From positions 1-59,565 of the forward strand of contig JADZEY010000040.1 of NCBI GenBank assembly GCA_020850315.1: a stretch of DNA of 59,565 bases, given 5' to 3'. Shown here in pieces: positions 1 through 59,565 of the stretch. Under the pieces are notes generated by a model, which was not told where the DNA came from, did no database searches, and worked only from the letters and a program-made list of their open reading frames with translations. The stretch comes from Armatimonadota bacterium (GTDB lineage: Bacteria > Bacteroidota > Ignavibacteria > OLB7). A program made the position numbers and the translations under genes. Position 1 is the stretch's first letter, and each line of letters opens with the position of its first letter.

Positions 1-2898
1 ATTAGCGGTGGTCGTCGGAACCTGATCACCAGCGTTAGCGATGCCACGATCGGTGGAGGCGACTCGAATCAAGTGTCGGCTGGTGCGCAGTATGGCACAA
101 TCGGCGGTGGTCGTCGGAACCTGCTGACCAATAGTGCCGTCGCATCGGTGATTGCTGGCGGTGATACCAACGTCATCACCGACGGCTCGCAGTATGGCGC
201 GATTAGCGGCGGTCGCCGGAACCTGATTACCAACGTTAGCAATGCCACGATCGGTGGAGGCGACTCGAGTCAAGTGTCGTTTGGCGCGCATTACGGTACA
301 ATCGGTGGTGGCCGTCGGAACCTGCTGACGAACAGTGCAGCCGCGTCGGTGATAGCTGGTGGTGATTCCAACACGGTGACTAACGGCTCGCAGTATGGCG
401 CGATTAGCGGCGGTCGTCGGAACGTTGTGGCAAGTGCCAGCTACGGGGCAATCGCTGGTGGCGACTCGAACCAACTGTCACCGGGGGGAACGTATAGCTC
501 GGTTGGTGGTGGCTACGGAAACAACAACGGTGGCCAGTATGCCCACATCGGTGGTGGCCGGAAGAATTTGTTGAACAACAGTTCAACGTCGTCAGTGATT
601 GCTGGTGGTGATTCCAACACGATCACGAACGGTTCAGCGTACGGAGGGATTGGTGGTGGTCGTCGGAACCTGCTGACGAACAATGCCGTCGCATCGGTGA
701 TTGCTGGCGGTGATACTAACGTCATCACCGACGGCTCGCAGTATGGCGCGATTAGCGGCGGTCGCCGGAACCTTGTCACCAATGTGAACTATGCCTCAAT
801 CAGTGGCGGTGACTCCAACCAAGTCTCGTTTGGCGCAGCCTATGGCGCAATCGGTGGTGGCCGTCGGAACTTGCTCTCCAACAGTTCCACATCATCGGTG
901 ATTGCTGGCGGCGATTCGAACATCGTGACCAATGGCGCAGCCTATGGCGCAATCGGTGGTGGCCGTCGGAACTTGCTCTCCAACACATCAACTGCATCGG
1001 TGATTGCTGGCGGCGATTCGAACATCGTAACCGATGGCGCAGCTTATGGCGCAATCGGCGGCGGTCGCCGGAACTTGCTGACCAACACATCAACTGCATC
1101 GGTGATTGCTGGCGGCGACTCGAATGTCGTTACTGGTAACTCCGCCTATGCTGCCATAAGTGGTGGGCAAAACAACTTGATTGATAGCACATCCATTGCC
1201 GGGGTAGTTAGTGGCGGACGTAGCAATACCCTCTTTGGGCCGTACTCCACTATTCTGGGCGGGCGCGGCCTGACAATAGATGCCCCCCGTAGTGTCGGCT
1301 TCCACGCCAACACCCCGGCTGGCGACCGAAACATGACCATTGCCGACACCGCCATTGCCCTTTTCGGCAACACCGATCTCTGGCTTGCCAACAACGACAA
1401 CGCGCCGAGTGAGCTTCGGTTCTTCGAGGCCTACAACGCTGCGGGTGCATTCCCGAACACGGCCAACTACACAGCCTTCAAGGCACAGACGCAAACTGGC
1501 GACATCACCTACACGCTGCCGGCGGCCAATGGAACCGCAGGGCAAGCACTTGTGGTAGCTGCAGCACCCGCACCAACCGCAACCACAGCAACGTTGGAGT
1601 GGGCAACCCCAGCCAACAATGATTGGTCGCTAACCGGCAACAGCCTCACAACGCCAGGAACGAATTTTTTGGGAACCACCGACAACCAAGCCTTTGAGAT
1701 TCACGTTGACAACGGCGGCACCGCCACCGAAGGCCGCCGCCGTGTGATGCGATTTGAACCGAACGCAATAAGCGCGAACATCATCGGCGGGTTCAACGGC
1801 AACAGCGTGACGGCGGGTGCGGTGGGCGCAACGATTGCTGGCGGCGGAGCCAACGGCAGCACCAACAGTGTGACGGATGATTATGGAGTGGTTGGTGGCG
1901 GAGCCGCCAACCATGCCGGCAACAACGCCGGAGGTATAAGCGATGCTCAGTTTGCAACGGTGGGGGGGGGCTATGACAACACGGCTTCGGCAAACTATTC
2001 GACGGTGGGGGGGGGACAAAGCAACTGGGCTTCGGCAAACTTTTCGACGGTGGGGGGGGGCTATAACAACACGGCTCAGGGAGGAATTTCGACGGTAGGG
2101 GGGGGCGATATCAACACGGCTTCGGGAGACTATTCGACGGTGGGGGGGGGACAAACCAACACGGCTTCGGGAGATTTCTCGGCTATCCCCGGCGGCCTTG
2201 GCCTAACGCTGGATGCCGCTGCCGACCGCAGCTTCGGATTCCACGCCAACAACAGCGGTGCCTCACTTCCAATGACCATCAGTGCCTCGGATGTTGCCGT
2301 CTTCGGCAACACCGATCTCTGGCTTGCCAACAACGACGGCGCAGCAAGCGAGCTTCGGTTCTTTGAAGATTACAACACTGCGGGTGCATTCCCGAACACA
2401 GCCAACTACACAGCCTTCAAGGCACAGACGCAAACTGGCGACATCACCTACACGCTTCCGGCGACCAACGGTGCAGCTGGGCAAGTGCTTTCTGTTGCTG
2501 CCACTCCTGCTCCAACAGCAACCACTGCAACGTTGGAGTGGACCGCGAACGGTTCCACCATCATCAACTCCACAAACTCCACCAACACTGGCGGCGGCGC
2601 GTTCGGTGGCCAGCAAGATGACCTTGTAATCAGCAGCACTGCCACCTTCTTCCGGATGGAGACATCGGTCTCTGGTGGCATTGACCTTACCGGAATTGCG
2701 GGCGGGGTGGATGGTCGCCAGATCGTCCTTTGCAACATCGGTACTGATGACATCATCCTGAAACATCAAGACGGTGGCTCGCTTGCGGCAAACCGATTCC
2801 AAATAGCAGGCGGCGATATTACGTTAGGCACCGATGGCATTGCCACCTTGATCTACGACTCAACCTCCGGCTTCTGGCGCGTTGTCTCCACGAACTAA
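1..2898 (+). CDS. Repeat-rich adhesin-like surface protein, 5'-truncated
   Basis: The reading frame is open to the left edge, so the true start lies outside the window; about 965 residues are visible. The first ~400 residues are 34-residue repeats made of two 17-residue halves, one centred on GGGRRNLLxN and one on AGGDSNxVT. Next comes a conserved linker (RSVGFHAN..MTI, LWLANNDNAPSELRFFEAYN, NYTAFKAQTQTGDITYTLPA), then a short GGG head segment (STVGGG..NTASG) with runs of 8-9 G in the DNA at 1962-2150, then a second linker. The tail, near DGRQIVLCNIGTDD, resembles C-terminal caps of fibre-like proteins. The GGG repeats resemble YadA/hemagglutinin head repeats, so a beta-roll stalk at the cell surface is inferred. 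The paralogue follows 42 bases downstream. No transmembrane anchor or clear T9SS tail is visible. Confidence 0.75.
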   Translation: MSGGRRNLITSVSDATIGGGDSNQVSAGAQYGTIGGGRRNLLTNSAVASVIAGGDTNVITDGSQYGAISGGRRNLITNVSNATIGGGDSSQVSFGAHYGTIGGGRRNLLTNSAAASVIAGGDSNTVTNGSQYGAISGGRRNVVASASYGAIAGGDSNQLSPGGTYSSVGGGYGNNNGGQYAHIGGGRKNLLNNSSTSSVIAGGDSNTITNGSAYGGIGGGRRNLLTNNAVASVIAGGDTNVITDGSQYGAISGGRRNLVTNVNYASISGGDSNQVSFGAAYGAIGGGRRNLLSNSSTSSVIAGGDSNIVTNGAAYGAIGGGRRNLLSNTSTASVIAGGDSNIVTDGAAYGAIGGGRRNLLTNTSTASVIAGGDSNVVTGNSAYAAISGGQNNLIDSTSIAGVVSGGRSNTLFGPYSTILGGRGLTIDAPRSVGFHANTPAGDRNMTIADTAIALFGNTDLWLANNDNAPSELRFFEAYNAAGAFPNTANYTAFKAQTQTGDITYTLPAANGTAGQALVVAAAPAPTATTATLEWATPANNDWSLTGNSLTTPGTNFLGTTDNQAFEIHVDNGGTATEGRRRVMRFEPNAISANIIGGFNGNSVTAGAVGATIAGGGANGSTNSVTDDYGVVGGGAANHAGNNAGGISDAQFATVGGGYDNTASANYSTVGGGQSNWASANFSTVGGGYNNTAQGGISTVGGGDINTASGDYSTVGGGQTNTASGDFSAIPGGLGLTLDAAADRSFGFHANNSGASLPMTISASDVAVFGNTDLWLANNDGAASELRFFEDYNTAGAFPNTANYTAFKAQTQTGDITYTLPATNGAAGQVLSVAATPAPTATTATLEWTANGSTIINSTNSTNTGGGAFGGQQDDLVISSTATFFRMETSVSGGIDLTGIAGGVDGRQIVLCNIGTDDIILKHQDGGSLAANRFQIAGGDITLGTDGIATLIYDSTSGFWRVVSTN

Positions 2899-2940
2899 TC
2901 CAATAACAGTATCCAATCAATCCAAAAGAACCAATCAACC

Positions 2941-5900
2941 ATGAAGAGATTCTTTCTTGCTCTGGCAACTGTTATCGGGATTGCTTCCGCTGTGGCCAAC
3001 GCACAAACCTACAAATCCACCTACGCCACCAAGCTCTATCTATCCGGCGGTGGCTCGCCGATCACTCCATTGATCCTTCAATCCCCCACGCTTGGCGGCA
3101 CCTGGACACTGACCCTTCCGACAGGTCCAGGAGCAGCAGGGCAGTTCCTGCGGACAGATGGGAGCGGGGTTACAACATGGGTCACATCAACTGTCACCTT
3201 CCCATTGTCGGCAACCGTTAGCGATGCTGGCGTTCTGTTCAGCCTAACCAACACCGGAACGGGGGGGGCGGGATTGTTCGCGATAACCAACGCCGGAAGC
3301 AGCGCGGCTGCGTTGGCAGCAAGCACCACCGGAACCGGCCCAGCGATTTCGGCAACCGGACGGGTCCAGATCAACGATGGCAACCTTGTGGTTGCCAACA
3401 CCGGAACTGCCGGCGAGCTTCGATTGCAGGAACCGAACGGAACCGGAAGCGATTACACAGCCCTGAAGGCCCAAGACCAAAGCGGAAACAACATCACCTA
3501 CACCCTGCCAGCCGCCAACGGAACCGCTGGGCAAGCCTTGCGGATTGCCAGCACGCCAGCCCCCAGCGCAACGGCAGCAACGCTTGATTGGGGAAATCCA
3601 AACCCCGGCGGTGCGGCCGGTGGCGATTTAACCGGAACGTACCCAAACCCAACCATCACCAACGATGCCATCGGTTCCGCCGAGATTGCCGACAACACCA
3701 TTACCGGTGCGGATATCCTGAACGGCACGGTGGATAATGTTGACATCGCCAATGATGCCGTCACCGCCAGCAAAATTGCTTCCAACGCCGTCAATGCCAG
3801 CGAGATTGGAGCCAATGCCGTTGGCAGCTCCGAGATAGATGACAACGCAATCGGCAACGCTGAGATGGCCGACAACGCGATTGGCAATGCCGAAATGCTG
3901 GACAACGCAATCGGCACGGCAGAGATTGCCGACAACAGCGTTTCCAGCACTGATATTCTGGACAACACCATCACCAACGCCGACATTGCCGACAACACGA
4001 TAGCCCTGGGGAAGATCAGTTCATCCGGAGCCAGCAGCAATCAGGTGATCAGTTTCGACGGCAGCAACATCGTCTGGGCAACGCCAGCGGCCAGCAATGA
4101 TTGGTCGCTAACCGGCAACGCCGGAACAACTGCCGGAACGAATTTTTTGGGAACCACCGACAGCGTGGCGTTGGAGCTAAAAGTGTACAGCAGTGACGCG
4201 ACCGCCAACCGAGGGAGCAAACGTGTGATGCGGTTCGAGCCGAACGCGACCAGCGCGAACATCATCGGCGGGTATCAAGGCAACAGCGTGACGGCGGGAG
4301 CGGTAGGCGCAACGATTGCTGGTGGCGGTGTCAACGGAGACATCAACAGCGTGACGGACGATTATGGGGTCATTGGTGGTGGGGGAAACAACCAAGCGGG
4401 CAACAACGCAGGAGGAACCAGCGACCGTCTGTATACAACGGTAGGAGGGGGCTTCGGTAACATAGCTTCGGGATACGCTGCCACGGTGGGGGGGGGGAAT
4501 ATCAACATGGCTTCGGGATACATCTCAGTGGTGGTGGGGGGTACTGGCAACGTGGCTGCAGGGGACTTCTCCGCCGTTTGGGGTGGCCGCGGATTAACGC
4601 TGGATGTTGATGCTGACCGCAGCTTTGGTTTCAATGCTAACGACCCGATTGCTGGGCGTGCGATTACGATCAACACTCCTGACATTGCTGTCTTCAATAA
4701 CACTGATCTGTGGCTTGCTAACAACGACAACGCACCGAGTGAGCTACGCTTCTTCGAGGCGTACAACATCCCCGGAATCTTCCCAAACACCGCCAACTAC
4801 ACCGCGTTCAAGGCGCAAACGCAGACGGGGAATATCACCTACACCCTTCCAGCATCTGCCCCAGCCAGCAACGGCGATGTGATGACAGCAACCACGGCGG
4901 GAGTGATGAGTTGGGCCGATGCAGATTCGATTGCGACAGCCAACGCATGGGGCTTAACGGGCAACGGTGGAACCAACCCAGCAACCAACTTCCTGGGAAC
5001 CACCAACAACCAAGCCTTCGAGATTCGGGTTGACAACGGTGGAACCGCCACCGAAGGTCGCCGCCGTGTGATGCGATTCGAGCCGAACTCCACAAGCGCG
5101 AACATCATCGGCGGGTTCAACGGCAACAGCGTGACGGCGGGGGTGCTTGGCGCAACGATTGCTGGTGGTGGATCCAACGGATTCACGAACATGGTGACGG
5201 ATGATTATGGAGTGGTAGCTGGCGGGCGGAACAACCGAGCAGGGAATAATGGAGGAGGAACCAATGATGCCACATTTGCGACGGTGGGAGGTGGCTCGAC
5301 CAACACGGCTTCGGGAAGTAATTCGACGGTGGGGGGGGGGCAAAGCAACACAGCATCGGCAAACTCTTCGACAGTGGGGGGGGGCATTTATAACACGGCA
5401 TCGGCAAACTCTTCGACGGTGGGGGGGGGCTATACCAACACGGCTTCGGGAACCTCTTCGACGGTGGGGGGAGGCTATACCAACACGGCATCGGCAAACT
5501 CTTCGACGGTGGGGGGGGGGCAGACCAACACGGCTTCGGGATTGTTTTCGACGGTGGGTGGGGGCAATACCGACACAGCCTCGGGGGACTACTCCACCGT
5601 TGGCGGCGGCATCAGCAACCGCGCAACCGGGATTTATACGACAGTGGTTGGTGGGTCGCAGAACCGTGCCACAACCAGTGGCGGGTTTGTGGGTGGCGGC
5701 GCAAACAATCTTTCCAACGCTAACATGGCAATCGTGGTTGGTGGCGAGAATGATTCCGCCACCGGCCAGTGGGCGTTTGTTGGCGGCGGCTACAGCAACG
5801 TTGCCAGCGGCTACCGCTCGGTGGTGGTTGGCGGCGGTGCCAACACCGCAACCAATAACTATGCAACCGTTGGCGGCGGCATTGATAACGATGCCACAGG

Positions 5901-8900
5901 GGAGTTTACTACGGTGGCAGGGGGGCGCGCCAATGCAGCAACTGGTAATTATGCCGCCATTGGTGGTGGCCAAAGCGACACCGCCAGCGCTCCATTTGCA
6001 GTGATTGGCGGTGGCTTCCAAAACAACGCGGCGGCGGCGGGGTCGTTCATTGGTTCGGGATCATCCAACCGTACGATTGCCGGTGCCAGCGATGCCACAA
6101 TCGGCGGCGGAGCCTACAACTACGCAAGCGGCTACCGCTCCACCATTGCCGGTGGCGAAAGCGACACCGCTACCGGCTCGATTGCCGCGATTGGCGGCGG
6201 CTTCAAAAACAAAGCCAGCGGCGACCGCTCCACCATTGGCGGTGGCGAAAGCAACACCGCCAGCGCAACCGCCACCACTGTTGGCGGCGGCATCAGCAAC
6301 AGCGCAACCGGGATTAACTCCACCGTTGGTGGCGGCAGCGGCAACAGCGCAGCCGGGGCCAACAGCGCAATCCCCGGCGGACGCGGGATGACCCTGGACG
6401 CAAGCGCGCTCCGCAGCTTCGGCTTCAACAGCAACAACGGAGCCGGAACCTTGCCAATGACCATCAGCACCCCCGACGTAGCCGTCTTCGGCAACGCGGA
6501 TTTGTGGCTTGCCAACAACGACAACGCGCCAAGCGAGCTTCGGTTCTTCGAGGGGTACAACGCTTCGGGTGCATTCCCAAGCACGGCCAACTACACGGCG
6601 TTCAAGGCGCAAACGCAAGCGGCGAACATCACCTACATTCTTCCCGACACCATTGGGATTATTGGTGATATGCTTCAAGTGAAATCGGTTTCCAGCGGAA
6701 CAGCAACGCTGGATTGGGCAGCAGCAACGGGTGGAAGCGGTTGGTCGCTAACGGGGAACAGCGGCACAACCGACGGCACAAACTTCCTGGGAACGACCGA
6801 CAGCGTGGCGTTGGAGCTAAAAGTGTACAGCACTGACGCAACCGCCAACCGAGGGAGCAAACGTGTGATGCGGTATGAGCCGAACGCGACAAGCGCGAAC
6901 ATCATCGGCGGGTATCAAGGCAACAGCGTGACGGCGGGGGCGGTTGGCGCAACGATTGCTGGCGGTGGAGCAAGCGGCAGCACCAACAGCGTGACGGATG
7001 ATTATGGGGTGGTAGGTGGTGGAACGAACAACCGTGCCGGCGACAATACGGGAACAACCAGCGACCGTTCGTATGCCACAGTAGGTGGTGGCACAGGCAA
7101 CACGGCTTCGGGAGGTTACTCAACCGTGTCGGGCGGCGTATCCAATACCGCTTCGGGAGGCGTTTCGACGGTGGGCGGAGGCAATGGCAACACAGCTTCG
7201 GGGAATAATGCAACGGTGGGTGGGGGCTTGTTCAGTGTGGCATCAGGAACCCATTCGACGGTTGGTGGGGGTGATTCTGACACAGCATCAGGAAACTCTT
7301 CAACGGTGGCTGGTGGCTTTCGTAATGTGGCTTCGGCAGACGCTTCAACAGTGTCAGGTGGCAGTTCCAACAGGGTGTCGGGGGGGTATTCGACGGTGAG
7401 CGGTGGCTTTAGGAACCTGGTCTCGGGAACGTATGCAACGGTGGGTGGCGGGTATGGCGACACAGCCTCGGCGAACTATGCGACGGTAGGTGGCGGGTTC
7501 TACAACATAGCATCTGACGACTACGCAACAGTGGGTGGTGGCCAAGACAACAAAGCCTCGGCGGACTATGCAACGGTGGGTGGTGGTTTGAACAACATGG
7601 CATCGGGGGGCCGCTCGGTGGTGGGTGGTGGTACGGCCGACACAGCTGCGGGTGATTTTTCAGCAATCCCCGGCGGTCGCGGCCTAACGCTGGATGCCAA
7701 TGCCGACCGCAGCTTCGGCTTCCATGCTAACAACAGCGGCGGTTCACTTCCAATGACCATCAGTGCCTCGGATGTCGCCGTCTTCGGCAACGCCGATTTG
7801 TGGCTTGCCAACAACGACAACGCGCCAAGCGAGCTTCGGTTCTTCGAGGGGTACAACGCTTCGGGTGCATTCCCAAGCACGGCTAATTACACAGCGTTCA
7901 AAGCGCAAACGCAAGCCAACGACATCACCTACACGTTGCCGGCAACCAATGGGTCTGCTGGGCAAGTGCTGGCGGTTGCGGCGACGCCGACGCCAACAGC
8001 AGCCGCTGCAACGTTGGAGTGGGCGACGGTTGGTGGGCTTACTACCGTTACCCATGATGCAACACTAACTGGCGATGGAACAATAGGCAGCCCGCTGGGG
8101 ATCGCTCTGAACCATAGCAATACATGGACGGCTGATCAGACGTTCAACAGCTCATTCTTAATCGCGCGAAACGCACGGATTGCCATGACCAACAACGATA
8201 ATAACGCCAGAGATCTTCGTTTCCAGGAACCAAGCGGTAGCGGAACCCAGTACATCGGTTTGCGTGCCCCATCGGTCACCAATAACGGGAACTATGTGTT
8301 GCCAGCCGTAGTCGGATCGGTGGGTCAAGTAATGGCTATTCAAACCACAAACGGGATAGATTCCGCAAGGCTAGAGTGGCGGGATCCGCTAACCCTCCCC
8401 TTCAGCAACACCACCAGCAGCGCAAGCACGCTGTTTGATGTTACCAATAGCGGGGCGGGTCAAGCTGCCAATTTCAATATCAGCGGAGCCAAAACCGCAA
8501 GCACCACCACCGCAGTGGTGGATAACGATGCCACCAACACCACCACCGACGGGGTCAACAAAACCGTACTTGCGGTGACAAGCAGCGGCGATTTTAGCGG
8601 AAGCGGTGGCACGGCCACCAATGCCACGGGAATTGATGTGAGCATGACCGGAACAGGAGGGGACAACAGCACTGGCCTTGCCGTTTCGGTTGCTGGCACC
8701 AACGCTATTGGGGTGAACATCTCTGCAGGGCGTGTTCTTCTTTCCACGCAATCATTCGCTGCCTGCGGAACAAACAACTGCGCCCTGACAGCGGTTAATA
8801 ACAACGTAGCGATTGTGGTAGTAGGGGATAACGGATTGGACTTGACTGGTGCGGGAAACGACCCGAATCTGACCCTTCCGGCATCGGCATCATCGGGTCA

Positions 8901-9018
8901 AGTCATCTGGGTGTATAATGATGATGTCAACGATGGCATAGATGTGGCCACGCCCGCAGTAAACATCCCAGCCAGCGGCTCGCGAATGTTTGTCTATGCT
9001 GGCGGAACATGGCGGTAA
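2941..9018 (+). CDS. Giant repeat-rich adhesin-like exported protein
   Basis: A 2025-residue protein with a clear signal peptide (MKRFFLALATVIGIASA, cleavage near ANAQT). After a unique N-terminal region it has a decapeptide-like array at about residues 239-361 (units such as DNAIGNAEMA and DNTITGADIL). It then has three large modules. Each has a type-specific lead-in (TNFLGTTDSVALELKVYSSD or TNFLGTTNNQAFEIRVDN), the text RRVMRFEPN..ANIIGG, a block of about 15-residue STVGGGxxNTASG repeats, and the LWLANNDNAPSELRFFE linker shared with the upstream gene. G runs of 9-10 occur at 4488-4497 and 5331-5520. The C-terminus (ASGSRMFVYAGGTWR) parallels that of the upstream paralogue (YDSTSGFWRVVSTN). 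A surface beta-roll fibre is inferred from the YadA-head-like repeats; ligand and anchoring are unknown. A strong terminator follows. Confidence 0.8.
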   Translation: MKRFFLALATVIGIASAVANAQTYKSTYATKLYLSGGGSPITPLILQSPTLGGTWTLTLPTGPGAAGQFLRTDGSGVTTWVTSTVTFPLSATVSDAGVLFSLTNTGTGGAGLFAITNAGSSAAALAASTTGTGPAISATGRVQINDGNLVVANTGTAGELRLQEPNGTGSDYTALKAQDQSGNNITYTLPAANGTAGQALRIASTPAPSATAATLDWGNPNPGGAAGGDLTGTYPNPTITNDAIGSAEIADNTITGADILNGTVDNVDIANDAVTASKIASNAVNASEIGANAVGSSEIDDNAIGNAEMADNAIGNAEMLDNAIGTAEIADNSVSSTDILDNTITNADIADNTIALGKISSSGASSNQVISFDGSNIVWATPAASNDWSLTGNAGTTAGTNFLGTTDSVALELKVYSSDATANRGSKRVMRFEPNATSANIIGGYQGNSVTAGAVGATIAGGGVNGDINSVTDDYGVIGGGGNNQAGNNAGGTSDRLYTTVGGGFGNIASGYAATVGGGNINMASGYISVVVGGTGNVAAGDFSAVWGGRGLTLDVDADRSFGFNANDPIAGRAITINTPDIAVFNNTDLWLANNDNAPSELRFFEAYNIPGIFPNTANYTAFKAQTQTGNITYTLPASAPASNGDVMTATTAGVMSWADADSIATANAWGLTGNGGTNPATNFLGTTNNQAFEIRVDNGGTATEGRRRVMRFEPNSTSANIIGGFNGNSVTAGVLGATIAGGGSNGFTNMVTDDYGVVAGGRNNRAGNNGGGTNDATFATVGGGSTNTASGSNSTVGGGQSNTASANSSTVGGGIYNTASANSSTVGGGYTNTASGTSSTVGGGYTNTASANSSTVGGGQTNTASGLFSTVGGGNTDTASGDYSTVGGGISNRATGIYTTVVGGSQNRATTSGGFVGGGANNLSNANMAIVVGGENDSATGQWAFVGGGYSNVASGYRSVVVGGGANTATNNYATVGGGIDNDATGEFTTVAGGRANAATGNYAAIGGGQSDTASAPFAVIGGGFQNNAAAAGSFIGSGSSNRTIAGASDATIGGGAYNYASGYRSTIAGGESDTATGSIAAIGGGFKNKASGDRSTIGGGESNTASATATTVGGGISNSATGINSTVGGGSGNSAAGANSAIPGGRGMTLDASALRSFGFNSNNGAGTLPMTISTPDVAVFGNADLWLANNDNAPSELRFFEGYNASGAFPSTANYTAFKAQTQAANITYILPDTIGIIGDMLQVKSVSSGTATLDWAAATGGSGWSLTGNSGTTDGTNFLGTTDSVALELKVYSTDATANRGSKRVMRYEPNATSANIIGGYQGNSVTAGAVGATIAGGGASGSTNSVTDDYGVVGGGTNNRAGDNTGTTSDRSYATVGGGTGNTASGGYSTVSGGVSNTASGGVSTVGGGNGNTASGNNATVGGGLFSVASGTHSTVGGGDSDTASGNSSTVAGGFRNVASADASTVSGGSSNRVSGGYSTVSGGFRNLVSGTYATVGGGYGDTASANYATVGGGFYNIASDDYATVGGGQDNKASADYATVGGGLNNMASGGRSVVGGGTADTAAGDFSAIPGGRGLTLDANADRSFGFHANNSGGSLPMTISASDVAVFGNADLWLANNDNAPSELRFFEGYNASGAFPSTANYTAFKAQTQANDITYTLPATNGSAGQVLAVAATPTPTAAAATLEWATVGGLTTVTHDATLTGDGTIGSPLGIALNHSNTWTADQTFNSSFLIARNARIAMTNNDNNARDLRFQEPSGSGTQYIGLRAPSVTNNGNYVLPAVVGSVGQVMAIQTTNGIDSARLEWRDPLTLPFSNTTSSASTLFDVTNSGAGQAANFNISGAKTASTTTAVVDNDATNTTTDGVNKTVLAVTSSGDFSGSGGTATNATGIDVSMTGTGGDNSTGLAVSVAGTNAIGVNISAGRVLLSTQSFAACGTNNCALTAVNNNVAIVVVGDNGLDLTGAGNDPNLTLPASASSGQVIWVYNDDVNDGIDVATPAVNIPASGSRMFVYAGGTWR

Positions 9019-9042
9019 GCAAGCATAGCCATTAGCAAGACT

Positions 9043-9087
9043 ACTGCCCCTTCAAGGTTTTCTGTCTTGAAGGGGCAGTGGCTTTTT
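9043..9087 (+). terminator. Rho-independent terminator after the adhesin pair
   Basis: A 14-bp perfect stem (ACTGCCCCTTCAAG at 9043-9056 paired with 9066-9079) has a 9-base loop and is followed by GGCTTTTT. It lies 24 bases after the stop of the large adhesin gene. Confidence 0.9.
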
Positions 9088-9350
9088 GTGCGGACCACCA
9101 GATACGAAGAAGTGTAGAGTGAGAACTACAACATTCAGTTGTTCGCCGAACCTCACCTCCGCTCATAAGCTCTTCGCCGCACGCCCCCCTGCTTCGCTGC
9201 AGGTAGCTTCGCGCTCCCTCCAAGCGTGAGGTGAAGAGGTGGGGCCGCGGAATCTCACACTTCACTTTTCACAAGCGACATCAGCTTGGGAGAGGGCGTG
9301 CCGATAGGATCGGCATCATTGAGAGGGCGAGGGCTGGCAGCGAACAAGCG
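9088..9350. other. Intergenic region without a recognised gene
   Basis: No convincing gene was found. The stretch holds an imperfect inverted pair (AACCTCACCTCCGCTC near 9150, AAGCGTGAGGTGAAGAGG near 9222). A GGGAGAGGGC..GAGGGCTGGCAGCGAAC segment near 9290-9345 recurs in similar form near 49528-49562, which marks it as part of a dispersed repeat. Confidence 0.5.
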
Positions 9351-9356
9351 GCAATG

Positions 9357-9365
9357 TATATTTTG
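9357..9365 (+). promoter_or_regulatory. Putative -7 promoter box of queG
   Basis: TATATTTTG resembles the Bacteroidota -7 consensus TAnnTTTG and ends only 4 bases before the chosen ATG at 9370, which would give a leaderless or nearly leaderless transcript. No clear -33 TTTG box was identified. Confidence 0.4.
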
Positions 9366-9369
9366 CGCC

Positions 9370-10359
9370 ATGGATACTCCAGAGACTCCATCAGCTTCCA
9401 CGCCATTGCCAGCAACTGCATTACCAGCAACCACCCGCGCCGCTGCTATCCGCCACTTCATCACCACCCAGTTAGGGTTCGATCTTGTGGGGTTTGCCCC
9501 TGCCGAGCGGATGGAGCGTGAGGCAGATTTGTTCCAGGAATGGTTGGCGTGCGACTACCACGGCACAATGGAATGGATTGCCCGCAACAACCACAAACGC
9601 CGCGATGTTCGCCAGATTCTTCCATCGGCGCGCTCGGTGATTGTGGTTGCCCGCAACTACTACACCCCCCACCAACACAGCAGCCAACCCGATCACGCAA
9701 AAATCAGCCGCTACGCTTGGGGGCGCGACTACCACAATATCCTGCCCAAAAAACTGAAGCAGCTGCATCAGTTTATCCAGACGCTGGAGCCAAACGCAGA
9801 AAGCCGTTGGTATGTGGATACCGGGCCGATATTGGAGAAACAATGGGCGGTGCGTGCCGGGTTGGGGTGGATGGGGAAGCACACCAACATCATCAACCGC
9901 ACGATGGGGAGTTGGCTGTTTCTTGGGGTCGTGATTTCATCGCTGGAATTGCAGTACGATTCCCCCATTGGTGACTTCTGCGGAAGCTGCACCCGATGCC
10001 TTGATGCCTGCCCCACCAACGCATTCCCACAGCCCTACTTGCTGGATGCCACCCGCTGCATCAGCTACGTGACGATTGAGCAGCTGCCGAAGGAGGAAAT
10101 CCCCAAGGAGTACGGCCAGCAGATGGAGAACTGGGTGTTCGGTTGCGACATCTGCCAGCAGGTCTGCCCCTGGAATCGCTTCCAGCAACCAACCACCGAA
10201 CCCGATTTCCAGCCACGCCCAGGCGTGTTGGATCTAACGGTGGAGCAGGTGCGCGCAATGTCCGATGAAGAATTCCAGGAGCGATTCCAGGGAAGCCCCG
10301 TGCGCCGCGCAAAAGCGGAAGGATTCCGGAGAAATGGACGGGGGATAACCAAGAAGTAG
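9370..10359 (+). CDS. queG: Epoxyqueuosine reductase QueG
   Basis: Cobalamin-dependent iron-sulfur enzyme that reduces epoxyqueuosine to queuosine in tRNA wobble position 34, the last step of queuosine synthesis. The protein is 329 residues. Visible features are the N-terminal FDLVGFAPAE region, the conserved DTGPILEK and GLGWMGKHTNII segments, and two [4Fe-4S] clusters' cysteines in CGSCTRCLDACPTNAF and CDICQQVCPWN. A frame extension to 9286 exists, but those 28 residues are unlike the family. The ATG at 9370 sits just after a TATATTTTG promoter-like box, so it is preferred. The C-terminal HEAT-like extension of longer homologues is short or absent. Gene neighbours are unrelated, so it is probably its own unit. 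Confidence 0.93.
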   Translation: MDTPETPSASTPLPATALPATTRAAAIRHFITTQLGFDLVGFAPAERMEREADLFQEWLACDYHGTMEWIARNNHKRRDVRQILPSARSVIVVARNYYTPHQHSSQPDHAKISRYAWGRDYHNILPKKLKQLHQFIQTLEPNAESRWYVDTGPILEKQWAVRAGLGWMGKHTNIINRTMGSWLFLGVVISSLELQYDSPIGDFCGSCTRCLDACPTNAFPQPYLLDATRCISYVTIEQLPKEEIPKEYGQQMENWVFGCDICQQVCPWNRFQQPTTEPDFQPRPGVLDLTVEQVRAMSDEEFQERFQGSPVRRAKAEGFRRNGRGITKK

Positions 10360-10437
10360 TGGTGATGCCAATAACCATAAAATTTCTACGTTAGAGATAG
10401 AAACACAGAAAACCGTAACCTTCAACCAGATACCATA

Positions 10438-10710
10438 ATGACCAGAACAACATCGGTGATTGAGCTTACGCAGCATGTGCAACGCTACATCGCACACGTG
10501 ATGAACGGAGACAGAGTGATTGTTCTTCACGAAGGCCGCCCGGTAGCAGAATTAACCCCCGTAGTAGCCTCCCCACGCATGGCCGATCTGCCGGAAATTC
10601 TACATCACCTTCCCAGTCTTTCAAACGGTGATGCCGAAGCCTTTGCAAGGGATATTGATATTCAGCGAACACAGCATAATTCATCAGAGTGGAGAGACCC
10701 GTGGGCGTGA
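10438..10710 (+). CDS. Phd/YefM-type antitoxin
   Basis: A 90-residue protein with the N-terminal DNA-binding and dimerisation pattern of the prevent-host-death family: an early SVIELTQHVQRYI helix, then DRVIVLHEGRPVAELTPV, where the GRPVAxLxP strand is typical. The C-terminal ~35 residues are polar and probably form the toxin-wrapping tail. The stop codon overlaps the start of the PIN-domain gene, the usual antitoxin-first order. Family knowledge suggests autorepression of the pair; no operator was resolved. Confidence 0.85.
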   Translation: MTRTTSVIELTQHVQRYIAHVMNGDRVIVLHEGRPVAELTPVVASPRMADLPEILHHLPSLSNGDAEAFARDIDIQRTQHNSSEWRDPWA

Positions 10711-11120
10711 TTATAGACTCAAGTATTCTCATTGCATGGAAACGTGGACACCTTGACCCTAACCAACTTATCACTGGCCATGAACATGAACCGTTTTTCC
10801 TTTCCGTAATTACAGTAAGTGAGTTGCTCCATGGAGTTCATCGCGCCACCGATGAGCCTATTCGCCTCCGCCGTTCTGCGTTTGTCGAGAATGTATTATC
10901 GAACTTTCCAATTATTGACATTGACCCCGCCGTTGCACGTGTCCATGCCAAACTCTTGGCAGAATTATCTTCTGAAGGCAGGGCAATTGGGATCAATGAT
11001 TCATGGATTGCAGCGACGTGTTTGGCCTATTCTTACGCGCTGGCCACAGTGAATATTCGGGAGTTTTCTCGTGTGCCCATGTTGGCCATCATACCATCGG
11101 GATACACGACAGGAGCTTAG
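10701..11120 (+). CDS. PIN-domain (VapC-like) toxin
   Basis: A 139-residue PIN-domain ribonuclease, a probable toxin cleaving RNA. The acidic metal-binding positions are visible: Asp in VIIDSS near the N-terminus, Glu in VSELLHG, and Asp in INDSWIAATC. The final LATVNIREF segment has Asn-Ile-Arg where many VapC proteins have an Asp- or Asn-containing motif. Three in-frame GTG codons are possible. GTG at 10701 is preferred because GGAGAG lies 5 bases upstream and it gives a normal MGVIIDSS start; 10689 would add four residues. The start lies inside the antitoxin gene, which implies coupled translation. Confidence 0.87.
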   Translation: MGVIIDSSILIAWKRGHLDPNQLITGHEHEPFFLSVITVSELLHGVHRATDEPIRLRRSAFVENVLSNFPIIDIDPAVARVHAKLLAELSSEGRAIGINDSWIAATCLAYSYALATVNIREFSRVPMLAIIPSGYTTGA

Positions 11121-11279
11121 CCCCATTGCATCGCTTCCTCATCCCCCCCCCATGAAACCAAACTTCACCTCCCCCGATTCCAGTGCCGCCGTAAGTTTGC
11201 GCACGGGTCGGCATCACACAATGCGCAGCCCTTCCCGGAAACGAACCAACGCTACGGCTCCATCCACTTCTGCACGACC

Positions 11280-14200
11280 ATGCTTATTCTTCGCGGCGCA
11301 CCTGCACTCTCACCCTTCCGCATTGCTCGCTTGCTTTCCACGCTTGCGTGCCAGCACCCGCATATCTCCGCTCTGTATGCCGAATTTGTTCACTTTGTGG
11401 AGACGGAACGTCCGCTCACTGAAGCCGAGCAAACGGTGCTGAACCGGCTGCTGGAATACGGCCCCGCGCTGGAATCGCACACGCCGGAAGGGACGCTTCT
11501 GCTGGTGACACCACGCCCGGGTACCATCTCACCTTGGTCCAGCAAGGCAACCGACATTGCCCACAACTGCGGGCTTCGGGCGGTGGAGCGGATTGAGCGG
11601 GGAACCGCCTACTACTTGGCTTCGGCCCAAGAATTAGGGGAGCAAGAGCTTGGCGCGATTGCCCGGCAACTGCACGACCGTATGACCCAATCGGTCTTCA
11701 CCCAGATGGAGTTTACTGCAGAATTGTTCCGCCACGCCACGCCCCAACCCTTTTCCACGATTGACCTGCTAACCGGCGGACGCGCCGCGCTTCAGGAGGC
11801 CAACCAACAGCTTGGCCTTGCCCTTGCCGATGATGAAATTGACTACCTTCTGAACAGCTTCACCGCGCTTGGCCGCAACCCGAACGACATTGAGTTGATG
11901 ATGTTCGCGCAAGCCAACAGCGAGCATTGCCGCCACAAAATTTTCAACGCCAGCTGGACCATTGATGGCCAAGAACAAGAGCAATCGCTCTTCTCGATGA
12001 TCCGCAACACCTACAACGTTGGCGGGGAAGGTGTGCTGTCGGCCTACAGCGATAACTCGGCGGTGATCCGTGGGTTCGATGCGCACCGGTTTTTCCCGAA
12101 GCCGGGGGCAAGCCAGTATCAGTTCCACCACGAGCCGACGCACATCCTGATGAAGGTGGAGACCCACAACCACCCGACGGCAATCTCACCTTACCCCGGT
12201 GCCTCCACCGGTTCCGGCGGTGAAATCCGCGACGAAGGGGCAACCGGGCGCGGCGCAAAACCAAAAGCTGGATTGACCGGCTTCACCGTCTCCCACCTCC
12301 GAATTCCCGGGCTTGAGCAACCGTGGGAAGGTCCCGAACGGAAGCCCGGGCGAATCGCTTCGCCGCTGGAGATTATGACCGAAGGACCAATCGGCGGCGC
12401 GGCGTTCAACAACGAGTTTGGCCGCCCTGCGCTGGCCGGATATTTCCGCACGTTCGAGCAAACAATCCCCGGCCCCAACGGCCCCGAAACCCGTGGCTAC
12501 CACAAGCCGATTATGATTGCTGGCGGTTACGGCAACATCCGCGAACAGCATGTGGAGAAAAAAGAGTTTGCCCCGGGATCGCACATTGTGGTGCTTGGCG
12601 GTCCGGCAATGCTGATCGGCTTGGGTGGCGGCGCGGCAAGCTCCATGTCCACCGGAAGCTCCGATGAAGATCTGGATTTTGCCAGCGTCCAGCGGGATAA
12701 TGCCGAGATGGAACGCCGCTGCCAGGAGGTGATTGACCGCTGCTGGGCGTTGGGCTCCGATAACCCGATTGAGTCCATCCACGACGTTGGCGCGGGGGGA
12801 TTAAGCAACGCACTTCCCGAGCTTGTGAACGATGCAGGGCGGGGGGCAGCATTCCAACTGCGTGCGGTGCCGAACGCCGAGCCGGGGATGTCGCCGATGG
12901 AGATTTGGTGCAATGAGGCGCAAGAGCGATACGTGCTGGCGATCCGCGCCGATGCGATTGCGGCGTTTGAAGAAATCTGCCGCCGCGAACGCGCCCCGTT
13001 TGCCGTGGTGGGCGTGGCAACCCAGGAACCTCAGCTTCTGCTGGAGGATTCCACATTTGGCAACCGCCCGATTGATATGCCGCTGAACGTGCTGCTGGGG
13101 AAGCCCCCAAAAATGCACCGCGTTGCCCAGCATCTTGAACGCCAGCTCACCCCATTTGTTGCCGACCAGATTGACCCCAACGATGCCGCCCAGCGGGTGC
13201 TGAAGTTCCCCGCCGTTGCCGATAAATCGTTCCTGATTACCATTGGCGACCGCACCATCACCGGAATGGTTGTACGCGATCAGATGGTGGGGCCGTGGCA
13301 GGTTCCCGTTGCTGATGTTGCCGTCACGACCACCGCCTACGAAGGCTTCACCGGCGAGGGGATGGCAATGGGGGAACGCACGCCGCTTGCGTTGCTGAAC
13401 GCGCCAGCATCGGGCCGAATGGCGATTGGCGAAGCGATCACCAACATCGCCGCAGCGCGAATCGAACAACTTGGCGATGTGAAACTTTCCGCCAACTGGA
13501 TGGCCCCCGCCGGCTACCCGGGCGAAGATGCCGCCCTGTACGACACCGTCCGTGCCGTTGGAATGGAGTTGTGCCCCGCGCTTGGCATCACCATCCCGGT
13601 CGGGAAGGACTCCATGTCCATGCGGACGGTGTGGCAGGGGGAAAACGGGGAACCGCAGAGCGTCACCGCACCGGTCTCACTGATCATCAGTGCGTTTGCT
13701 CCGGTGACTGATGTTCGCCACACCCTTACGCCGCAGCTTCGGACGGAGAAAGGTGAGACGATTCTGATGCTGATTGATCTTGGAAACGGGCGGAACCGTT
13801 TGGGGGGATCAATTCTTGCGCAAGCCTACGATGCCTTGGGGAACGAAGCTCCCGACCTTGACGACCCAGAATTGCTGATCGGATTCTTTGATGCGGTGCA
13901 ACAACTCAATCAGCAAGGGCTGATCCTTGCCTACCACGACCGCTCCGATGGCGGCCTGTTTGCAACCCTTGCCGAGATGGCCTTTGCCGGAAAAACTGGG
14001 CTGGAAATTGACCTTACCAACATTGACCCTAACCCGGTTGCAGCCCTGTTCAGCGAGGAACTTGGCGCGGTGATTCAGGTGGCAACCGAGCATCGTGAGG
14101 AGGTGCTGGCAATCCTTGCCGAGCATGGATTGGGCTACAACTGCCACATCATCGGGACGGTGGTGGATCAGGATCGGATCAGTTTCGGCCACAACGAACA

Positions 14201-15176
14201 AACAGTGCTTCAGCAATCGCGCACAACGCTTCGTGATTGGTGGTCCCAGACCACGTTCCGGATGCAGGAGCTTCGCGATAATCCAGAGTGCGCCCGCCAG
14301 GAGCATCAAGCAAGGTTGGACCCCGACGATCCCGGAATGAGTACGAAGCTCACGTTTGAATTGAACGAAGACATTGCTGCGCCGTTCATCGCAACCGGGG
14401 CGCGGCCACGGGTGGCAATTCTGCGGGAGCAAGGGGTGAACGGCCAGATTGAGATGGCCGCAGCGTTCCACCGCGCCGGGTTTGCCAGCGTTGATGTTCA
14501 CATGACAGATTTGATTGAAGGCAGGGTGAAGCTGGACGGGTTCAAAGGGCTTGTGGCTTGTGGCGGGTTCAGCTACGGCGACGTGCTTGGGGCCGGCGGG
14601 GGGTGGGCAAAATCGGCACTGTTTATCGAGCAGGCGCGCCAGCAGTTTTTCAGCTTCTTCCACCGCCCCGACACGTTCGCGCTGGGGGTCTGCAACGGCT
14701 GCCAGATGTTCAGCAATCTGAAGGAGATCATCCCCGGTGCCGCCCACTGGCCACGGTTTGTGCGGAATCGTTCGGAGCAGTTCGAGGGGCGGCTGGTGCT
14801 GGTGCAGGTGGAGGGAACTCCATCAATCTTGCTTGCGGGGATGGAGGGTTCGCGGATACCGATTGCGGTAGCGCACGGCGAAGGGTTGGCCGAATTCAGC
14901 GGCGCGGCCACGCTTGCGCAAGCGGAAGCAACCGGAACAATCGTTGCACGGTTTACCGACAACTACGGCGCGCCAACCGAGCGCTACCCCGCCAACCCGA
15001 ACGGCGCACCCAACGGAATCGCAGGGCTCTGCAGCAGCGATGGCCGTGTCACGATTATGATGCCACATCCGGAACGGGTGTTCCGTTCAGTTGCCATGTC
15101 GTGGCATCCCGATGAATGGACTGGCGACAGCCCCTGGATGCGGATGTTCCGCAACGCAAGGGTTTGGGTGGGGTAA
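11280..15176 (+). CDS. purL: Phosphoribosylformylglycinamidine synthase, single-chain type
   Basis: Catalyses the ATP- and glutamine-dependent conversion of FGAR to FGAM in purine synthesis. At 1298 residues it is the large fused form (PurS-like, PurL and PurQ parts in one chain). The start [19 protein letters not shown] matches the family N-terminus. The ATP-grasp-like PurM-type halves show [21 protein letters not shown] and SDRSDGG-like motifs. The C-terminal class I glutaminase has [20 protein letters not shown], the nucleophile Cys in LGVCNGCQM near residue 1138, and the catalytic His in [10 protein letters not shown]. The C-terminal [11 protein letters not shown] is typical. A strong hairpin terminator follows. 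No other purine genes are adjacent. Confidence 0.97.
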
Positions 15177-15205
15177 GCGCAAGCCGGCGATAGCAATCGG
15201 TATTT

Positions 15206-15248
15206 CGTAGAAGAGGCCCGGCAACGCCGGGCCTCTTCTACGCTTTTT
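15206..15248. terminator. Bidirectional hairpin terminator after purL
   Basis: A 17-bp stem starting CGTAGAAGAGGCCCGGC (15206-15222) pairs with 15226-15242 around an AAC loop and is followed by CTTTTT. It sits between the convergent ends of purL and the minus-strand lipoprotein gene. The T run serves the plus strand best. Confidence 0.9.
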
Positions 15249-15266
15249 GATCACGGGATTCCTCTT

Positions 15267-16010
15267 CTACAACGAAACATGCACCCCATACTGGCACTCC
15301 GCCAGCCGTGTGATAATCACCCTTTTTCCGTTCCATATCTGCTGGTCGTTTCGGAATCTGGTGAGGGTCACTTTCCCCTTCCCGCGCAGGATTTGGAGTT
15401 TGGATGAGGGGATGGTGGCGAATCCAACATCCTGGACGTACTGTTGGAACGTGGTATCGGAAGCAACCCACGTGATAAGCACGCCACCGCTTCCGATTTT
15501 TGGCGGCGGCCATGTTAACTGAAGCGAGGTGTCCGCACGAACACTGCTGCTGCTGGAAAAGGGGCCGATGGTGGTAATTGGATCCAGTGTGGTTGCCGGA
15601 AATCGTGTTGTATCGCCGGTAAGGGTATCCACAAGTGCCCAAGTATTTGGGCCATACACCGTGGCATCGCCACTGCCAAGCCGAAGCGTGTCGGTGGTGG
15701 TGCGGTAGCGTTCAAGCATAAGATTGTTCAGCAACACTTTCCCCGGCAATGGTGTTCCGGTGAACTGCCCGTAGAAGGAGTTTGCAAGGGAGGTGATCGT
15801 TGTATCACCAACGCGGTTGGTGGTCTGGATAACCCGTATTCCACTGATGGCTTGGTAATCCCCACGAGGGGTGTTGTTGGGAATCAACAGGTCGAACGGA
15901 ATATCCCCCGGAATCCCCGGAGCAAGAGGTGCGTGGCCGCAACCAGAGAATGCCCAGATGGAGAACAATAACAGGAGAGCAGATGCTGACCATGGATGAG
16001 TGTGCTTCAT
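15267..16010 (-). CDS. Predicted lipoprotein of unknown function
   Basis: A 247-residue protein with a lipoprotein signal peptide: positive start MKHTHPW, a hydrophobic stretch and the lipobox FSGC. The mature part is rich in Thr and Ser (TTTDTLRLGSGD, SSSSSVRAD) and in beta-strand patterns, with LQLTWPPP, ITWVASD and IITRLAECQYGV near the end. This composition is compatible with fibronectin-like extracellular folds but no family is recognised. It is divergent from dnaB across a 453-base spacer and convergent with purL. Confidence 0.75.
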   Translation of the reverse strand: MKHTHPWSASALLLLFSIWAFSGCGHAPLAPGIPGDIPFDLLIPNNTPRGDYQAISGIRVIQTTNRVGDTTITSLANSFYGQFTGTPLPGKVLLNNLMLERYRTTTDTLRLGSGDATVYGPNTWALVDTLTGDTTRFPATTLDPITTIGPFSSSSSVRADTSLQLTWPPPKIGSGGVLITWVASDTTFQQYVQDVGFATIPSSKLQILRGKGKVTLTRFRNDQQIWNGKRVIITRLAECQYGVHVSL

Positions 16011-16426
16011 AGCGTCTGATGAATGCTGGATGGTTGATTGAGCAAGTGAAAGGGGATGGCCAATAAATACCTAACCCTCTTGAATTGTTACGCTACTTAC
16101 TTGAACGGAGGTTTCAGCAAATCAGTGTTCATCCCCCCACCAAAACCCCTTGCCCGTTCCAAAGATAACCCTAAGTTAGAAGCCGGAACGATGGGGAAAA
16201 CAGAGTGCTGGGATACCCAACGGAGATGGTTGGTTTGCAAGGCGCATGGCAGTGGATAACTTGGTGGAAAAGTTGTTGAAAGAAAAGTGTTTGCCGTGAT
16301 TGGCAAACCCCGTAAGATTGCCGCGCCAAAAAAAATCCAGCTACCTGTTCGGCCCCCCGCAACATGGCTGGTTGCCCCGCAACGCGCTTCCCGGTTTTCC
16401 GCACATCAGCAGAACAGAACGCCAGT
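16011..16426. other. Intergenic region upstream of dnaB with DnaA-box-like sites
   Basis: No gene is supported here. AGTGGATAA at 16251-16259 matches the reverse DnaA-box consensus TGTGGATAA at 8 of 9 positions. GGTGGAAAA at 16263-16271 is a weaker 7 of 9 match in the same orientation, 12 bases further on. Promoters for the divergent lipoprotein gene and dnaB must also lie in this spacer, but they were not pinned down. Confidence 0.35.
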
Positions 16427-16456
16427 GTAGCTTTTTCCAACGTAGCTTTTTCCAAC
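16427..16456. repeat. Perfect 15-bp tandem repeat before dnaB
   Basis: GTAGCTTTTTCCAAC occurs twice, back to back (16427-16441 and 16442-16456), ending 7 bases before the GTG start of dnaB. It overlaps the expected leader or ribosome-binding region, so copy-number change could alter translation. Confidence 0.9.
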
Positions 16457-16463
16457 GCCGCAC

Positions 16464-17963
16464 GTGACAAACGCAGGAGGAATCCTTAACGAAGGGAACG
16501 CCCCCGAGTATCCGCTTGAGCGGATGCTGAACGGTGGGCGTGGCCGCCAGAAGATCGTGCCGATGGGCGCGACTCCTGACCGCATTCCGCCGCATTCCAA
16601 CGAAGCCGAAATGGCGGTGTTGGGGGCCATGATGCTGGAGAAAGAAGCCTCGGCAAAGGCGATGCAGATCCTCGGCAAAGATCACTTCTACCGCGAAACC
16701 CACCGCCTGATCTACGAGGCGATGATCTCCCTTGCCGACCGCAACCAGCCGATTGACATCATCACCCTGAACGATGAGCTTCGGCGGCTTGGGCGGCTTA
16801 GCGATGTTGGCGGATCACACTACCTTTCCGAGCTCAACCGGCGCACCCCTTCGGCGGCCAACGTGGAGCACCACGCCCGGATTGTGTTCGAGCGTGCGTT
16901 GAAACGGATGCTGATTAGCGCCGCCAACGGCATTCTGGAAAACTGCTACACCGAATCCACCGATGCCTTCGAGGAGCTTGACCACGCCGAGCAGAAGATG
17001 TTCGAGATTGGTGAAAGCCGCAGCACCCGCAGCTATCAATCAATGAAACGGTTAGCGGTGGAAACCGTGGAGATGTTGGAAGCAATCGCCCACCGCCACC
17101 GCGACGGCAACGGAGTGATTGGCGTGCCAACCGGGTTGGTGCAACTGGACAACCTGCTGGGCGGATTTCAGCGGAGCGATTTGGTGATCCTTGCGGCCCG
17201 CCCCTCGATGGGAAAAACCGCGTTGGCCATGTCAATCGCGCGGAACGCTGCGGTGGATTACAAAAAAGCTGTCGCCTTCTTCTCGCTGGAAATGGCTGCT
17301 CCCCAGTTGGTGATGCGTCTGATTGCCGCCGAAGCAAAAATTGATGCTTCGCTGCTTCGCAAAGGTGACTTGAAAGATGAGCATTGGCAGTCCATCGCCA
17401 GCACCATCCACCGCCTTACCGACGCTCCAATTTTTATTGACGACACCCCCGCAATGGGGATCATGGAGTTGCGCGCACGTTGCCGCCAGATGAAGCGCGA
17501 GCATAACATCGAGATGGTGATGGTGGATTACTTGCAGCTGATGCACGCCGCAAAAGCCGAAAGCCGCGAGCGGGAAATCTCCGTCATCTCGCGCGGGCTG
17601 AAGCAGCTGGCGAAGGAGCTAAACATCCCGGTCATCGCCTTATCGCAGCTGAATCGTTCGGTAGAATCCCGCAGCGACAAGCGGCCAATGCTGAGCGACC
17701 TTCGTGAATCGGGGTCGATAGAGCAAGATGCAGACGTTGTGATGTTTGTGCATCGCCCAGAATACTACGGCATCACCGTTGATGAAGAAGGGCGGCCAAC
17801 CAATGGGATTGCTGAAGTCATCATCGGCAAGCAGCGTAACGGCCCAACGGGGATCACCCAAACGGCGTTCATCAAGGAGTTCGCCCGATTCGAAAATCTT
17901 GCCTTCCAGTACGACGACGCGCCCGCCTACCTTCCGCCAGCAAACGACGAGCAGCCGTTTTAA
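16464..17963 (+). CDS. dnaB: Replicative DNA helicase DnaB
   Basis: Hexameric 5'-3' helicase that opens the replication fork. The 499-residue protein has the N-terminal primase-interacting domain (PHSNEAEMAVLGAMM), the RecA-like ATPase domain with Walker A RPSMGKTAL, Walker B VDYLQLM, and the C-terminal DLRESGSIEQDADVVMFVHR segment. No intein is present. The start is uncertain: GTG at 16464 gives an N-terminal extension of about 30 residues before the conserved IPPHSNEAE text, and ATG codons at 16524 and 16563 are alternatives. A tandem 15-bp repeat lies directly upstream of the GTG. Confidence 0.95.
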   Translation: MTNAGGILNEGNAPEYPLERMLNGGRGRQKIVPMGATPDRIPPHSNEAEMAVLGAMMLEKEASAKAMQILGKDHFYRETHRLIYEAMISLADRNQPIDIITLNDELRRLGRLSDVGGSHYLSELNRRTPSAANVEHHARIVFERALKRMLISAANGILENCYTESTDAFEELDHAEQKMFEIGESRSTRSYQSMKRLAVETVEMLEAIAHRHRDGNGVIGVPTGLVQLDNLLGGFQRSDLVILAARPSMGKTALAMSIARNAAVDYKKAVAFFSLEMAAPQLVMRLIAAEAKIDASLLRKGDLKDEHWQSIASTIHRLTDAPIFIDDTPAMGIMELRARCRQMKREHNIEMVMVDYLQLMHAAKAESREREISVISRGLKQLAKELNIPVIALSQLNRSVESRSDKRPMLSDLRESGSIEQDADVVMFVHRPEYYGITVDEEGRPTNGIAEVIIGKQRNGPTGITQTAFIKEFARFENLAFQYDDAPAYLPPANDEQPF

Positions 17964-18049
17964 GCCATCTCACCCGATGGCTCCCGGCTTGCTTCCCCGC
18001 TGCGTGCGGAAGCCACATGGGATAGCCTTCCACCAATCCTGAATGTTGT

Positions 18050-18493
18050 ATGCCCTTCTCCGACGAAATCGAACACGTCCTTGACTTCCTTGACCAAGCC
18101 GCTGGGAAGGGGCTTCGGAAACGGAACGATATGGGGACGCTGCTGCAGCAAGCCGTTGCGTTGGATGCTCCGGACCAGATGAACCTTGTGATCTTGGAAG
18201 GCCGCCAATTTCATAACCTCTATTCCACCCTCCGCAAATCGTCCGTTGGTGGCGAAGGCTACGACGTGGTGCAGCGTGAGTTTTCCGCAACCGCCGAACG
18301 CCTTCGCGCTGCCATTGCCCAGCTGCTTGTTCAGGCCCCCGAAGAACAGGTTGAGCGGTTCAACACCCAGTACTACGCCATGACCCAGGGAAGTCTGCGG
18401 AACCTTGTGGATCTGGCCCACGATCTTGGCGTGTTCAAGGGGGTGCAGAACGAACGGAAGTACAGCAACAACGCCGAAGAGGAAGAAGAGTAG
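18050..18493 (+). CDS. Conserved-looking small acidic helical protein, unknown function
   Basis: A 147-residue soluble protein without signal peptide or membrane segment. It is largely helical by composition (EIEHVLDFLDQAAGKGL, LRAAIAQLLVQAPEEQ), has a polar centre (RQFHNLYSTLRKSSVGG), and ends in an acidic NNAEEEEE tail. Codon use looks like the neighbours and the frame is intact, so it is probably a real gene. No family is recognised. It lies 86 bases after dnaB on the same strand and may share its transcript. Confidence 0.65.
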   Translation: MPFSDEIEHVLDFLDQAAGKGLRKRNDMGTLLQQAVALDAPDQMNLVILEGRQFHNLYSTLRKSSVGGEGYDVVQREFSATAERLRAAIAQLLVQAPEEQVERFNTQYYAMTQGSLRNLVDLAHDLGVFKGVQNERKYSNNAEEEEE

Positions 18494-18744
18494 CAGAAGA
18501 ATTTGCTTGCCGCGCTTGTTGGCCGCTGCGCAACGGCGTTCGCAACCAGATTGTTGACTTGGCCGGGGTGCGCCGTCCCGGCGGGGTGCGGCTCGCAACA
18601 ACATCGCGCACACCAACCGTGCGCCAGATTGAGACCACCGAGCCACGCCGCGTCCTGCGGGACTCTCAATCGAATCCGTGACCGGTATGGCAATCTTATC
18701 TCATCCGAGTATATACTCTGAATAACGAGCCGAAGTTGATTGCT

Positions 18745-19296
18745 CTATTTCAACGGCTTGGGTGCGTCCGTGAAGTTTTTATACTTCCCCAGCAGCGTGC
18801 CTACTGCATAGGTAATCGGCATAATGATGTTTTTTACGAATGAAGGCAGTTCCGGTAAATCATATTCATGTTTATATCTGACCATCAGATAGGCAGCATC
18901 AAATGCATCGGGCCTGGTAGTCTTTGATTTTTTGAATGCTCCATAAAGCGTCGAAAGAAAAAATATGATGCTGTTGGCTGGTTTAATCCAACCGCTTATC
19001 ATAAGCTCATCTTCTCCGGCATTCCAAAATCGGTGCGGGGTACCACGCAGGAACACAACCTCCTCCCCTTCTGAATAATACACGGGGTTTTGGCCGAACA
19101 GCTGGCAGCCTATTTTCCCTTTCACTACGGTGATCCCCTCATCTTGCTTGTAATGGACGTGCATTGTCGGCCCGGCATTCGGGGCGCAGTACCCTTCTAC
19201 AATAACCTTATCACCATCCGGCTCCTTGATGATTTCTTTGAAGATTAGCGTTTCGCCATGACCGTTTTCAATCCTGTGTGGTAATGTGATGCTCAT
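18745..19296 (-). CDS. Cupin-domain protein
   Basis: A 183-residue single-domain cupin. Motif 1 is seen as PTMHVHYKQDEGITVVKGK (metal-ligand His-x-His and Glu) and motif 2 as VVFLRGTPHRFWN with its His. The rest (PANSIIFFLSTLYGAFKK, IIMPITYAVGTLLGKY) contains two hydrophobic stretches that could associate with a membrane. The substrate is unknown. The ATG at 19296 (MSITLPHR) follows an A-rich leader and is preferred; an ATG 13 codons upstream at 19335 is possible. The gene is visibly AT-richer than all its neighbours, which suggests horizontal transfer. Confidence 0.75.
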   Translation of the reverse strand: MSITLPHRIENGHGETLIFKEIIKEPDGDKVIVEGYCAPNAGPTMHVHYKQDEGITVVKGKIGCQLFGQNPVYYSEGEEVVFLRGTPHRFWNAGEDELMISGWIKPANSIIFFLSTLYGAFKKSKTTRPDAFDAAYLMVRYKHEYDLPELPSFVKNIIMPITYAVGTLLGKYKNFTDAPKPLK

Positions 19297-19692
19297 CTGT
19301 TTTTTGTTATTGATGACCGTTAGCGGTTTGTGCATTCGCCATGGGCGGAAATTTCCCCACTACTGCACAGAAGCTCCGTTTTGCACTTCCGTTGTTATCT
19401 GCAGATAACCGAATGTCCGTTCAACACGCACGAAAGTAGAAAGATGGAGATGGCTTTGCAAACAGATTTTTTCCAATGTAGCTGCCTGCATTCCTCAGTG
19501 GTTCAGACCCTTTGCACACACAGGTTGGGATTATTCAGGCACAATCGAGAGTAATCGCCAACACCCTTGCGGGCGCAACCGATGCCGCAAACCCTTCTCG
19601 ATGCTATATTGCCGAACGCTCCTCAGAATTTTCAACAGAACATGCACACCGACCGAACAACTACACTGAACAACCAAAAGGAGAACAAACCT
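19297..19692. other. Intergenic region, nothing recognised
   Basis: This 396-base divergent spacer lies between the cupin gene and a lipoprotein gene. No coding frame, RNA gene or repeat was recognised. The last part is A-rich (ACAACCAAAAGGAGAACAAA) and supplies a plausible Shine-Dalgarno site for the downstream lipoprotein. Confidence 0.5.
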
Positions 19693-20343
19693 ATGAAGTA
19701 CGTTGGAACATTCTTGCTTGCCGGGACGCTTATTGCCGGATGCGGTGATAAAGCCAAAGAGATTTCCGAGGCAATGAAAACCGTTCAGGAAATGCCAAAA
19801 ATTGCCGAGAACCTTGAGCAAAACCAGAACGAGATGGAAAAATTCATGGCCGAACGCGCTGCCAAAGGCGACACCGTGGCAATGCCCTACGCCGAACTCC
19901 AAAAGCTCCTTCCAAGCTCCATTGATGGCTATAAGTTGGATGGCGAGCCAGGGGGAAGCCAGCAGAGCATGGGGGCTTTCTCCATGTCCATGGCCGAGCA
20001 GAATTGGGTAAGCACTACCGGCGACACCAACAACCCCGCCCGAATCCACGTGATCCTTTCCGATTACGGCGGGACCGGAGCCGGATATGGCATGGCTGGG
20101 CTGGGCTTCACAATTCAAACGCAGAGTGAGGACAACACCCAGAAAATGCGCACCTACAAAACCGATTATCCCTACACGTTTGCTGCAGAGGTTTTCCGCA
20201 AGGACACCAAGGAGGCAACCGTGACGATGGGCACCCGCTACCGCTACATCATCAACGTCCGGGCCGATAATCAAACCGACGACCAAACCCAAAAGGCAAC
20301 AGCCATCGCAATGGATATTGCCAAGAAGTTGGACGGAAAGTAG
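19693..20343 (+). CDS. Predicted lipoprotein, coiled-coil start, unknown function
   Basis: A 216-residue lipoprotein: signal MKYVGTFLLAGTLIAGC with lipobox LIAGC. Next comes a charged helical region (KAKEISEAMKTVQEMPKIAE, EQNQNEMEKFMAERAAKGD), then a beta-rich part with YKLDGEPGGSQQ, HVILSDYGGTGAG and a C-terminal helix ending KKLDGK. The ATG at 19693 is chosen because it begins the signal peptide and follows AGGAG; the frame is open further upstream without signal features. No family was named. An unlinked hairpin follows the gene. Confidence 0.78.
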   Translation: MKYVGTFLLAGTLIAGCGDKAKEISEAMKTVQEMPKIAENLEQNQNEMEKFMAERAAKGDTVAMPYAELQKLLPSSIDGYKLDGEPGGSQQSMGAFSMSMAEQNWVSTTGDTNNPARIHVILSDYGGTGAGYGMAGLGFTIQTQSEDNTQKMRTYKTDYPYTFAAEVFRKDTKEATVTMGTRYRYIINVRADNQTDDQTQKATAIAMDIAKKLDGK

Positions 20344-20350
20344 AGACCAT

Positions 20351-20388
20351 CCCAGAGGCACGGAGCAAGAACACTCCGTGCCTCTGGG
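20351..20388. terminator. Strong hairpin after the lipoprotein gene, weak as terminator
   Basis: A 15-bp perfect stem CCCAGAGGCACGGAG pairs with 20374-20388 around an 8-base loop. No T run follows on either strand, so it may stabilise the mRNA 3' end or act as an imperfect terminator. Confidence 0.55.
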
Positions 20389-20392
20389 GAAT

Positions 20393-20420
20393 GTCGAATG
20401 GAGAATGGCGAATGGCGAAT
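20393..20420. repeat. Heptanucleotide tandem repeat (GGCGAAT type)
   Basis: Four consecutive 7-base units: GTCGAAT, GGAGAAT, GGCGAAT, GGCGAAT. It belongs to the wider set of intergenic heptamer repeats in this window. Confidence 0.8.
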
Positions 20421-20499
20421 GGCTTCTTCCCTAATGACTAACTGACCTTACGTAGAGCCAAGGTTAGTTGTCAGTGGTCAGTGGCAAAGAGGGGCATTC

Positions 20500-20668
20500 G
20501 TCACTGACCTTACGCAACACCATTGGCAGCGTGTCCGATATTCTCCGAAAAAACCGCGAGATGGGCTTGCGCCGCTGCTTCGCGGTGCTTCGTCGAAGAC
20601 TCCTTGTCGAAGACCCCGACCCTTCGGGGCAATGACAGGGGATGGGGAGTGTGCGTAAGGTGAGTGAC
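20500..20668. mobile_element. MITE-like element A with 17-bp inverted ends
   Basis: The left end GTCACTGACCTTACGCA (20500-20516) and right end TGCGTAAGGTGAGTGAC (20652-20668) are inverted copies with one mismatch. The 169-bp element has no coding capacity. Its interior is a copy of the dispersed CGCGAGAT..GCCGCTGCTTC element. The same ends recur around other interiors near 40.6 and 49.3-49.8 kb. Another end-like sequence, ACTGACCTTACG, lies upstream near 20450. Confidence 0.65.
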
Positions 20669-20776
20669 TAATGACCAATGACTTTCTTTGCCACTGACTA
20701 CTGACCAAACAACTGCCCTTCACAAACCTACCCGCTCCCCTTCCCCGATTCATATCTTACTTTTTTTCGCTACCTC

Positions 20777-23700
20777 ATGCTGCAAGCTCCATGGTCTTCT
20801 ATTCCGTTTGTTGGGCGACACCGCCCGTTGCAACGTCTTGCCGAACTTTGTTCCCAGCTCGAAACGGATACTGATGGAGAGCGGAGATTGGTGTTGGTGG
20901 AGGGGGTGCAAGGGGTTGGGATAAGCCGTGTAGCCGATGAGTTCGTACGCCGGCTACAACAGCAGGAACGCACCTATCTGCTGCGCACAGCCTACAACCA
21001 CAACGTGCGCGGAAACCCGTTTGCACAACTGTTCGATTCGCTGGATCACCTGCTGGCCGATACCTTCCCAACCCGCCGCCTGCTAACGCTTTTTGCCGAC
21101 CCCACACACAGCTCGTTGCTGCGGCAGCTTCCTGCGACAGCCGAGCGAATTGGAAGCGATGATGATGCACTATCCAACAGCTCCGTAACCGATCCGGCGA
21201 TGGTTGCTGCGTGCTTGGCTTCGCTGCTTCAGCAAGTGGCACGGTTGCGCCCGGTGGTGCTGATGCTGGAGGATGCGCAGTGGATGCCGGAGCCTGACCA
21301 GCAAGCACTGCTTGGGCTTCATGCTTCGCTGGGCGATGATCCTGTGCTGATTGTTGCCACCCTTTGCTCCGGTTATCCCGAATCCACAAAGCTCCGTGGC
21401 CGGATCGAGCCGATCGTGATCGAGCATCTTGTCATCCCACCGTGGGAACAGCATGAGCTTTCCATGTTGCTGACAGAACTTTGCGGCCCCCACATCGCCG
21501 CACGGCTTGGCCAGCTGCTGTGGCGGGCAACCGAAGGGTTTCCCGGGCGAACCATAGATATTCTGCGCCGACTTGTGGCCAACGGAATACTGGCCCAGAA
21601 CCCAAAGGGAGAATGGCAACTTGGCAAGTTCGATTCGGCGTTGTTGCTTGCCACAAGCAATGATGCTGCGATGCCCAACGGCCAACCCAAGCAACGCTCG
21701 GCAGCCGAGCGGATGCTGCTGGCATTGCTTCACTGCGCCGGCGGTGAAGCCTCGGTAGCCGAGCTTCGCCAGTGGTTCGATACCGTCGCGCTAAGCACCG
21801 CAACGATCCATGCAGAATCGCAATCTGGCGAACCAGAATCGGTTGAAGCAATCCTTGCCCAGCTGCATGATACGGCGATTGTTCGCCTACCGTTTCTTCC
21901 AGCGGGGAAGGTGACGTTTTTGCGGCAGGAAACCGAACAACAACTGAGCGCAGAGCTTGGCGAGGAGGAGTTTGAGCAGATTGCCCGCATCCTGATTGTT
22001 CCCGATGATGCCGCCCCTGAAATCCGCTGGTGGATGGGCGCGCCACGCCTTGTTCGCGCTATCGCCCGCCAGCTTCCCCCAAACCAAGCAGCGGTACGCA
22101 GCCGCGTGCTGGATCCGCTGATCGGGTCGGCGCTGCTCCATGAATTTGATGGCGACACCATCGCACGGCATCGGGCACTGACGGCATTGCTTCAGGAGCA
22201 GCCGCAGCTAACAAGTGTGGAATATGCGATGGCTCTTTCGCGCATAGCATCGCTGTTGCTGTTTATGGGGCGGCATACCGAGGCGGTAGAGTTCGCCAAG
22301 CAGATGCACGCCGTTGCCACCACCGCTCCCGATTGCGCACCGCTGGTTGCCGAGGCCTGCACAATACTTGCCGGAACGCTCTTCTTTGCCGACCGAACCT
22401 ACAACCCCATCCCCCTTCTTGCCGAAGCAACCGCCGCGCTGGATGGCATCGCCGACGAACGCGAGCGGAAAGGGGTGGAGCTGCTGATCGCTAAAGTTGA
22501 ATGGAACACCCTGAAGGTGGATGAACCACACCGCGCATTCCAATTGGCAGGGCAGATGTACCGCTTAATTGAGGAGATTAAAGCCCCCGGTAAGTACGAG
22601 ATGTTGGGCGAGCTACCGATGCGCGCCGCACGCCTACGCGACGGCGAAAACCTACGCTACTACTGCTACGAGCTACTGGAGAGTATCCGCCTGCAAAACA
22701 CCCCACCGCCGTTCATCGCACTGTTCAACGCAGTGCGTGCGACCCATGCGTTCGGCGATTTTTTTCTTGCCAAAAAAATCTACTCTAGCTGGCTTGGCTC
22801 GGCAACGCCATTAAGCGTGCGGGACTTCATGGCGCGGAATATCTTGAACGCGCTCTTCTGGCTGGATGATGGTGCGATTGAGCGTGCCGCGCAGGGATTG
22901 CAATCGGCAGAATCGGAATATCGCCGCCACCGTGGGCTTGCGGGGGGAATGTGGTGGGACTTGCTGTTTTTGCACACACTACTGATTGGGCTGCTGGTGC
23001 GTGCGTTGGTGTTGGCAGGGCGCAACACGGAGGCAACAGAGTTTATTGACCAGGCAATGGTCGAATCGGAAACTGACGGAACAGCCGCACGCTACCCCGA
23101 TACCATCCGCCTTCTGACGCTGTACCGGTTCTACCTCCGTTGGCGGCAGCAGTACGATTCCCCGCAAGCTCTGCTGGTCTGGAGCGAACCCTCGCTGCCA
23201 GCAACCGAGCGACCTGCCCAACCAGCCCAGCCCAAGCACCCCGCCGTAGCCCAGGCAGCCGAAGCCTACCGCCAACGGAACCGCGAGATTGCCACGGTTG
23301 CCACCCCGCCAGTGAGGTTTGTTGGGGAGATGTTGTTAGCCACGATTGAAGCCGCCGAAAGGGAGTTCGATGCCGCCGCCGAGGCAATCAACCAAGCCGA
23401 GGAGCAGTGCCGAAGAATCTACAACTACCAGTACGATGTTGAAATACAGACATCGCGCATTACCCTTGCGCTGCGCCGCGCCGCCGGCCACGGGATTGAT
23501 GCAACGACGCGCCGCGAGGTGATGGAATCGGTTCGCGGGGTGCTGCAAGGACTTGCCGAGCGTGGCGTTCCCGAAAGGATTGCGCAACTGAAAGATTTTT
23601 TGGCCAGCGAAGCTGCCGCCGCCGACACCGAACTTGCCGAGCAGATTCAGCGTGCGGGAAACGTGGCGGTTTCGGCGGCGCAAGGGGTGCTGCAAAACAG

Positions 23701-24502
23701 CCGATCGGCAACCAGTGGGCCGGTAAGCGTGCCGCGGTTACTGGTGATGGGCCCGCTGCGGCTGATGCAGCCATACTCCTACATGGAATTATCCGACAGC
23801 GCGTTCGACCGCGAAACGGCACGCACACTGCTGGTGGCACTGGTGGCCGCACAGATTATGGGGCAGACGCTTACGCGGGAAGAGCTTGCCGGACGAATCG
23901 CTCCAAAAGCCAAAACCCCCGAACAACAGAAGAAGGCGCTGTACAACGCCGCCAGCGCGGCCCGCGCCGCCTGCTGCTCTGCCGACAGCATCCTTCCCGT
24001 GGGGTCGAACAGCCTGGGATTGAACACCAACCCCGAAGTGCCCGGATATGTGTGGGCCGACGCGCTTGCGCTGCTGCAACTGCTGCGCGACGGACGGCAA
24101 CAGGAGCGGGCCGGGGCAAGCAGTGCGGCGTTCAACAGCTACCGCGACGCGCTAACCATTGCCCGCCGTGGCGACTTCGCGCCCGACTGCTACGATGATT
24201 GGGCCGACCCCGCGCGCGAATTGCTTCGCGGAAGGGTGCGTGATGCTGTGCTGGCAATGGGGAAACTTGCGTTGCGCAATGGGTTGTACAGCCAAGCAAT
24301 CGAAGCCGCCACGGTTCAGCTTTCGCGCGACCCCTACGACGAAGCAATGCACCGATTGCTGATGCGGCTGCATAACGACAGCGGGAACCGCTCGGCCGCG
24401 CTAAAGCAGTTCGACAAATGCGCCAAACTGCTGAAACGTGAGTTCGACACCGAACCAGAACGGGAAACCATGAAGCTACGGGCGGAGGTGTTGAAGGGGT
24501 GA
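20777..24502 (+). CDS. Large regulator: NTPase-like N-terminus, TPR-like middle, C-terminal BTAD
   Basis: A 1241-residue cytosolic protein. Residues ~8-260 form an AAA/STAND-like domain beginning FVGRHRPLQRL. The Walker A position reads GVQGVGIS (43-50), lacking the usual Lys, and a Walker B-like VVLMLEDAQWM follows at ~160. The middle is alpha-helical and repeat-like, as in LuxR/MalT-type signal integrators. The C-terminal ~255 residues start with a winged-helix-like part (RLLVMGPLRLMQ) and end with a bacterial transcriptional activator domain (FNSYRDALTIARRGDFAPD..YDDWADPAREL..AIEAATVQLSRDPYDEAMHR..). In SARP regulators this pair is N-terminal; here it is C-terminal. Target genes are unknown. 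Confidence 0.75.
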   Translation: MLQAPWSSIPFVGRHRPLQRLAELCSQLETDTDGERRLVLVEGVQGVGISRVADEFVRRLQQQERTYLLRTAYNHNVRGNPFAQLFDSLDHLLADTFPTRRLLTLFADPTHSSLLRQLPATAERIGSDDDALSNSSVTDPAMVAACLASLLQQVARLRPVVLMLEDAQWMPEPDQQALLGLHASLGDDPVLIVATLCSGYPESTKLRGRIEPIVIEHLVIPPWEQHELSMLLTELCGPHIAARLGQLLWRATEGFPGRTIDILRRLVANGILAQNPKGEWQLGKFDSALLLATSNDAAMPNGQPKQRSAAERMLLALLHCAGGEASVAELRQWFDTVALSTATIHAESQSGEPESVEAILAQLHDTAIVRLPFLPAGKVTFLRQETEQQLSAELGEEEFEQIARILIVPDDAAPEIRWWMGAPRLVRAIARQLPPNQAAVRSRVLDPLIGSALLHEFDGDTIARHRALTALLQEQPQLTSVEYAMALSRIASLLLFMGRHTEAVEFAKQMHAVATTAPDCAPLVAEACTILAGTLFFADRTYNPIPLLAEATAALDGIADERERKGVELLIAKVEWNTLKVDEPHRAFQLAGQMYRLIEEIKAPGKYEMLGELPMRAARLRDGENLRYYCYELLESIRLQNTPPPFIALFNAVRATHAFGDFFLAKKIYSSWLGSATPLSVRDFMARNILNALFWLDDGAIERAAQGLQSAESEYRRHRGLAGGMWWDLLFLHTLLIGLLVRALVLAGRNTEATEFIDQAMVESETDGTAARYPDTIRLLTLYRFYLRWRQQYDSPQALLVWSEPSLPATERPAQPAQPKHPAVAQAAEAYRQRNREIATVATPPVRFVGEMLLATIEAAEREFDAAAEAINQAEEQCRRIYNYQYDVEIQTSRITLALRRAAGHGIDATTRREVMESVRGVLQGLAERGVPERIAQLKDFLASEAAAADTELAEQIQRAGNVAVSAAQGVLQNSRSATSGPVSVPRLLVMGPLRLMQPYSYMELSDSAFDRETARTLLVALVAAQIMGQTLTREELAGRIAPKAKTPEQQKKALYNAASAARAACCSADSILPVGSNSLGLNTNPEVPGYVWADALALLQLLRDGRQQERAGASSAAFNSYRDALTIARRGDFAPDCYDDWADPARELLRGRVRDAVLAMGKLALRNGLYSQAIEAATVQLSRDPYDEAMHRLLMRLHNDSGNRSAALKQFDKCAKLLKREFDTEPERETMKLRAEVLKG

Positions 24503-24554
24503 GAGAGAAAACGGAAGGTTAAGGAAGGCAGAGGAGGATTCTCGCGATGGAAGT

Positions 24555-24932
24555 TTACTTTCTTGCTATCACTACTTCTGTAATCTTCTTCAAAACCCCT
24601 TCCATCTCATTCAGCACTTCATCGTTGGTGAAGCGGATTACTGCTACACCAAATGATTCCAATACGTTCTGACGGGTGGCATCATTTTCTTGGGTTTGGA
24701 GATGAATATCGCCATCTACCTCGATAACTATTCGTGCTTCCGCTGAATAAAAATCCACGATGAATCGCTCAATTGCGTGTTGCCTCCGGAATTTACAGCC
24801 GGCAATCTGGCGGTTGCGCAACTGCTGCCACAATCGTTCTTCGGCCACTGTTGGCTTGCATCGCATCTCCTGCGCTAACGGGCGTAATCGCACCCATAGC
24901 TCAGGTGGGCATTTCCAGTGATGATAGGGCAT
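24555..24932 (-). CDS. DUF559-type nuclease-fold protein
   Basis: A 125-residue protein of the DUF559 / very-short-patch-repair-like restriction-endonuclease fold. Visible are an N-terminal helical part (AEERLWQQLRNRQIAGCKFRRQ), the core FIVDFYSAEARIVIEVDGDIH with catalytic Asp and Glu-x-Asp, and the C-terminal GVAVIRFTNDEVL. The start at 24932 is supported by GGAGG 5 bases upstream; another ATG lies nine codons earlier. It stands alone, convergent with the BTAD regulator. The biological role of such small proteins is unsettled. Confidence 0.85.
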   Translation of the reverse strand: MPYHHWKCPPELWVRLRPLAQEMRCKPTVAEERLWQQLRNRQIAGCKFRRQHAIERFIVDFYSAEARIVIEVDGDIHLQTQENDATRQNVLESFGVAVIRFTNDEVLNEMEGVLKKITEVVIARK

Positions 24933-25095
24933 GGCATCCTCCAATAGTGTGTTGTTCAAATTTTAGGTCTGTGAATTTTTTTTGGGTGGGGGGCTGCGGT
25001 CTGCTGGCTGCCTTGTACCCCCACCCAACCCTCCCGCGCAAAGGCAGGGGAGGGCTTTAGTCGTCGCAAAGTGGAGGCTCAAACAGCTTTCCCTC

Positions 25096-26118
25096 CTATT
25101 TGAATTTTCCAAGCTCTTCGGCAACATCTCCCCTCGTCATTTCTCTCACCTCAAATTCTTGCACCCCAGGGATTTTCTTGAAACGAAGAAGCACTTGTTT
25201 CTTCTGGGTGCCGGTGGTTGTTGATTGTTTTTTCGCTGAGTCTTTCGTGCTATCCACTTCCACGATCTCCATCGCCGCACTCTGGATGGTCCAGGGATGT
25301 TCTATATCGAACATCGCAGTCGCTGAGTCGAGGTTCCACCCCTTGATCTTCCATTCCCAAATCGGCGCACCAAATCGGTTGCGGATGCTGATGGTTCCTG
25401 CCTTGCTGGGGCCCAGCGTCACCACAACTCCAACATCCCGCTGAAATAGTGAATCCCACGCGGGAATGGTTGCTACCTTCGGCACGGCGGCCGGCGTACT
25501 GTTGCCGTTCCCGTTCACTTTGCAAGCACCGTCCAAAATCTCATCCACCAGAGTACTCACTGCTTGGCTCATCATGACTGAGTACAGATTGTTGGTGCTG
25601 CTCTGGCTCCCATTCAGCACCGTCTGGCTCAATTCTTTGGTGAAAGGTTCGCCACGGGCCGGGGCGAACTGCACGATTGCTGCGGCAGTCGCTTCGGTTG
25701 GTTCGTCATCGCCATCACCCTGCACGTGGAATGCGCGCAGGTGGACGGTGATGCTGAGATCGGCTTGCGCTGCGCTGGTAACGGGGATCACCTTTGCCTT
25801 CCAATGTTCCGACACGCAGGCATCGAGCATTGCTTGCCGAAACAACTCGGTGGGAAGGTCGCGCCACTTCTTCTCTTTGTCGTGGCGGAGCGATCGGTTG
25901 GGGGCTTCCAGCAGCATTTTTCCATCATCAATCGCCCCGGTTGCCGTCACATCATCAATGTACAGTTTGATGGCTCCGTTGCACTGGTTGGCGGTTGTTG
26001 GTGGATGATACCGCACCGGATAAAACGTGGAGCTTCCGCACCCGGCGGCCAGCACCAGGCAAAGCGCAAGAAGGGGCCAGCGGAGTGTTGCAAGTCGGGT
26101 TGTTGTTGCATGGCTCAA
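25096..26118 (-). CDS. ABC-transport auxiliary lipoprotein of the MCE cluster
   Basis: A 340-residue lipoprotein with signal LLALCLVLAAGCGSS and lipobox LAAGC. The ~200 residues after it follow the PqiC/YmbA-like auxiliary lipoprotein pattern: a short YPV-like strand, KLYIDDVTATGAIDDGKMLLE, WRDLPTELFRQAMLDAC, and ADLSITVHLRAFHVQ. An extra C-terminal part (VGVVVTLGPSKAGTISIRNR) is not recognised. The start overlaps the MCE stop by 4 bases, so the two are translationally coupled. In Mla, Pqi and Mce systems such lipoproteins link the MCE protein to the outer membrane; that role is inferred here. Confidence 0.75.
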   Translation of the reverse strand: MSHATTTRLATLRWPLLALCLVLAAGCGSSTFYPVRYHPPTTANQCNGAIKLYIDDVTATGAIDDGKMLLEAPNRSLRHDKEKKWRDLPTELFRQAMLDACVSEHWKAKVIPVTSAAQADLSITVHLRAFHVQGDGDDEPTEATAAAIVQFAPARGEPFTKELSQTVLNGSQSSTNNLYSVMMSQAVSTLVDEILDGACKVNGNGNSTPAAVPKVATIPAWDSLFQRDVGVVVTLGPSKAGTISIRNRFGAPIWEWKIKGWNLDSATAMFDIEHPWTIQSAAMEIVEVDSTKDSAKKQSTTTGTQKKQVLLRFKKIPGVQEFEVREMTRGDVAEELGKFK

Positions 26119-27455
26119 GGTAGCTTCCTCCGGATATCTTCAATCACTCGGTTCAGTGAGCGTGCGGATTCTTGAATAGATTTTGCGGTGCGGGTTACGT
26201 CGGCGTTCACCTCATCCAGATCCCCCTCAAGGTGTGGCAGCGTTCCGGTGCGGATTTTTTGGAGCAGCAGCTGCAACTCCGATGTGGTGATCTCCAGCCG
26301 TTCAATCAGTGCCTTTGCATCCAGCACCGCCCGGTTAATTTCTGGCAGCGTGGTCTGCTTCACGTCAACCACTGTGGCATCAATATCCTTGGCCGCTGTG
26401 TTGATGCTACTTATTGCTTTGCCAAGGTCATTCGATGCGCCCTGAATGTTGTGGACGATAAAATCCAGCCGCGTTGCTGGCGCGGTTTTCACCCCTTCTG
26501 GGGTTGCGGCAAAGGTGTTTAGGTCGGCGGTGATGCTGTCAATGTTGGCAAGGGTGTTGTTCAGGTCAAAGATCACACGCTGGTACCGGTTGGTTGGCGG
26601 CGAAGCAATGCGCGAACGGGAGAAAGCGTAATCAGTGATCTGGTTGGCAATCGCCTCGATATCGAACCCGCCACGCACCGAAAACTCGGGGATGGCCGGG
26701 TTTGGGGCGTGTGCAATCGGCGATGTAGCGAACGACGGCTCGATAGTTAGCGTCGGCTGCGTCAGCCCAAAATTGGAACTAAGCCGCAGCCCCGTCCCCG
26801 GCCCAAACCCGGAACGTCCGCCAAGCGCTTCGGTGAGAAGCGCGGTGTCAACAAGGGCAACCACCCGTGTGAACACCCCGGGCGGATTCCACTGGATGGT
26901 GAACTTCCCAACACGCAGCCGCTCCCCCTGCGTTATCCGTATCCCAATCTTCTCACCTGACGGCCACAACGCCTCTTTCGGAAGGCTTCCCAGCGGCTGA
27001 TCCTCCAGCATGATCGTATCTGTTGCTTGTGGGTTGGGGATTATCAACCAGCGACCTTCTTGCCCTGGCGTGCTGGCCGATTGCTCAATCCTTGCAAGCT
27101 GGATAGTGGTGCTAACCGTCAGGGAGTTCTGACGGAATCCAAGCGTGAGGTTGGCTTCTGGGATATGGGCCGAGTCGCCCGGTTGCAGCGTGACGGTTTG
27201 GCTGCGTGCGGGAAGCCCATCGCGGGCAATCACCAGCTGCAATCCCACCTGTTCATGGATCACCGAATCCACCGTCCCAATTTTTGCTTTGTGGAACATG
27301 ATGGGGGTGTTGTTATCAACCGCAGCGGTTCCTTCAAACCAGGCTTGGCTGGGGATTCCATCGCTCGTGCTGCGGCCCAGCAACCACGCGGCAACCACCC
27401 CACCAAGCAGCAGCAGCAGCAGGACAACAAGTCCACGGATTTGGCTAGAGTTCAT
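26115..27455 (-). CDS. MCE-domain (MlaD-type) membrane-anchored lipid-binding protein
   Basis: A 446-residue protein with one N-terminal membrane anchor (IRGLVVLLLLLLGGVVAAWLL) followed by an MCE-type region (GTAAVDNNTPIMFHKAKIGTVDSVIHE, with the usual V-x-G-x-V pattern modified to K-I-G-T-V). The C-terminal half is a long helical, coiled-coil-like tail (NNTLANIDSITADLNTFAAT, ITTSELQLLLQKIRTG, ARSLNRVIEDIRRKLP). MCE proteins form periplasmic hexameric rings or tubes that carry lipids. The ATG at 27455 starts the anchor; a 20-codon upstream extension is less likely because it would overlap the permease gene. It lies 2 bases after the permease gene. Confidence 0.85.
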   Translation of the reverse strand: MNSSQIRGLVVLLLLLLGGVVAAWLLGRSTSDGIPSQAWFEGTAAVDNNTPIMFHKAKIGTVDSVIHEQVGLQLVIARDGLPARSQTVTLQPGDSAHIPEANLTLGFRQNSLTVSTTIQLARIEQSASTPGQEGRWLIIPNPQATDTIMLEDQPLGSLPKEALWPSGEKIGIRITQGERLRVGKFTIQWNPPGVFTRVVALVDTALLTEALGGRSGFGPGTGLRLSSNFGLTQPTLTIEPSFATSPIAHAPNPAIPEFSVRGGFDIEAIANQITDYAFSRSRIASPPTNRYQRVIFDLNNTLANIDSITADLNTFAATPEGVKTAPATRLDFIVHNIQGASNDLGKAISSINTAAKDIDATVVDVKQTTLPEINRAVLDAKALIERLEITTSELQLLLQKIRTGTLPHLEGDLDEVNADVTRTAKSIQESARSLNRVIEDIRRKLP

Positions 27456-27457
27456 AA

Positions 27458-28285
27458 TTATGGTAGAAAAGCGATTAGGAAGGAAAGAAGCAACGACATC
27501 ACACTGCTTTCCCAAGCGGCATCGTAGCGGTCTTCGGGGTCGGTTAGCTGGCCAGCTTGTGGGGAATCAACGCGCCGTCCGCCGCGCATCCCCAACGCGC
27601 TGGCAATCAGCACAATCATCAGTGCCGAAGCTGCCGAGCGGGCAGTCCCCAGATAGATGTTGGATTGCAGTTCGTGTTGGCGCACAAACTCAACAACTGT
27701 GTGGAATGGAACCGCCGAAACCTCCGCAAGGTTCCCCTGGCTCAGATACCCGAACAGCAACCCCCAACAAAGCAGAAGGTGAAAGATGACGCTGGCGACG
27801 ACCCCCCCGACAACGCGGGGCATCACTTCGCGCTGGAGCTGGATCAACCCCTCGGTACTCTCGGTCGGATGCTTGATCCACTGGCCAACCCCGGCCAGAT
27901 ACTTTGCCACCAGCGTTGCCCCCTGCCGTGCGGTGATGACAGTAGCCAACACAATCGGAATGATCGTTTCCAGCAACAACGGCAGCACCGATTGCTCGAA
28001 TGTTGAGCGGGTCACAGGACCAAGTGCGTGGGAAAGTTCCCCAATGCTCCAGACCACGACCGCCACCAGTCCAAGCACCGGAAGGAAACTGCGCACCACC
28101 GATCGTATAAGTACGCGCCCGAACTCCTTCGTTGTGGACCTCCATCGTGCCGATCCGATGTCCGCAAGCGCATGGGGGAAGGCACGGATCAGTTGCCCGA
28201 TGAACTCCACAATCGTCCATGGGTTTTGCAGCCACACACGGTCGGCGCGTTCAAGAATCTTGGCGATCAGTGGCTTGGCCTTCAT
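27458..28285 (-). CDS. MlaE-type ABC transporter permease
   Basis: A 275-residue inner-membrane protein. It follows the MlaE/YrbE pattern: an amphipathic N-terminus (FIGQLIRAFPHAL), hydrophobic segments at FLPVLGLVAVVVWSIGEL, then LLLETIIPIVLATVITARQGATLVA (the equivalent of the RELGPVLTALLLAGR region), VMPRVVGGVVASVIFHLLLCW and a C-terminal segment. In Mla-type systems it forms the membrane channel beneath the MCE ring. No MlaF-type ATPase gene lies in the cluster, so the ATPase must be encoded elsewhere. A (CT)8 tract, read as GAGAGA, lies just upstream of the ATG. Confidence 0.85.
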   Translation of the reverse strand: MKAKPLIAKILERADRVWLQNPWTIVEFIGQLIRAFPHALADIGSARWRSTTKEFGRVLIRSVVRSFLPVLGLVAVVVWSIGELSHALGPVTRSTFEQSVLPLLLETIIPIVLATVITARQGATLVAKYLAGVGQWIKHPTESTEGLIQLQREVMPRVVGGVVASVIFHLLLCWGLLFGYLSQGNLAEVSAVPFHTVVEFVRQHELQSNIYLGTARSAASALMIVLIASALGMRGGRRVDSPQAGQLTDPEDRYDAAWESSVMSLLLSFLIAFLP

Positions 28286-28308
28286 CGTTCACTCTCTCTC
28301 TCTCTCTC
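28286..28308 (-). promoter_or_regulatory. GA-repeat ribosome-binding region of the mlaE-type gene
   Basis: On the minus strand GG(AG)8 is followed by TGAACG and the ATG at 28285, so the dinucleotide tract occupies the Shine-Dalgarno position. A similar shorter GAGAGAGAG precedes the gene starting at 39388. Confidence 0.55.
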
Positions 28309-28315
28309 CATTTGA

Positions 28316-28370
28316 CATTCGGCATTCGCTACTCACCTTTCACTCTTCCCATTCGGCATTCGCCACTCCT
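28316..28370. repeat. Heptanucleotide repeats (CATTCGG/CATTCGC type)
   Basis: Units CATTCGG, CATTCGC, TACTCAC, CTTTCAC continue in 7-base steps from 28316, and CATTCGG, CATTCGC, CACTCCT from 28350. This is the reverse complement of the GGCGAAT type at 20393-20420. It fills most of the gap between the phosphoesterase and permease genes. Confidence 0.7.
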
Positions 28371-28371
28371 C

Positions 28372-29985
28372 TCACTCACGGTGAAGCACGGTTTGTTTAT
28401 CGGGGCGTTTGGCATCGTCGTTCCAGCAGAACAATCCGTCGGGAACCAACCGTCCGGCGGCATCGCGCAGGCACCGAAGGAAGGTGAACGTCCGGTCGGC
28501 ACGCAGTTCGGCACTGTTGGCCTGCACAATCGGTATCCACGTCCCGGTGTTGAAGAATGCGTGACCGTTGGGTTCAATCAGTTGGTCAGGGTTGTGCGTG
28601 TGGCCCATCGTGACGATTGGATGCTGGCGACGCAGTGCCGCAACTGCGTCGTCATCGGTCATGGAGTCAATCCCCATCAGTTGGATGTTCGAGACCATCT
28701 GCCCCAGCAAGTACGCCGCGTACGCGCTCAGGAAAAACCGAATAACCGCATCGCCAACGCCGGGTGCTTGATAGCGTCCACCAGCTGGCTGCGCCGAAGC
28801 TCCAATCCAGTACAGCAGTTGATCCCAGATGTGGCTCCACCATCCTTCGGGTGCTTCGCGGTAGGTGAGCCATGCAGCAAGGATCACCGGCCCGAACACC
28901 GCAGCAACTTGCCAAATCAATCGCCGGAACAGATAGTTGAGCAACGCCTTTAAATACGTCCGATAGTATCGCCTACGAATCAGCCGGAACAGCAGCGGGA
29001 TATGCCAAAAAATGATCTTGATCCCCAACCAAAAATTCTCCCGCAAAATTGTCGGGATCACATTCTGCGTGGGGCGGATGTTGTCCATGAACGGGTGCAA
29101 CTTCTCGATCCGGTTCAGCAAGTAGCGGTTGAAGAAGGAGCCGAACGGGATGTTCAACTCAGGCTCGGCGCGTTTCAGCGGAAGCACTGGTTGGCCAATC
29201 ACGCGGGCGTTCCGGTCGTAGCGGTGGCCATGCTCCACGTACAGGGTTTTATCAATCAACAATGCGTCGTCAATGAAATGGAGGCGATCCAACACGGTGT
29301 GCTGCAAGGCTTGCTCGGTGCTGATATTGGTAGCCGAAGCAACGTGTTCGGCAAGGATCAGCCGCAGCGTGTTCCGCACTTCCGGCCAGTACCACTCTAA
29401 ATCGTGATTCCCTTTGGTGATAACTATCTGGTTGCCATCACCCAACCACTTGGCAAGCGATTGGAACAACCCCGTGTGCCCACGATTGGCCAGCCACAGC
29501 TTCCATGCCGATTGCGAGGCCGAGGTCCCAAGCCCAAGTTTTTTTTGCCGGCGCGAGACGTTCCCAATCAGCGATTGGGTGGAGTTGTTCCCGCCCCATC
29601 CAATCTTCGCCAGCAGCCCAGACCACTCGTGAATCTGGTTCATTATCGGGATGCCGTTCTCATCAAATGGGACTTCGACAATCCGAAGGAAGTCAACAAC
29701 ATCACCGTTGATGATAAGTACAGTTGGATGCTGCGGCTTGGTGAAGTGATCCAGAAATCGCGATAGCGGGTCGTCGTAGAAGAAGTTCTCCGGGCCGGTG
29801 AATCGCCCGTCGGGATGGACTCCTTCGGCCATGTGGAGGTCGCTGATGACGATGAGTTCGTGGCCGGCAAACTCCATTTCTACAATCGCTTCGTTCCGGT
29901 AGGTGGCTTTCTCTTCGTGCTGCCGCAGCAGTTCAGCAATCGTGGTGATGCCGTCGGCAGAAGTGGTGCTGTTGGTGGTTTCCAT
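28372..29985 (-). CDS. Metallophosphoesterase split by a membrane domain
   Basis: A 537-residue calcineurin-type phosphoesterase. The metal-binding motifs are complete: SDLH (48-51), GDVVD (94-98), GNHD (192-195), EHGH (251-254) and GHTH (461-464). Three hydrophobic stretches (about 319-337, 356-374, 413-432) lie between the fourth and fifth motifs, an insertion of about 200 residues in the catalytic fold. LpxH and related enzymes of this fold act on membrane lipids, so a lipid substrate is plausible but unproven. It lies 20 bases after the GMC oxidoreductase gene and 86 before the MlaE-type permease. Confidence 0.88.
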   Translation of the reverse strand: METTNSTTSADGITTIAELLRQHEEKATYRNEAIVEMEFAGHELIVISDLHMAEGVHPDGRFTGPENFFYDDPLSRFLDHFTKPQHPTVLIINGDVVDFLRIVEVPFDENGIPIMNQIHEWSGLLAKIGWGGNNSTQSLIGNVSRRQKKLGLGTSASQSAWKLWLANRGHTGLFQSLAKWLGDGNQIVITKGNHDLEWYWPEVRNTLRLILAEHVASATNISTEQALQHTVLDRLHFIDDALLIDKTLYVEHGHRYDRNARVIGQPVLPLKRAEPELNIPFGSFFNRYLLNRIEKLHPFMDNIRPTQNVIPTILRENFWLGIKIIFWHIPLLFRLIRRRYYRTYLKALLNYLFRRLIWQVAAVFGPVILAAWLTYREAPEGWWSHIWDQLLYWIGASAQPAGGRYQAPGVGDAVIRFFLSAYAAYLLGQMVSNIQLMGIDSMTDDDAVAALRRQHPIVTMGHTHNPDQLIEPNGHAFFNTGTWIPIVQANSAELRADRTFTFLRCLRDAAGRLVPDGLFCWNDDAKRPDKQTVLHRE

Positions 29986-30005
29986 TCTTCCTTCTCCCTT
30001 GCTTC

Positions 30006-31472
30006 TTAGGTTTTTGCAACATGGTTGGCGGCAATCCAGGAGAGCGCCATGACGGTGGCTTGACAGTTGGCCACGATGTTCGCCGGGAACAAGCTGGCAT
30101 CGGCAACAAACAGGTTGCGGAACCCATGCACGCAGAACTGTTCGTTCACGGCTCCGGCGGCCGGGTCGCGGCTGATGGTGTTCCCCCCTTGCGGGTGCGC
30201 CGATCCCAACGTCAGGTCGTCGGGACCTTGCACAAGCCGATCCAGCCGCTCGAAATCGTTGGGGTGATACAGGTCAAGGTGGCGGAACGTTCCGGGAAAA
30301 ACCGCCACCGCCCCGGCAGCGAAATAGAGGTCCGCCAACGTTCGGATACCCCGCTTCATCAGGCCGATCCTGTCTCGCTCGAACTTCAGATTGATCTTGG
30401 TGTTCCCCTTTTTATCCAGCGTGATTGTGCCGTTCGGCGGGGTGGGAACCATCACCCCGGCTTGGGCGAAGTAACGGTACTGCTCCATCCGCTCGATGTG
30501 CGTTGCAAACCATCCGGGAAGGGTGATGGAGAAGGCACCCGGCGGAGCAAAAAATGATTCGATGACGATGCCAGGGTCGCTATCCAGCACGGTGGTTAGC
30601 CCGATGCCGTCGAAGCCGTCGGCCACGTAGGGCATTTGGGCCGCCACCAGCACCCCGCCCAATGCGTGGAATCGCTTCCCCACCTGGCCGTTGGCGGTAA
30701 TGCCGCTTCCCAACAGCAGTGCCGATGAACCAATGGCTCCCGCGCTGACCACTATGCGGTCGGCGGTGGCGGTGTGGAATGTTCCGTGACGTGTGAACCC
30801 AATTCCTTCGGCACGCAGCTTCCCGTCGCTCTCTTTTTTCCAACGGATGGTGAGGTTCTGGCACTTGTCCAGCACGTAGGCCCCGAACTGCTCCGCCCAG
30901 GGGATGGTTGTCACCAGCATCGAGAGCTTCCGGTTGTAGCGGCAGCCGTAGTTGCACCAGCCGCAGCCGATACACGCCTTCCGGTTGTGGTGCAGCATGG
31001 TTGCTTCCATCCCCAACGCAGCGGCCCCGTCCAGAAATGTTTTGGCCCCACTTGAAGCTTCGTTGAGGGGATTGGAGGGGTCGTAGGGGCGGATTGGAGT
31101 AACGTGCAGAAGCTGTTCGAGCTGGGCGTAGGCGGCTTCGATTTCGGCGCGGTCAAGCTCGGCACCGGCGGCTTTCCAGGCTGGCAGCACTGTATCCAAG
31201 TTGGCCCGCAGCCAGATTGCGTTGTTGATAACGGTGGACCCACCAACGGTGCAGCCTTGCATGATTGCAACGTCGTTGTCGGCAGTGGTTTGCAGCCCGC
31301 CATGCTTGTAGATGCGGGGGATCATCGCCAGCTCGTCGTGTTCGAACTGTGTTGGATCCTCGTAGCGGCCACGCTCGGCCACCAGCACCCGCAGCCCCAT
31401 CTGCGCCAAGCGATAGGCCATCACCCCGCCCCCGGCCCCCGAGCCGATCACGATTGCGTCGAAGTGGTTCAT
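30006..31472 (-). CDS. GMC-family FAD oxidoreductase with Cys cluster
   Basis: A 488-residue flavoprotein. The FAD-binding Rossmann motif is VIGSGAGGG (9-17), followed by VAERGRYE, the GMC signature CTVGGSTVINNAIW (74-87), and the C-terminal HPQGGNTISRD and NLFVADASLFPANIVANCQATVMALS. A Cys-rich segment CIGCGWCNYGC (167-177) resembles those in some long-chain alcohol oxidases and in cholesterol-oxidase-like relatives. The substrate is probably an alcohol, perhaps of a lipid or sterol, given the transport genes next door; this is inference. The ATG overlaps the stop of the upstream membrane protein gene by 4 bases. Confidence 0.9.
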   Translation of the reverse strand: MNHFDAIVIGSGAGGGVMAYRLAQMGLRVLVAERGRYEDPTQFEHDELAMIPRIYKHGGLQTTADNDVAIMQGCTVGGSTVINNAIWLRANLDTVLPAWKAAGAELDRAEIEAAYAQLEQLLHVTPIRPYDPSNPLNEASSGAKTFLDGAAALGMEATMLHHNRKACIGCGWCNYGCRYNRKLSMLVTTIPWAEQFGAYVLDKCQNLTIRWKKESDGKLRAEGIGFTRHGTFHTATADRIVVSAGAIGSSALLLGSGITANGQVGKRFHALGGVLVAAQMPYVADGFDGIGLTTVLDSDPGIVIESFFAPPGAFSITLPGWFATHIERMEQYRYFAQAGVMVPTPPNGTITLDKKGNTKINLKFERDRIGLMKRGIRTLADLYFAAGAVAVFPGTFRHLDLYHPNDFERLDRLVQGPDDLTLGSAHPQGGNTISRDPAAGAVNEQFCVHGFRNLFVADASLFPANIVANCQATVMALSWIAANHVAKT

Positions 31473-32332
31473 GGTTGTTGCCCTCCCTTCTGGCGTTGTG
31501 GTTTGTGGTTGCTTGGCAGCGGATAGATCAGTGGAGTTTTGTCAAGATCGGCGCGGCGTTCGCCAGCGTCAACGTCGGTGTAGCCAATGGAGCTTCGGAC
31601 ATCGGGGTGGGTGTAGAAGGAGAAGGTGGTCAGCAGCTTTAGCGTGCGGGCAACGTCGCGGAAGGGGCCTTTGGCCCAGATCACCTTCTGCACCACGCGG
31701 CGGCGTTCGTGGGTCCCAAGCTCGCTGAAGGCGGCCAACCGGAAGGCCAGCAGTGGGGTCAGCCACTCCACAAGAAACAGCACAAGACGGATGTTTTTTT
31801 TGATGGGTGAGTCAATCGTGGCCAGAAGGTGATCGGTCCGGAGCGCGACGGCAATGGGGTGAAGCCGTTCCTTCTCGTCATCAAGCATCACATCAGCAAT
31901 CTGCACCAGCGTCTGGAACTCGCGCAGGTTCAAATAGCGCGGGTTGAACCGTGCGCGGACTGCCTCACGAAGGGTGATGATGGAGAGGGCGTACTCAATC
32001 CCCAGCACCGCGCCAACGATTGCGCCCCACCATGCCGATTGCACAATCCCCAACACCAGCCAGGCCACCGCCAGCAGCAGCAGCACCCGCAGCCCCATGT
32101 TCAGCACGGCGCGGTTTTGGCGCACGCCGCCGCTTCCCAGCACCAGCAGCATTCCGCAGATAATCGTGACGCAGGCGGTTGCATCGCCAAGCCGCCCCGC
32201 GTGGCCAAACCACAGCGGGAAGATCAATCGGAGAATGCCAAGCAGCAGCAGCATCCAAGCAAACAGGTTGACCATCCCCGAAAGAAAGACCTCGTTGATG
32301 TTGTAGTCGTAGCGGCGCATTGGGTAGATCAT
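31469..32332 (-). CDS. Membrane protein of unknown function
   Basis: A 287-residue protein. Four to five hydrophobic segments are visible in the first ~130 residues (LFAWMLLLLGILRLIFPLW, ACVTIICGMLLVLGSG, VLLLLAVAWLVLGIVQSAWW, AIVGAVLGIEYALSII). A cytoplasm-like domain follows with FQTLVQIADVMLDDEKERLH, RTLKLLTTFSFYTHPDVRSS and IGYTDVD. The last motif resembles a short segment seen near GMC oxidoreductases, where a gluconate-dehydrogenase-subunit-like partner is common, but no assignment is made. The start ATG overlaps the DUF362 stop (ATGA) and has AGGAGG upstream, so 32332 is firm. Confidence 0.8.
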   Translation of the reverse strand: MIYPMRRYDYNINEVFLSGMVNLFAWMLLLLGILRLIFPLWFGHAGRLGDATACVTIICGMLLVLGSGGVRQNRAVLNMGLRVLLLLAVAWLVLGIVQSAWWGAIVGAVLGIEYALSIITLREAVRARFNPRYLNLREFQTLVQIADVMLDDEKERLHPIAVALRTDHLLATIDSPIKKNIRLVLFLVEWLTPLLAFRLAAFSELGTHERRRVVQKVIWAKGPFRDVARTLKLLTTFSFYTHPDVRSSIGYTDVDAGERRADLDKTPLIYPLPSNHKPQRQKGGQQP

Positions 32333-33474
32333 GCCGGAACCCTCCTGCTTTTTTGTGGTGATGCTGTCTTCTTTTCCGCCAACCGCGAAAGCAATCCGGT
32401 AAGCCACTGCAGAATGCCGAACAACCACTGCCAACGGGTGGCGGGGGGGAAGCGTTTATCCATGCCGCTTGCCATTGCCCGCGACATGAATCGGCTCAGC
32501 CAGTAGAACTCCTCCATGGCGTTCATGGCCAACACCACAAACGGGCGGACGTTGTTCCAGGGATACCACGGGGTAAGGTCGCCGATACGGGTGATATGGA
32601 TGGTTCCCCAGCGGTGCATCGCCTCCTGAAGCACGTAGTTGTGGGCTGGGTTCATCTCCATTTTTTCGTTGGCCACCCAATCCAGCGCAAAGATGTTGCT
32701 GCTGGCAAAGAAGGTTTCGGTTCGGTTGGGGTCGGCATCGCGGACATGGCCGGTAAGCCCGTCGCCACTGACCCAGGCATCAAGGAACCCGAAGTGGACC
32801 GGAAGGCGTTCGGCAATCAGCACAGCGGCCTCGTAGAACTCGATCCCTTTGCCGTGGTAGTGGTTCATCTTGTCCCATTTCGGCAAGCATCCATACACGT
32901 TTTTGATGCAGCCAGTGTGGAAGCACTGCCAGTGGCTTTTGTTTTTGGCGAAGGAGATGCGGTAGCTGGCATCGTGCCAAATTCTTCCGGCAGGGCTGTG
33001 GCCCAACCGCCCGCCGTAATCGAACGGGACGGTCTGCTGGGAAAGGTCAACAATCGCGTAGCCGTTGCCGGTGTAGCCGCAGATTTCCCGCGCCACGTTT
33101 TCGACGGTGCGGCGTTGGTAGGAGTAGTTATAGACGTTCTGGGCATCCACCACGGCAATCGTGGTGAAACCTTCGGCGCGGATTGCAGCGATCAGTTGCT
33201 CCACCAACGCCGGGTCGGTATAAACCGGGGAATCGGGAAGGGATGCCGAAGCGGTCATGATGTTCGGCTTGATGGCGATTGCAAACCGCTCCTTGGGGAT
33301 TCGATTTCCTTCCCCGTCGTTGCTTGATTCCCAATGGCCAATCAGATGCTTGATGAACCCCGATTGCGCCATTGCCACGGCAAACGTGGCGTGCTTATCC
33401 ATCCCCTGTTGTGGCGTGACAATGTGGACGGTGGCATCGTGGGAATAGATTGGATGCAGATGTTCGTTGCCCAT
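32329..33474 (-). CDS. DUF362-domain protein
   Basis: A 381-residue protein with the DUF362 layout: KPNIM and P..TDPALVEQLIAAIRAEGF near the N-terminus, then YRISFAKNKSHWQCFHTGCIKNVYGCLPKWDK, and the SSNIFALDW segment. No ferredoxin domain is attached, unlike many relatives. A hydrophobic WQWLFGILQWLTGLL lies near the C-terminus. The start is placed at MGNEHLHPIYSH (33474), where family-like sequence begins; the frame runs 36 codons further but without resemblance. It heads the tightly coupled part of the minus-strand cluster. The function of the family is not established. Confidence 0.82.
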   Translation of the reverse strand: MGNEHLHPIYSHDATVHIVTPQQGMDKHATFAVAMAQSGFIKHLIGHWESSNDGEGNRIPKERFAIAIKPNIMTASASLPDSPVYTDPALVEQLIAAIRAEGFTTIAVVDAQNVYNYSYQRRTVENVAREICGYTGNGYAIVDLSQQTVPFDYGGRLGHSPAGRIWHDASYRISFAKNKSHWQCFHTGCIKNVYGCLPKWDKMNHYHGKGIEFYEAAVLIAERLPVHFGFLDAWVSGDGLTGHVRDADPNRTETFFASSNIFALDWVANEKMEMNPAHNYVLQEAMHRWGTIHITRIGDLTPWYPWNNVRPFVVLAMNAMEEFYWLSRFMSRAMASGMDKRFPPATRWQWLFGILQWLTGLLSRLAEKKTASPQKSRRVPA

Positions 33475-33849
33475 ATCCAAGTGGCGTATGTGATTGGTGC
33501 AAGAATGTGGTGGCGGCCTGCTGCCGGCAATCGTTCGGTGCGAACGGGTGCGGCATAGCAGAAATGTGTGGTTCCGTGGCATCGGTGACGCGGCGCAATC
33601 GGCGCAATCACAAAGCCATTGGGCTGCGCCATTAGTGCAGCCTGCGTGAAATGGTAGAAGATGGCGGCGTTGCTGGGTGCGCGTGGTTGGATAACCACAG
33701 GCAGCGTCGTCAAGAGTACCGAGAAGGAGCTTCCCGAAGAGTGGCCATTGCAGGAAGCGTACACCGACGAAAATTCAGTTGTTCGTTCAAGAACGTCGGG
33801 AAAATACGGGAGGTGTTTCCCAGTTTCCAAAATTTTTTTTCAGACGTTG
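33475..33849. other. Intergenic region inside the minus-strand cluster
   Basis: No gene is supported in these 375 bases. An A/T-rich run (CCAAAATTTTTTTTC near 33828) lies just after the end of the small upstream gene, next to an imperfect GGGAAAATAC..GTTTCCC inverted pair. It may hold the promoter of the DUF362-led operon. Confidence 0.45.
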
Positions 33850-34137
33850 CTATCCGGCTGTGCGGCGCAACTCATGCAGTAGCTCCTGCAAGATGCTTTG
33901 CAAGACGGCGCGGCTGACCGTGAGTTCGCCAAGCTGGAGGTGGCGGATGCGGAACATAGTGCTTGTGCCGCCACGTGCATCGTAGGGTTCGATGGCAAGG
34001 TCGCCGTAGCCCATGTCGTAGTGGTGGCTTTCGCCCCGAAGGTATGTTTGCATCTCACGGATTTCAGCGATTCCCATCATCGGAGCCAGCATCTTCCAGA
34101 GTTGGTCGTTGTTATGCGGTGTGGTGGTGGTGTTCAT
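33850..34137 (-). CDS. Small protein of unknown function upstream of the DUF362 operon
   Basis: A 95-residue soluble protein starting MNTTTTPHNNDQLWKMLAPM. It has a central GYGDLAIEPYDARGGTSTMFRIRH and a helical C-terminus (SRAVLQSILQELLHELRRTAG). The frame can be extended 41 codons upstream, but that part looks like non-coding sequence. It is divergent from tex and on the same strand as the MCE cluster, separated by 375 bases. No family is recognised. Confidence 0.6.
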   Translation of the reverse strand: MNTTTTPHNNDQLWKMLAPMMGIAEIREMQTYLRGESHHYDMGYGDLAIEPYDARGGTSTMFRIRHLQLGELTVSRAVLQSILQELLHELRRTAG

Positions 34138-34378
34138 GAAGAGTGATTGAATGCAATGGCGTTGTGATAGATCCGGTAGATCGTTGGCGAATCCGTTTGT
34201 ACCTCTCTTTCCTCCCCCCGGGGCTGATTGCAATGATACATCCTCCATACTCTTCCACAATACTACAGGTATAAAAAAAACAGCGAGGGTAGCTGGTTGC
34301 CCATGAAACCATAGATGCTATTTTCGCCCCCTTTCCCCGCAGCCAACCGCTGCCCCATCAACAAACCAACCGACTACC

Positions 34379-36634
34379 ATGATAGACATCCCATCCATCC
34401 TTTCTGCCGAGCTTGGGCTACAGGCTTGGCAGGTGCAGAACGCTTTGCAGCTGCTTGACGAAGGGGGAACGCTCCCCTTTATCGCCCGCTACCGCAAGGA
34501 ACGCACTGGCGAGATGAACGAAATCCAGCTTCGTGATCTGTTCGACCGATTTGACTATCTGACCGAACTGGAAGAACGGAAGCAAGCAATCCTGAACTCC
34601 ATTGCCGAGCAAGGAAAACTGACCGATGAGCTTCGGAAAACAATCGAAACCTGCTTGGTGAAAACGGAGTTGGAGGACCTCTATCTCCCCTTCAAACCGA
34701 AACGCCGCACCCGCGCTACCATCGCCCGCGAGAAAGGGCTGGAACCCCTTGCCCAACGCATCCGCGACCTGAACTCCCCCGATGCTCCGCATATCCATTT
34801 GGATCAGGAAGCAGCCCCGTTTGTCAGCGAAGAGCACGGCGTAATGACCCCGCAAGAAGCACTGAAAGGGGCCGCCGACATCCTTGCCGAAGAAGTTGCC
34901 GAGCGCGCCGGGCATCGCGCTTGGATACGTGAGTTTTTTGTTCGTGAAGGAGCCTTTGCAACAACAGTGAAAGATGCGTTCCCGGAGGGGACCACCAAGT
35001 TCGAGATGTACCGCCAATTCCGCGTCCCGGTGAACCAGATTGCTGCACACACCATGCTGGCAATGCGCCGTGGCGAAGAGGAGGAGGTGCTGACGCTGGA
35101 GCTGCAATTTGACGAAGAGAGCATCCTTGCCTATCTGGAGTTGCATGAGGTGAAGACCCGACACGCAGAGCTTCAAAGGTTCTTGCAAGCCATGTTGCGC
35201 GATGCCTTCCAGCGGCTGATGCGGGCATCGCTGATTGGCGAAGTCCGCTACGAACAGAAGCAGCTTGCCGATGCCGAATCAATCCGCACCTTCGAGGAAA
35301 ACTTGCGGAACCTTCTGCTGGCAAGCCCTGCCGGAATGAAGCCAACGCTGGGTGTGGATCCCGGATTCCGCACTGGCTGCAAACTTGCGGTGATTGATGC
35401 CACCGGGCAGCTTCTGGGGTATCGAACAATTTTCCCCCACCAATCCGAGCGCGAGCGCGAATCCGCCGCAGCAGCAGTGCGAACCATGATTGCCCAGCAC
35501 GAAATCCAACTGGTGGCCGTGGGGAACGGAACCGCCGGACGCGAGACCGAGGCGTTTCTGCGCCAGGCACTGGAGGGCGTTTCCCCAATGCCAGCGGTGG
35601 TGATGATCAGTGAGTCGGGGGCATCGGTCTATTCCGCCAGCGAGGTGGCCATCGAGGAATTCCCAGAACTTGATTTGACAGTGCGTGGCGCGGTCAGCAT
35701 CGGGCGACGGCTGCAAGACCCGTTGGCCGAGTTGGTGAAAATTGACCCGAAGTCAATCGGTGTTGGCCAGTATCAGCACGATGTTGACCAGCGGTTGCTG
35801 AAAAAGAAATTGGAGGAAACGGTGGAAGCCTGCGTGAACCACGTTGGCGTTGACCTGAACTTGGCCAGCAAAGAACTGTTGAGCTACGTTGCCGGAATTA
35901 CCCCAAACTTGGCTCGCAGCATTGTGGAGCATCGGAATCGTTCCGGCGCGTTCCGTAGCCGGCGGCAGCTGTTGGATGTGGCGCGATTTGGTGCAAAAAC
36001 GTTCGAGCAATCAGCTGGGTTCCTGCGGATTCGCGGCGGCGATGAACCGCTGGACAACACCGCCGTGCATCCCGAACGCTATGCCGTGGTGGAGCGGATA
36101 GCTGCCGATCTGAACGTCCCCTTGCCACAGATCACCCATGTGCCAGAGCGTTTGCAATCGGTGAACTTGCAGGGCTACATCACCAGCGAAGTTGGCGAGC
36201 CAACCTTGCGCGACATCGTTGCCGAGCTAAAGAAACCGGGCCGCGATCCCCGCGCCGAATTCCGCTACGCCAGCTTTGCCGAAGGGGTGAACCAGATGAG
36301 CGACCTAAAGCCCGGGATGGAGTTGGAGGGGGTGGTGACGAACGTCGCCAACTTTGGGGCGTTTGTGGATGTTGGGGTTCACCAAGATGGGTTGGTGCAT
36401 ATCTCGCAGCTTGCCGACCGATTTGTGAACGACCCCAAAACCGTTGTTCGCGTGGGGCAAGTGGTGAAGGTTCGGGTGTTGGAGGTGAACGAGCAGTTGC
36501 GCCGCATCAGCTTAACCATGCGCAGCGGCCAGGCTTCCGGCCAAGCCAGCGCGCCACGCAACCGCCCCCAACAACCGGAACAGCGCACCTTCACTGTTGA
36601 TGACCTGAAGGCAAAGTTTGGGAAGGGGAGATAG
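34379..36634 (+). CDS. tex: Tex-family RNA-binding protein
   Basis: A 751-residue cytosolic nucleic-acid-binding protein of the Tex/Spt6-like family, linked to transcription and RNA turnover. Visible are the N-terminal helical region (TLPFIARYRKERTGEMNEIQLR, a hallmark), the YqgF/RNase H-like domain (TLGVDPGFRTGCKLAVID), the helix-hairpin-helix part (YVAGITPNLARSIVEHRN) and the C-terminal S1 domain (LEGVVTNVANFGAFVDVGVHQDGLVHISQ). Length and motif order are complete. A TATTTTCG box at 34319-34326 may be the -7 promoter element, about 55 bases before the ATG. Confidence 0.97.
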   Translation: MIDIPSILSAELGLQAWQVQNALQLLDEGGTLPFIARYRKERTGEMNEIQLRDLFDRFDYLTELEERKQAILNSIAEQGKLTDELRKTIETCLVKTELEDLYLPFKPKRRTRATIAREKGLEPLAQRIRDLNSPDAPHIHLDQEAAPFVSEEHGVMTPQEALKGAADILAEEVAERAGHRAWIREFFVREGAFATTVKDAFPEGTTKFEMYRQFRVPVNQIAAHTMLAMRRGEEEEVLTLELQFDEESILAYLELHEVKTRHAELQRFLQAMLRDAFQRLMRASLIGEVRYEQKQLADAESIRTFEENLRNLLLASPAGMKPTLGVDPGFRTGCKLAVIDATGQLLGYRTIFPHQSERERESAAAAVRTMIAQHEIQLVAVGNGTAGRETEAFLRQALEGVSPMPAVVMISESGASVYSASEVAIEEFPELDLTVRGAVSIGRRLQDPLAELVKIDPKSIGVGQYQHDVDQRLLKKKLEETVEACVNHVGVDLNLASKELLSYVAGITPNLARSIVEHRNRSGAFRSRRQLLDVARFGAKTFEQSAGFLRIRGGDEPLDNTAVHPERYAVVERIAADLNVPLPQITHVPERLQSVNLQGYITSEVGEPTLRDIVAELKKPGRDPRAEFRYASFAEGVNQMSDLKPGMELEGVVTNVANFGAFVDVGVHQDGLVHISQLADRFVNDPKTVVRVGQVVKVRVLEVNEQLRRISLTMRSGQASGQASAPRNRPQQPEQRTFTVDDLKAKFGKGR

Positions 36635-36659
36635 CTTGGAATCTGGAATCCCGCCGATC

Positions 36660-36835
36660 ATTTCCGTCATCGCGAGGAGTGACGATGAGGGGGAGGGAGT
36701 TTCGGAGAATCTTCTTTTCGTCATCGCGAGGAGCGAAGCGGCGTGGTGATCTGGCGCGCGGTAGTGAGAGTGATGTTCTCAGAGAATCCCGCGAGATTGG
36801 CTTGCGCCGCTGCTTCACGGTGCTTCTCGGAATAC
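36660..36835. repeat. Dispersed palindromic extragenic element (GTCATCGCGAGGAG / CGCGAGAT type)
   Basis: CGTCATCGCGAGGAG occurs twice, followed by CCGCGAGATTGGCTTGCGCCGCTGCTTC, a sequence nearly identical to part of the interior of element A at 20550-20590. The element fills the gap between tex and prmC. An open frame runs through it into prmC, but it is not coding. Confidence 0.75.
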
Positions 36836-36864
36836 CGCCTATCCACGTTCGGCCATTGCCGTTG

Positions 36865-36871
36865 TATTTTG
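36865..36871 (+). promoter_or_regulatory. Putative -7 promoter box of prmC
   Basis: TATTTTG ends 5 bases before the chosen ATG at 36877. It parallels the boxes before queG and the SpoU methyltransferase gene. Confidence 0.4.
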
Positions 36872-36876
36872 CTGGC

Positions 36877-37746
36877 ATGAATCAAGACTCAACCCAGACC
36901 GAGATTTGGACCATCATGCGCCTTATCACATGGGGTGCCGATTTTTTCAAGAAGCGTGGCATTGAATCGCCACGGCTTACCATGGAGTTGCTGTTGGCGC
37001 ACCTGCTGAAACTCTCCCGCTTCGATCTCTATCTCCAATTTGAACGCCCGCTGAAGGAGGCGGAGCTGGCCGCGTTGCGGGCAATGGTTCGGCGGCGGGC
37101 CAACCACGAACCCTTGCAGTATATCACTGGCGAAGCTCCATTCTACAAACGCACATTCCACGTCACCCCAGCGGTACTGATCCCCCGGCCAGAAACGGAG
37201 TTATTGGTGGAGGAAGCCTTGCGCCGTGCGCCTTCGCTGCGGTGTCTGGATGTTGGAACTGGTTCGGGTTGCATTGGTATCACCGTAGCGTTGGAGCGCC
37301 CCGAGACAACCGTGACGGCGATAGATGTTTCTGAAGCAGCGCTTGCTGTGGCACGGCAAAACGCGGCGCAGCTTGGTGCGCGCAACATTGATTTCCACCA
37401 GATTGATCTGTTCGATGATACCCGGATGCAAGACATTGGGACATTCGATGTAATCGTTGCTAATCCCCCCTACATCGCCGCCAGCGAAATCGCCGAGCTA
37501 GACCCCGAGGTTCGCAGTTTCGAGCCGCAAACAGCACTGACCGATGGCGGCGATGGCTACAAGTTCCACCGCCGTTTGGCGCAGCTGCTTCCGTTGCTGT
37601 GCCGCGAAGGGGGAAATCTGTTTGTGGAGCTTGGATACGGGCAAGCCGCAACCGTCCGCCAGATGTTCCAGCAGGCCGGATACCGTAACGTCACCGTACT
37701 CACCGATTTGGATAGAGTGGAGCGGATACTCTGGGTGCAGAAGTAG
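36877..37746 (+). CDS. prmC: Release factor glutamine methyltransferase PrmC
   Basis: Methylates the Gln of the GGQ motif of peptide chain release factors using S-adenosylmethionine. The 289-residue protein has the N-terminal helical domain (ESPRLTMELLLAHLLKLSR), the LQYITGEAPFYKRTF linker, VLIPRPETELLVEEAL, the SAM-binding VGTGSGCIGITVA and the catalytic VANPPYIA. An upstream in-frame ATG at 36679 would add 66 residues encoded by a dispersed repeat, so the start at 36877 (MNQDSTQTEIW) is chosen. Length agrees with the family. Confidence 0.96.
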   Translation: MNQDSTQTEIWTIMRLITWGADFFKKRGIESPRLTMELLLAHLLKLSRFDLYLQFERPLKEAELAALRAMVRRRANHEPLQYITGEAPFYKRTFHVTPAVLIPRPETELLVEEALRRAPSLRCLDVGTGSGCIGITVALERPETTVTAIDVSEAALAVARQNAAQLGARNIDFHQIDLFDDTRMQDIGTFDVIVANPPYIAASEIAELDPEVRSFEPQTALTDGGDGYKFHRRLAQLLPLLCREGGNLFVELGYGQAATVRQMFQQAGYRNVTVLTDLDRVERILWVQK

Positions 37747-37777
37747 CAACGGCGCAACCCCGGTGGCCTGTGGCGTG

Positions 37778-37820
37778 AAAAAAAATCAGCCCTCTTCCTG
37801 CAAACGGAAGAGGGCTGATT
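37778..37820 (-). terminator. Terminator between prmC and the minus-strand helical protein
   Basis: A 15-bp stem AATCAGCCCTCTTCC (37784-37798) pairs with 37806-37820 around a 7-base loop. On the minus strand it is followed by a run of T (A run at 37778-37785 on the plus strand), so it ends the minus-strand gene. It may also slow plus-strand readthrough. Confidence 0.85.
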
Positions 37821-37864
37821 GATTCAGCGCCGTTGAGCGCCGTTGGCGGATTGCCGCCGCGCAA

Positions 37865-38587
37865 TTACTCTAGTCGGAATCCATCATCGGTCGGGGTGGT
37901 GGGGGCAATGGTTTCCGGTTGCTCGGTCATCGCTTCTCCATTCCAGAGCATGAACCGGGCTGCGGCTCTTTTCTTCTGCATCTGCCCGTCAACGCCAAAC
38001 ATCTTCCCCCAGCCTTGCCACGGCGCGCCGTAAAATCCGAATGGGCGGCGGCCAAACCCATCGGTGTTGGCAGCCAGCCATTCTTCCACTTTTTGCCGTG
38101 CTGTTTCGCGCCATTGCGTTACCTGTGGTTTTGCTGTTTCCCCAATCTGCTGCAATGTTTCGCGGTACTTGATTGCCAGCGGCTTTAGCTCCTTCAGCAA
38201 GTCATGCCGTTGCTGGCGCATCCCTTTCAACGCGTCACGGTGGTTTTTCAATGCGTCGTAGTCTTCGTCTTGCCACGCCGTGCGCATGTTGTTGCGCTGG
38301 GCCATGAATTCCTTGCGAAGCGTGGCGGCCCGGGCGCGTAGCCCGTTCAGCGTGGTTAAGTCTTGCGGATCCATTGCCGCATCCAGTTGATTTTTCCACT
38401 GGGTGAGCGTGGGCCAGATAGTGGTTTGCGCCCATTCAATCATTGTTTGCCGTAGCTGCTGGCGTGCGGCTTGCCGTTCTGGGTTCGGCTTGTTGGGTTG
38501 CTGTGCCAGCGCAACCGAGCCGGCCAGCAACGCCAGCGCAGCCGTTGCCATCAACGTTGTTCGCCATGTTCCTACTGTTGTTCTCAT
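37865..38587 (-). CDS. Exported helical protein of unknown function
   Basis: A 240-residue protein with a signal peptide (LMATAALALLAGSVALAQQ, cleavage near ALA-QQ). The mature part is long-helical and Gln/Arg-rich (ERQAARQQLRQTMIEWAQTT, LRARAATLRKEFMAQRNN, LKNHRDALKGMRQQRHDLL). This recalls the layout of periplasmic Spy/CpxP-like proteins, but no LTxxQ motif pair is clear. The C-terminal part is short and Pro/Thr-rich. A periplasmic chaperone or structural role is possible only by analogy. Confidence 0.72.
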   Translation of the reverse strand: MRTTVGTWRTTLMATAALALLAGSVALAQQPNKPNPERQAARQQLRQTMIEWAQTTIWPTLTQWKNQLDAAMDPQDLTTLNGLRARAATLRKEFMAQRNNMRTAWQDEDYDALKNHRDALKGMRQQRHDLLKELKPLAIKYRETLQQIGETAKPQVTQWRETARQKVEEWLAANTDGFGRRPFGFYGAPWQGWGKMFGVDGQMQKKRAAARFMLWNGEAMTEQPETIAPTTPTDDGFRLE

Positions 38588-38726
38588 CGGTGTCCTCTCC
38601 GTAATTGGAATACTGTGTTGTGGAATTCCTGTTGACGTGTGTTCTGCCGCCGTTCAGGCAGCACGCCGGCTTAGTGGCTGTTGGGCACAATCGGTTCCGG
38701 TGGGGCCACAGGGTGCGGGTGATTTC

Positions 38727-39161
38727 TTAGGTCTGCTCAATCTGTTCAATTCTTTGTTGGTGTCGTCCGGCTTCAAATGGGGTGTTCAGCCACGTGTCAA
38801 CAATTTGGATTGCTGTTTCGGGGGGCATCATCCGTTCGCCAATCGAGATCACATTGGCGTTGTTGTGGGCGCGTGCCAGCCGTGCCGATTCAGCATTCCA
38901 GCAAACCCCGCACCGGATTCCGGAAACCTTGTTAGCAACGATTGCCTCCCCGTTCCCTGACCCACCTAACACAATGCCCAGATTGCAGCTCCCATCGGCC
39001 ACCGCTTGGGCTGCTGGGCGGATGAATGTTGGGTAATCAACCGGAGGGTGGTCGCTGTCAGTCCCAAAATCAACAACGATGTGGCCAAGCTGAGTCAGGT
39101 GTTCAGCGATTAGCGTTTTGTAGCGGAACCCCGCATGATCCGAAGCAATGGCGATGGTCAT
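38727..39161 (-). CDS. rpiB: Ribose-5-phosphate isomerase B
   Basis: Interconverts ribose 5-phosphate and ribulose 5-phosphate in the pentose phosphate pathway. The 144-residue protein starts MTIAIASDHAGFRYK, the canonical RpiB start, which fixes 39161 as the initiation codon. It has DFGTDSDHPPVDYP, LGGSGNGEAIVANKVSGIRC and ARAHNNANVISIGERM. The catalytic segment carries GGSGNGE without the Cys of E. coli RpiB, as in the actinobacterial form that uses a Glu as base. It probably belongs to that subgroup. Confidence 0.95.
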   Translation of the reverse strand: MTIAIASDHAGFRYKTLIAEHLTQLGHIVVDFGTDSDHPPVDYPTFIRPAAQAVADGSCNLGIVLGGSGNGEAIVANKVSGIRCGVCWNAESARLARAHNNANVISIGERMMPPETAIQIVDTWLNTPFEAGRHQQRIEQIEQT

Positions 39162-39387
39162 AGATAGTTTTTTTGTGGTTGATAGTTCTGTGGTTCTTGA
39201 TCCTACCCTTTTTACCCTCACCGCTTGGCATTCCCTCATTCTCTCCAGCCGTTCCCTTACCGATTGCCGCCGTTCCCTTAGCGCGGGTGGACTTGCCGGT
39301 GGATGCGGGGGTAGGTTTGCACCATCCAATCGCGGAATGATTGGCCATCATAATAACCAAACGCCAGAACCAGAGAGAGAGACCACG

Positions 39388-40413
39388 ATGAACACCAGAA
39401 CAGCACGAATGATACTGACAACCGCCACGCTTGCGGTAGCCATTTGCACCATTTCCAGCGCGCAAATTAGCATCGGCGGGTTCACCATTGGAAGCAGCAA
39501 CAGCGGAAGCAACAACGGCGGAATTGACCCGCTGAAAACTGCACAAGAACTGCAACGCAAACGGGTGAAAGCCTTCCACGAAGCGATAAAGCCGTACAAA
39601 AGTGCGATCGATTACTTCGACAACGCCTATCCCGATGGTGCCATTCGGTTTGGCGACAACATGATGGGGCAATTCAAGAAACATCTTGCCAGCCTTGCAA
39701 CCGTGGACAGCATCGCCAACTCGTCGGAGTTCAAAGACGTACACAACAACAAGGCCGACGATTACTACTGCAAACCGGATGACATCCGTGCCGTGGCCGC
39801 AGCCCGCAACCAAATCGCCGAACGCTCGGTGCGGGCAACGGTGCAGCAGGGGCTGGAACTTTGGACCCGCGAGGCCGACCGGCTGGCAAGCGGCCTGCAA
39901 AACAACGATGGCTGGGTGCGCCCTTCCGGCAATATCATGTATAAATTGGTGTTCGAGCGGGAAGAAGGCCATGCTGATTTGATGAAGAATATCACCCCGA
40001 AATATGAAGCGGTGGGCCTTGCTGTTCCCGCCGACATCTTTGCCGAACTTGACGCAAAACTGGACGCGCTCTGGGCTACGATTGAAGCCGCCGCGCCAAG
40101 TTTCACGTGGCCAACGGACCTGAAAAAGGACGGCACGATTGAAGGGATTGCAAAGAAAAAAATGGGGGGCGTTGCCGGAATCACCGTGCTGAAAACTGGG
40201 ATGCTGAAAAATGAGTGGGGGATCACCAAAAATGATCTGGGAATCCCAATCCGCCGCTACCGAACGGGGGTGATACTCTACAGCAAAGCGGGCGAGAAGC
40301 TATGCCGCTACCGCGAGTTCACCTACGAAGAAGAGTATGCTGGCGGAGGAACCTACAGCAAGAGTGAGAAGGTCTGGTTCAGCGAAGGGATGAAGCTGGT
40401 GAAATGCCCGTGA
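39388..40413 (+). CDS. Exported protein of unknown function
   Basis: A 341-residue protein with a signal peptide (MILTTATLAVAICTISSAQ). After a Ser/Gly/Asn linker (ISIGGFTIGSSNSGSNNGG) it has a helical part (LKTAQELQRKRVKAFHEAI, IAERSVRATVQQGLELW) and a C-terminal beta part (YRTGVILYSKAGEKLCRYRE, SEKVWFSEGMKL). The ATG at 39388 begins the signal peptide and follows GAGAGAGAG, which occupies the ribosome-binding site. The frame reaches back to 39148 over the rpiB start, but that part is not gene-like. No family is recognised. A terminator follows. Confidence 0.75.
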   Translation: MNTRTARMILTTATLAVAICTISSAQISIGGFTIGSSNSGSNNGGIDPLKTAQELQRKRVKAFHEAIKPYKSAIDYFDNAYPDGAIRFGDNMMGQFKKHLASLATVDSIANSSEFKDVHNNKADDYYCKPDDIRAVAAARNQIAERSVRATVQQGLELWTREADRLASGLQNNDGWVRPSGNIMYKLVFEREEGHADLMKNITPKYEAVGLAVPADIFAELDAKLDALWATIEAAAPSFTWPTDLKKDGTIEGIAKKKMGGVAGITVLKTGMLKNEWGITKNDLGIPIRRYRTGVILYSKAGEKLCRYREFTYEEEYAGGGTYSKSEKVWFSEGMKLVKCP

Positions 40414-40473
40414 GCGATCCGTGAGGAAGGAGGAGGCCTAGCGCAACGGAAACCAAACCGTGACAAAAAGGGG

Positions 40474-40516
40474 AAGCCTGTGAACTTCATCTGATGAAGT
40501 TCGCAGGCTTTTTTTA
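40474..40516 (+). terminator. Rho-independent terminator
   Basis: A 17-bp stem AAGCCTGTGAACTTCAT (40474-40490) pairs with 40494-40510 with one G-T wobble around a CTG loop, followed by eight T. It ends the exported-protein gene starting at 39388. Confidence 0.9.
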
Positions 40517-40540
40517 CTAACTGACCTTACGCACCGCCAA

Positions 40541-40596
40541 GGTCAGTGGTCAGTTGTCAGTGGTCAGTGGTCAGTGGTCAGTGGTCAGTGGTCAGT
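40541..40596. repeat. Heptanucleotide tandem repeat, eight GGTCAGT units
   Basis: Eight consecutive 7-base units, seven GGTCAGT and one TGTCAGT, preceded by CTGACCTTACGCACCGCCAA and followed by TGCAAAGAGGGTCATTGGTC. The same flanks recur around the arrays at 20.45 and 49.35 kb. Confidence 0.92.
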
Positions 40597-40613
40597 TGCA
40601 AAGAGGGTCATTG

Positions 40614-40797
40614 GTCACTGACCATACGCAGAATTTGGATAGTGAACAGTTGGCCGTTCAGTGGCTCCACTCATACCCTTCGACAGGCTCAGGACAGGCT
40701 TCGACGGGGCTCAGCATGAGCGGAGGGTGTTGTCAGGTGGAACACCCAGATACTGCAATCGCCAAGCTCCAGCATGACTCTGCGTAAGGTGAGTTAC
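40614..40797. mobile_element. MITE-like element B with 17-bp inverted ends
   Basis: GTCACTGACCATACGCA (40614-40630) and TGCGTAAGGTGAGTTAC (40781-40797) are inverted at 14 of 17 positions. The interior (TTGGATAGTGAACAGTTGGC .. CTTCGACAGGCTCAGGACAG .. CAGGTGGAACACCCAGATAC) is nearly identical to that of element C at 49.6-49.8 kb and unlike that of element A. There is no coding capacity. Confidence 0.65.
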
Positions 40798-40949
40798 TCA
40801 CACTGGAGCGTGGATAGATTGGAGAGCCTTTTTTTTGCATCGCTGGCACCCGCGCCGAATAATCGTTTGCTAACTTGCTGCGGTTCCTTGCTGGTGTGCT
40901 ATTCCCGCTTCGCAGAGAGCCTACTTCCATAGATATACTTCCCCAAAGA

Positions 40950-42503
40950 ATGCGCCAATCCCCTGCTCCAGATGCTGTTTGGCTTGCGGCCATAGTGTTG
41001 GGCATTGCGTTGCTGTTGCCCGCTTGCCCGGCCGCAGCCCAATCCCCCGAACGCCTGCCGATAGAGGTCAACAGTCATCTTTCCGAGCTTGTTCCGGTGA
41101 TTGCGCCGGATGGGAAAGGGCTGTGGTTTGTGCGGAAGGATGCCGCAGAAAATATCGGCGGAAGGGGGATGGATATCTGGTATGCAACCCTGGGGAACAG
41201 CGGAACATGGAACAACGCACGCAACGTTGGCCCGCCGCTAAACACCATCGGCGACAACTACGTTTGCTCGGTGACACCCGATGGCCAAACCGTGCTGCTT
41301 GGGGGAACGTACCAAGCAAATGGCCAGATGCTTCCCGGCGTATCTATCTCGCGGCGGACGGCAAATGGATGGAGCACGCCGGAGCCTCTACGCATCCAAA
41401 ACTTCTACAACACCGCAACGTTTGCCGAGTACTTTCTTGCCAACGATGGCCGCACCCTTCTGCTTTGTGTCGGGCGGGATGATTCCTACGGCGGAAAGGA
41501 TATGTATGTGAGCTTTCTGCAGAAGAGCGGATGGTGGAGCGCACCGCTAAATCTTGGCAGCGGACTGAACAGCAAGGGGAGCGAGGTAAGCCCGTTCCTT
41601 GCTGCCGACGGGGTGACGCTCTATTTCTCCACCGACGGGCGGGGTGGGGAAGGGGACAACGACATTTTTGTTGCGCGCCGATTGGACAGCAGTTGGGGGC
41701 GTTGGTCGCCGCCGCAAAATCTTGGCCCGGCAATCAACACCCCGGGCTTCGATGCCTACTACACCATCCCCGCTTCCGGCGATTTTGCCTACTTCGTCAG
41801 CACAAGCAACGAAAGCGGGCGCGAGGACATCTACCGCATCCCGCTCCCCAAACCTGTTCGCCCGAAGCCAGTGGTGTTGGTGAAAGGGAGGGTGCTAAAC
41901 AGCCAGACCAACAAGCCAATCGGTGCGCAGATCAGATACGAGCGATTGAACGATGGAACCGCACAAGGGGTGGCGAACTCGGACTCAGCAACCGGAACCT
42001 ACACAATCGTTCTGCCAGCCGAAGCCGCCTACGGTTTCCGTGCCGAAGCCGATGGGTTCATTGCGGTTAGCGATAATCTGGACGCAACCAAGATGACGGA
42101 ATACCGCGAGATCACGCGGGACCTTCTACTTGCCCCGATTGTGGTTGGCCAGACGATTCGCTTGAACAATATCTTCTTCGATTTCGGCAGCGACACACTT
42201 CGCCCAGAATCGTTCCCCGAGCTTCAGCGGGTTGCAGGGTTGCTGCGCGACAACCCGCAGGTGATTATCCAAATCAGCGGCCACACTGATAACGTTGGAA
42301 ACGACCAATCCAACGTAAGCCTTTCGCAACGCAGGGCAAACGCGGTGATGGAGTATCTTCTGGCACAAGGGCTTCCCCACAACCGGGTGAGCGCGCACGG
42401 CTACGGGCGCGCCCGCCCGATTGTCCCCAACGACACCGAGGCCGGACGCAGCCAAAATCGCCGCGTGGAGTTCACAATTTTGGCAGGGGGAACAAAGCCG
42501 TAA
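40950..42503 (+). CDS. PD40-repeat OmpA-family outer-membrane protein
   Basis: A 517-residue exported protein. It has a signal peptide (LAAIVLGIALLLPACPAAAQ), then PD40/WD40-like beta-propeller repeats with recurring ..LYFSTDGRGGEGDNDIFVAR and GSEVSPFLAADG motifs. A carboxypeptidase-regulatory-like segment follows (VKGRVLNSQTNKPIGAQIRY). The C-terminal OmpA peptidoglycan-binding domain has NNIFFDFGSDTL, ISGHTDNVG and LSQRRANAVMEYL. This architecture is common in Bacteroidota. The ATG at 40950 is preferred as the start; an upstream ATG at 40875 adds 25 residues before the signal. The two genes following encode a BNR-repeat protein and a paralogue. Confidence 0.88.
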   Translation: MRQSPAPDAVWLAAIVLGIALLLPACPAAAQSPERLPIEVNSHLSELVPVIAPDGKGLWFVRKDAAENIGGRGMDIWYATLGNSGTWNNARNVGPPLNTIGDNYVCSVTPDGQTVLLGGTYQANGQMLPGVSISRRTANGWSTPEPLRIQNFYNTATFAEYFLANDGRTLLLCVGRDDSYGGKDMYVSFLQKSGWWSAPLNLGSGLNSKGSEVSPFLAADGVTLYFSTDGRGGEGDNDIFVARRLDSSWGRWSPPQNLGPAINTPGFDAYYTIPASGDFAYFVSTSNESGREDIYRIPLPKPVRPKPVVLVKGRVLNSQTNKPIGAQIRYERLNDGTAQGVANSDSATGTYTIVLPAEAAYGFRAEADGFIAVSDNLDATKMTEYREITRDLLLAPIVVGQTIRLNNIFFDFGSDTLRPESFPELQRVAGLLRDNPQVIIQISGHTDNVGNDQSNVSLSQRRANAVMEYLLAQGLPHNRVSAHGYGRARPIVPNDTEAGRSQNRRVEFTILAGGTKP

Positions 42504-42660
42504 CTTGCTGCCGCTCTCGAAACTCTTTCCCGTTTCCGGCGCTTTGCTCCCCCTACTTCCCCCGTCTCCGTAGTTTTTCCGTAGTGCTTTCCCCCTCCCC
42601 TTTTTGATATGATTGCATCGGTTCTTCACGACAGATACACGTAATCAATAAGGTGTTCCT

Positions 42661-45426
42661 ATGCCGTTTCTCTCTTGTTTTTTTCTCCGTGCAGCCTTGC
42701 TGCTGCCGATTGCCGTGGCGATAACTACCCTATCGGCCACCGGCCAAGCGTTCTTGCGCCCAGAATTTCTTCCAAAGGATAGCAGCCTTACCGTACCGCA
42801 GATTCAACAAGCCGCGAACGAGTACTTCAAGGCGCATCCAGAAAAGATTGGGAAAAAGGGGAGCGGGTGGAAGCAGTTCAAGCGGTGGGAATGGTACTGG
42901 GAACAACGCACATGGGGGAACGGCGGGAAACTTCCGGCACAGAACCAAGCATGGAGTGAGTGGGAACGCTACGTCGGGAAAAATGGAGCAGTGATTGCGC
43001 GCGGCGCAGCCAACGCCGGGCAATGGCAACCGCTTGGCCCCACCACCGCCCCCGCACGCGGCTGGAACGGGATTGGGCGGCTGAACTGCATTGCATTCCA
43101 CCCCACCGACCCGAACACCTTCTGGGTTGGCGCGCCCGCCGGCGGGCTTTGGAAAACCACCGATTTCGGCACAACCTGGCGCACCATCAGCGATAACCTT
43201 CCGGTGCTTGGTGTCAGCGATATTGCCATTCATCCCACCGACCCCGACATCATCTACATTGCCACCGGCGATGGCGACATGGGAAGCCTTACCAGCCTTA
43301 CCGGAATGGAGCAGGAAGGGGACACAAAAAGCATGGGCGTGCTGCGGACTACCAACGGTGGCTACACCTGGGAGACCACTGGGCTGCTGATCCCGGTGCA
43401 GCAAGCGGTGCTGATCCGGCGGCTGGTGATGAACCCCGCCTACCCAAATGTGATGCTTGCAGCCACCTCGGCCGGGATGTACATGACCGTTGACGGCGGC
43501 GCAACATGGGCGCTAACCCTGGCCGATTACATGATAGATATCGAGTTCCACCCCACCAACCCGGCAATCGTCTATGCCACCAGTTTCAACAACCCGAACA
43601 ATGGGACCACTGCGGCCACCTTCTACCGCTCGGAAGATGGCGGGGCAACGTGGGTTGCCACGGTGAACCTTGAAGATGTGATTCGGATGAAAATCGGAGT
43701 CACCCCGGCGCAGCCGAACCGTGTGGACATCCTGTGCGCGGGGAAACACTTGGGGCTGTACGGGATTTTCGCATCGCTGAACACCGGCATCAGTTTCAAC
43801 TCCGGCTACGTCCCCGACACGCTTCGGGGGCGGCCAAACTTGCTGGGCTGGTATCACGGCATGGCTAAAGAGGATTACCAAGTTGGGCAGGGGCAGTATG
43901 ATCTTAGCTACGCAATCTCGCCACAGCAACCCTACGAGATGTACGTGGGTGGGGTGAACACGTGGCGCACCACCAACGCAGGGCTGAACTGGGAGACCTC
44001 GAACGTCTGGAGCGATCACCCAGAAATCCATGCAATGCTTCCCAACCCCACCGATCTGGCCCATGCCGACAAGCACTCACTCCGGTTTCACCCGCTGAAA
44101 CCGGAGTATCTGTTCGAGTGCAACGACGGCGGGCTGTGGTACAGCAGCGACCGCGGGCGCAACTGGCACAACCTTAGCAGTGGGCTTCAGATTGGCCAGA
44201 TTTACCGCATCGCCGGATCGGCCAAAGAAGAAGGGACAATCCTTGCCGGGCACCAAGACAACACCACCATGCTGCTGCAAAACGGAGTCTGGAAAACCGC
44301 TACGTTTGGCGATGGGATGGATTGTGTGATTGACCACACCAACCCCAACATCATGTACGGCGCGTATGCCTTTGGCCAGATTTACCGCTCCTACAATCGC
44401 TTTGCCGATCCATTAGATACCAACGATGTAGTGGTGATCTCAGGGAACATTCCGGGCTACGGCAAAGACTTCAAAGGGGCTTGGGTAACGCCTTACGTGA
44501 TGGATCCGTTCGATTCCAAAACGCTGTATGTTGGGATGAACCAAGTCTGGAAGACCACTGACCGTGGGGATTCCTGGCAGGCAATTTCGCCGAACGTCTT
44601 CAGCCGTTCCAGAACCGATGGGGAAGGGAACCCGCTCCCAATCTACATCCGCTCGATGGCGATTGCCCCTTCCAACCCGAATGTGATCTATGCCGCTACG
44701 TTCGAGGATATCTCCGTCACCACCAACGGCGGGGAAACATGGCAAGACCTTGATGCCTTTGCCAGTGCTGGCGAAGCGATCAGCTACATTGCTGTTGACC
44801 CCGAAAACCCAGGGCTGATCTTCATCTCAGTCTCTGGATACAACACCGGATCGAAGGTCTATGCCTACGACCTGTCCACCCACACCTTGCTGAACATCTC
44901 GCGCAACTTGCCGAACATTCCTGCAAACTGCGTGGCCGTTGATACCAAGAATGGGCGCGGGCTGTACGTTGGCACCGATATCGGCGTGTTCTACTTGGAT
45001 ATGCTCCGCTCCTTCTCGGCATGGCAACCATTCAACGATGGAATGCCAATGGTTCCGATCACTGAGCTGGAGATGCACGAGGCATCGGGGAAGATGCGGG
45101 CGGCAACGTTTGGGCGGGGCGTATGGGAGACAACCTTGCCGGAATACATTCCGTCGGCGGCACCGCAGCCGGCGCAGCCAAGCCAGACCGCGACGCTAAC
45201 GGTGAAGCCCATCAGCGACGATGGCTTGTTCCAACTGAACGTTCCCAGCGTTGCCCCCAACCAGGAAGCCATTATCTACAACTATCTTGGCAAGGCAATC
45301 ATGGAAATTCCGATAACTGCCACCGAGCAAACGATAGACCTGCGCTTGCAACCCGCCAGCATCTATTATCTTGCGCTCCGCTCCGAGCGGGGCAAACCTC
45401 CGGTGAAATTGGTGAAGATGAGATAG
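42661..45426 (+). CDS. BNR/sortilin-type propeller protein with T9SS-like C-terminal domain
   Basis: A 921-residue secreted protein. After a signal peptide (ending ATGQA) and a charged segment (GWKQFKRWEWYWEQRTWGN), it carries many BNR-like repeats with the typical TTDFGTTWRTI, GGLWKTTD, TTNGGYTWETT and SSDRGRNWHNLS motifs. These are the Ser/Asp-x-Asp-x-Gly-x-x-Trp units of sortilin-like propellers. The last ~75 residues (DDGLFQLNVPS .. IIYNYLGKAIMEIP .. LRLQPASIYYLALRSE .. VKLVKMR) match the pattern of a type A T9SS sorting domain, which would direct secretion through the outer membrane. Substrate or ligand is unknown. It lies between two PD40-OmpA genes. Confidence 0.88.
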   Translation: MPFLSCFFLRAALLLPIAVAITTLSATGQAFLRPEFLPKDSSLTVPQIQQAANEYFKAHPEKIGKKGSGWKQFKRWEWYWEQRTWGNGGKLPAQNQAWSEWERYVGKNGAVIARGAANAGQWQPLGPTTAPARGWNGIGRLNCIAFHPTDPNTFWVGAPAGGLWKTTDFGTTWRTISDNLPVLGVSDIAIHPTDPDIIYIATGDGDMGSLTSLTGMEQEGDTKSMGVLRTTNGGYTWETTGLLIPVQQAVLIRRLVMNPAYPNVMLAATSAGMYMTVDGGATWALTLADYMIDIEFHPTNPAIVYATSFNNPNNGTTAATFYRSEDGGATWVATVNLEDVIRMKIGVTPAQPNRVDILCAGKHLGLYGIFASLNTGISFNSGYVPDTLRGRPNLLGWYHGMAKEDYQVGQGQYDLSYAISPQQPYEMYVGGVNTWRTTNAGLNWETSNVWSDHPEIHAMLPNPTDLAHADKHSLRFHPLKPEYLFECNDGGLWYSSDRGRNWHNLSSGLQIGQIYRIAGSAKEEGTILAGHQDNTTMLLQNGVWKTATFGDGMDCVIDHTNPNIMYGAYAFGQIYRSYNRFADPLDTNDVVVISGNIPGYGKDFKGAWVTPYVMDPFDSKTLYVGMNQVWKTTDRGDSWQAISPNVFSRSRTDGEGNPLPIYIRSMAIAPSNPNVIYAATFEDISVTTNGGETWQDLDAFASAGEAISYIAVDPENPGLIFISVSGYNTGSKVYAYDLSTHTLLNISRNLPNIPANCVAVDTKNGRGLYVGTDIGVFYLDMLRSFSAWQPFNDGMPMVPITELEMHEASGKMRAATFGRGVWETTLPEYIPSAAPQPAQPSQTATLTVKPISDDGLFQLNVPSVAPNQEAIIYNYLGKAIMEIPITATEQTIDLRLQPASIYYLALRSERGKPPVKLVKMR

Positions 45427-45430
45427 GTGA

Positions 45431-45458
45431 GGCCAGTAGTCAGTGGTCAGTGGTCAGT
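45431..45458. repeat. Heptanucleotide repeat, GGTCAGT type
   Basis: Four units: GGCCAGT, AGTCAGT, GGTCAGT, GGTCAGT, followed in step by GGCAAAG. It lies directly after the BNR gene. Confidence 0.85.
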
Positions 45459-45510
45459 GGCAAAGAAAAGAAGAAGTCATTAGCAAAGAGAATGATTACT
45501 GCTTTCTTGC

Positions 45511-45584
45511 CACCAATCACCAATTACCAATTACCAATTACCAATTACCAACTCACCTTCAAGCAGCTTCCCGATAACCGATAA
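45511..45584. repeat. Heptanucleotide repeats, TACCAAT and CCGATAA types
   Basis: Six units from 45511 to 45552 (CACCAAT twice, TACCAAT three times, TACCAAC), then CCGATAA twice at 45571-45584. They end 14 bases before the ATG of the downstream OmpA-family gene, so they lie in its leader. Confidence 0.85.
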
Positions 45585-45597
45585 CCGACTCCCAACT

Positions 45598-47058
45598 ATG
45601 CTACGTCAACTTTTCTTGTTGCTGGTGGCAATCGCCACAACAGCTTCGGTCAGTGGCCAAACCGTGACCTCGCTGAACATGAACACCACACGCGACGATT
45701 TCGCTTCCACCTTCACGGGGAACTCGCGGGTGATGTACCTTACCTCGCGCATCAACGGCAACCAACGGGTGTTCACTGCCGAACGGAACTCTAGCGGATG
45801 GGGGGCGATTACCGAACTACCAAGCGTCAGTGAAGGGGATGAAAACGGGACCGTAACGCTAACCCCCGATGGCCAATTGATGATCTTCAGCTCGCTGGAT
45901 AATCCGGTGGATGGGCAGGGGCGCACCGATCTCTACTCAGCCCAAAAAATCAACGGGGAATGGACGAACATCCAGAATCTGGGGCCGGAGATCAACTCGG
46001 CCTACTGGGATTCGCACCCTTCCCTTTCCAGCGATGGCCGCACCCTGTACTTTGCCAGCGACCGCCCCGGCGGAAGCGGAAAAGTGGATATCTACATCAG
46101 CCGGTACAACAACGGGAAGTGGGGCGCGGCGGTCAATGCCGGTACAGCGATCAACAGCAGCAGCGACGACCTTTCTCCAAGCGTTGCCCCAGATAACAAG
46201 ACCTTCTACTTTGCCAGCAATCGTTCTGGCGGAAGCGGGGGATTTGATTTGTACACGGCAAAAGCCAGCAACAGCGGTTTCAGCGGGATGAAGAATATGG
46301 GGTCGCCGATTAATTCAGCAGCCGATGAGTACTTCTACACCGCGTTGAGCACTGCCGACCGCGCATTTTTCAGCAGCAATCGTGGCGGCGGCGCGGGGGG
46401 GATTGACATCTATCTGGTTTCGCCAAACCCATTCCCGTCCGAAGCTGTGGTGAACGTGCATGGCGTGGTAAGCGATGCCAGCAGCAAAGCACCGCTTGGA
46501 AGCACCATCACCATCACCGACCTGAAAACTAACCAGCAGGTGGCGCGGCTCCGCAGCGACGACATCAACGGCGAATACTTTGCCACATTGGTGGCTGGCC
46601 GCGAATACTCTATCACGGCAGAACGGAGCGGATACCTGTTCTACAGCGAACGCTACGAAGTCCCCACCAGCGGGCTAAGCCAGGATATTGAGAAGAACAT
46701 TTCTCTTAGCTCCATCGCTGGCGGTTCCACCCGCTTGATGGTGTTCTTCGATTATGATAAAAGCGACCTTCTTCCCGAATCAGTTTCTGAGTTAGAGCGG
46801 CTGGCGGAGTTCATGCGGAGCAATCCCGACACCCGTATTGGGTTGGAAGGACACACCGATGACCAAGGATCCGACGACTACAACGACGCGCTATCGCAAC
46901 GGCGCGCAGCCTCGGTCCGGCAGTATCTGTTGGATGCCGGAATTCCAGGAGCGCGGATGGAAACCAAAGGCTTTGGCAAACGGAAACCACTGGTTTCCGG
47001 AACCAGCGAAGAAGCCCGCCGAACCAACCGCCGTGTGGAGATGCGGGTGCTTCAGTAG
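45598..47058 (+). CDS. PD40-repeat OmpA-family outer-membrane protein
   Basis: A 486-residue paralogue of the protein at 40950. It has a signal peptide (LFLLLVAIATTASVSGQ), PD40 repeats (LTPDGQLMIFSS, LSSDGRTLYFASDRPGGSGKVDIYIS, PDNKTFYFASNRSGGSGG), a carboxypeptidase-regulatory-like segment (VNVHGVVSDASSKAPLGS), and an OmpA C-terminus (LMVFFDYDKSDLLPES, LEGHTDDQG, LSQRRAASVRQYL). It should bind peptidoglycan through the OmpA part while the propeller faces the periplasm. The gene is followed by a strong terminator. Heptamer repeats occupy its upstream region. Confidence 0.9.
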   Translation: MLRQLFLLLVAIATTASVSGQTVTSLNMNTTRDDFASTFTGNSRVMYLTSRINGNQRVFTAERNSSGWGAITELPSVSEGDENGTVTLTPDGQLMIFSSLDNPVDGQGRTDLYSAQKINGEWTNIQNLGPEINSAYWDSHPSLSSDGRTLYFASDRPGGSGKVDIYISRYNNGKWGAAVNAGTAINSSSDDLSPSVAPDNKTFYFASNRSGGSGGFDLYTAKASNSGFSGMKNMGSPINSAADEYFYTALSTADRAFFSSNRGGGAGGIDIYLVSPNPFPSEAVVNVHGVVSDASSKAPLGSTITITDLKTNQQVARLRSDDINGEYFATLVAGREYSITAERSGYLFYSERYEVPTSGLSQDIEKNISLSSIAGGSTRLMVFFDYDKSDLLPESVSELERLAEFMRSNPDTRIGLEGHTDDQGSDDYNDALSQRRAASVRQYLLDAGIPGARMETKGFGKRKPLVSGTSEEARRTNRRVEMRVLQ

Positions 47059-47080
47059 CCCCATCAGCTACATAACCAAC

Positions 47081-47120
47081 AACAGGTTCGCAGCACTCCA
47101 TTCGCTGCGAACCTGTTTTG
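47081..47120 (+). terminator. Rho-independent terminator
   Basis: The 13-bp stem AACAGGTTCGCAG (47081-47093) pairs with 47105-47117 around an 11-base loop and is followed by TTGTTTCT. It ends the OmpA-family gene. Confidence 0.88.
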
Positions 47121-47167
47121 TTTCTCCCCACGTTCTCATTGCTCCAAGGTGAAATTCTCTCTCAGTA

Positions 47168-49288
47168 TCACCCGCTTGTTCGCTTGCCGAGCAGACGCTC
47201 GGTGATCCCAGTGGGGGCGATAAACTCACGCAGCGGGGCGTGGCACACAAAATCTTCGCAGATGTACACCGCCGCGTGGCCATCCAACGGTTTCATTCCA
47301 GCAAGTAGTGGGATTCGTTCGGCAAGCCACGGATCAACTCCATCGTGGGGGATCAACAGCAGCTGCGTGCAGGGGAGATATTCGGCATGGATTTGGGCAA
47401 GCAACCGCTCGGTTTCTTCGCGGTCGTTGCCGGCAACGGCCACCACTTGGCGCGGCGGCGTGGCCAACTCCAACCCTGCGGCCACCATCAGCGGCATCAT
47501 CATCGGGACCTCGGCAACGCGATTCAGGAACAGGTGGATGGTTTGCTCGGCACGCTCCAGAAAGTGTGCGTCATCCAGCAGCCGCCCAAGCCGCAGAAGG
47601 TTCATCGCCATCAGGCTGTTGCCGGCTGGCTCGGCTCCGTCGTGATCCACTTTTGCGCGCACAAGGATGCTGGGGTCATCGTCGGCAGCCATGAAATATC
47701 CGCCGTTCTGGTCGTCGCGGAATAATCGGTCGGCGGTGCGCGTCAGCTCCTCGGCATGGCGCAACCAACGTGCGTCCCATGTTGCGTTGTACAGCTCCAG
47801 CAATCCGGCAGCAAGCGCGGCGTAATCGTCCAAGTATCCGGGGAACTTCGCTTCACCATCTTTCCAACGGCGCATCAGCCTCCCTTCGGCCATCATCGTT
47901 TCCAGAATCGCTTCGGCAGCGCGTGTGGCAATGGCCGCATATTGTGGCTCGGAAAAAGCCGCCGCCGCATTGGCAAGCCCACCAATCATCAGCCCATTCC
48001 ATGCCGTCAAGATTTTTTCGTCGCGGTGTGGCCGCGTCCGCCCTTGCCGCAGTTGGAACAACCGCTCCCGCGCCAAACCCAACAGTTCTTCCGTTTGCGC
48101 AACCTCCATTTCCACCATTGCAGCAACTTCCGCAATGGCCGCGCTGGTGTGCAGCACGTTCTGCCCATGCTCAAAATTTCCCTCCTCTTCAATCCCGTAG
48201 AACTTCACCAGAGCGGCAAACTCAGGTTCTGGCAACGCCCCCCGCAGTTCCTCCATCGTCCAGACGTAGAACTTCCCTTCCACCCCTTCGCTGTCGGCAT
48301 CTTCGGCGGAGAAGAATGCCCCGTTTGGGGAGGTCATGTCGCGCTGCAGATACTCCACGGTTTGGCGCGCCACCCGTTTCATTGCTGGGTCACCGGTCAG
48401 CCGGTAGGCATCGGCAAGCAGGGGAAGAAGCTGCGCTTGGTCGTAGAGCATTTTCTCGAAGTGAGGCACGCGCCACTGCTCATCCACCGAGTAGCGCGCA
48501 AAGCCGCCGCCAAGCTGGTCGTACATTCCCCCAGCGGACATCATCGCAAGGGTGTGATGGGCCATTGCAAGGGCCTCGGTAGATGGCTCAGTAGCTGGCT
48601 CGGTAGTTTCGGCAACGGAGCCACGGTGGTGGTGGTAGCGAAGTAGAAACTGGAGGATGCTGGGTTGCGGAAACTTTGGGCGAGTGCTGAACCCACCGTG
48701 GCGTGGGTCGTAGCTGCGCTGCATCTGGTGGAAGCAGCGTTCGGCAATCGGAAGCAACGGGGCCGCGCCGGAATCAGCCGGAATCTGGGAGATATTTTCC
48801 ACAGCTTCGATGATTGCTGTGGCGGAGTTCAGCACCTTTTCTCGCTGGTGTTGCCAGGCATCGCTCAGCGCCCGAAGCGCGTCGCGGAAGCTGGGGCGGC
48901 CGTAGGCTGGGCGCGGGGGGAAGTAAGTTCCGGCGTAGAACGGGAGCAGTTCCGGCGTTAGCCACACCGATAGCGGCCAGCCGCCGGACCCAGCAATGGA
49001 GTGCAGCGCGGTCATGTACAGGTGATCCACATCGGGCCGTTCCTCGCGGTCCACTTTGATGTTGATAAACAGTTCGTTCATCAGCGTGGCGGTTGCTTCA
49101 TCCTCGAACGATTCCCGTTCCATCACATGGCACCAGTGGCAGGTGGAGTAGCCGATGGAGAGGAATATCGGCTTATCCTCGTTTCGCGCCCGCGCAAACG
49201 CTTCTTCCCCCCAGGGATACCAGTCCACGGGGTTGTGGGCGTGCTGCTGCAAGTAGGGGGAGCGTTCGTGAAGTAATCGGTTCGGCAT
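47168..49288 (-). CDS. YyaL/DUF255 thioredoxin-fold and glycosidase-like protein
   Basis: A 706-residue cytosolic protein of the YyaL/SSP411 family. The N-terminal thioredoxin-like domain starts [20 protein letters not shown] and has a STCHWCHVM segment with the CxxC pair, [13 protein letters not shown] and [14 protein letters not shown]. The remainder is an (alpha/alpha)6 barrel-like domain ([28 protein letters not shown]-like, [12 protein letters not shown]). The function is not settled; related proteins are linked to redox or sugar processing. Its last ~13 codons coincide with a palindromic repeat that also occurs at the right edge of the window. Confidence 0.93.
47171..47211. repeat. Palindromic element copy inside the 3' end of the YyaL-like gene
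   Basis: The reverse complement of this segment aligns with 59441-59481 at 34 of 41 positions and includes the identical 16-base palindrome-like core CCGAGCGTCTGCTCGG (47187-47202). It encodes the C-terminal [11 protein letters not shown] of the protein and ends at its stop codon. Confidence 0.7.
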
Positions 49289-49320
49289 TGCAGGTTTCGG
49301 GAATTAGCGATTGGGAATTA

Positions 49321-49587
49321 GTGAATGACCTTACGCAAAGCCAAGGTCAGTGGTCAGTGGTCAGTGGTCAGTGGTCAGTTGCAAAGAGGGTCATTGGTCA
49401 TTAGTCGCTTACTTTAGGCAGATGAAGACTTGCCCAGTCGGTAGCTTGCTTCGATGCTCTTCCTCTCTTCGGCTTTGGCTCCCTCTCCCACCCGACCAAT
49501 GGAGTGGAAACAGTAGCATCACCCGCTTGGGAGAGGGCCGGGGTGAGGGCTGGCAGCGAACGAGGGCAGGTGCGTAAGGTCACTCGT
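49321..49587. mobile_element. MITE-like element D with inverted ends
   Basis: GTGAATGACCTTACGCA (49321-49337) and TGCGTAAGGTCACTCGT (49571-49587) are inverted at 14 of 17 positions with a perfect 12-base core. The 267-bp interior contains five GGTCAGT units (49345-49379), GGTCATT units, and a GGGAGAGGGCCGGGGTGAGG segment similar to the queG upstream region. Its right end overlaps the left end of element C by two bases. Confidence 0.6.
49345..49379. repeat. Heptanucleotide tandem repeat, five GGTCAGT units
   Basis: Five perfect GGTCAGT units, followed by TGCAAAGAGGGTCATTGGTC as at 40.6 kb. Confidence 0.92.
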
Positions 49588-49772
49588 CACTCACCGTAGG
49601 CAGCATTTGGATAGTGAGCAGTTGGCCGTTCAGTGGCTCCACTGATACCGTTCGACAGGCTCAGGACAGGCTTCTTCGACGGGGCTCAGCGTGAGCGGAG
49701 GGTGTTGTCAGGTGGAACACCCAGATACTGCAATCGCCAAGCTCCAACATGATTCCGCGGAAGGTGAGTGAA
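49586..49772. mobile_element. MITE-like element C, close copy of element B
   Basis: The ends GTCACTCACCGTAGGCA (49586-49602) and CGCGGAAGGTGAGTGAA (49756-49772) are degenerate forms of the shared inverted ends. The ~150-bp interior matches element B closely (TTGGATAGTGAGCAGTTGGC .. CAGGTGGAACACCCAGATAC .. CAATCGCCAAGCTCCAACAT). No coding capacity was seen. The remaining stretch up to the next gene holds only GTCAAATGTTGAATG-like and CTACTGACCACTG-type short repeats. Confidence 0.62.
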
Positions 49773-49953
49773 TGTCAAATGTTGAATGAAAGATAAAGAA
49801 TAGCCTCTTCGCTACTGACCACTGGCAACAGACCACTGACTACTGACCACCACCAACTTCACTCCCTTTTTCACCCTGCATGAATTTGGCGGTTGCTTCG
49901 GTGCGGCGCGTGGCGTAGGTTGCGCCCCGCAAATGTTGCACAATCAAGAATTC

Positions 49954-51873
49954 ATGACCACACTCTCCCGATTGATCGCGCTGGTGCTGCTTGCTGCGGC
50001 TGGTATTTCCGCCTGCGATAGCTCCGAAGACCCGAACCTGCTGAACCCACCGCCGCCGGATAGCACTCAGGTCCGCACCATCAACCTGCTTGGTGGGCAA
50101 ACGATTGATTTCCGCATCGGCGGCGGAACCGTTGCGCCGGGGCTTTCCCCTTTTATCGCCACCTCCTTCAGCCCCATGCTCATTCAGGAGCGGACGTTTT
50201 TTGTGATTGGGCGGGGGAATCGTGCCGATACCATTGCCAACCAGCAGCTTCCGCTGGGGGCAAACGTCACCTTCTTGGTGTACGGGCGCGACACGCTGCC
50301 GCAGTTCAAGCAGCTACAGACTTCCGCTCAGGATCGTTTGGATTTGACCGCCGCAGGGCGTTCCCGCATCATCTTCATCAACACCGTTCCCGACTCCACA
50401 CTCTACCTGAGGCGCGGTTGCCAAAGTGGTGATACGGTGATTGGGGGAACGGGGTTTGGCATCAGTGCAACGGTGGATCTTCCGCAGAGCGAAGCCTCAC
50501 TCTATCTGTTCACCGCTGGGATCCCCGCCCCGATTGCAACCGCACGGCTGGCCTTGCCGATTGGAAGCACCACATATTTGATTGCCGCACGCCGCAACGG
50601 CGCAATCGAGCTGTTCAGCGTTGATGCCGCCACCGGGTTTGCCGGATCGCTTCCAACCGCGCCCCCAGAAACCCGAACTCAATCAGCCGTGGCACTTATC
50701 AACGCGATTGACGGGAACGCAACCGTTTCGGCTTCCATGCAAGGCTCGGGAACGGTGATCGCCACCGGGGTTCCAACGTTCGGCCTTTCGCCCGAAGGGA
50801 GTGTGGATGCCTGCCAATCACCATCGGGTGATAGTTTAGACTTGACCACCTCTGCCGGGCAATCGTTCTCGGTTGGGATACGGCTAACCGTTGGCGGGCG
50901 TTCGTTTGCGGTGCTGTACAACACGCTTGGCATCACCCGTGCACTGGTGCTGGATCGTGCCGCCACGCAAGCGCCCTCCGGCAAAGCACGGGTTCGCGTG
51001 GTGAACGTTGCCAGCGATGGCCGCTACGCCGTGGTGATTGGAAGCGGATCGCCACGGGGGGATTCGGCAACCACCCGCCCGTTTGGTTCGCAGCTTCCCG
51101 GCGGGATCAGCCCAACGATTGATCTCCCTGCTGGCGATTATCCGTTGCTTCTAAGCGATGATGCTTCCGGGCGGTTTGTGGAAAGCGGCGTGCAGAATTT
51201 GGCGGAAGGATCGTGGACAATGTTTGTGGTGAGCAACAATGGCGCTGCCTCGCTACGGATTTTGCGGGAAGATGGAAACGCCAGCGGTGGATTGCAGCCA
51301 CTGGGAAGCATTGGCCGTTCGGCAGTGTTGTTCAGCATGATCCCGGATGGGAACGCTTCGTTCACGATTGGCCAACTTACTCCATCGCCGATTGGCTACA
51401 GCTACGTCCGCTACTCGGTGATTCCTGCGGCGCAGTTCCAAGCCATGCTGAACGGATCCGCCACGCAAACGGTGGATGGCGCAGCCAGCGATTATGTGAT
51501 TGGCGCAACCGGCACAACCGCTGCCCCGCAACTGATTGCATTCCCGCAACGCTCCGATGCCATAACCGTTGGCCAAGCTGCGGTTCGGTTCGTCAATGCG
51601 GTTCCAGCGGAAACCACGCTGGAGCTTCGCGAAAGCAGCATCAGCACAGATATGCTTCGCAGCAGCGAGTTCGGCCAACCCAGTGATACTATCCAACGCG
51701 AAGAACGGAAATACTCTTTCATCGTCTCCCGCCCGGGCCAACAAACGGTGCTTGCGCGAATTGATGGAGTTGAGCTTTCCGAAGGCCGCCGCTACTTGCT
51801 GGTGATCGGGCCAAAACGCACATCCACGGCCAGCGACACCTTGCAGTACCGCACCCTTTGGATGCAGGAGTGA
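49954..51873 (+). CDS. DUF4397-like repeat lipoprotein
   Basis: A 639-residue predicted lipoprotein: signal LIALVLLAAAGISAC with lipobox ISAC, then a Pro-rich linker. The mature part has four to five related beta-rich repeats. Each has an IxFINTVPDSTLYLRR- or VRVVNVASDGRYAVVIGSG-like start and an end such as LPAGDYPLLLSDD, the style of DUF4397 proteins. Domain edges are approximate. It is probably an outer-membrane-attached or surface lipoprotein. The ATG at 49954 begins the signal; an ATG seven codons earlier adds nothing recognisable. No enzymatic motif was seen. Confidence 0.78.
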   Translation: MTTLSRLIALVLLAAAGISACDSSEDPNLLNPPPPDSTQVRTINLLGGQTIDFRIGGGTVAPGLSPFIATSFSPMLIQERTFFVIGRGNRADTIANQQLPLGANVTFLVYGRDTLPQFKQLQTSAQDRLDLTAAGRSRIIFINTVPDSTLYLRRGCQSGDTVIGGTGFGISATVDLPQSEASLYLFTAGIPAPIATARLALPIGSTTYLIAARRNGAIELFSVDAATGFAGSLPTAPPETRTQSAVALINAIDGNATVSASMQGSGTVIATGVPTFGLSPEGSVDACQSPSGDSLDLTTSAGQSFSVGIRLTVGGRSFAVLYNTLGITRALVLDRAATQAPSGKARVRVVNVASDGRYAVVIGSGSPRGDSATTRPFGSQLPGGISPTIDLPAGDYPLLLSDDASGRFVESGVQNLAEGSWTMFVVSNNGAASLRILREDGNASGGLQPLGSIGRSAVLFSMIPDGNASFTIGQLTPSPIGYSYVRYSVIPAAQFQAMLNGSATQTVDGAASDYVIGATGTTAAPQLIAFPQRSDAITVGQAAVRFVNAVPAETTLELRESSISTDMLRSSEFGQPSDTIQREERKYSFIVSRPGQQTVLARIDGVELSEGRRYLLVIGPKRTSTASDTLQYRTLWMQE

Positions 51874-51884
51874 GTTCTTCACCA

Positions 51885-51950
51885 CGAAGCAGCGGCTGAG
51901 GAATCCGCGAGATCGCTTCGCCCTCTCGCCATGACGCAGGGTGACGGAGC
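51885..51950. repeat. Dispersed palindromic extragenic element, short copy
   Basis: CGAAGCAGCGGCTGAGGAAT then CCGCGAGATCGCTTCG and GCCATGACG resemble parts of the element at 20540-20640 and 36660-36835, partly inverted. Confidence 0.55.
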
Positions 51951-51993
51951 AAGGTGTTCATGCCAAGCCAATAGTGAGTTCCGAAAAACAACA

Positions 51994-52023
51994 AGGCTCG
52001 GCATTCAAAATGATGCCGAGCCT
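51994..52023 (-). terminator. Hairpin terminator for the hsp20 direction
   Basis: An 11-bp stem AGGCTCGGCAT (51994-52004) pairs with 52013-52023 around an 8-base loop. On the minus strand it is followed by TGTTGTTTTTCGG, a T-rich run, so it can end transcription coming from hsp20. Confidence 0.75.
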
Positions 52024-52035
52024 GCTGCCCTGTGT

Positions 52036-52147
52036 TAGTTGCTCCAGAAATGATTCTGGAGATTGCTCTCTCTCTGGTAGTTGCTCCAGAAATGATTCTG
52101 GAGATTGCTCTCTCTGGTAGTTACTCCAGAAATGATTCTGGAGATTG
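52036..52147. repeat. Tandem ~40-bp repeat of hairpins downstream of hsp20
   Basis: Units start at 52036, 52078 and 52118 (42, 40 and ~30 bases). Each contains the perfect hairpin CTCCAGAAATGATTCTGGAG, at 52042-52061, 52084-52103 and 52124-52143. A degenerate fourth ATGATTCTGG lies at 52161. The spacers are CT-rich (ATTGCTCTCTCTCTGG). Confidence 0.92.
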
Positions 52148-52186
52148 AGTTGTTTTGGGGATGATTCTGGGGGGCGAATCTCTCTG

Positions 52187-52675
52187 TTAGCTAATCACGA
52201 TTTGGCGTGGGCGCGCAGCCTCGGCTTTTGGAATTTGGATGCTCAAAATGCCATCTTGAAATGCTGCCGTAATGTTGTCGGGATCAATCTCCGATGGGAA
52301 GGTGAATGCCCGCTGAAACTTCCCGTAGAAGCGTTCGGTGCGGTGGTAGCTCCATTGCTTTTTCTCCCCTTCCTCTTCTGGGGCTTTCTCTTCGTGGGAC
52401 TGCTTCCGCTCGCCCGAAATCGTCAAGGTGTTGTCGTGGAAACTAAGGGTGACTTCCTCTTTTGTTACTCCTGGAAGCTCCACATCAATCATGTAGTTTG
52501 TGCTGTTTTCGCGGACATCAATCACTGGTTTCCAAGCCTTCTCGCGTGGCTGGGTTGCGCGGGTTTCGGTTCCTTTGGAAGGGGTGAGGAAGTTGTCGAA
52601 GAATCGGTTGATCTCCCGTTGGAGGTCGTTGCTGGTTAGGTTCTGGAATGGATGGAGGCGGCTGTGCGTGTTCAT
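52187..52675 (-). CDS. Hsp20/alpha-crystallin small heat-shock protein
   Basis: A 162-residue ATP-independent chaperone. The alpha-crystallin domain begins KPVIDVRENSTNYMIDVELP and contains GVTKEEVTLSFHDNTLTISG and RAFTFPSEIDPDNITAAFQDGILSIQIPK. The I-x-I-type C-terminal motif is weak (RQIVIS). The N-terminal part (NDLQREINRFFDNFL) is short. The start is placed at MNTHSRLHPFQN; 34 further codons upstream are in frame but look non-coding. Its transcript would run into a three-hairpin array and then a terminator. Confidence 0.93.
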   Translation of the reverse strand: MNTHSRLHPFQNLTSNDLQREINRFFDNFLTPSKGTETRATQPREKAWKPVIDVRENSTNYMIDVELPGVTKEEVTLSFHDNTLTISGERKQSHEEKAPEEEGEKKQWSYHRTERFYGKFQRAFTFPSEIDPDNITAAFQDGILSIQIPKAEAARPRQIVIS

Positions 52676-52869
52676 TGTGTGTTCGTAGTTGGTTTGTGGA
52701 TACTTCGGTTGTGCAAGCGGGAATCGCTTGGCGGCATTGCGCCGCGTTGTTGTTGAACTTGCCTTTCTGATTATCAAGCATCATGCCAGCCCCATTAACC
52801 CCCAGTTTGCCGCCACGGCAGCAACCGCAGCCGGACAGCATTGCGCAGCGGCCGGCAATCGTTGCGGTA

Positions 52870-53538
52870 ATGCCTGACAAGGAAGACAAGGGTGGCAGAA
52901 AAAATTTCCGGCAGTGGTTGCTGGTGGTGGGGGGCTTGGTTGGATTGCTTCTGGCTGGTGGCGGGGGGGCACAATCGCAGGTGATGGTTGGGGTGCGTGG
53001 CGGCATCAACATTGCAAACCAATCGTTCGATCCCCCATTTTTCACCGGGGTACGCCATGGCCTATTGATTGGTGGCCACATCCAGGCTCCGCTTGACAGC
53101 ACGTTAAGTGTCGTTTTCCAACCGCAGTATGTCCAAAAAGGAGTGGTGATTGAAGGGGCCGCCGGGGCACTGGTAACGGCCGAGTTCAACTATCTTGAGT
53201 TCCCGCTGATGCTGAGTGCCCGCTATCGTGTGCGGCCCTTGATGGTGTTTGCTGTGGCCGGGATCAATCCGGGGGTACTGATGTCGGCGGCATCGGTGAA
53301 ACGGTATGCCGACAGCACCGTGACGATTGAAGCAGGGGCGCAAACCAACACTCTTGATATCGCGATTGATGTTGGCGTGGGGGTGGGCTATCAAGTGACG
53401 AACCAAACAACCATTACCGGCGATATTCGCTACTGCTTTGGGCTAACCGACATCACCGTGGAGCGGGGGAGCAGCAGCACCAATTCCTCTCGCGATCTTC
53501 GCATTATTGCCGGCGCGTTGTTCCGGCTTGGCAAGTAA
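52870..53538 (+). CDS. PorT-like outer-membrane beta-barrel protein
   Basis: A 222-residue protein. After a charged start (MPDKEDKGGRKNFRQ) it has a hydrophobic signal (WLLVVGGLVGLLLAGGGGAQSQ), then beta-barrel strands with alternating patterns (VMVGVRGGINIANQ, GLLIGGHIQAPL, LSVVFQPQYVQKG, EFNYLEFPLMLSARYR, VMVFAVAGINPG-like, LRIIAGALFRLGK). The EFPLML..Y pattern and final strand resemble PorT-family/outer-membrane beta-barrel proteins of Bacteroidota. The ATG at 52870 is preferred because the 29 extra residues from 52783 are Pro-rich and not signal-like. Its function is unknown. Confidence 0.75.
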   Translation: MPDKEDKGGRKNFRQWLLVVGGLVGLLLAGGGGAQSQVMVGVRGGINIANQSFDPPFFTGVRHGLLIGGHIQAPLDSTLSVVFQPQYVQKGVVIEGAAGALVTAEFNYLEFPLMLSARYRVRPLMVFAVAGINPGVLMSAASVKRYADSTVTIEAGAQTNTLDIAIDVGVGVGYQVTNQTTITGDIRYCFGLTDITVERGSSSTNSSRDLRIIAGALFRLGK

Positions 53539-53563
53539 CCAACCTGACGTTATTCTACTGCAC

Positions 53564-54316
53564 ATGGCACAACTCAGATACTGCTTCCCCCTGACCTCCG
53601 CTCTGGCCTTGTTCCTATCCACACCACTGCTGTCCAGCCCGCGCGGCGACACGCTACTGTATGCCGACCTGAACGGCGATGCGACCCCCGACACTATCCA
53701 CGTTGTTTCCACGGCTGATGGCTACGATGTTCTGAACGGCTGCACCATTACCATCAATGGCCGCACGATTGGGATTCCGCTGGAGGATGTTTACCAGATT
53801 GACGTTGCCGTGCAAGACCTTGACGCTGGCGACCACCGGCAGGAGTTGTTGCTTACTACCACTGGAGCGGGGGATGTTGTTGACCACCGTGTTGTTCGGA
53901 TTGGCCGTGGTGGTCTGGCTATCTCGAACTCACTTTCCGGCACGCTATCGTTCGCCGGGGGGGGCGTGGTGCAGGCGCAACAGTGGATGGGTTTCTGGAG
54001 CATTGCCCGCAGCTATCGGTTGGATGAAGAGAGCATGAGTTGGGAGGAGCTACCGCAGGAACTGTACCAACTAAACGCGGCTGGAACAACCACCAAAGCC
54101 GTGACGCTGCTATCGGCACACGAGCCGAAAGCAAAGCCACTAACAAAACTGAAACCAAAAACTGAGGTGACGATTGTTGGCTGCATCCCAACCAACCCAG
54201 CAGGGGGGACGCAGGGGGAGGATTGGTACCAAATCAAAACCGCAACCGGGGCCACTGGCTGGTTGCAGTTGAAAGATTTCCGGGATAAAATCACGCTTCC
54301 GTGGCAGGGGTCGTAG
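53564..54316 (+). CDS. Exported protein with C-terminal SH3-like domain
   Basis: A 250-residue protein with signal LTSALALFLSTPLLSSP. The N-terminal half begins with a calcium-loop-like repeat (YADLNGDATPDTIHVVS) of the FG-GAP/VCBS or dockerin-like type and continues with VAVQDLDAGDHRQELLLTT. The C-terminal ~65 residues (LKPKTEVTIVGCIPTNP .. EDWYQIKTATGATGWLQLKDF) fit a bacterial SH3-like domain, which often binds peptidoglycan or peptides. It starts 25 bases after the barrel protein and may be co-transcribed. The frame is open upstream to 53507 only by overlap. Confidence 0.75.
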   Translation: MAQLRYCFPLTSALALFLSTPLLSSPRGDTLLYADLNGDATPDTIHVVSTADGYDVLNGCTITINGRTIGIPLEDVYQIDVAVQDLDAGDHRQELLLTTTGAGDVVDHRVVRIGRGGLAISNSLSGTLSFAGGGVVQAQQWMGFWSIARSYRLDEESMSWEELPQELYQLNAAGTTTKAVTLLSAHEPKAKPLTKLKPKTEVTIVGCIPTNPAGGTQGEDWYQIKTATGATGWLQLKDFRDKITLPWQGS

Positions 54317-54364
54317 CAGCAGAGTGCGAAATGCGGGATGTGAAATGAAGCATGAAGGCGGCGG

Positions 54365-54430
54365 TGTACGTGAGTAGCGGCGGTGCTTCGTCGAAGACCC
54401 CGATCGTTCGGGGCAATGACGAGGGAGGGG
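54365..54430. repeat. Dispersed palindromic extragenic element, partial copy
   Basis: GGCGGTGCTTCGTCGAAGAC .. CGTTCGGGGCAATGACGAGG matches the right part of the element inside MITE-like element A (20575-20640). Confidence 0.7.
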
Positions 54431-54453
54431 GGCCGAAGAACTCCCTTTTCGTC

Positions 54454-55143
54454 TCAGCTCGGATTCTTCCCCTCACGTTGCTTCCTCCGCTTTTCATTCC
54501 GTGCTGAGACTGCGGAGATAGCATACCCCAACCCAACCACAAGCAGCAACGGAAGAAAGTATCTCAGGAAAATTGACCCAAGCGGCGGATCGTTGGAGGT
54601 GATTGGCTTCCCGTTCGCATCCTTCCCTGTGGACTGATGCTCGGCAGGGGGGCCGATAAAGCTGAAGCTGTTGAAAAACTCGGTTGCTTGCGGCCCTGTC
54701 ACCTCGCTTGCTGGCCCCACTGCTGTCAGCACGTAGCCGTAGCCGTTGGCAACCACAGCGATCATCCTCATGCTCACGGATTGATCGTCGGGCGAAACCC
54801 CACTGCACTGCAACGATTTCACCCCCGCCAGCGTCCCGAACGTGCAGCTAACGCCATGGAGCTTCCCCATGATAGATTCCCGCAAGCCGTCAACGAACGC
54901 GGGGTCATCCAGCGTCAGTGTCCGCTGCACCTCGATTGCCACCAACGCCAACCGCGATTTCCCGGAAGGGCTTTGCAATGCCAGCAAACTGACACCCGCT
55001 GGTGGGCTGCCAACCTCGGCACGCTGCCAACCAGCAGGGGAAGCCACGCGGCACAGATACTGATCGAAGCTGAGCGGTTCGGCACGCAGCAATGTTGTGG
55101 CAACGCACAGCAACAGCAGGGAAAAAGCGGAGATGCGGAGCAT
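54454..55143 (-). CDS. Membrane-anchored exported protein of unknown function
   Basis: A 229-residue protein with a signal peptide (FSLLLLCVATTLLRAEP) and a mature domain of alternating strands (LALVAIEVQRTLTLDDP, FGTLAGVKSLQCSGVSPDDQ, MRMIAVVANGYGYVLTAVG). One C-terminal membrane segment (YFLPLLLVVGLGYAISAV) is followed by a basic tail (RNEKRRKQREGK), so the domain faces the periplasm. The layout resembles proteins with a PsbP- or DUF1795-like domain, but this was not established. It lies 18 bases after plsC and is likely in the same operon. Confidence 0.72.
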   Translation of the reverse strand: MLRISAFSLLLLCVATTLLRAEPLSFDQYLCRVASPAGWQRAEVGSPPAGVSLLALQSPSGKSRLALVAIEVQRTLTLDDPAFVDGLRESIMGKLHGVSCTFGTLAGVKSLQCSGVSPDDQSVSMRMIAVVANGYGYVLTAVGPASEVTGPQATEFFNSFSFIGPPAEHQSTGKDANGKPITSNDPPLGSIFLRYFLPLLLVVGLGYAISAVSARNEKRRKQREGKNPS

Positions 55144-55161
55144 AGTTGGGCGTGGGGGTAT

Positions 55162-55998
55162 CTATTGTAAAACAGGTATGGGATGCGCTGCCGAGACCAG
55201 TGGCGGAACGTGTTCGGCGATGCGCTGCTGCATCCCTTCGGCATATTCCCGAAGAATCACTTTATCGGCAGAGAGAGGGGAAGGAAGCGGCGCAAGAAAT
55301 TGCAGTTGGACAGTGATGGAACGGAGCCGAAGCACCCGCCAAGCATGGGGCATGAACGGTTCGTCGGGGCGATGCCAGTAGGCAAAATCGCGGTTAGCAA
55401 GCGTGGTTGGTTCGCCAGCAATGTGAGTGTACAGGATCACAAATGGCTGCACCATCACATCGCTTCCGGCCACGGTGTTGAACAGGAATGGTTTGAACGG
55501 CCCCACCATTCCACCTTCGGTTGTGCCCCCTTCCGGGAACAGGGTGATGCGCGCACCTTTGTGCATTTTATCAATCACCATTTTGGAGGATTGCACCGCC
55601 GAACGGAGGGAGCTTCGATCCAAGAAAATTGTGCCGCCAATCCGCGCAAAAATCCCCATCACCGGCCAGTTGCGGACATCATGGCGCGAAACAAAAACGC
55701 CCCCAACCGTCCGCCCCGAAACAAGAATATCAAGGTAGGAAACATGGTTGCCGATAAACAGCCGCGCATCGCGGTGGCGTTCCCCTTGGATATTGATGCG
55801 CAGCCCCATCAGGCGGGCAACGGTTCCGCACCATAACGTTGTTAGCCACATCGTTGTGCCGTAGCGGCTTTGCACGCCAAACAGCGACCCAATCCCAATC
55901 ACTATCAGAAAAAATGGGAGGAGTAGTGCCATTGCTATGAGAATTAGCAGCAATCGTGCTACCCCTCGGGCTGTGCTGTATGTTGGTTCCGTTGTCAT
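55162..55998 (-). CDS. plsC: 1-acyl-sn-glycerol-3-phosphate acyltransferase (PlsC family)
   Basis: Acylates lysophosphatidic acid to phosphatidic acid in membrane phospholipid synthesis, or a related acyl transfer. The 278-residue protein has N-terminal membrane segments (LLLILIAMALLLPFFLIVIGIG), the catalytic His-x4-Asp in GNHVSYLDIL, FVSRHDVRNWPVMG, GTIFLDR and the acceptor motif FPEGGTTEG. The start MTTEPTYSTARG at 55998 leaves a 64-base divergent gap to the SpoU methyltransferase gene; an extension to 56064 would overlap that gene's start. Substrate specificity within the family is not resolved. Confidence 0.9.
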   Translation of the reverse strand: MTTEPTYSTARGVARLLLILIAMALLLPFFLIVIGIGSLFGVQSRYGTTMWLTTLWCGTVARLMGLRINIQGERHRDARLFIGNHVSYLDILVSGRTVGGVFVSRHDVRNWPVMGIFARIGGTIFLDRSSLRSAVQSSKMVIDKMHKGARITLFPEGGTTEGGMVGPFKPFLFNTVAGSDVMVQPFVILYTHIAGEPTTLANRDFAYWHRPDEPFMPHAWRVLRLRSITVQLQFLAPLPSPLSADKVILREYAEGMQQRIAEHVPPLVSAAHPIPVLQ

Positions 55999-56049
55999 CC
56001 GTATCCGTGTTGATTGGTTATGTGGACAAAAAGAGCATGGGCCAGACTG

Positions 56050-56057
56050 TACCTTTG
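56050..56057 (+). promoter_or_regulatory. -7 promoter box of the SpoU methyltransferase gene
   Basis: TACCTTTG is an exact match to the Bacteroidota consensus TAnnTTTG and ends 5 bases before the ATG at 56063. No clear -33 box was found. Confidence 0.5.
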
Positions 56058-56062
56058 CACCC

Positions 56063-56593
56063 ATGCGAAAACTTTCTCACGAAGAACTTCTGGCGCAACG
56101 CCTGACCCCAGCCGAAGCACTGGCCACCGCACGCCACCCAGTTGTTGGCGTGCTGGAGGATATTCGCTCACTCTACAACGTTGGCTCCTGCTTCCGCACC
56201 GCCGATGCCATGTTGCTGGAGCGGTTGATCCTGACCGGCTACACCCCAACACCGCCACGCAAGGAGATCAGCAAGACCGCGTTGGGGGCCACCGAGACCG
56301 TCCCGTGGGAGTTTATCAAGGATGGAGCCGAAGCCGTTGCGTTGCTGCAATCGCAAGGCTTCCGAACCTACGCGCTGGAGCTTACTGACAGCAGCTTGCA
56401 ACTTGGGAGCGTGGAGATTCCGCCGGGGCCGGTAGCGTTTGTTGCTGGCAACGAGATCACCGGAGTATCGGCCGCCACGCTGGCCGCCTGCGATGGCTGT
56501 TTGGAAATCCCGATGCACGGCGTGAAGCACTCGCTGAATGTGGCCGTAGCGTTTGGGATAGCCGCTTGGGAGCTGGTGAAGCGGGGGCGATGA
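56063..56593 (+). CDS. SpoU-family RNA 2'-O-methyltransferase
   Basis: A 176-residue SPOUT-fold methyltransferase that would 2'-O-methylate a ribose in tRNA or rRNA with SAM. Motifs 1-3 are visible: LEDIRSLYNVGSCFRTADA, PVAFVAGNEITGVS and IPMHGVKHSLNVAVAFGIAAWEL (the last two form the trefoil-knot SAM site). It lacks the N-terminal RNA-binding domain of RlmB and is short, like TrmL or TrmH relatives. The exact target is unknown. The start MRKLSHEELLA at 56063 is supported by a TACCTTTG promoter box directly upstream. Confidence 0.9.
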   Translation: MRKLSHEELLAQRLTPAEALATARHPVVGVLEDIRSLYNVGSCFRTADAMLLERLILTGYTPTPPRKEISKTALGATETVPWEFIKDGAEAVALLQSQGFRTYALELTDSSLQLGSVEIPPGPVAFVAGNEITGVSAATLAACDGCLEIPMHGVKHSLNVAVAFGIAAWELVKRGR

Positions 56594-56645
56594 ACATTCG
56601 TCCTTGCCCCCTTCGTTCATCTATCACACTTCATGGTTCCCGAAC

Positions 56646-56951
56646 TCACACTTCGTTCGCTTCGCCATGCACCATCGTCACTAATCCCCCGGCGAAGCTC
56701 ATCAGGTCTTTTCCGGCGGCCTTGTTCTCATCGCTGGCCATGGCGGACTTGAAGGCTTCGCGGTCGGTAAAGGTCATTTCGGCAATCAGATAGTAGGGGG
56801 AATCGGCACCGAAGGAGCGGAGACCCCGGCTCACAACAAGGCTTTGCAGCCCCGGAACCGCACGCATCAGCGGCGCGTGGACGTTGTCGTAGTGGGCATC
56901 GAATGCTTCAACGTCCTCTGGCTTGGTAAAAAAGGCGGTTAGTTTGTACAT
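56646..56951 (-). CDS. EthD-family protein
   Basis: A 101-residue dimeric alpha-beta barrel-like protein. The start MYKLTAFFTKPEDVEAFDAHYDN is typical of EthD, with YYLIAEMTFTDREAFKSAMASDE and a C-terminal GGLVTMVHGE. EthD relatives act in degradation or binding of small organic compounds; the substrate here is unknown. Heptamer repeats begin three bases upstream of the ATG at 56951. Confidence 0.85.
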   Translation of the reverse strand: MYKLTAFFTKPEDVEAFDAHYDNVHAPLMRAVPGLQSLVVSRGLRSFGADSPYYLIAEMTFTDREAFKSAMASDENKAAGKDLMSFAGGLVTMVHGEANEV

Positions 56952-56953
56952 GG

Positions 56954-57133
56954 TTGTCAGTTGTCAGTTGTTTGTTGTCAGTTGGAAAGGGGGTTGGGGA
57001 TTGGTCATTAGAAAGAGGAGGCTGTCCGTTCATCACCGAACCTCGCAGCGTCATGGTGAGCTTGTCGAACCATGAACGCCTTCGACGACTGGCAGAAAGG
57101 TCATTAGTCCTTGGTCATTGGTCATTAGCAAAG
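56954..57133. repeat. Heptanucleotide repeats TTGTCAG and GGTCATT types
   Basis: TTGTCAG, TTGTCAG, TTGTTTG, TTGTCAG, TTGGAAA run from 56954 in 7-base steps. GGTCATT, AGTCCTT, GGTCATT, GGTCATT, AGCAAAG run from 57099. Between them lies CTTGTCGAACCATGAACGCC, akin to the interior of elements B and C. The rest of the gap to the MutS homologue is featureless. Confidence 0.8.
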
Positions 57134-57202
57134 AATAGAGTTCGGATTCTTTTCAGCTACCAGCTTCCGATTGCTGGCCCGCACCCTACCCCCCACAAAA
57201 TA

Positions 57203-59053
57203 TCATTTCCCCTCCACTGGCAGCCCTTCCATTCGCATGATTTCCAACGCGTTGGTGGTGGGGCAGGGGCCGGGGCGCAATCGGTAGTCGAACGTCATCC
57301 GCCCGTTGTGGATTTCTTCGCGGAAATGGAGGTTGGTGATGCTCGGCTCTTCCTCGGCAAGGTGAACCAGTTCAAGATCGTGTGTGGAGATCAGCCCCGC
57401 GCCGTGGCTGCCGGAAAGTGCGCGCACGTAGGAACGGCTGCCGATTAGCCGCTCACGGTTGTTGGTTCCCCGGAAAATTTCATCTATCAGGAAGAAGAGC
57501 GGTTGGGCGTGCGGCTGGCGCAATGCCGCAAGCAGATCGCGCAGGCGTTGGACCTCGGCATAGAAATAACTGATGCCGTCGTTGACCGAGTCGGTAACGT
57601 TGATGCAGGTAAACAGGCGCATTGGCGCAATCCGCAGCTGGCTGGCACACACAGGGCCGCCAGCATAGGCCAGCACCAGATTCACACCAAGCGTCCGGAG
57701 CATGGTGCTTTTGCCGGACATATTGGATCCGGTGACAATGGCCAGCGTGCCGGGCCGATCCACGCGATAATCGTTTGCCACCCGCGCATCCGTTGCAAGC
57801 AGTGGATGCCCGATTTCGGCAGCAACCATCAGCGGCCCTTCCAACGGGCTTTGGGAAGGGGCAATAATTTCTGGGAAGGTGAACTCCGGGTTCAGATCGG
57901 CAAGGTTTGCCAGCGAGCAGAGTGCTTCCAACTCATGCCAACAATCCAACCAAACCGGAACATCTTCCCGGATTTTTTGCTGCTCCTGCGAAAGCCGCCA
58001 CGAAAACCAGTAATCCCACGGGATTGCAATGTTGAACAGCAGCCGGGCCAACGGGTTCCCCTGCACGCTGGCCGCGGTGATAATCCGCCCCACCTCCCGC
58101 AGCCGCGCCGATGGCCGCCGTGCGGGGTCGCGGAATGGCTGGCAAAGGTTGGCAAGGTCCGGCGCGCCAGCGTAGCCAAACCGCTCAAGATGCAGCAGCA
58201 CTGCCCTAAATCGGTGAAGGTGGTTCTCCAGGTCCAGAGCGTCGCTGTACAGTTCGCGGTAATCCTTCCCGCGTGCCATGTACAGCAAGGCATACAGGCC
58301 AAGCGAGAAGGGCCAGACCCCGGGCAGAACACCCAACAACGAAAGCGCAAGCAATGCGATGGTGATGCCCGACAGCACCAGCAACACCACCAGCCACGGC
58401 AGCAGCGATTGCTTGCCGGAATGCGCCCGCAACCACGCCAGAAATTCTTCCCCGGCCCAGCGTTCCCCCTGCTTCCGCGATGCCAGCGTTCCCGCCAGCG
58501 CCAGCCGGTCGCGGAACAGCGAGCGGGGGAGAAGTTGGCGCACCAGCCGGGCGCGAGTCTGCATCAACTCCACGGTTGCTTCGCGCTGCAGCAGCCATTC
58601 CCGCAAGCGGCTGCTTCCTTCGGCGGAGACGGAGGTATCAATCAGATGGAGGAGCGAACGGTGGCCGGTGATATTCAGGTCGGTCTCGAACGGGTGGCCA
58701 GCAACCGGTGGGATTGCTGGGGGAAGGGGGATGTTCTCCCAATCGTGTTGCATCCGCGCCAGATGGGCACGCTTGATCTCGATCCAACGGTTGTACCGCC
58801 GGATGCTTCGCTCCACCTTGCCGTGCTGGTGGGCAACAATCGCAAACGACACGAAACTAATCGCCAGCAGCACCGCGCCAAGTGCTTGATAATCGCTTTG
58901 GTAGGCGACCGTGGCCAGCGCGATGCCCCCCAAAAACAACCCCAAGCGGATGTACGAAAGCTGGCGGCTGCGTGCGCGCCGCTGGGCCGTGCGCCGTGCA
59001 AGCCGTGCAAGGTGACGTTCAAGTAGAGATTGGAGCTGTTGGCTGGAAGGCAT
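57203..59053 (-). CDS. Membrane-anchored MutS-family ATPase
   Basis: A 616-residue protein. N-terminal membrane segments (LSYIRLGLFLGGIALATVAY, ALGAVLLAISFVSFAIVA) and a central hydrophobic block (LLPWLVVLLVLSGITIALLA .. FSLGLYALLYMA) surround a lever/clamp-like helical part. The C-terminal MutS ATPase domain has Walker A TGSNMSGKSTMLRT, the DSVNDGISYFYAEVQRL segment, Walker B FFLIDEIFRGTNNRER, and ISTHDLEL. The mismatch-recognition and connector domains of MutS are absent, and no Smr domain is visible. Some Bacteroidota carry such membrane MutS relatives of unknown function. The start MPSSQQLQSLLERH is chosen because the region upstream is repeat-derived. Confidence 0.85.
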   Translation of the reverse strand: MPSSQQLQSLLERHLARLARRTAQRRARSRQLSYIRLGLFLGGIALATVAYQSDYQALGAVLLAISFVSFAIVAHQHGKVERSIRRYNRWIEIKRAHLARMQHDWENIPLPPAIPPVAGHPFETDLNITGHRSLLHLIDTSVSAEGSSRLREWLLQREATVELMQTRARLVRQLLPRSLFRDRLALAGTLASRKQGERWAGEEFLAWLRAHSGKQSLLPWLVVLLVLSGITIALLALSLLGVLPGVWPFSLGLYALLYMARGKDYRELYSDALDLENHLHRFRAVLLHLERFGYAGAPDLANLCQPFRDPARRPSARLREVGRIITAASVQGNPLARLLFNIAIPWDYWFSWRLSQEQQKIREDVPVWLDCWHELEALCSLANLADLNPEFTFPEIIAPSQSPLEGPLMVAAEIGHPLLATDARVANDYRVDRPGTLAIVTGSNMSGKSTMLRTLGVNLVLAYAGGPVCASQLRIAPMRLFTCINVTDSVNDGISYFYAEVQRLRDLLAALRQPHAQPLFFLIDEIFRGTNNRERLIGSRSYVRALSGSHGAGLISTHDLELVHLAEEEPSITNLHFREEIHNGRMTFDYRLRPGPCPTTNALEIMRMEGLPVEGK

Positions 59054-59178
59054 CGAACCCAGAGAGATGGGATTTTTTGCAGAAGAATGAGAAAACGTAC
59101 TGCAACGCCCACGAAGATAGCCCAAACCCAACAGCCGCAATGCTCCATGTTGTTGCCTCCCCACCTGGCCTCCCCCCC

Positions 59179-59217
59179 CTGGGACCGCCGAGCGTTGCTC
59201 GGCCACCGAACGGTCGG
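59179..59217. repeat. Palindromic element, divergent copy
   Basis: CTGGGACCGCCGAGCGTTGC then TCGGCCACCGAACGGTCGG differ from the tandem copies at 59441 and 59511 mainly by a two-base change in the loop (GCGTTGC for GCGTCTGC). The copy lies upstream of the MutS-like gene. Confidence 0.85.
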
Positions 59218-59239
59218 ATGCTCCCTCATCCCAATTCAT

Positions 59240-59430
59240 TGTACTGCCCCAGCATTACCGTAAGCTCGGAATCCTTGTTCCCTGCCCCGAAGGGGCGGCA
59301 GAATCCGTCGTGTGGGTCATCTTCCGCCCCTTCGGGGCTAGGGGAAATAGAGATGGGTGCGAGCGTCCCCAGGGCTTACGCCGCTGGGCTATGGGACTTC
59401 CGCCCCATTCGGGGATAGGGAAGCCAAGCT
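59240..59430. other. Intergenic repeat-like sequence with GCCCCTTCGGGGC hairpins
   Basis: No gene was seen. The stretch contains TGCCCCGAAGGGGCGG, TTCCGCCCCTTCGGGGC, CAGGGCTTACGCCGCTGG and CCGCCCCATTCGGGGAT, a set of short inverted repeats typical of extragenic elements. Confidence 0.6.
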
Positions 59431-59440
59431 CTCCCTCCCC

Positions 59441-59565
59441 CTGGGACCGCCGAGCGTCTGCTCGGCCACCGAACGGTCGGGCTATCCCTCAAAGAACGTT
59501 CTCTCTCTCCCTGGGACCGCCGAGCGTCTGCTCGGCCACCGAACGGTCGGGCTATCCCTCAAAGA
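59441..59565. repeat. 70-bp tandem array of the palindromic element, cut by the window edge
   Basis: Two copies start at 59441 and 59511. Each begins CTGGGACCGCCGAGCGTCTG, continues TCGGCCACCGAACGGTCGGG and ends CTATCCCTCAAAGA; the first is followed by a 15-base CT-rich spacer. The second copy is identical for the 55 visible bases, and more copies may follow outside the window. Confidence 0.9.

Follow-up and report, generated by a model that had tools for sequence, protein, structure and literature searches.

G runs in two adjoining fibre genes of a Chlorobiota genome: probable by-products of one amplified and diversifying 45-bp repeat unit

Two adjoining fibre genes of a draft Chlorobiota genome carry eleven G runs of 8-10 bases, and these runs are probably a by-product of one recently amplified, diversifying 45-bp unit, slippage within them being an occasional side effect. 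The window, i.e. the whole stretch of DNA analysed (59,565 nucleotides), forms the beginning of contig C40 in the assembly (4.24 Mb, 138 contigs). Since it begins at the contig start, the frame of the first gene (gene A) is open at its 5' end, which lies beyond that point. Used as tblastn query, gene B retrieved 82 segments within its own genome, indicating a large paralogue family of which genes A and B are two adjoining members. Housekeeping genes (QueG, FGAR amidotransferase, DnaB) follow downstream. A run of nine C bases is found on the + strand at window positions 11143-11151, just ahead of the FGAR amidotransferase ORF, which starts at 11280. Features of the two fibre genes are listed in Table 1.

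Table 1. Fibre genes, repeat arrays and G runs in the window; L024 is the corresponding locus of the genus relative
Feature	Position	Strand	Evidence and remarks
Gene A, repetitive fibre gene, 3' part (965 codons within window)	1..2898	+	open frame; repeats; ortholog upstream of gene B in L024
G runs of gene A (length)	1962-1970 (9), 2007-2015 (9), 2052-2060 (9), 2098-2105 (8), 2142-2150 (9)	+	homopolymer scan
Module of 939 bp, in frame, flanked by direct repeats GCAACGTTGGAGTGG at 1588 and 2527	1588..2541	+	carries first run-bearing array
Array 1, five 45-bp units, G runs at 1962, 2007, 2052, 2098, 2142	1954..2178	+	
Gene B, fibre gene of 2025 codons, signal-like sequence at N-terminus	2941..9018	+	open frame; ortholog in L024 over residues 1-2025
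G runs of gene B (length)	3261-3268 (8), 4488-4497 (10), 5331-5340 (10), 5376-5384 (9), 5421-5429 (9), 5511-5520 (10)	+	homopolymer scan
G8 run outside arrays	3261..3268	+	within TGTGGAG; G7 in genus relative via G/C substitution, frame kept
Array 2, two units, G10 run 4488-4497	4435..4524	+	~0.6 identity to relative; 135-bp (three-unit) length difference
Array 3, seven units, runs at 5331, 5376, 5421, 5511	5278..5592	+	identity to relative 0.50-0.60; 225-bp (five-unit) length difference
Remainder of array, mostly GGC/GGT spelling	5593..6381	+	0.74-0.93 identical to relative; beta-roll model together with array 3
Further array without G runs of at least 8	7066..7680	+	UspA1_rep above Pfam cut-off; seven-unit difference from relative

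Direct homopolymer scan located all eleven runs exactly where the sequence-only reading had placed them. According to that reading, all but the run at 3261-3268 encode STVGGG. Ten of the eleven do encode the V-GGG of a 15-residue repeat, with ATVGGG in place of STVGGG in the units at 1962 and 4488. All ten occupy one and the same position of the 45-bp unit (S/A)TVGGGxxNTASGxx, a constituent of beta-roll arrays resembling the UspA1 head, and nine of them sit in two tandem arrays with 45-bp period. The G runs are not independent events. With the exception of 3261, they are located in the middle or late part of the gene. Nor are they forced by the protein, as had been proposed: elsewhere in these genes, other units spell the same glycine triplet GGTGGTGGC, GGCGGCGGC and otherwise, and run-free spellings are common within both.

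Density of G runs is far above background here. A sample of ~450 kb served as genome background. In ~330 kb of ordinary coding sequence, runs of at least 8 bases number 20 for G and 5 for C, compared to 11 in ~3.6 kb of the window. GGG represents 35% of glycine codons genome-wide, GGGGGG at Gly-Gly pairs was observed 105 times with 106.8 expected, and no avoidance of G runs was seen in ordinary genes of the background sample. The frequency of GGGGGG being as predicted from codon usage, runs of this kind are nothing unusual for the genome, and it is copying of one unit that accounts for their density in the fibre genes. G or C tracts of at least 11 bases (loci L065-L084 of the same genome) are mostly intergenic, 12 of the 14 seen, despite ~89% of the sampled sequence being coding by a crude ORF call.

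The run-bearing units constitute one subfamily with the consensus TCG ACG GTG GGG GGG GGC NNN NNC AAC ACG GCT TCG GNN NNC NNT. This subfamily is present on five contigs (C40, which is the window, C8, C53, C90 and C109), with some units shared unchanged between loci. When units were selected on silent sites not belonging to the glycines, GGGGGG was found in 33/41 of them, as opposed to 2/40 of the remaining units. We propose that, in this lineage, copies of one 45-bp unit have recently spread inside several genes of the family and from one gene to another, most likely by tandem and paralogue recombination. Because the unit spells its glycines GGG GGG GGC, nearly every copy would carry a run of 8-10 bases, and the runs would be hitchhikers on the amplified unit. 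About five residues per unit would meanwhile diversify under strong diversifying selection on a framework of nearly identical DNA, and selection for open frame would keep nearly all copies intact, with slippage occasionally breaking one.

More notable than the G runs themselves is the distribution of differences among the copies, nearly all of which fall at a few amino acid positions, the remaining DNA being nearly frozen. Framework pS equals 0.15 in run-bearing units and 0.65 in other units. At five codons per unit, pN reaches 0.55 in run-bearing units, compared to 0.61 in older ones. Codons 8, 14 and 15 display mismatch of 0.642 at positions 1-2 and 0.187 at position 3. The ratio of the two is 3.4, with a bootstrap interval of 2.3-6.9 that is optimistic because units are taken as independent although they are not; in other units the ratio is ~1.1. 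Such a pattern is expected if amplification was recent and was accompanied by strong diversifying selection or by shuffling of variants under selection. Fixed third bases with nearly random positions 1-2 at codons 8, 14 and 15, as well as a TAG at variable codon 7 on C90, also bring to mind a diversity-generating retroelement or similar templated mutagenesis as the source of the variable codons. We consider this hardly conceivable, as consensus positions other than adenine vary too and the genome yielded neither a reverse transcriptase (no RVT_1 match) nor a template-like copy outside the family, all DNA matches to the array falling inside the family save one 19-bp chance match.

The nearest named relative, a genome of the same genus (Chlorobiota MAG-306, contig JAEUSP010000136.1), served for comparison. 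Outside the arrays, gene B is mostly 80-90% identical to its counterpart at DNA level; in run-bearing segments, identity falls to about 0.50-0.63 and array length differs by whole units (135 bp, i.e. three units, and 225 bp, i.e. five). The 939-bp module is missing from the corresponding place of the relative: in blastn of the window against L024, segments 547-1603 and 2294-4400 both reach L024 positions 6851-7099. Judged by these alignments, the run-bearing arrays have been turned over since the genus split. In the motifs, GGG-GGG occurs in 3/82 cases in the relative and in 35/81 here. A survey of 198 genomes drawn from the phylum, a set to which the genus relative does not belong, gave 31 matches to the run-bearing motif in the genome studied here and 1 in the 197 others, and the peptide motif in any spelling was found in 42 genomes of the same draw.

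The run-bearing segments are those that diverged and changed in unit number after the genus split, and so did a run-free array near 7561, by seven units. That the former are among the most changed segments would suit an activity of G runs at DNA level, e.g. as sites promoting breakage or recombination and thereby driving unit turnover. Such a role is very unlikely, given the altered unit number of run-free arrays and the full set of arrays that the relative possesses almost without runs.

Homopolymer tracts of about 7 bases or more that set the reading frame are represented here by the eleven runs of 8-10. It had been predicted that slippage in any of them would shift the frame, and simulation bears this out: +/-1 changes lead to a premature stop 5-224 codons later in every case. 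Both gene A and gene B have open frames as assembled, and in repeat units of the whole family 36/37 runs of at least 7 bases are in frame. The exception is found on contig C8 (L029 position 941), where a G8 stands in place of the G9 that the frame needs and a stop follows ~35 codons on; past the frameshift, the original frame is open to its normal stop. Slippage can thus break genes of this family, and the C8 copy may be an instance of it. This frame-breaking G8 speaks against hitchhiking, as it is what a contingency locus would show. In a draft consensus, however, a population switch, a dead copy and an assembly error look alike. Another family member (contig C96, L040 about 3987-4710) is interrupted by an in-frame TGA and apparently changes frame. 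Since this stretch contains no G run of at least 7 bases, family genes evidently break without runs as well. On C90 (L030 4313-4357), an in-frame TAG occupies hypervariable codon 7 in a run-bearing unit that is regular in all other respects, a lesion unrelated to the runs.

Unit number and order were taken from the draft assembly, in which several arrays end at contig ends. Contigs C90 and C53 overlap by 117 bp at their ends and may together represent a single gene. These circumstances could be taken to mean that the runs or the C8 frameshift are artefacts of assembly or consensus calling. Such an origin is highly improbable considering that runs of 9 are short relative to reads, that all family runs but one are in frame and that the same unit recurs on five contigs; the lone C8 frameshift could still be an artefact.

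The sequence-only reading regarded the runs as candidate contingency loci. Such loci would be tracts selected for slipped-strand mispairing that switches the fibre on and off reversibly. Their lengths do lie within the fast-mutating range of Campylobacter tracts (PMC8224891). The genes are predicted to encode surface proteins, every +/-1 change truncates the product, one paralogue is broken at its run, and UspA1 employs a G tract, though one upstream of its ORF. If runs were maintained as switches, their interruptions should be rarer than other silent changes of the unit. This expectation failed: third-base changes affect 10/82 glycine sites and 26/209 other fourfold sites (Fisher p=1, a test of limited power that by rough estimate misses effects below about twofold), and in the run-bearing subfamily no keeping of tracts beyond codon use and descent was found. 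Further, runs are nearly absent from the genus relative, which encodes the same repeats. Both mutS1 and mutL are present with scores over cut-offs; in other bacteria, indels in homopolymers are kept strongly in check by mismatch repair (PMC5854121). Tracts within bacterial genes tend to lie in the first fifth of the coding sequence (PMC2823697), whereas those seen here are mostly in the middle or late part. With ~5 tracts per gene, the OFF state would be much easier to reach than ON, yet nearly all runs are in frame. Contingency is a possible reading, one prediction of which, preferential retention of runs, is not borne out, and we consider it unlikely. Somewhat less probable still is a two-tier variation in this Chlorobiota lineage, in which shuffling of units would alter the variable residues and slippage of runs would silence or shorten the fibres, so that one amplified unit would yield both antigenic and phase variation.

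With hitchhiking on the amplified unit as the preferred explanation, unit amplification and high GGG usage account for whole series of slippage-prone G runs in surface genes, which is a caution against inferring phase variation when only sequence is at hand. The arrays have the appearance of fast-diversifying surface repeats in a little-studied lineage, with a framework nearly frozen including its silent sites. If reads showed mixed run lengths, antigenic and phase variation would be linked in one repeat unit.

The view that the genes encode repetitive secreted fibre-like proteins was upheld. The repeats match the UspA1 head (PDB 3pr7) in phmmer with E 1.9e-27, a value affected by strong composition bias, and Pfam PF18792 (UspA1_rep) scores 42.1 bits over 7066-7788 of gene B at a cut-off of 27. 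An AlphaFold2 monomer model shows a regular all-beta repeat solenoid (pLDDT 87.5). Foldseek search of the PDB with this model gave no significant match; assignment of the fold relies on the sequence match and on the model. Together these two support the presence of head repeats of the YadA/UspA1 type. No C-terminal YadA membrane anchor was detected in Pfam scan of both proteins or in NCBIfam, where no family matched. We refer to the products as putative UspA1-head-like fibre proteins and do not call them trimeric autotransporters; an adhesive function seems plausible. As for phage tail-fibre origin, no relative was confirmed in viral contigs and no PHROG matched better than E 0.05.

UspA1 of Moraxella catarrhalis, with its repeat sequence of the STVGGGxxNxAxG type, is the nearest solved relative. 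It is a phase-variable surface protein subject to modular variation between strains, and its phase-variable G tract sits upstream of the ORF (PMC7302503). Here, by contrast, the runs lie inside the head repeats, and no YadA-type anchor was found. The poly-G contingency loci of Campylobacter jejuni are similar in that G8-G10 tracts lie within reading frames of surface genes. They differ from the present case, where the many tracts of each gene, spaced with 45-bp period, derive from a single copied unit, the genome has both mutS and mutL, and run lengths come from one draft consensus. TAL effector repeats are an example of concerted tandem repeats with variable residues. Their fold and function are unrelated to those of the fibres, but they share with the arrays near-identical repeat DNA and few hypervariable codons, features common to paralogues in both cases.
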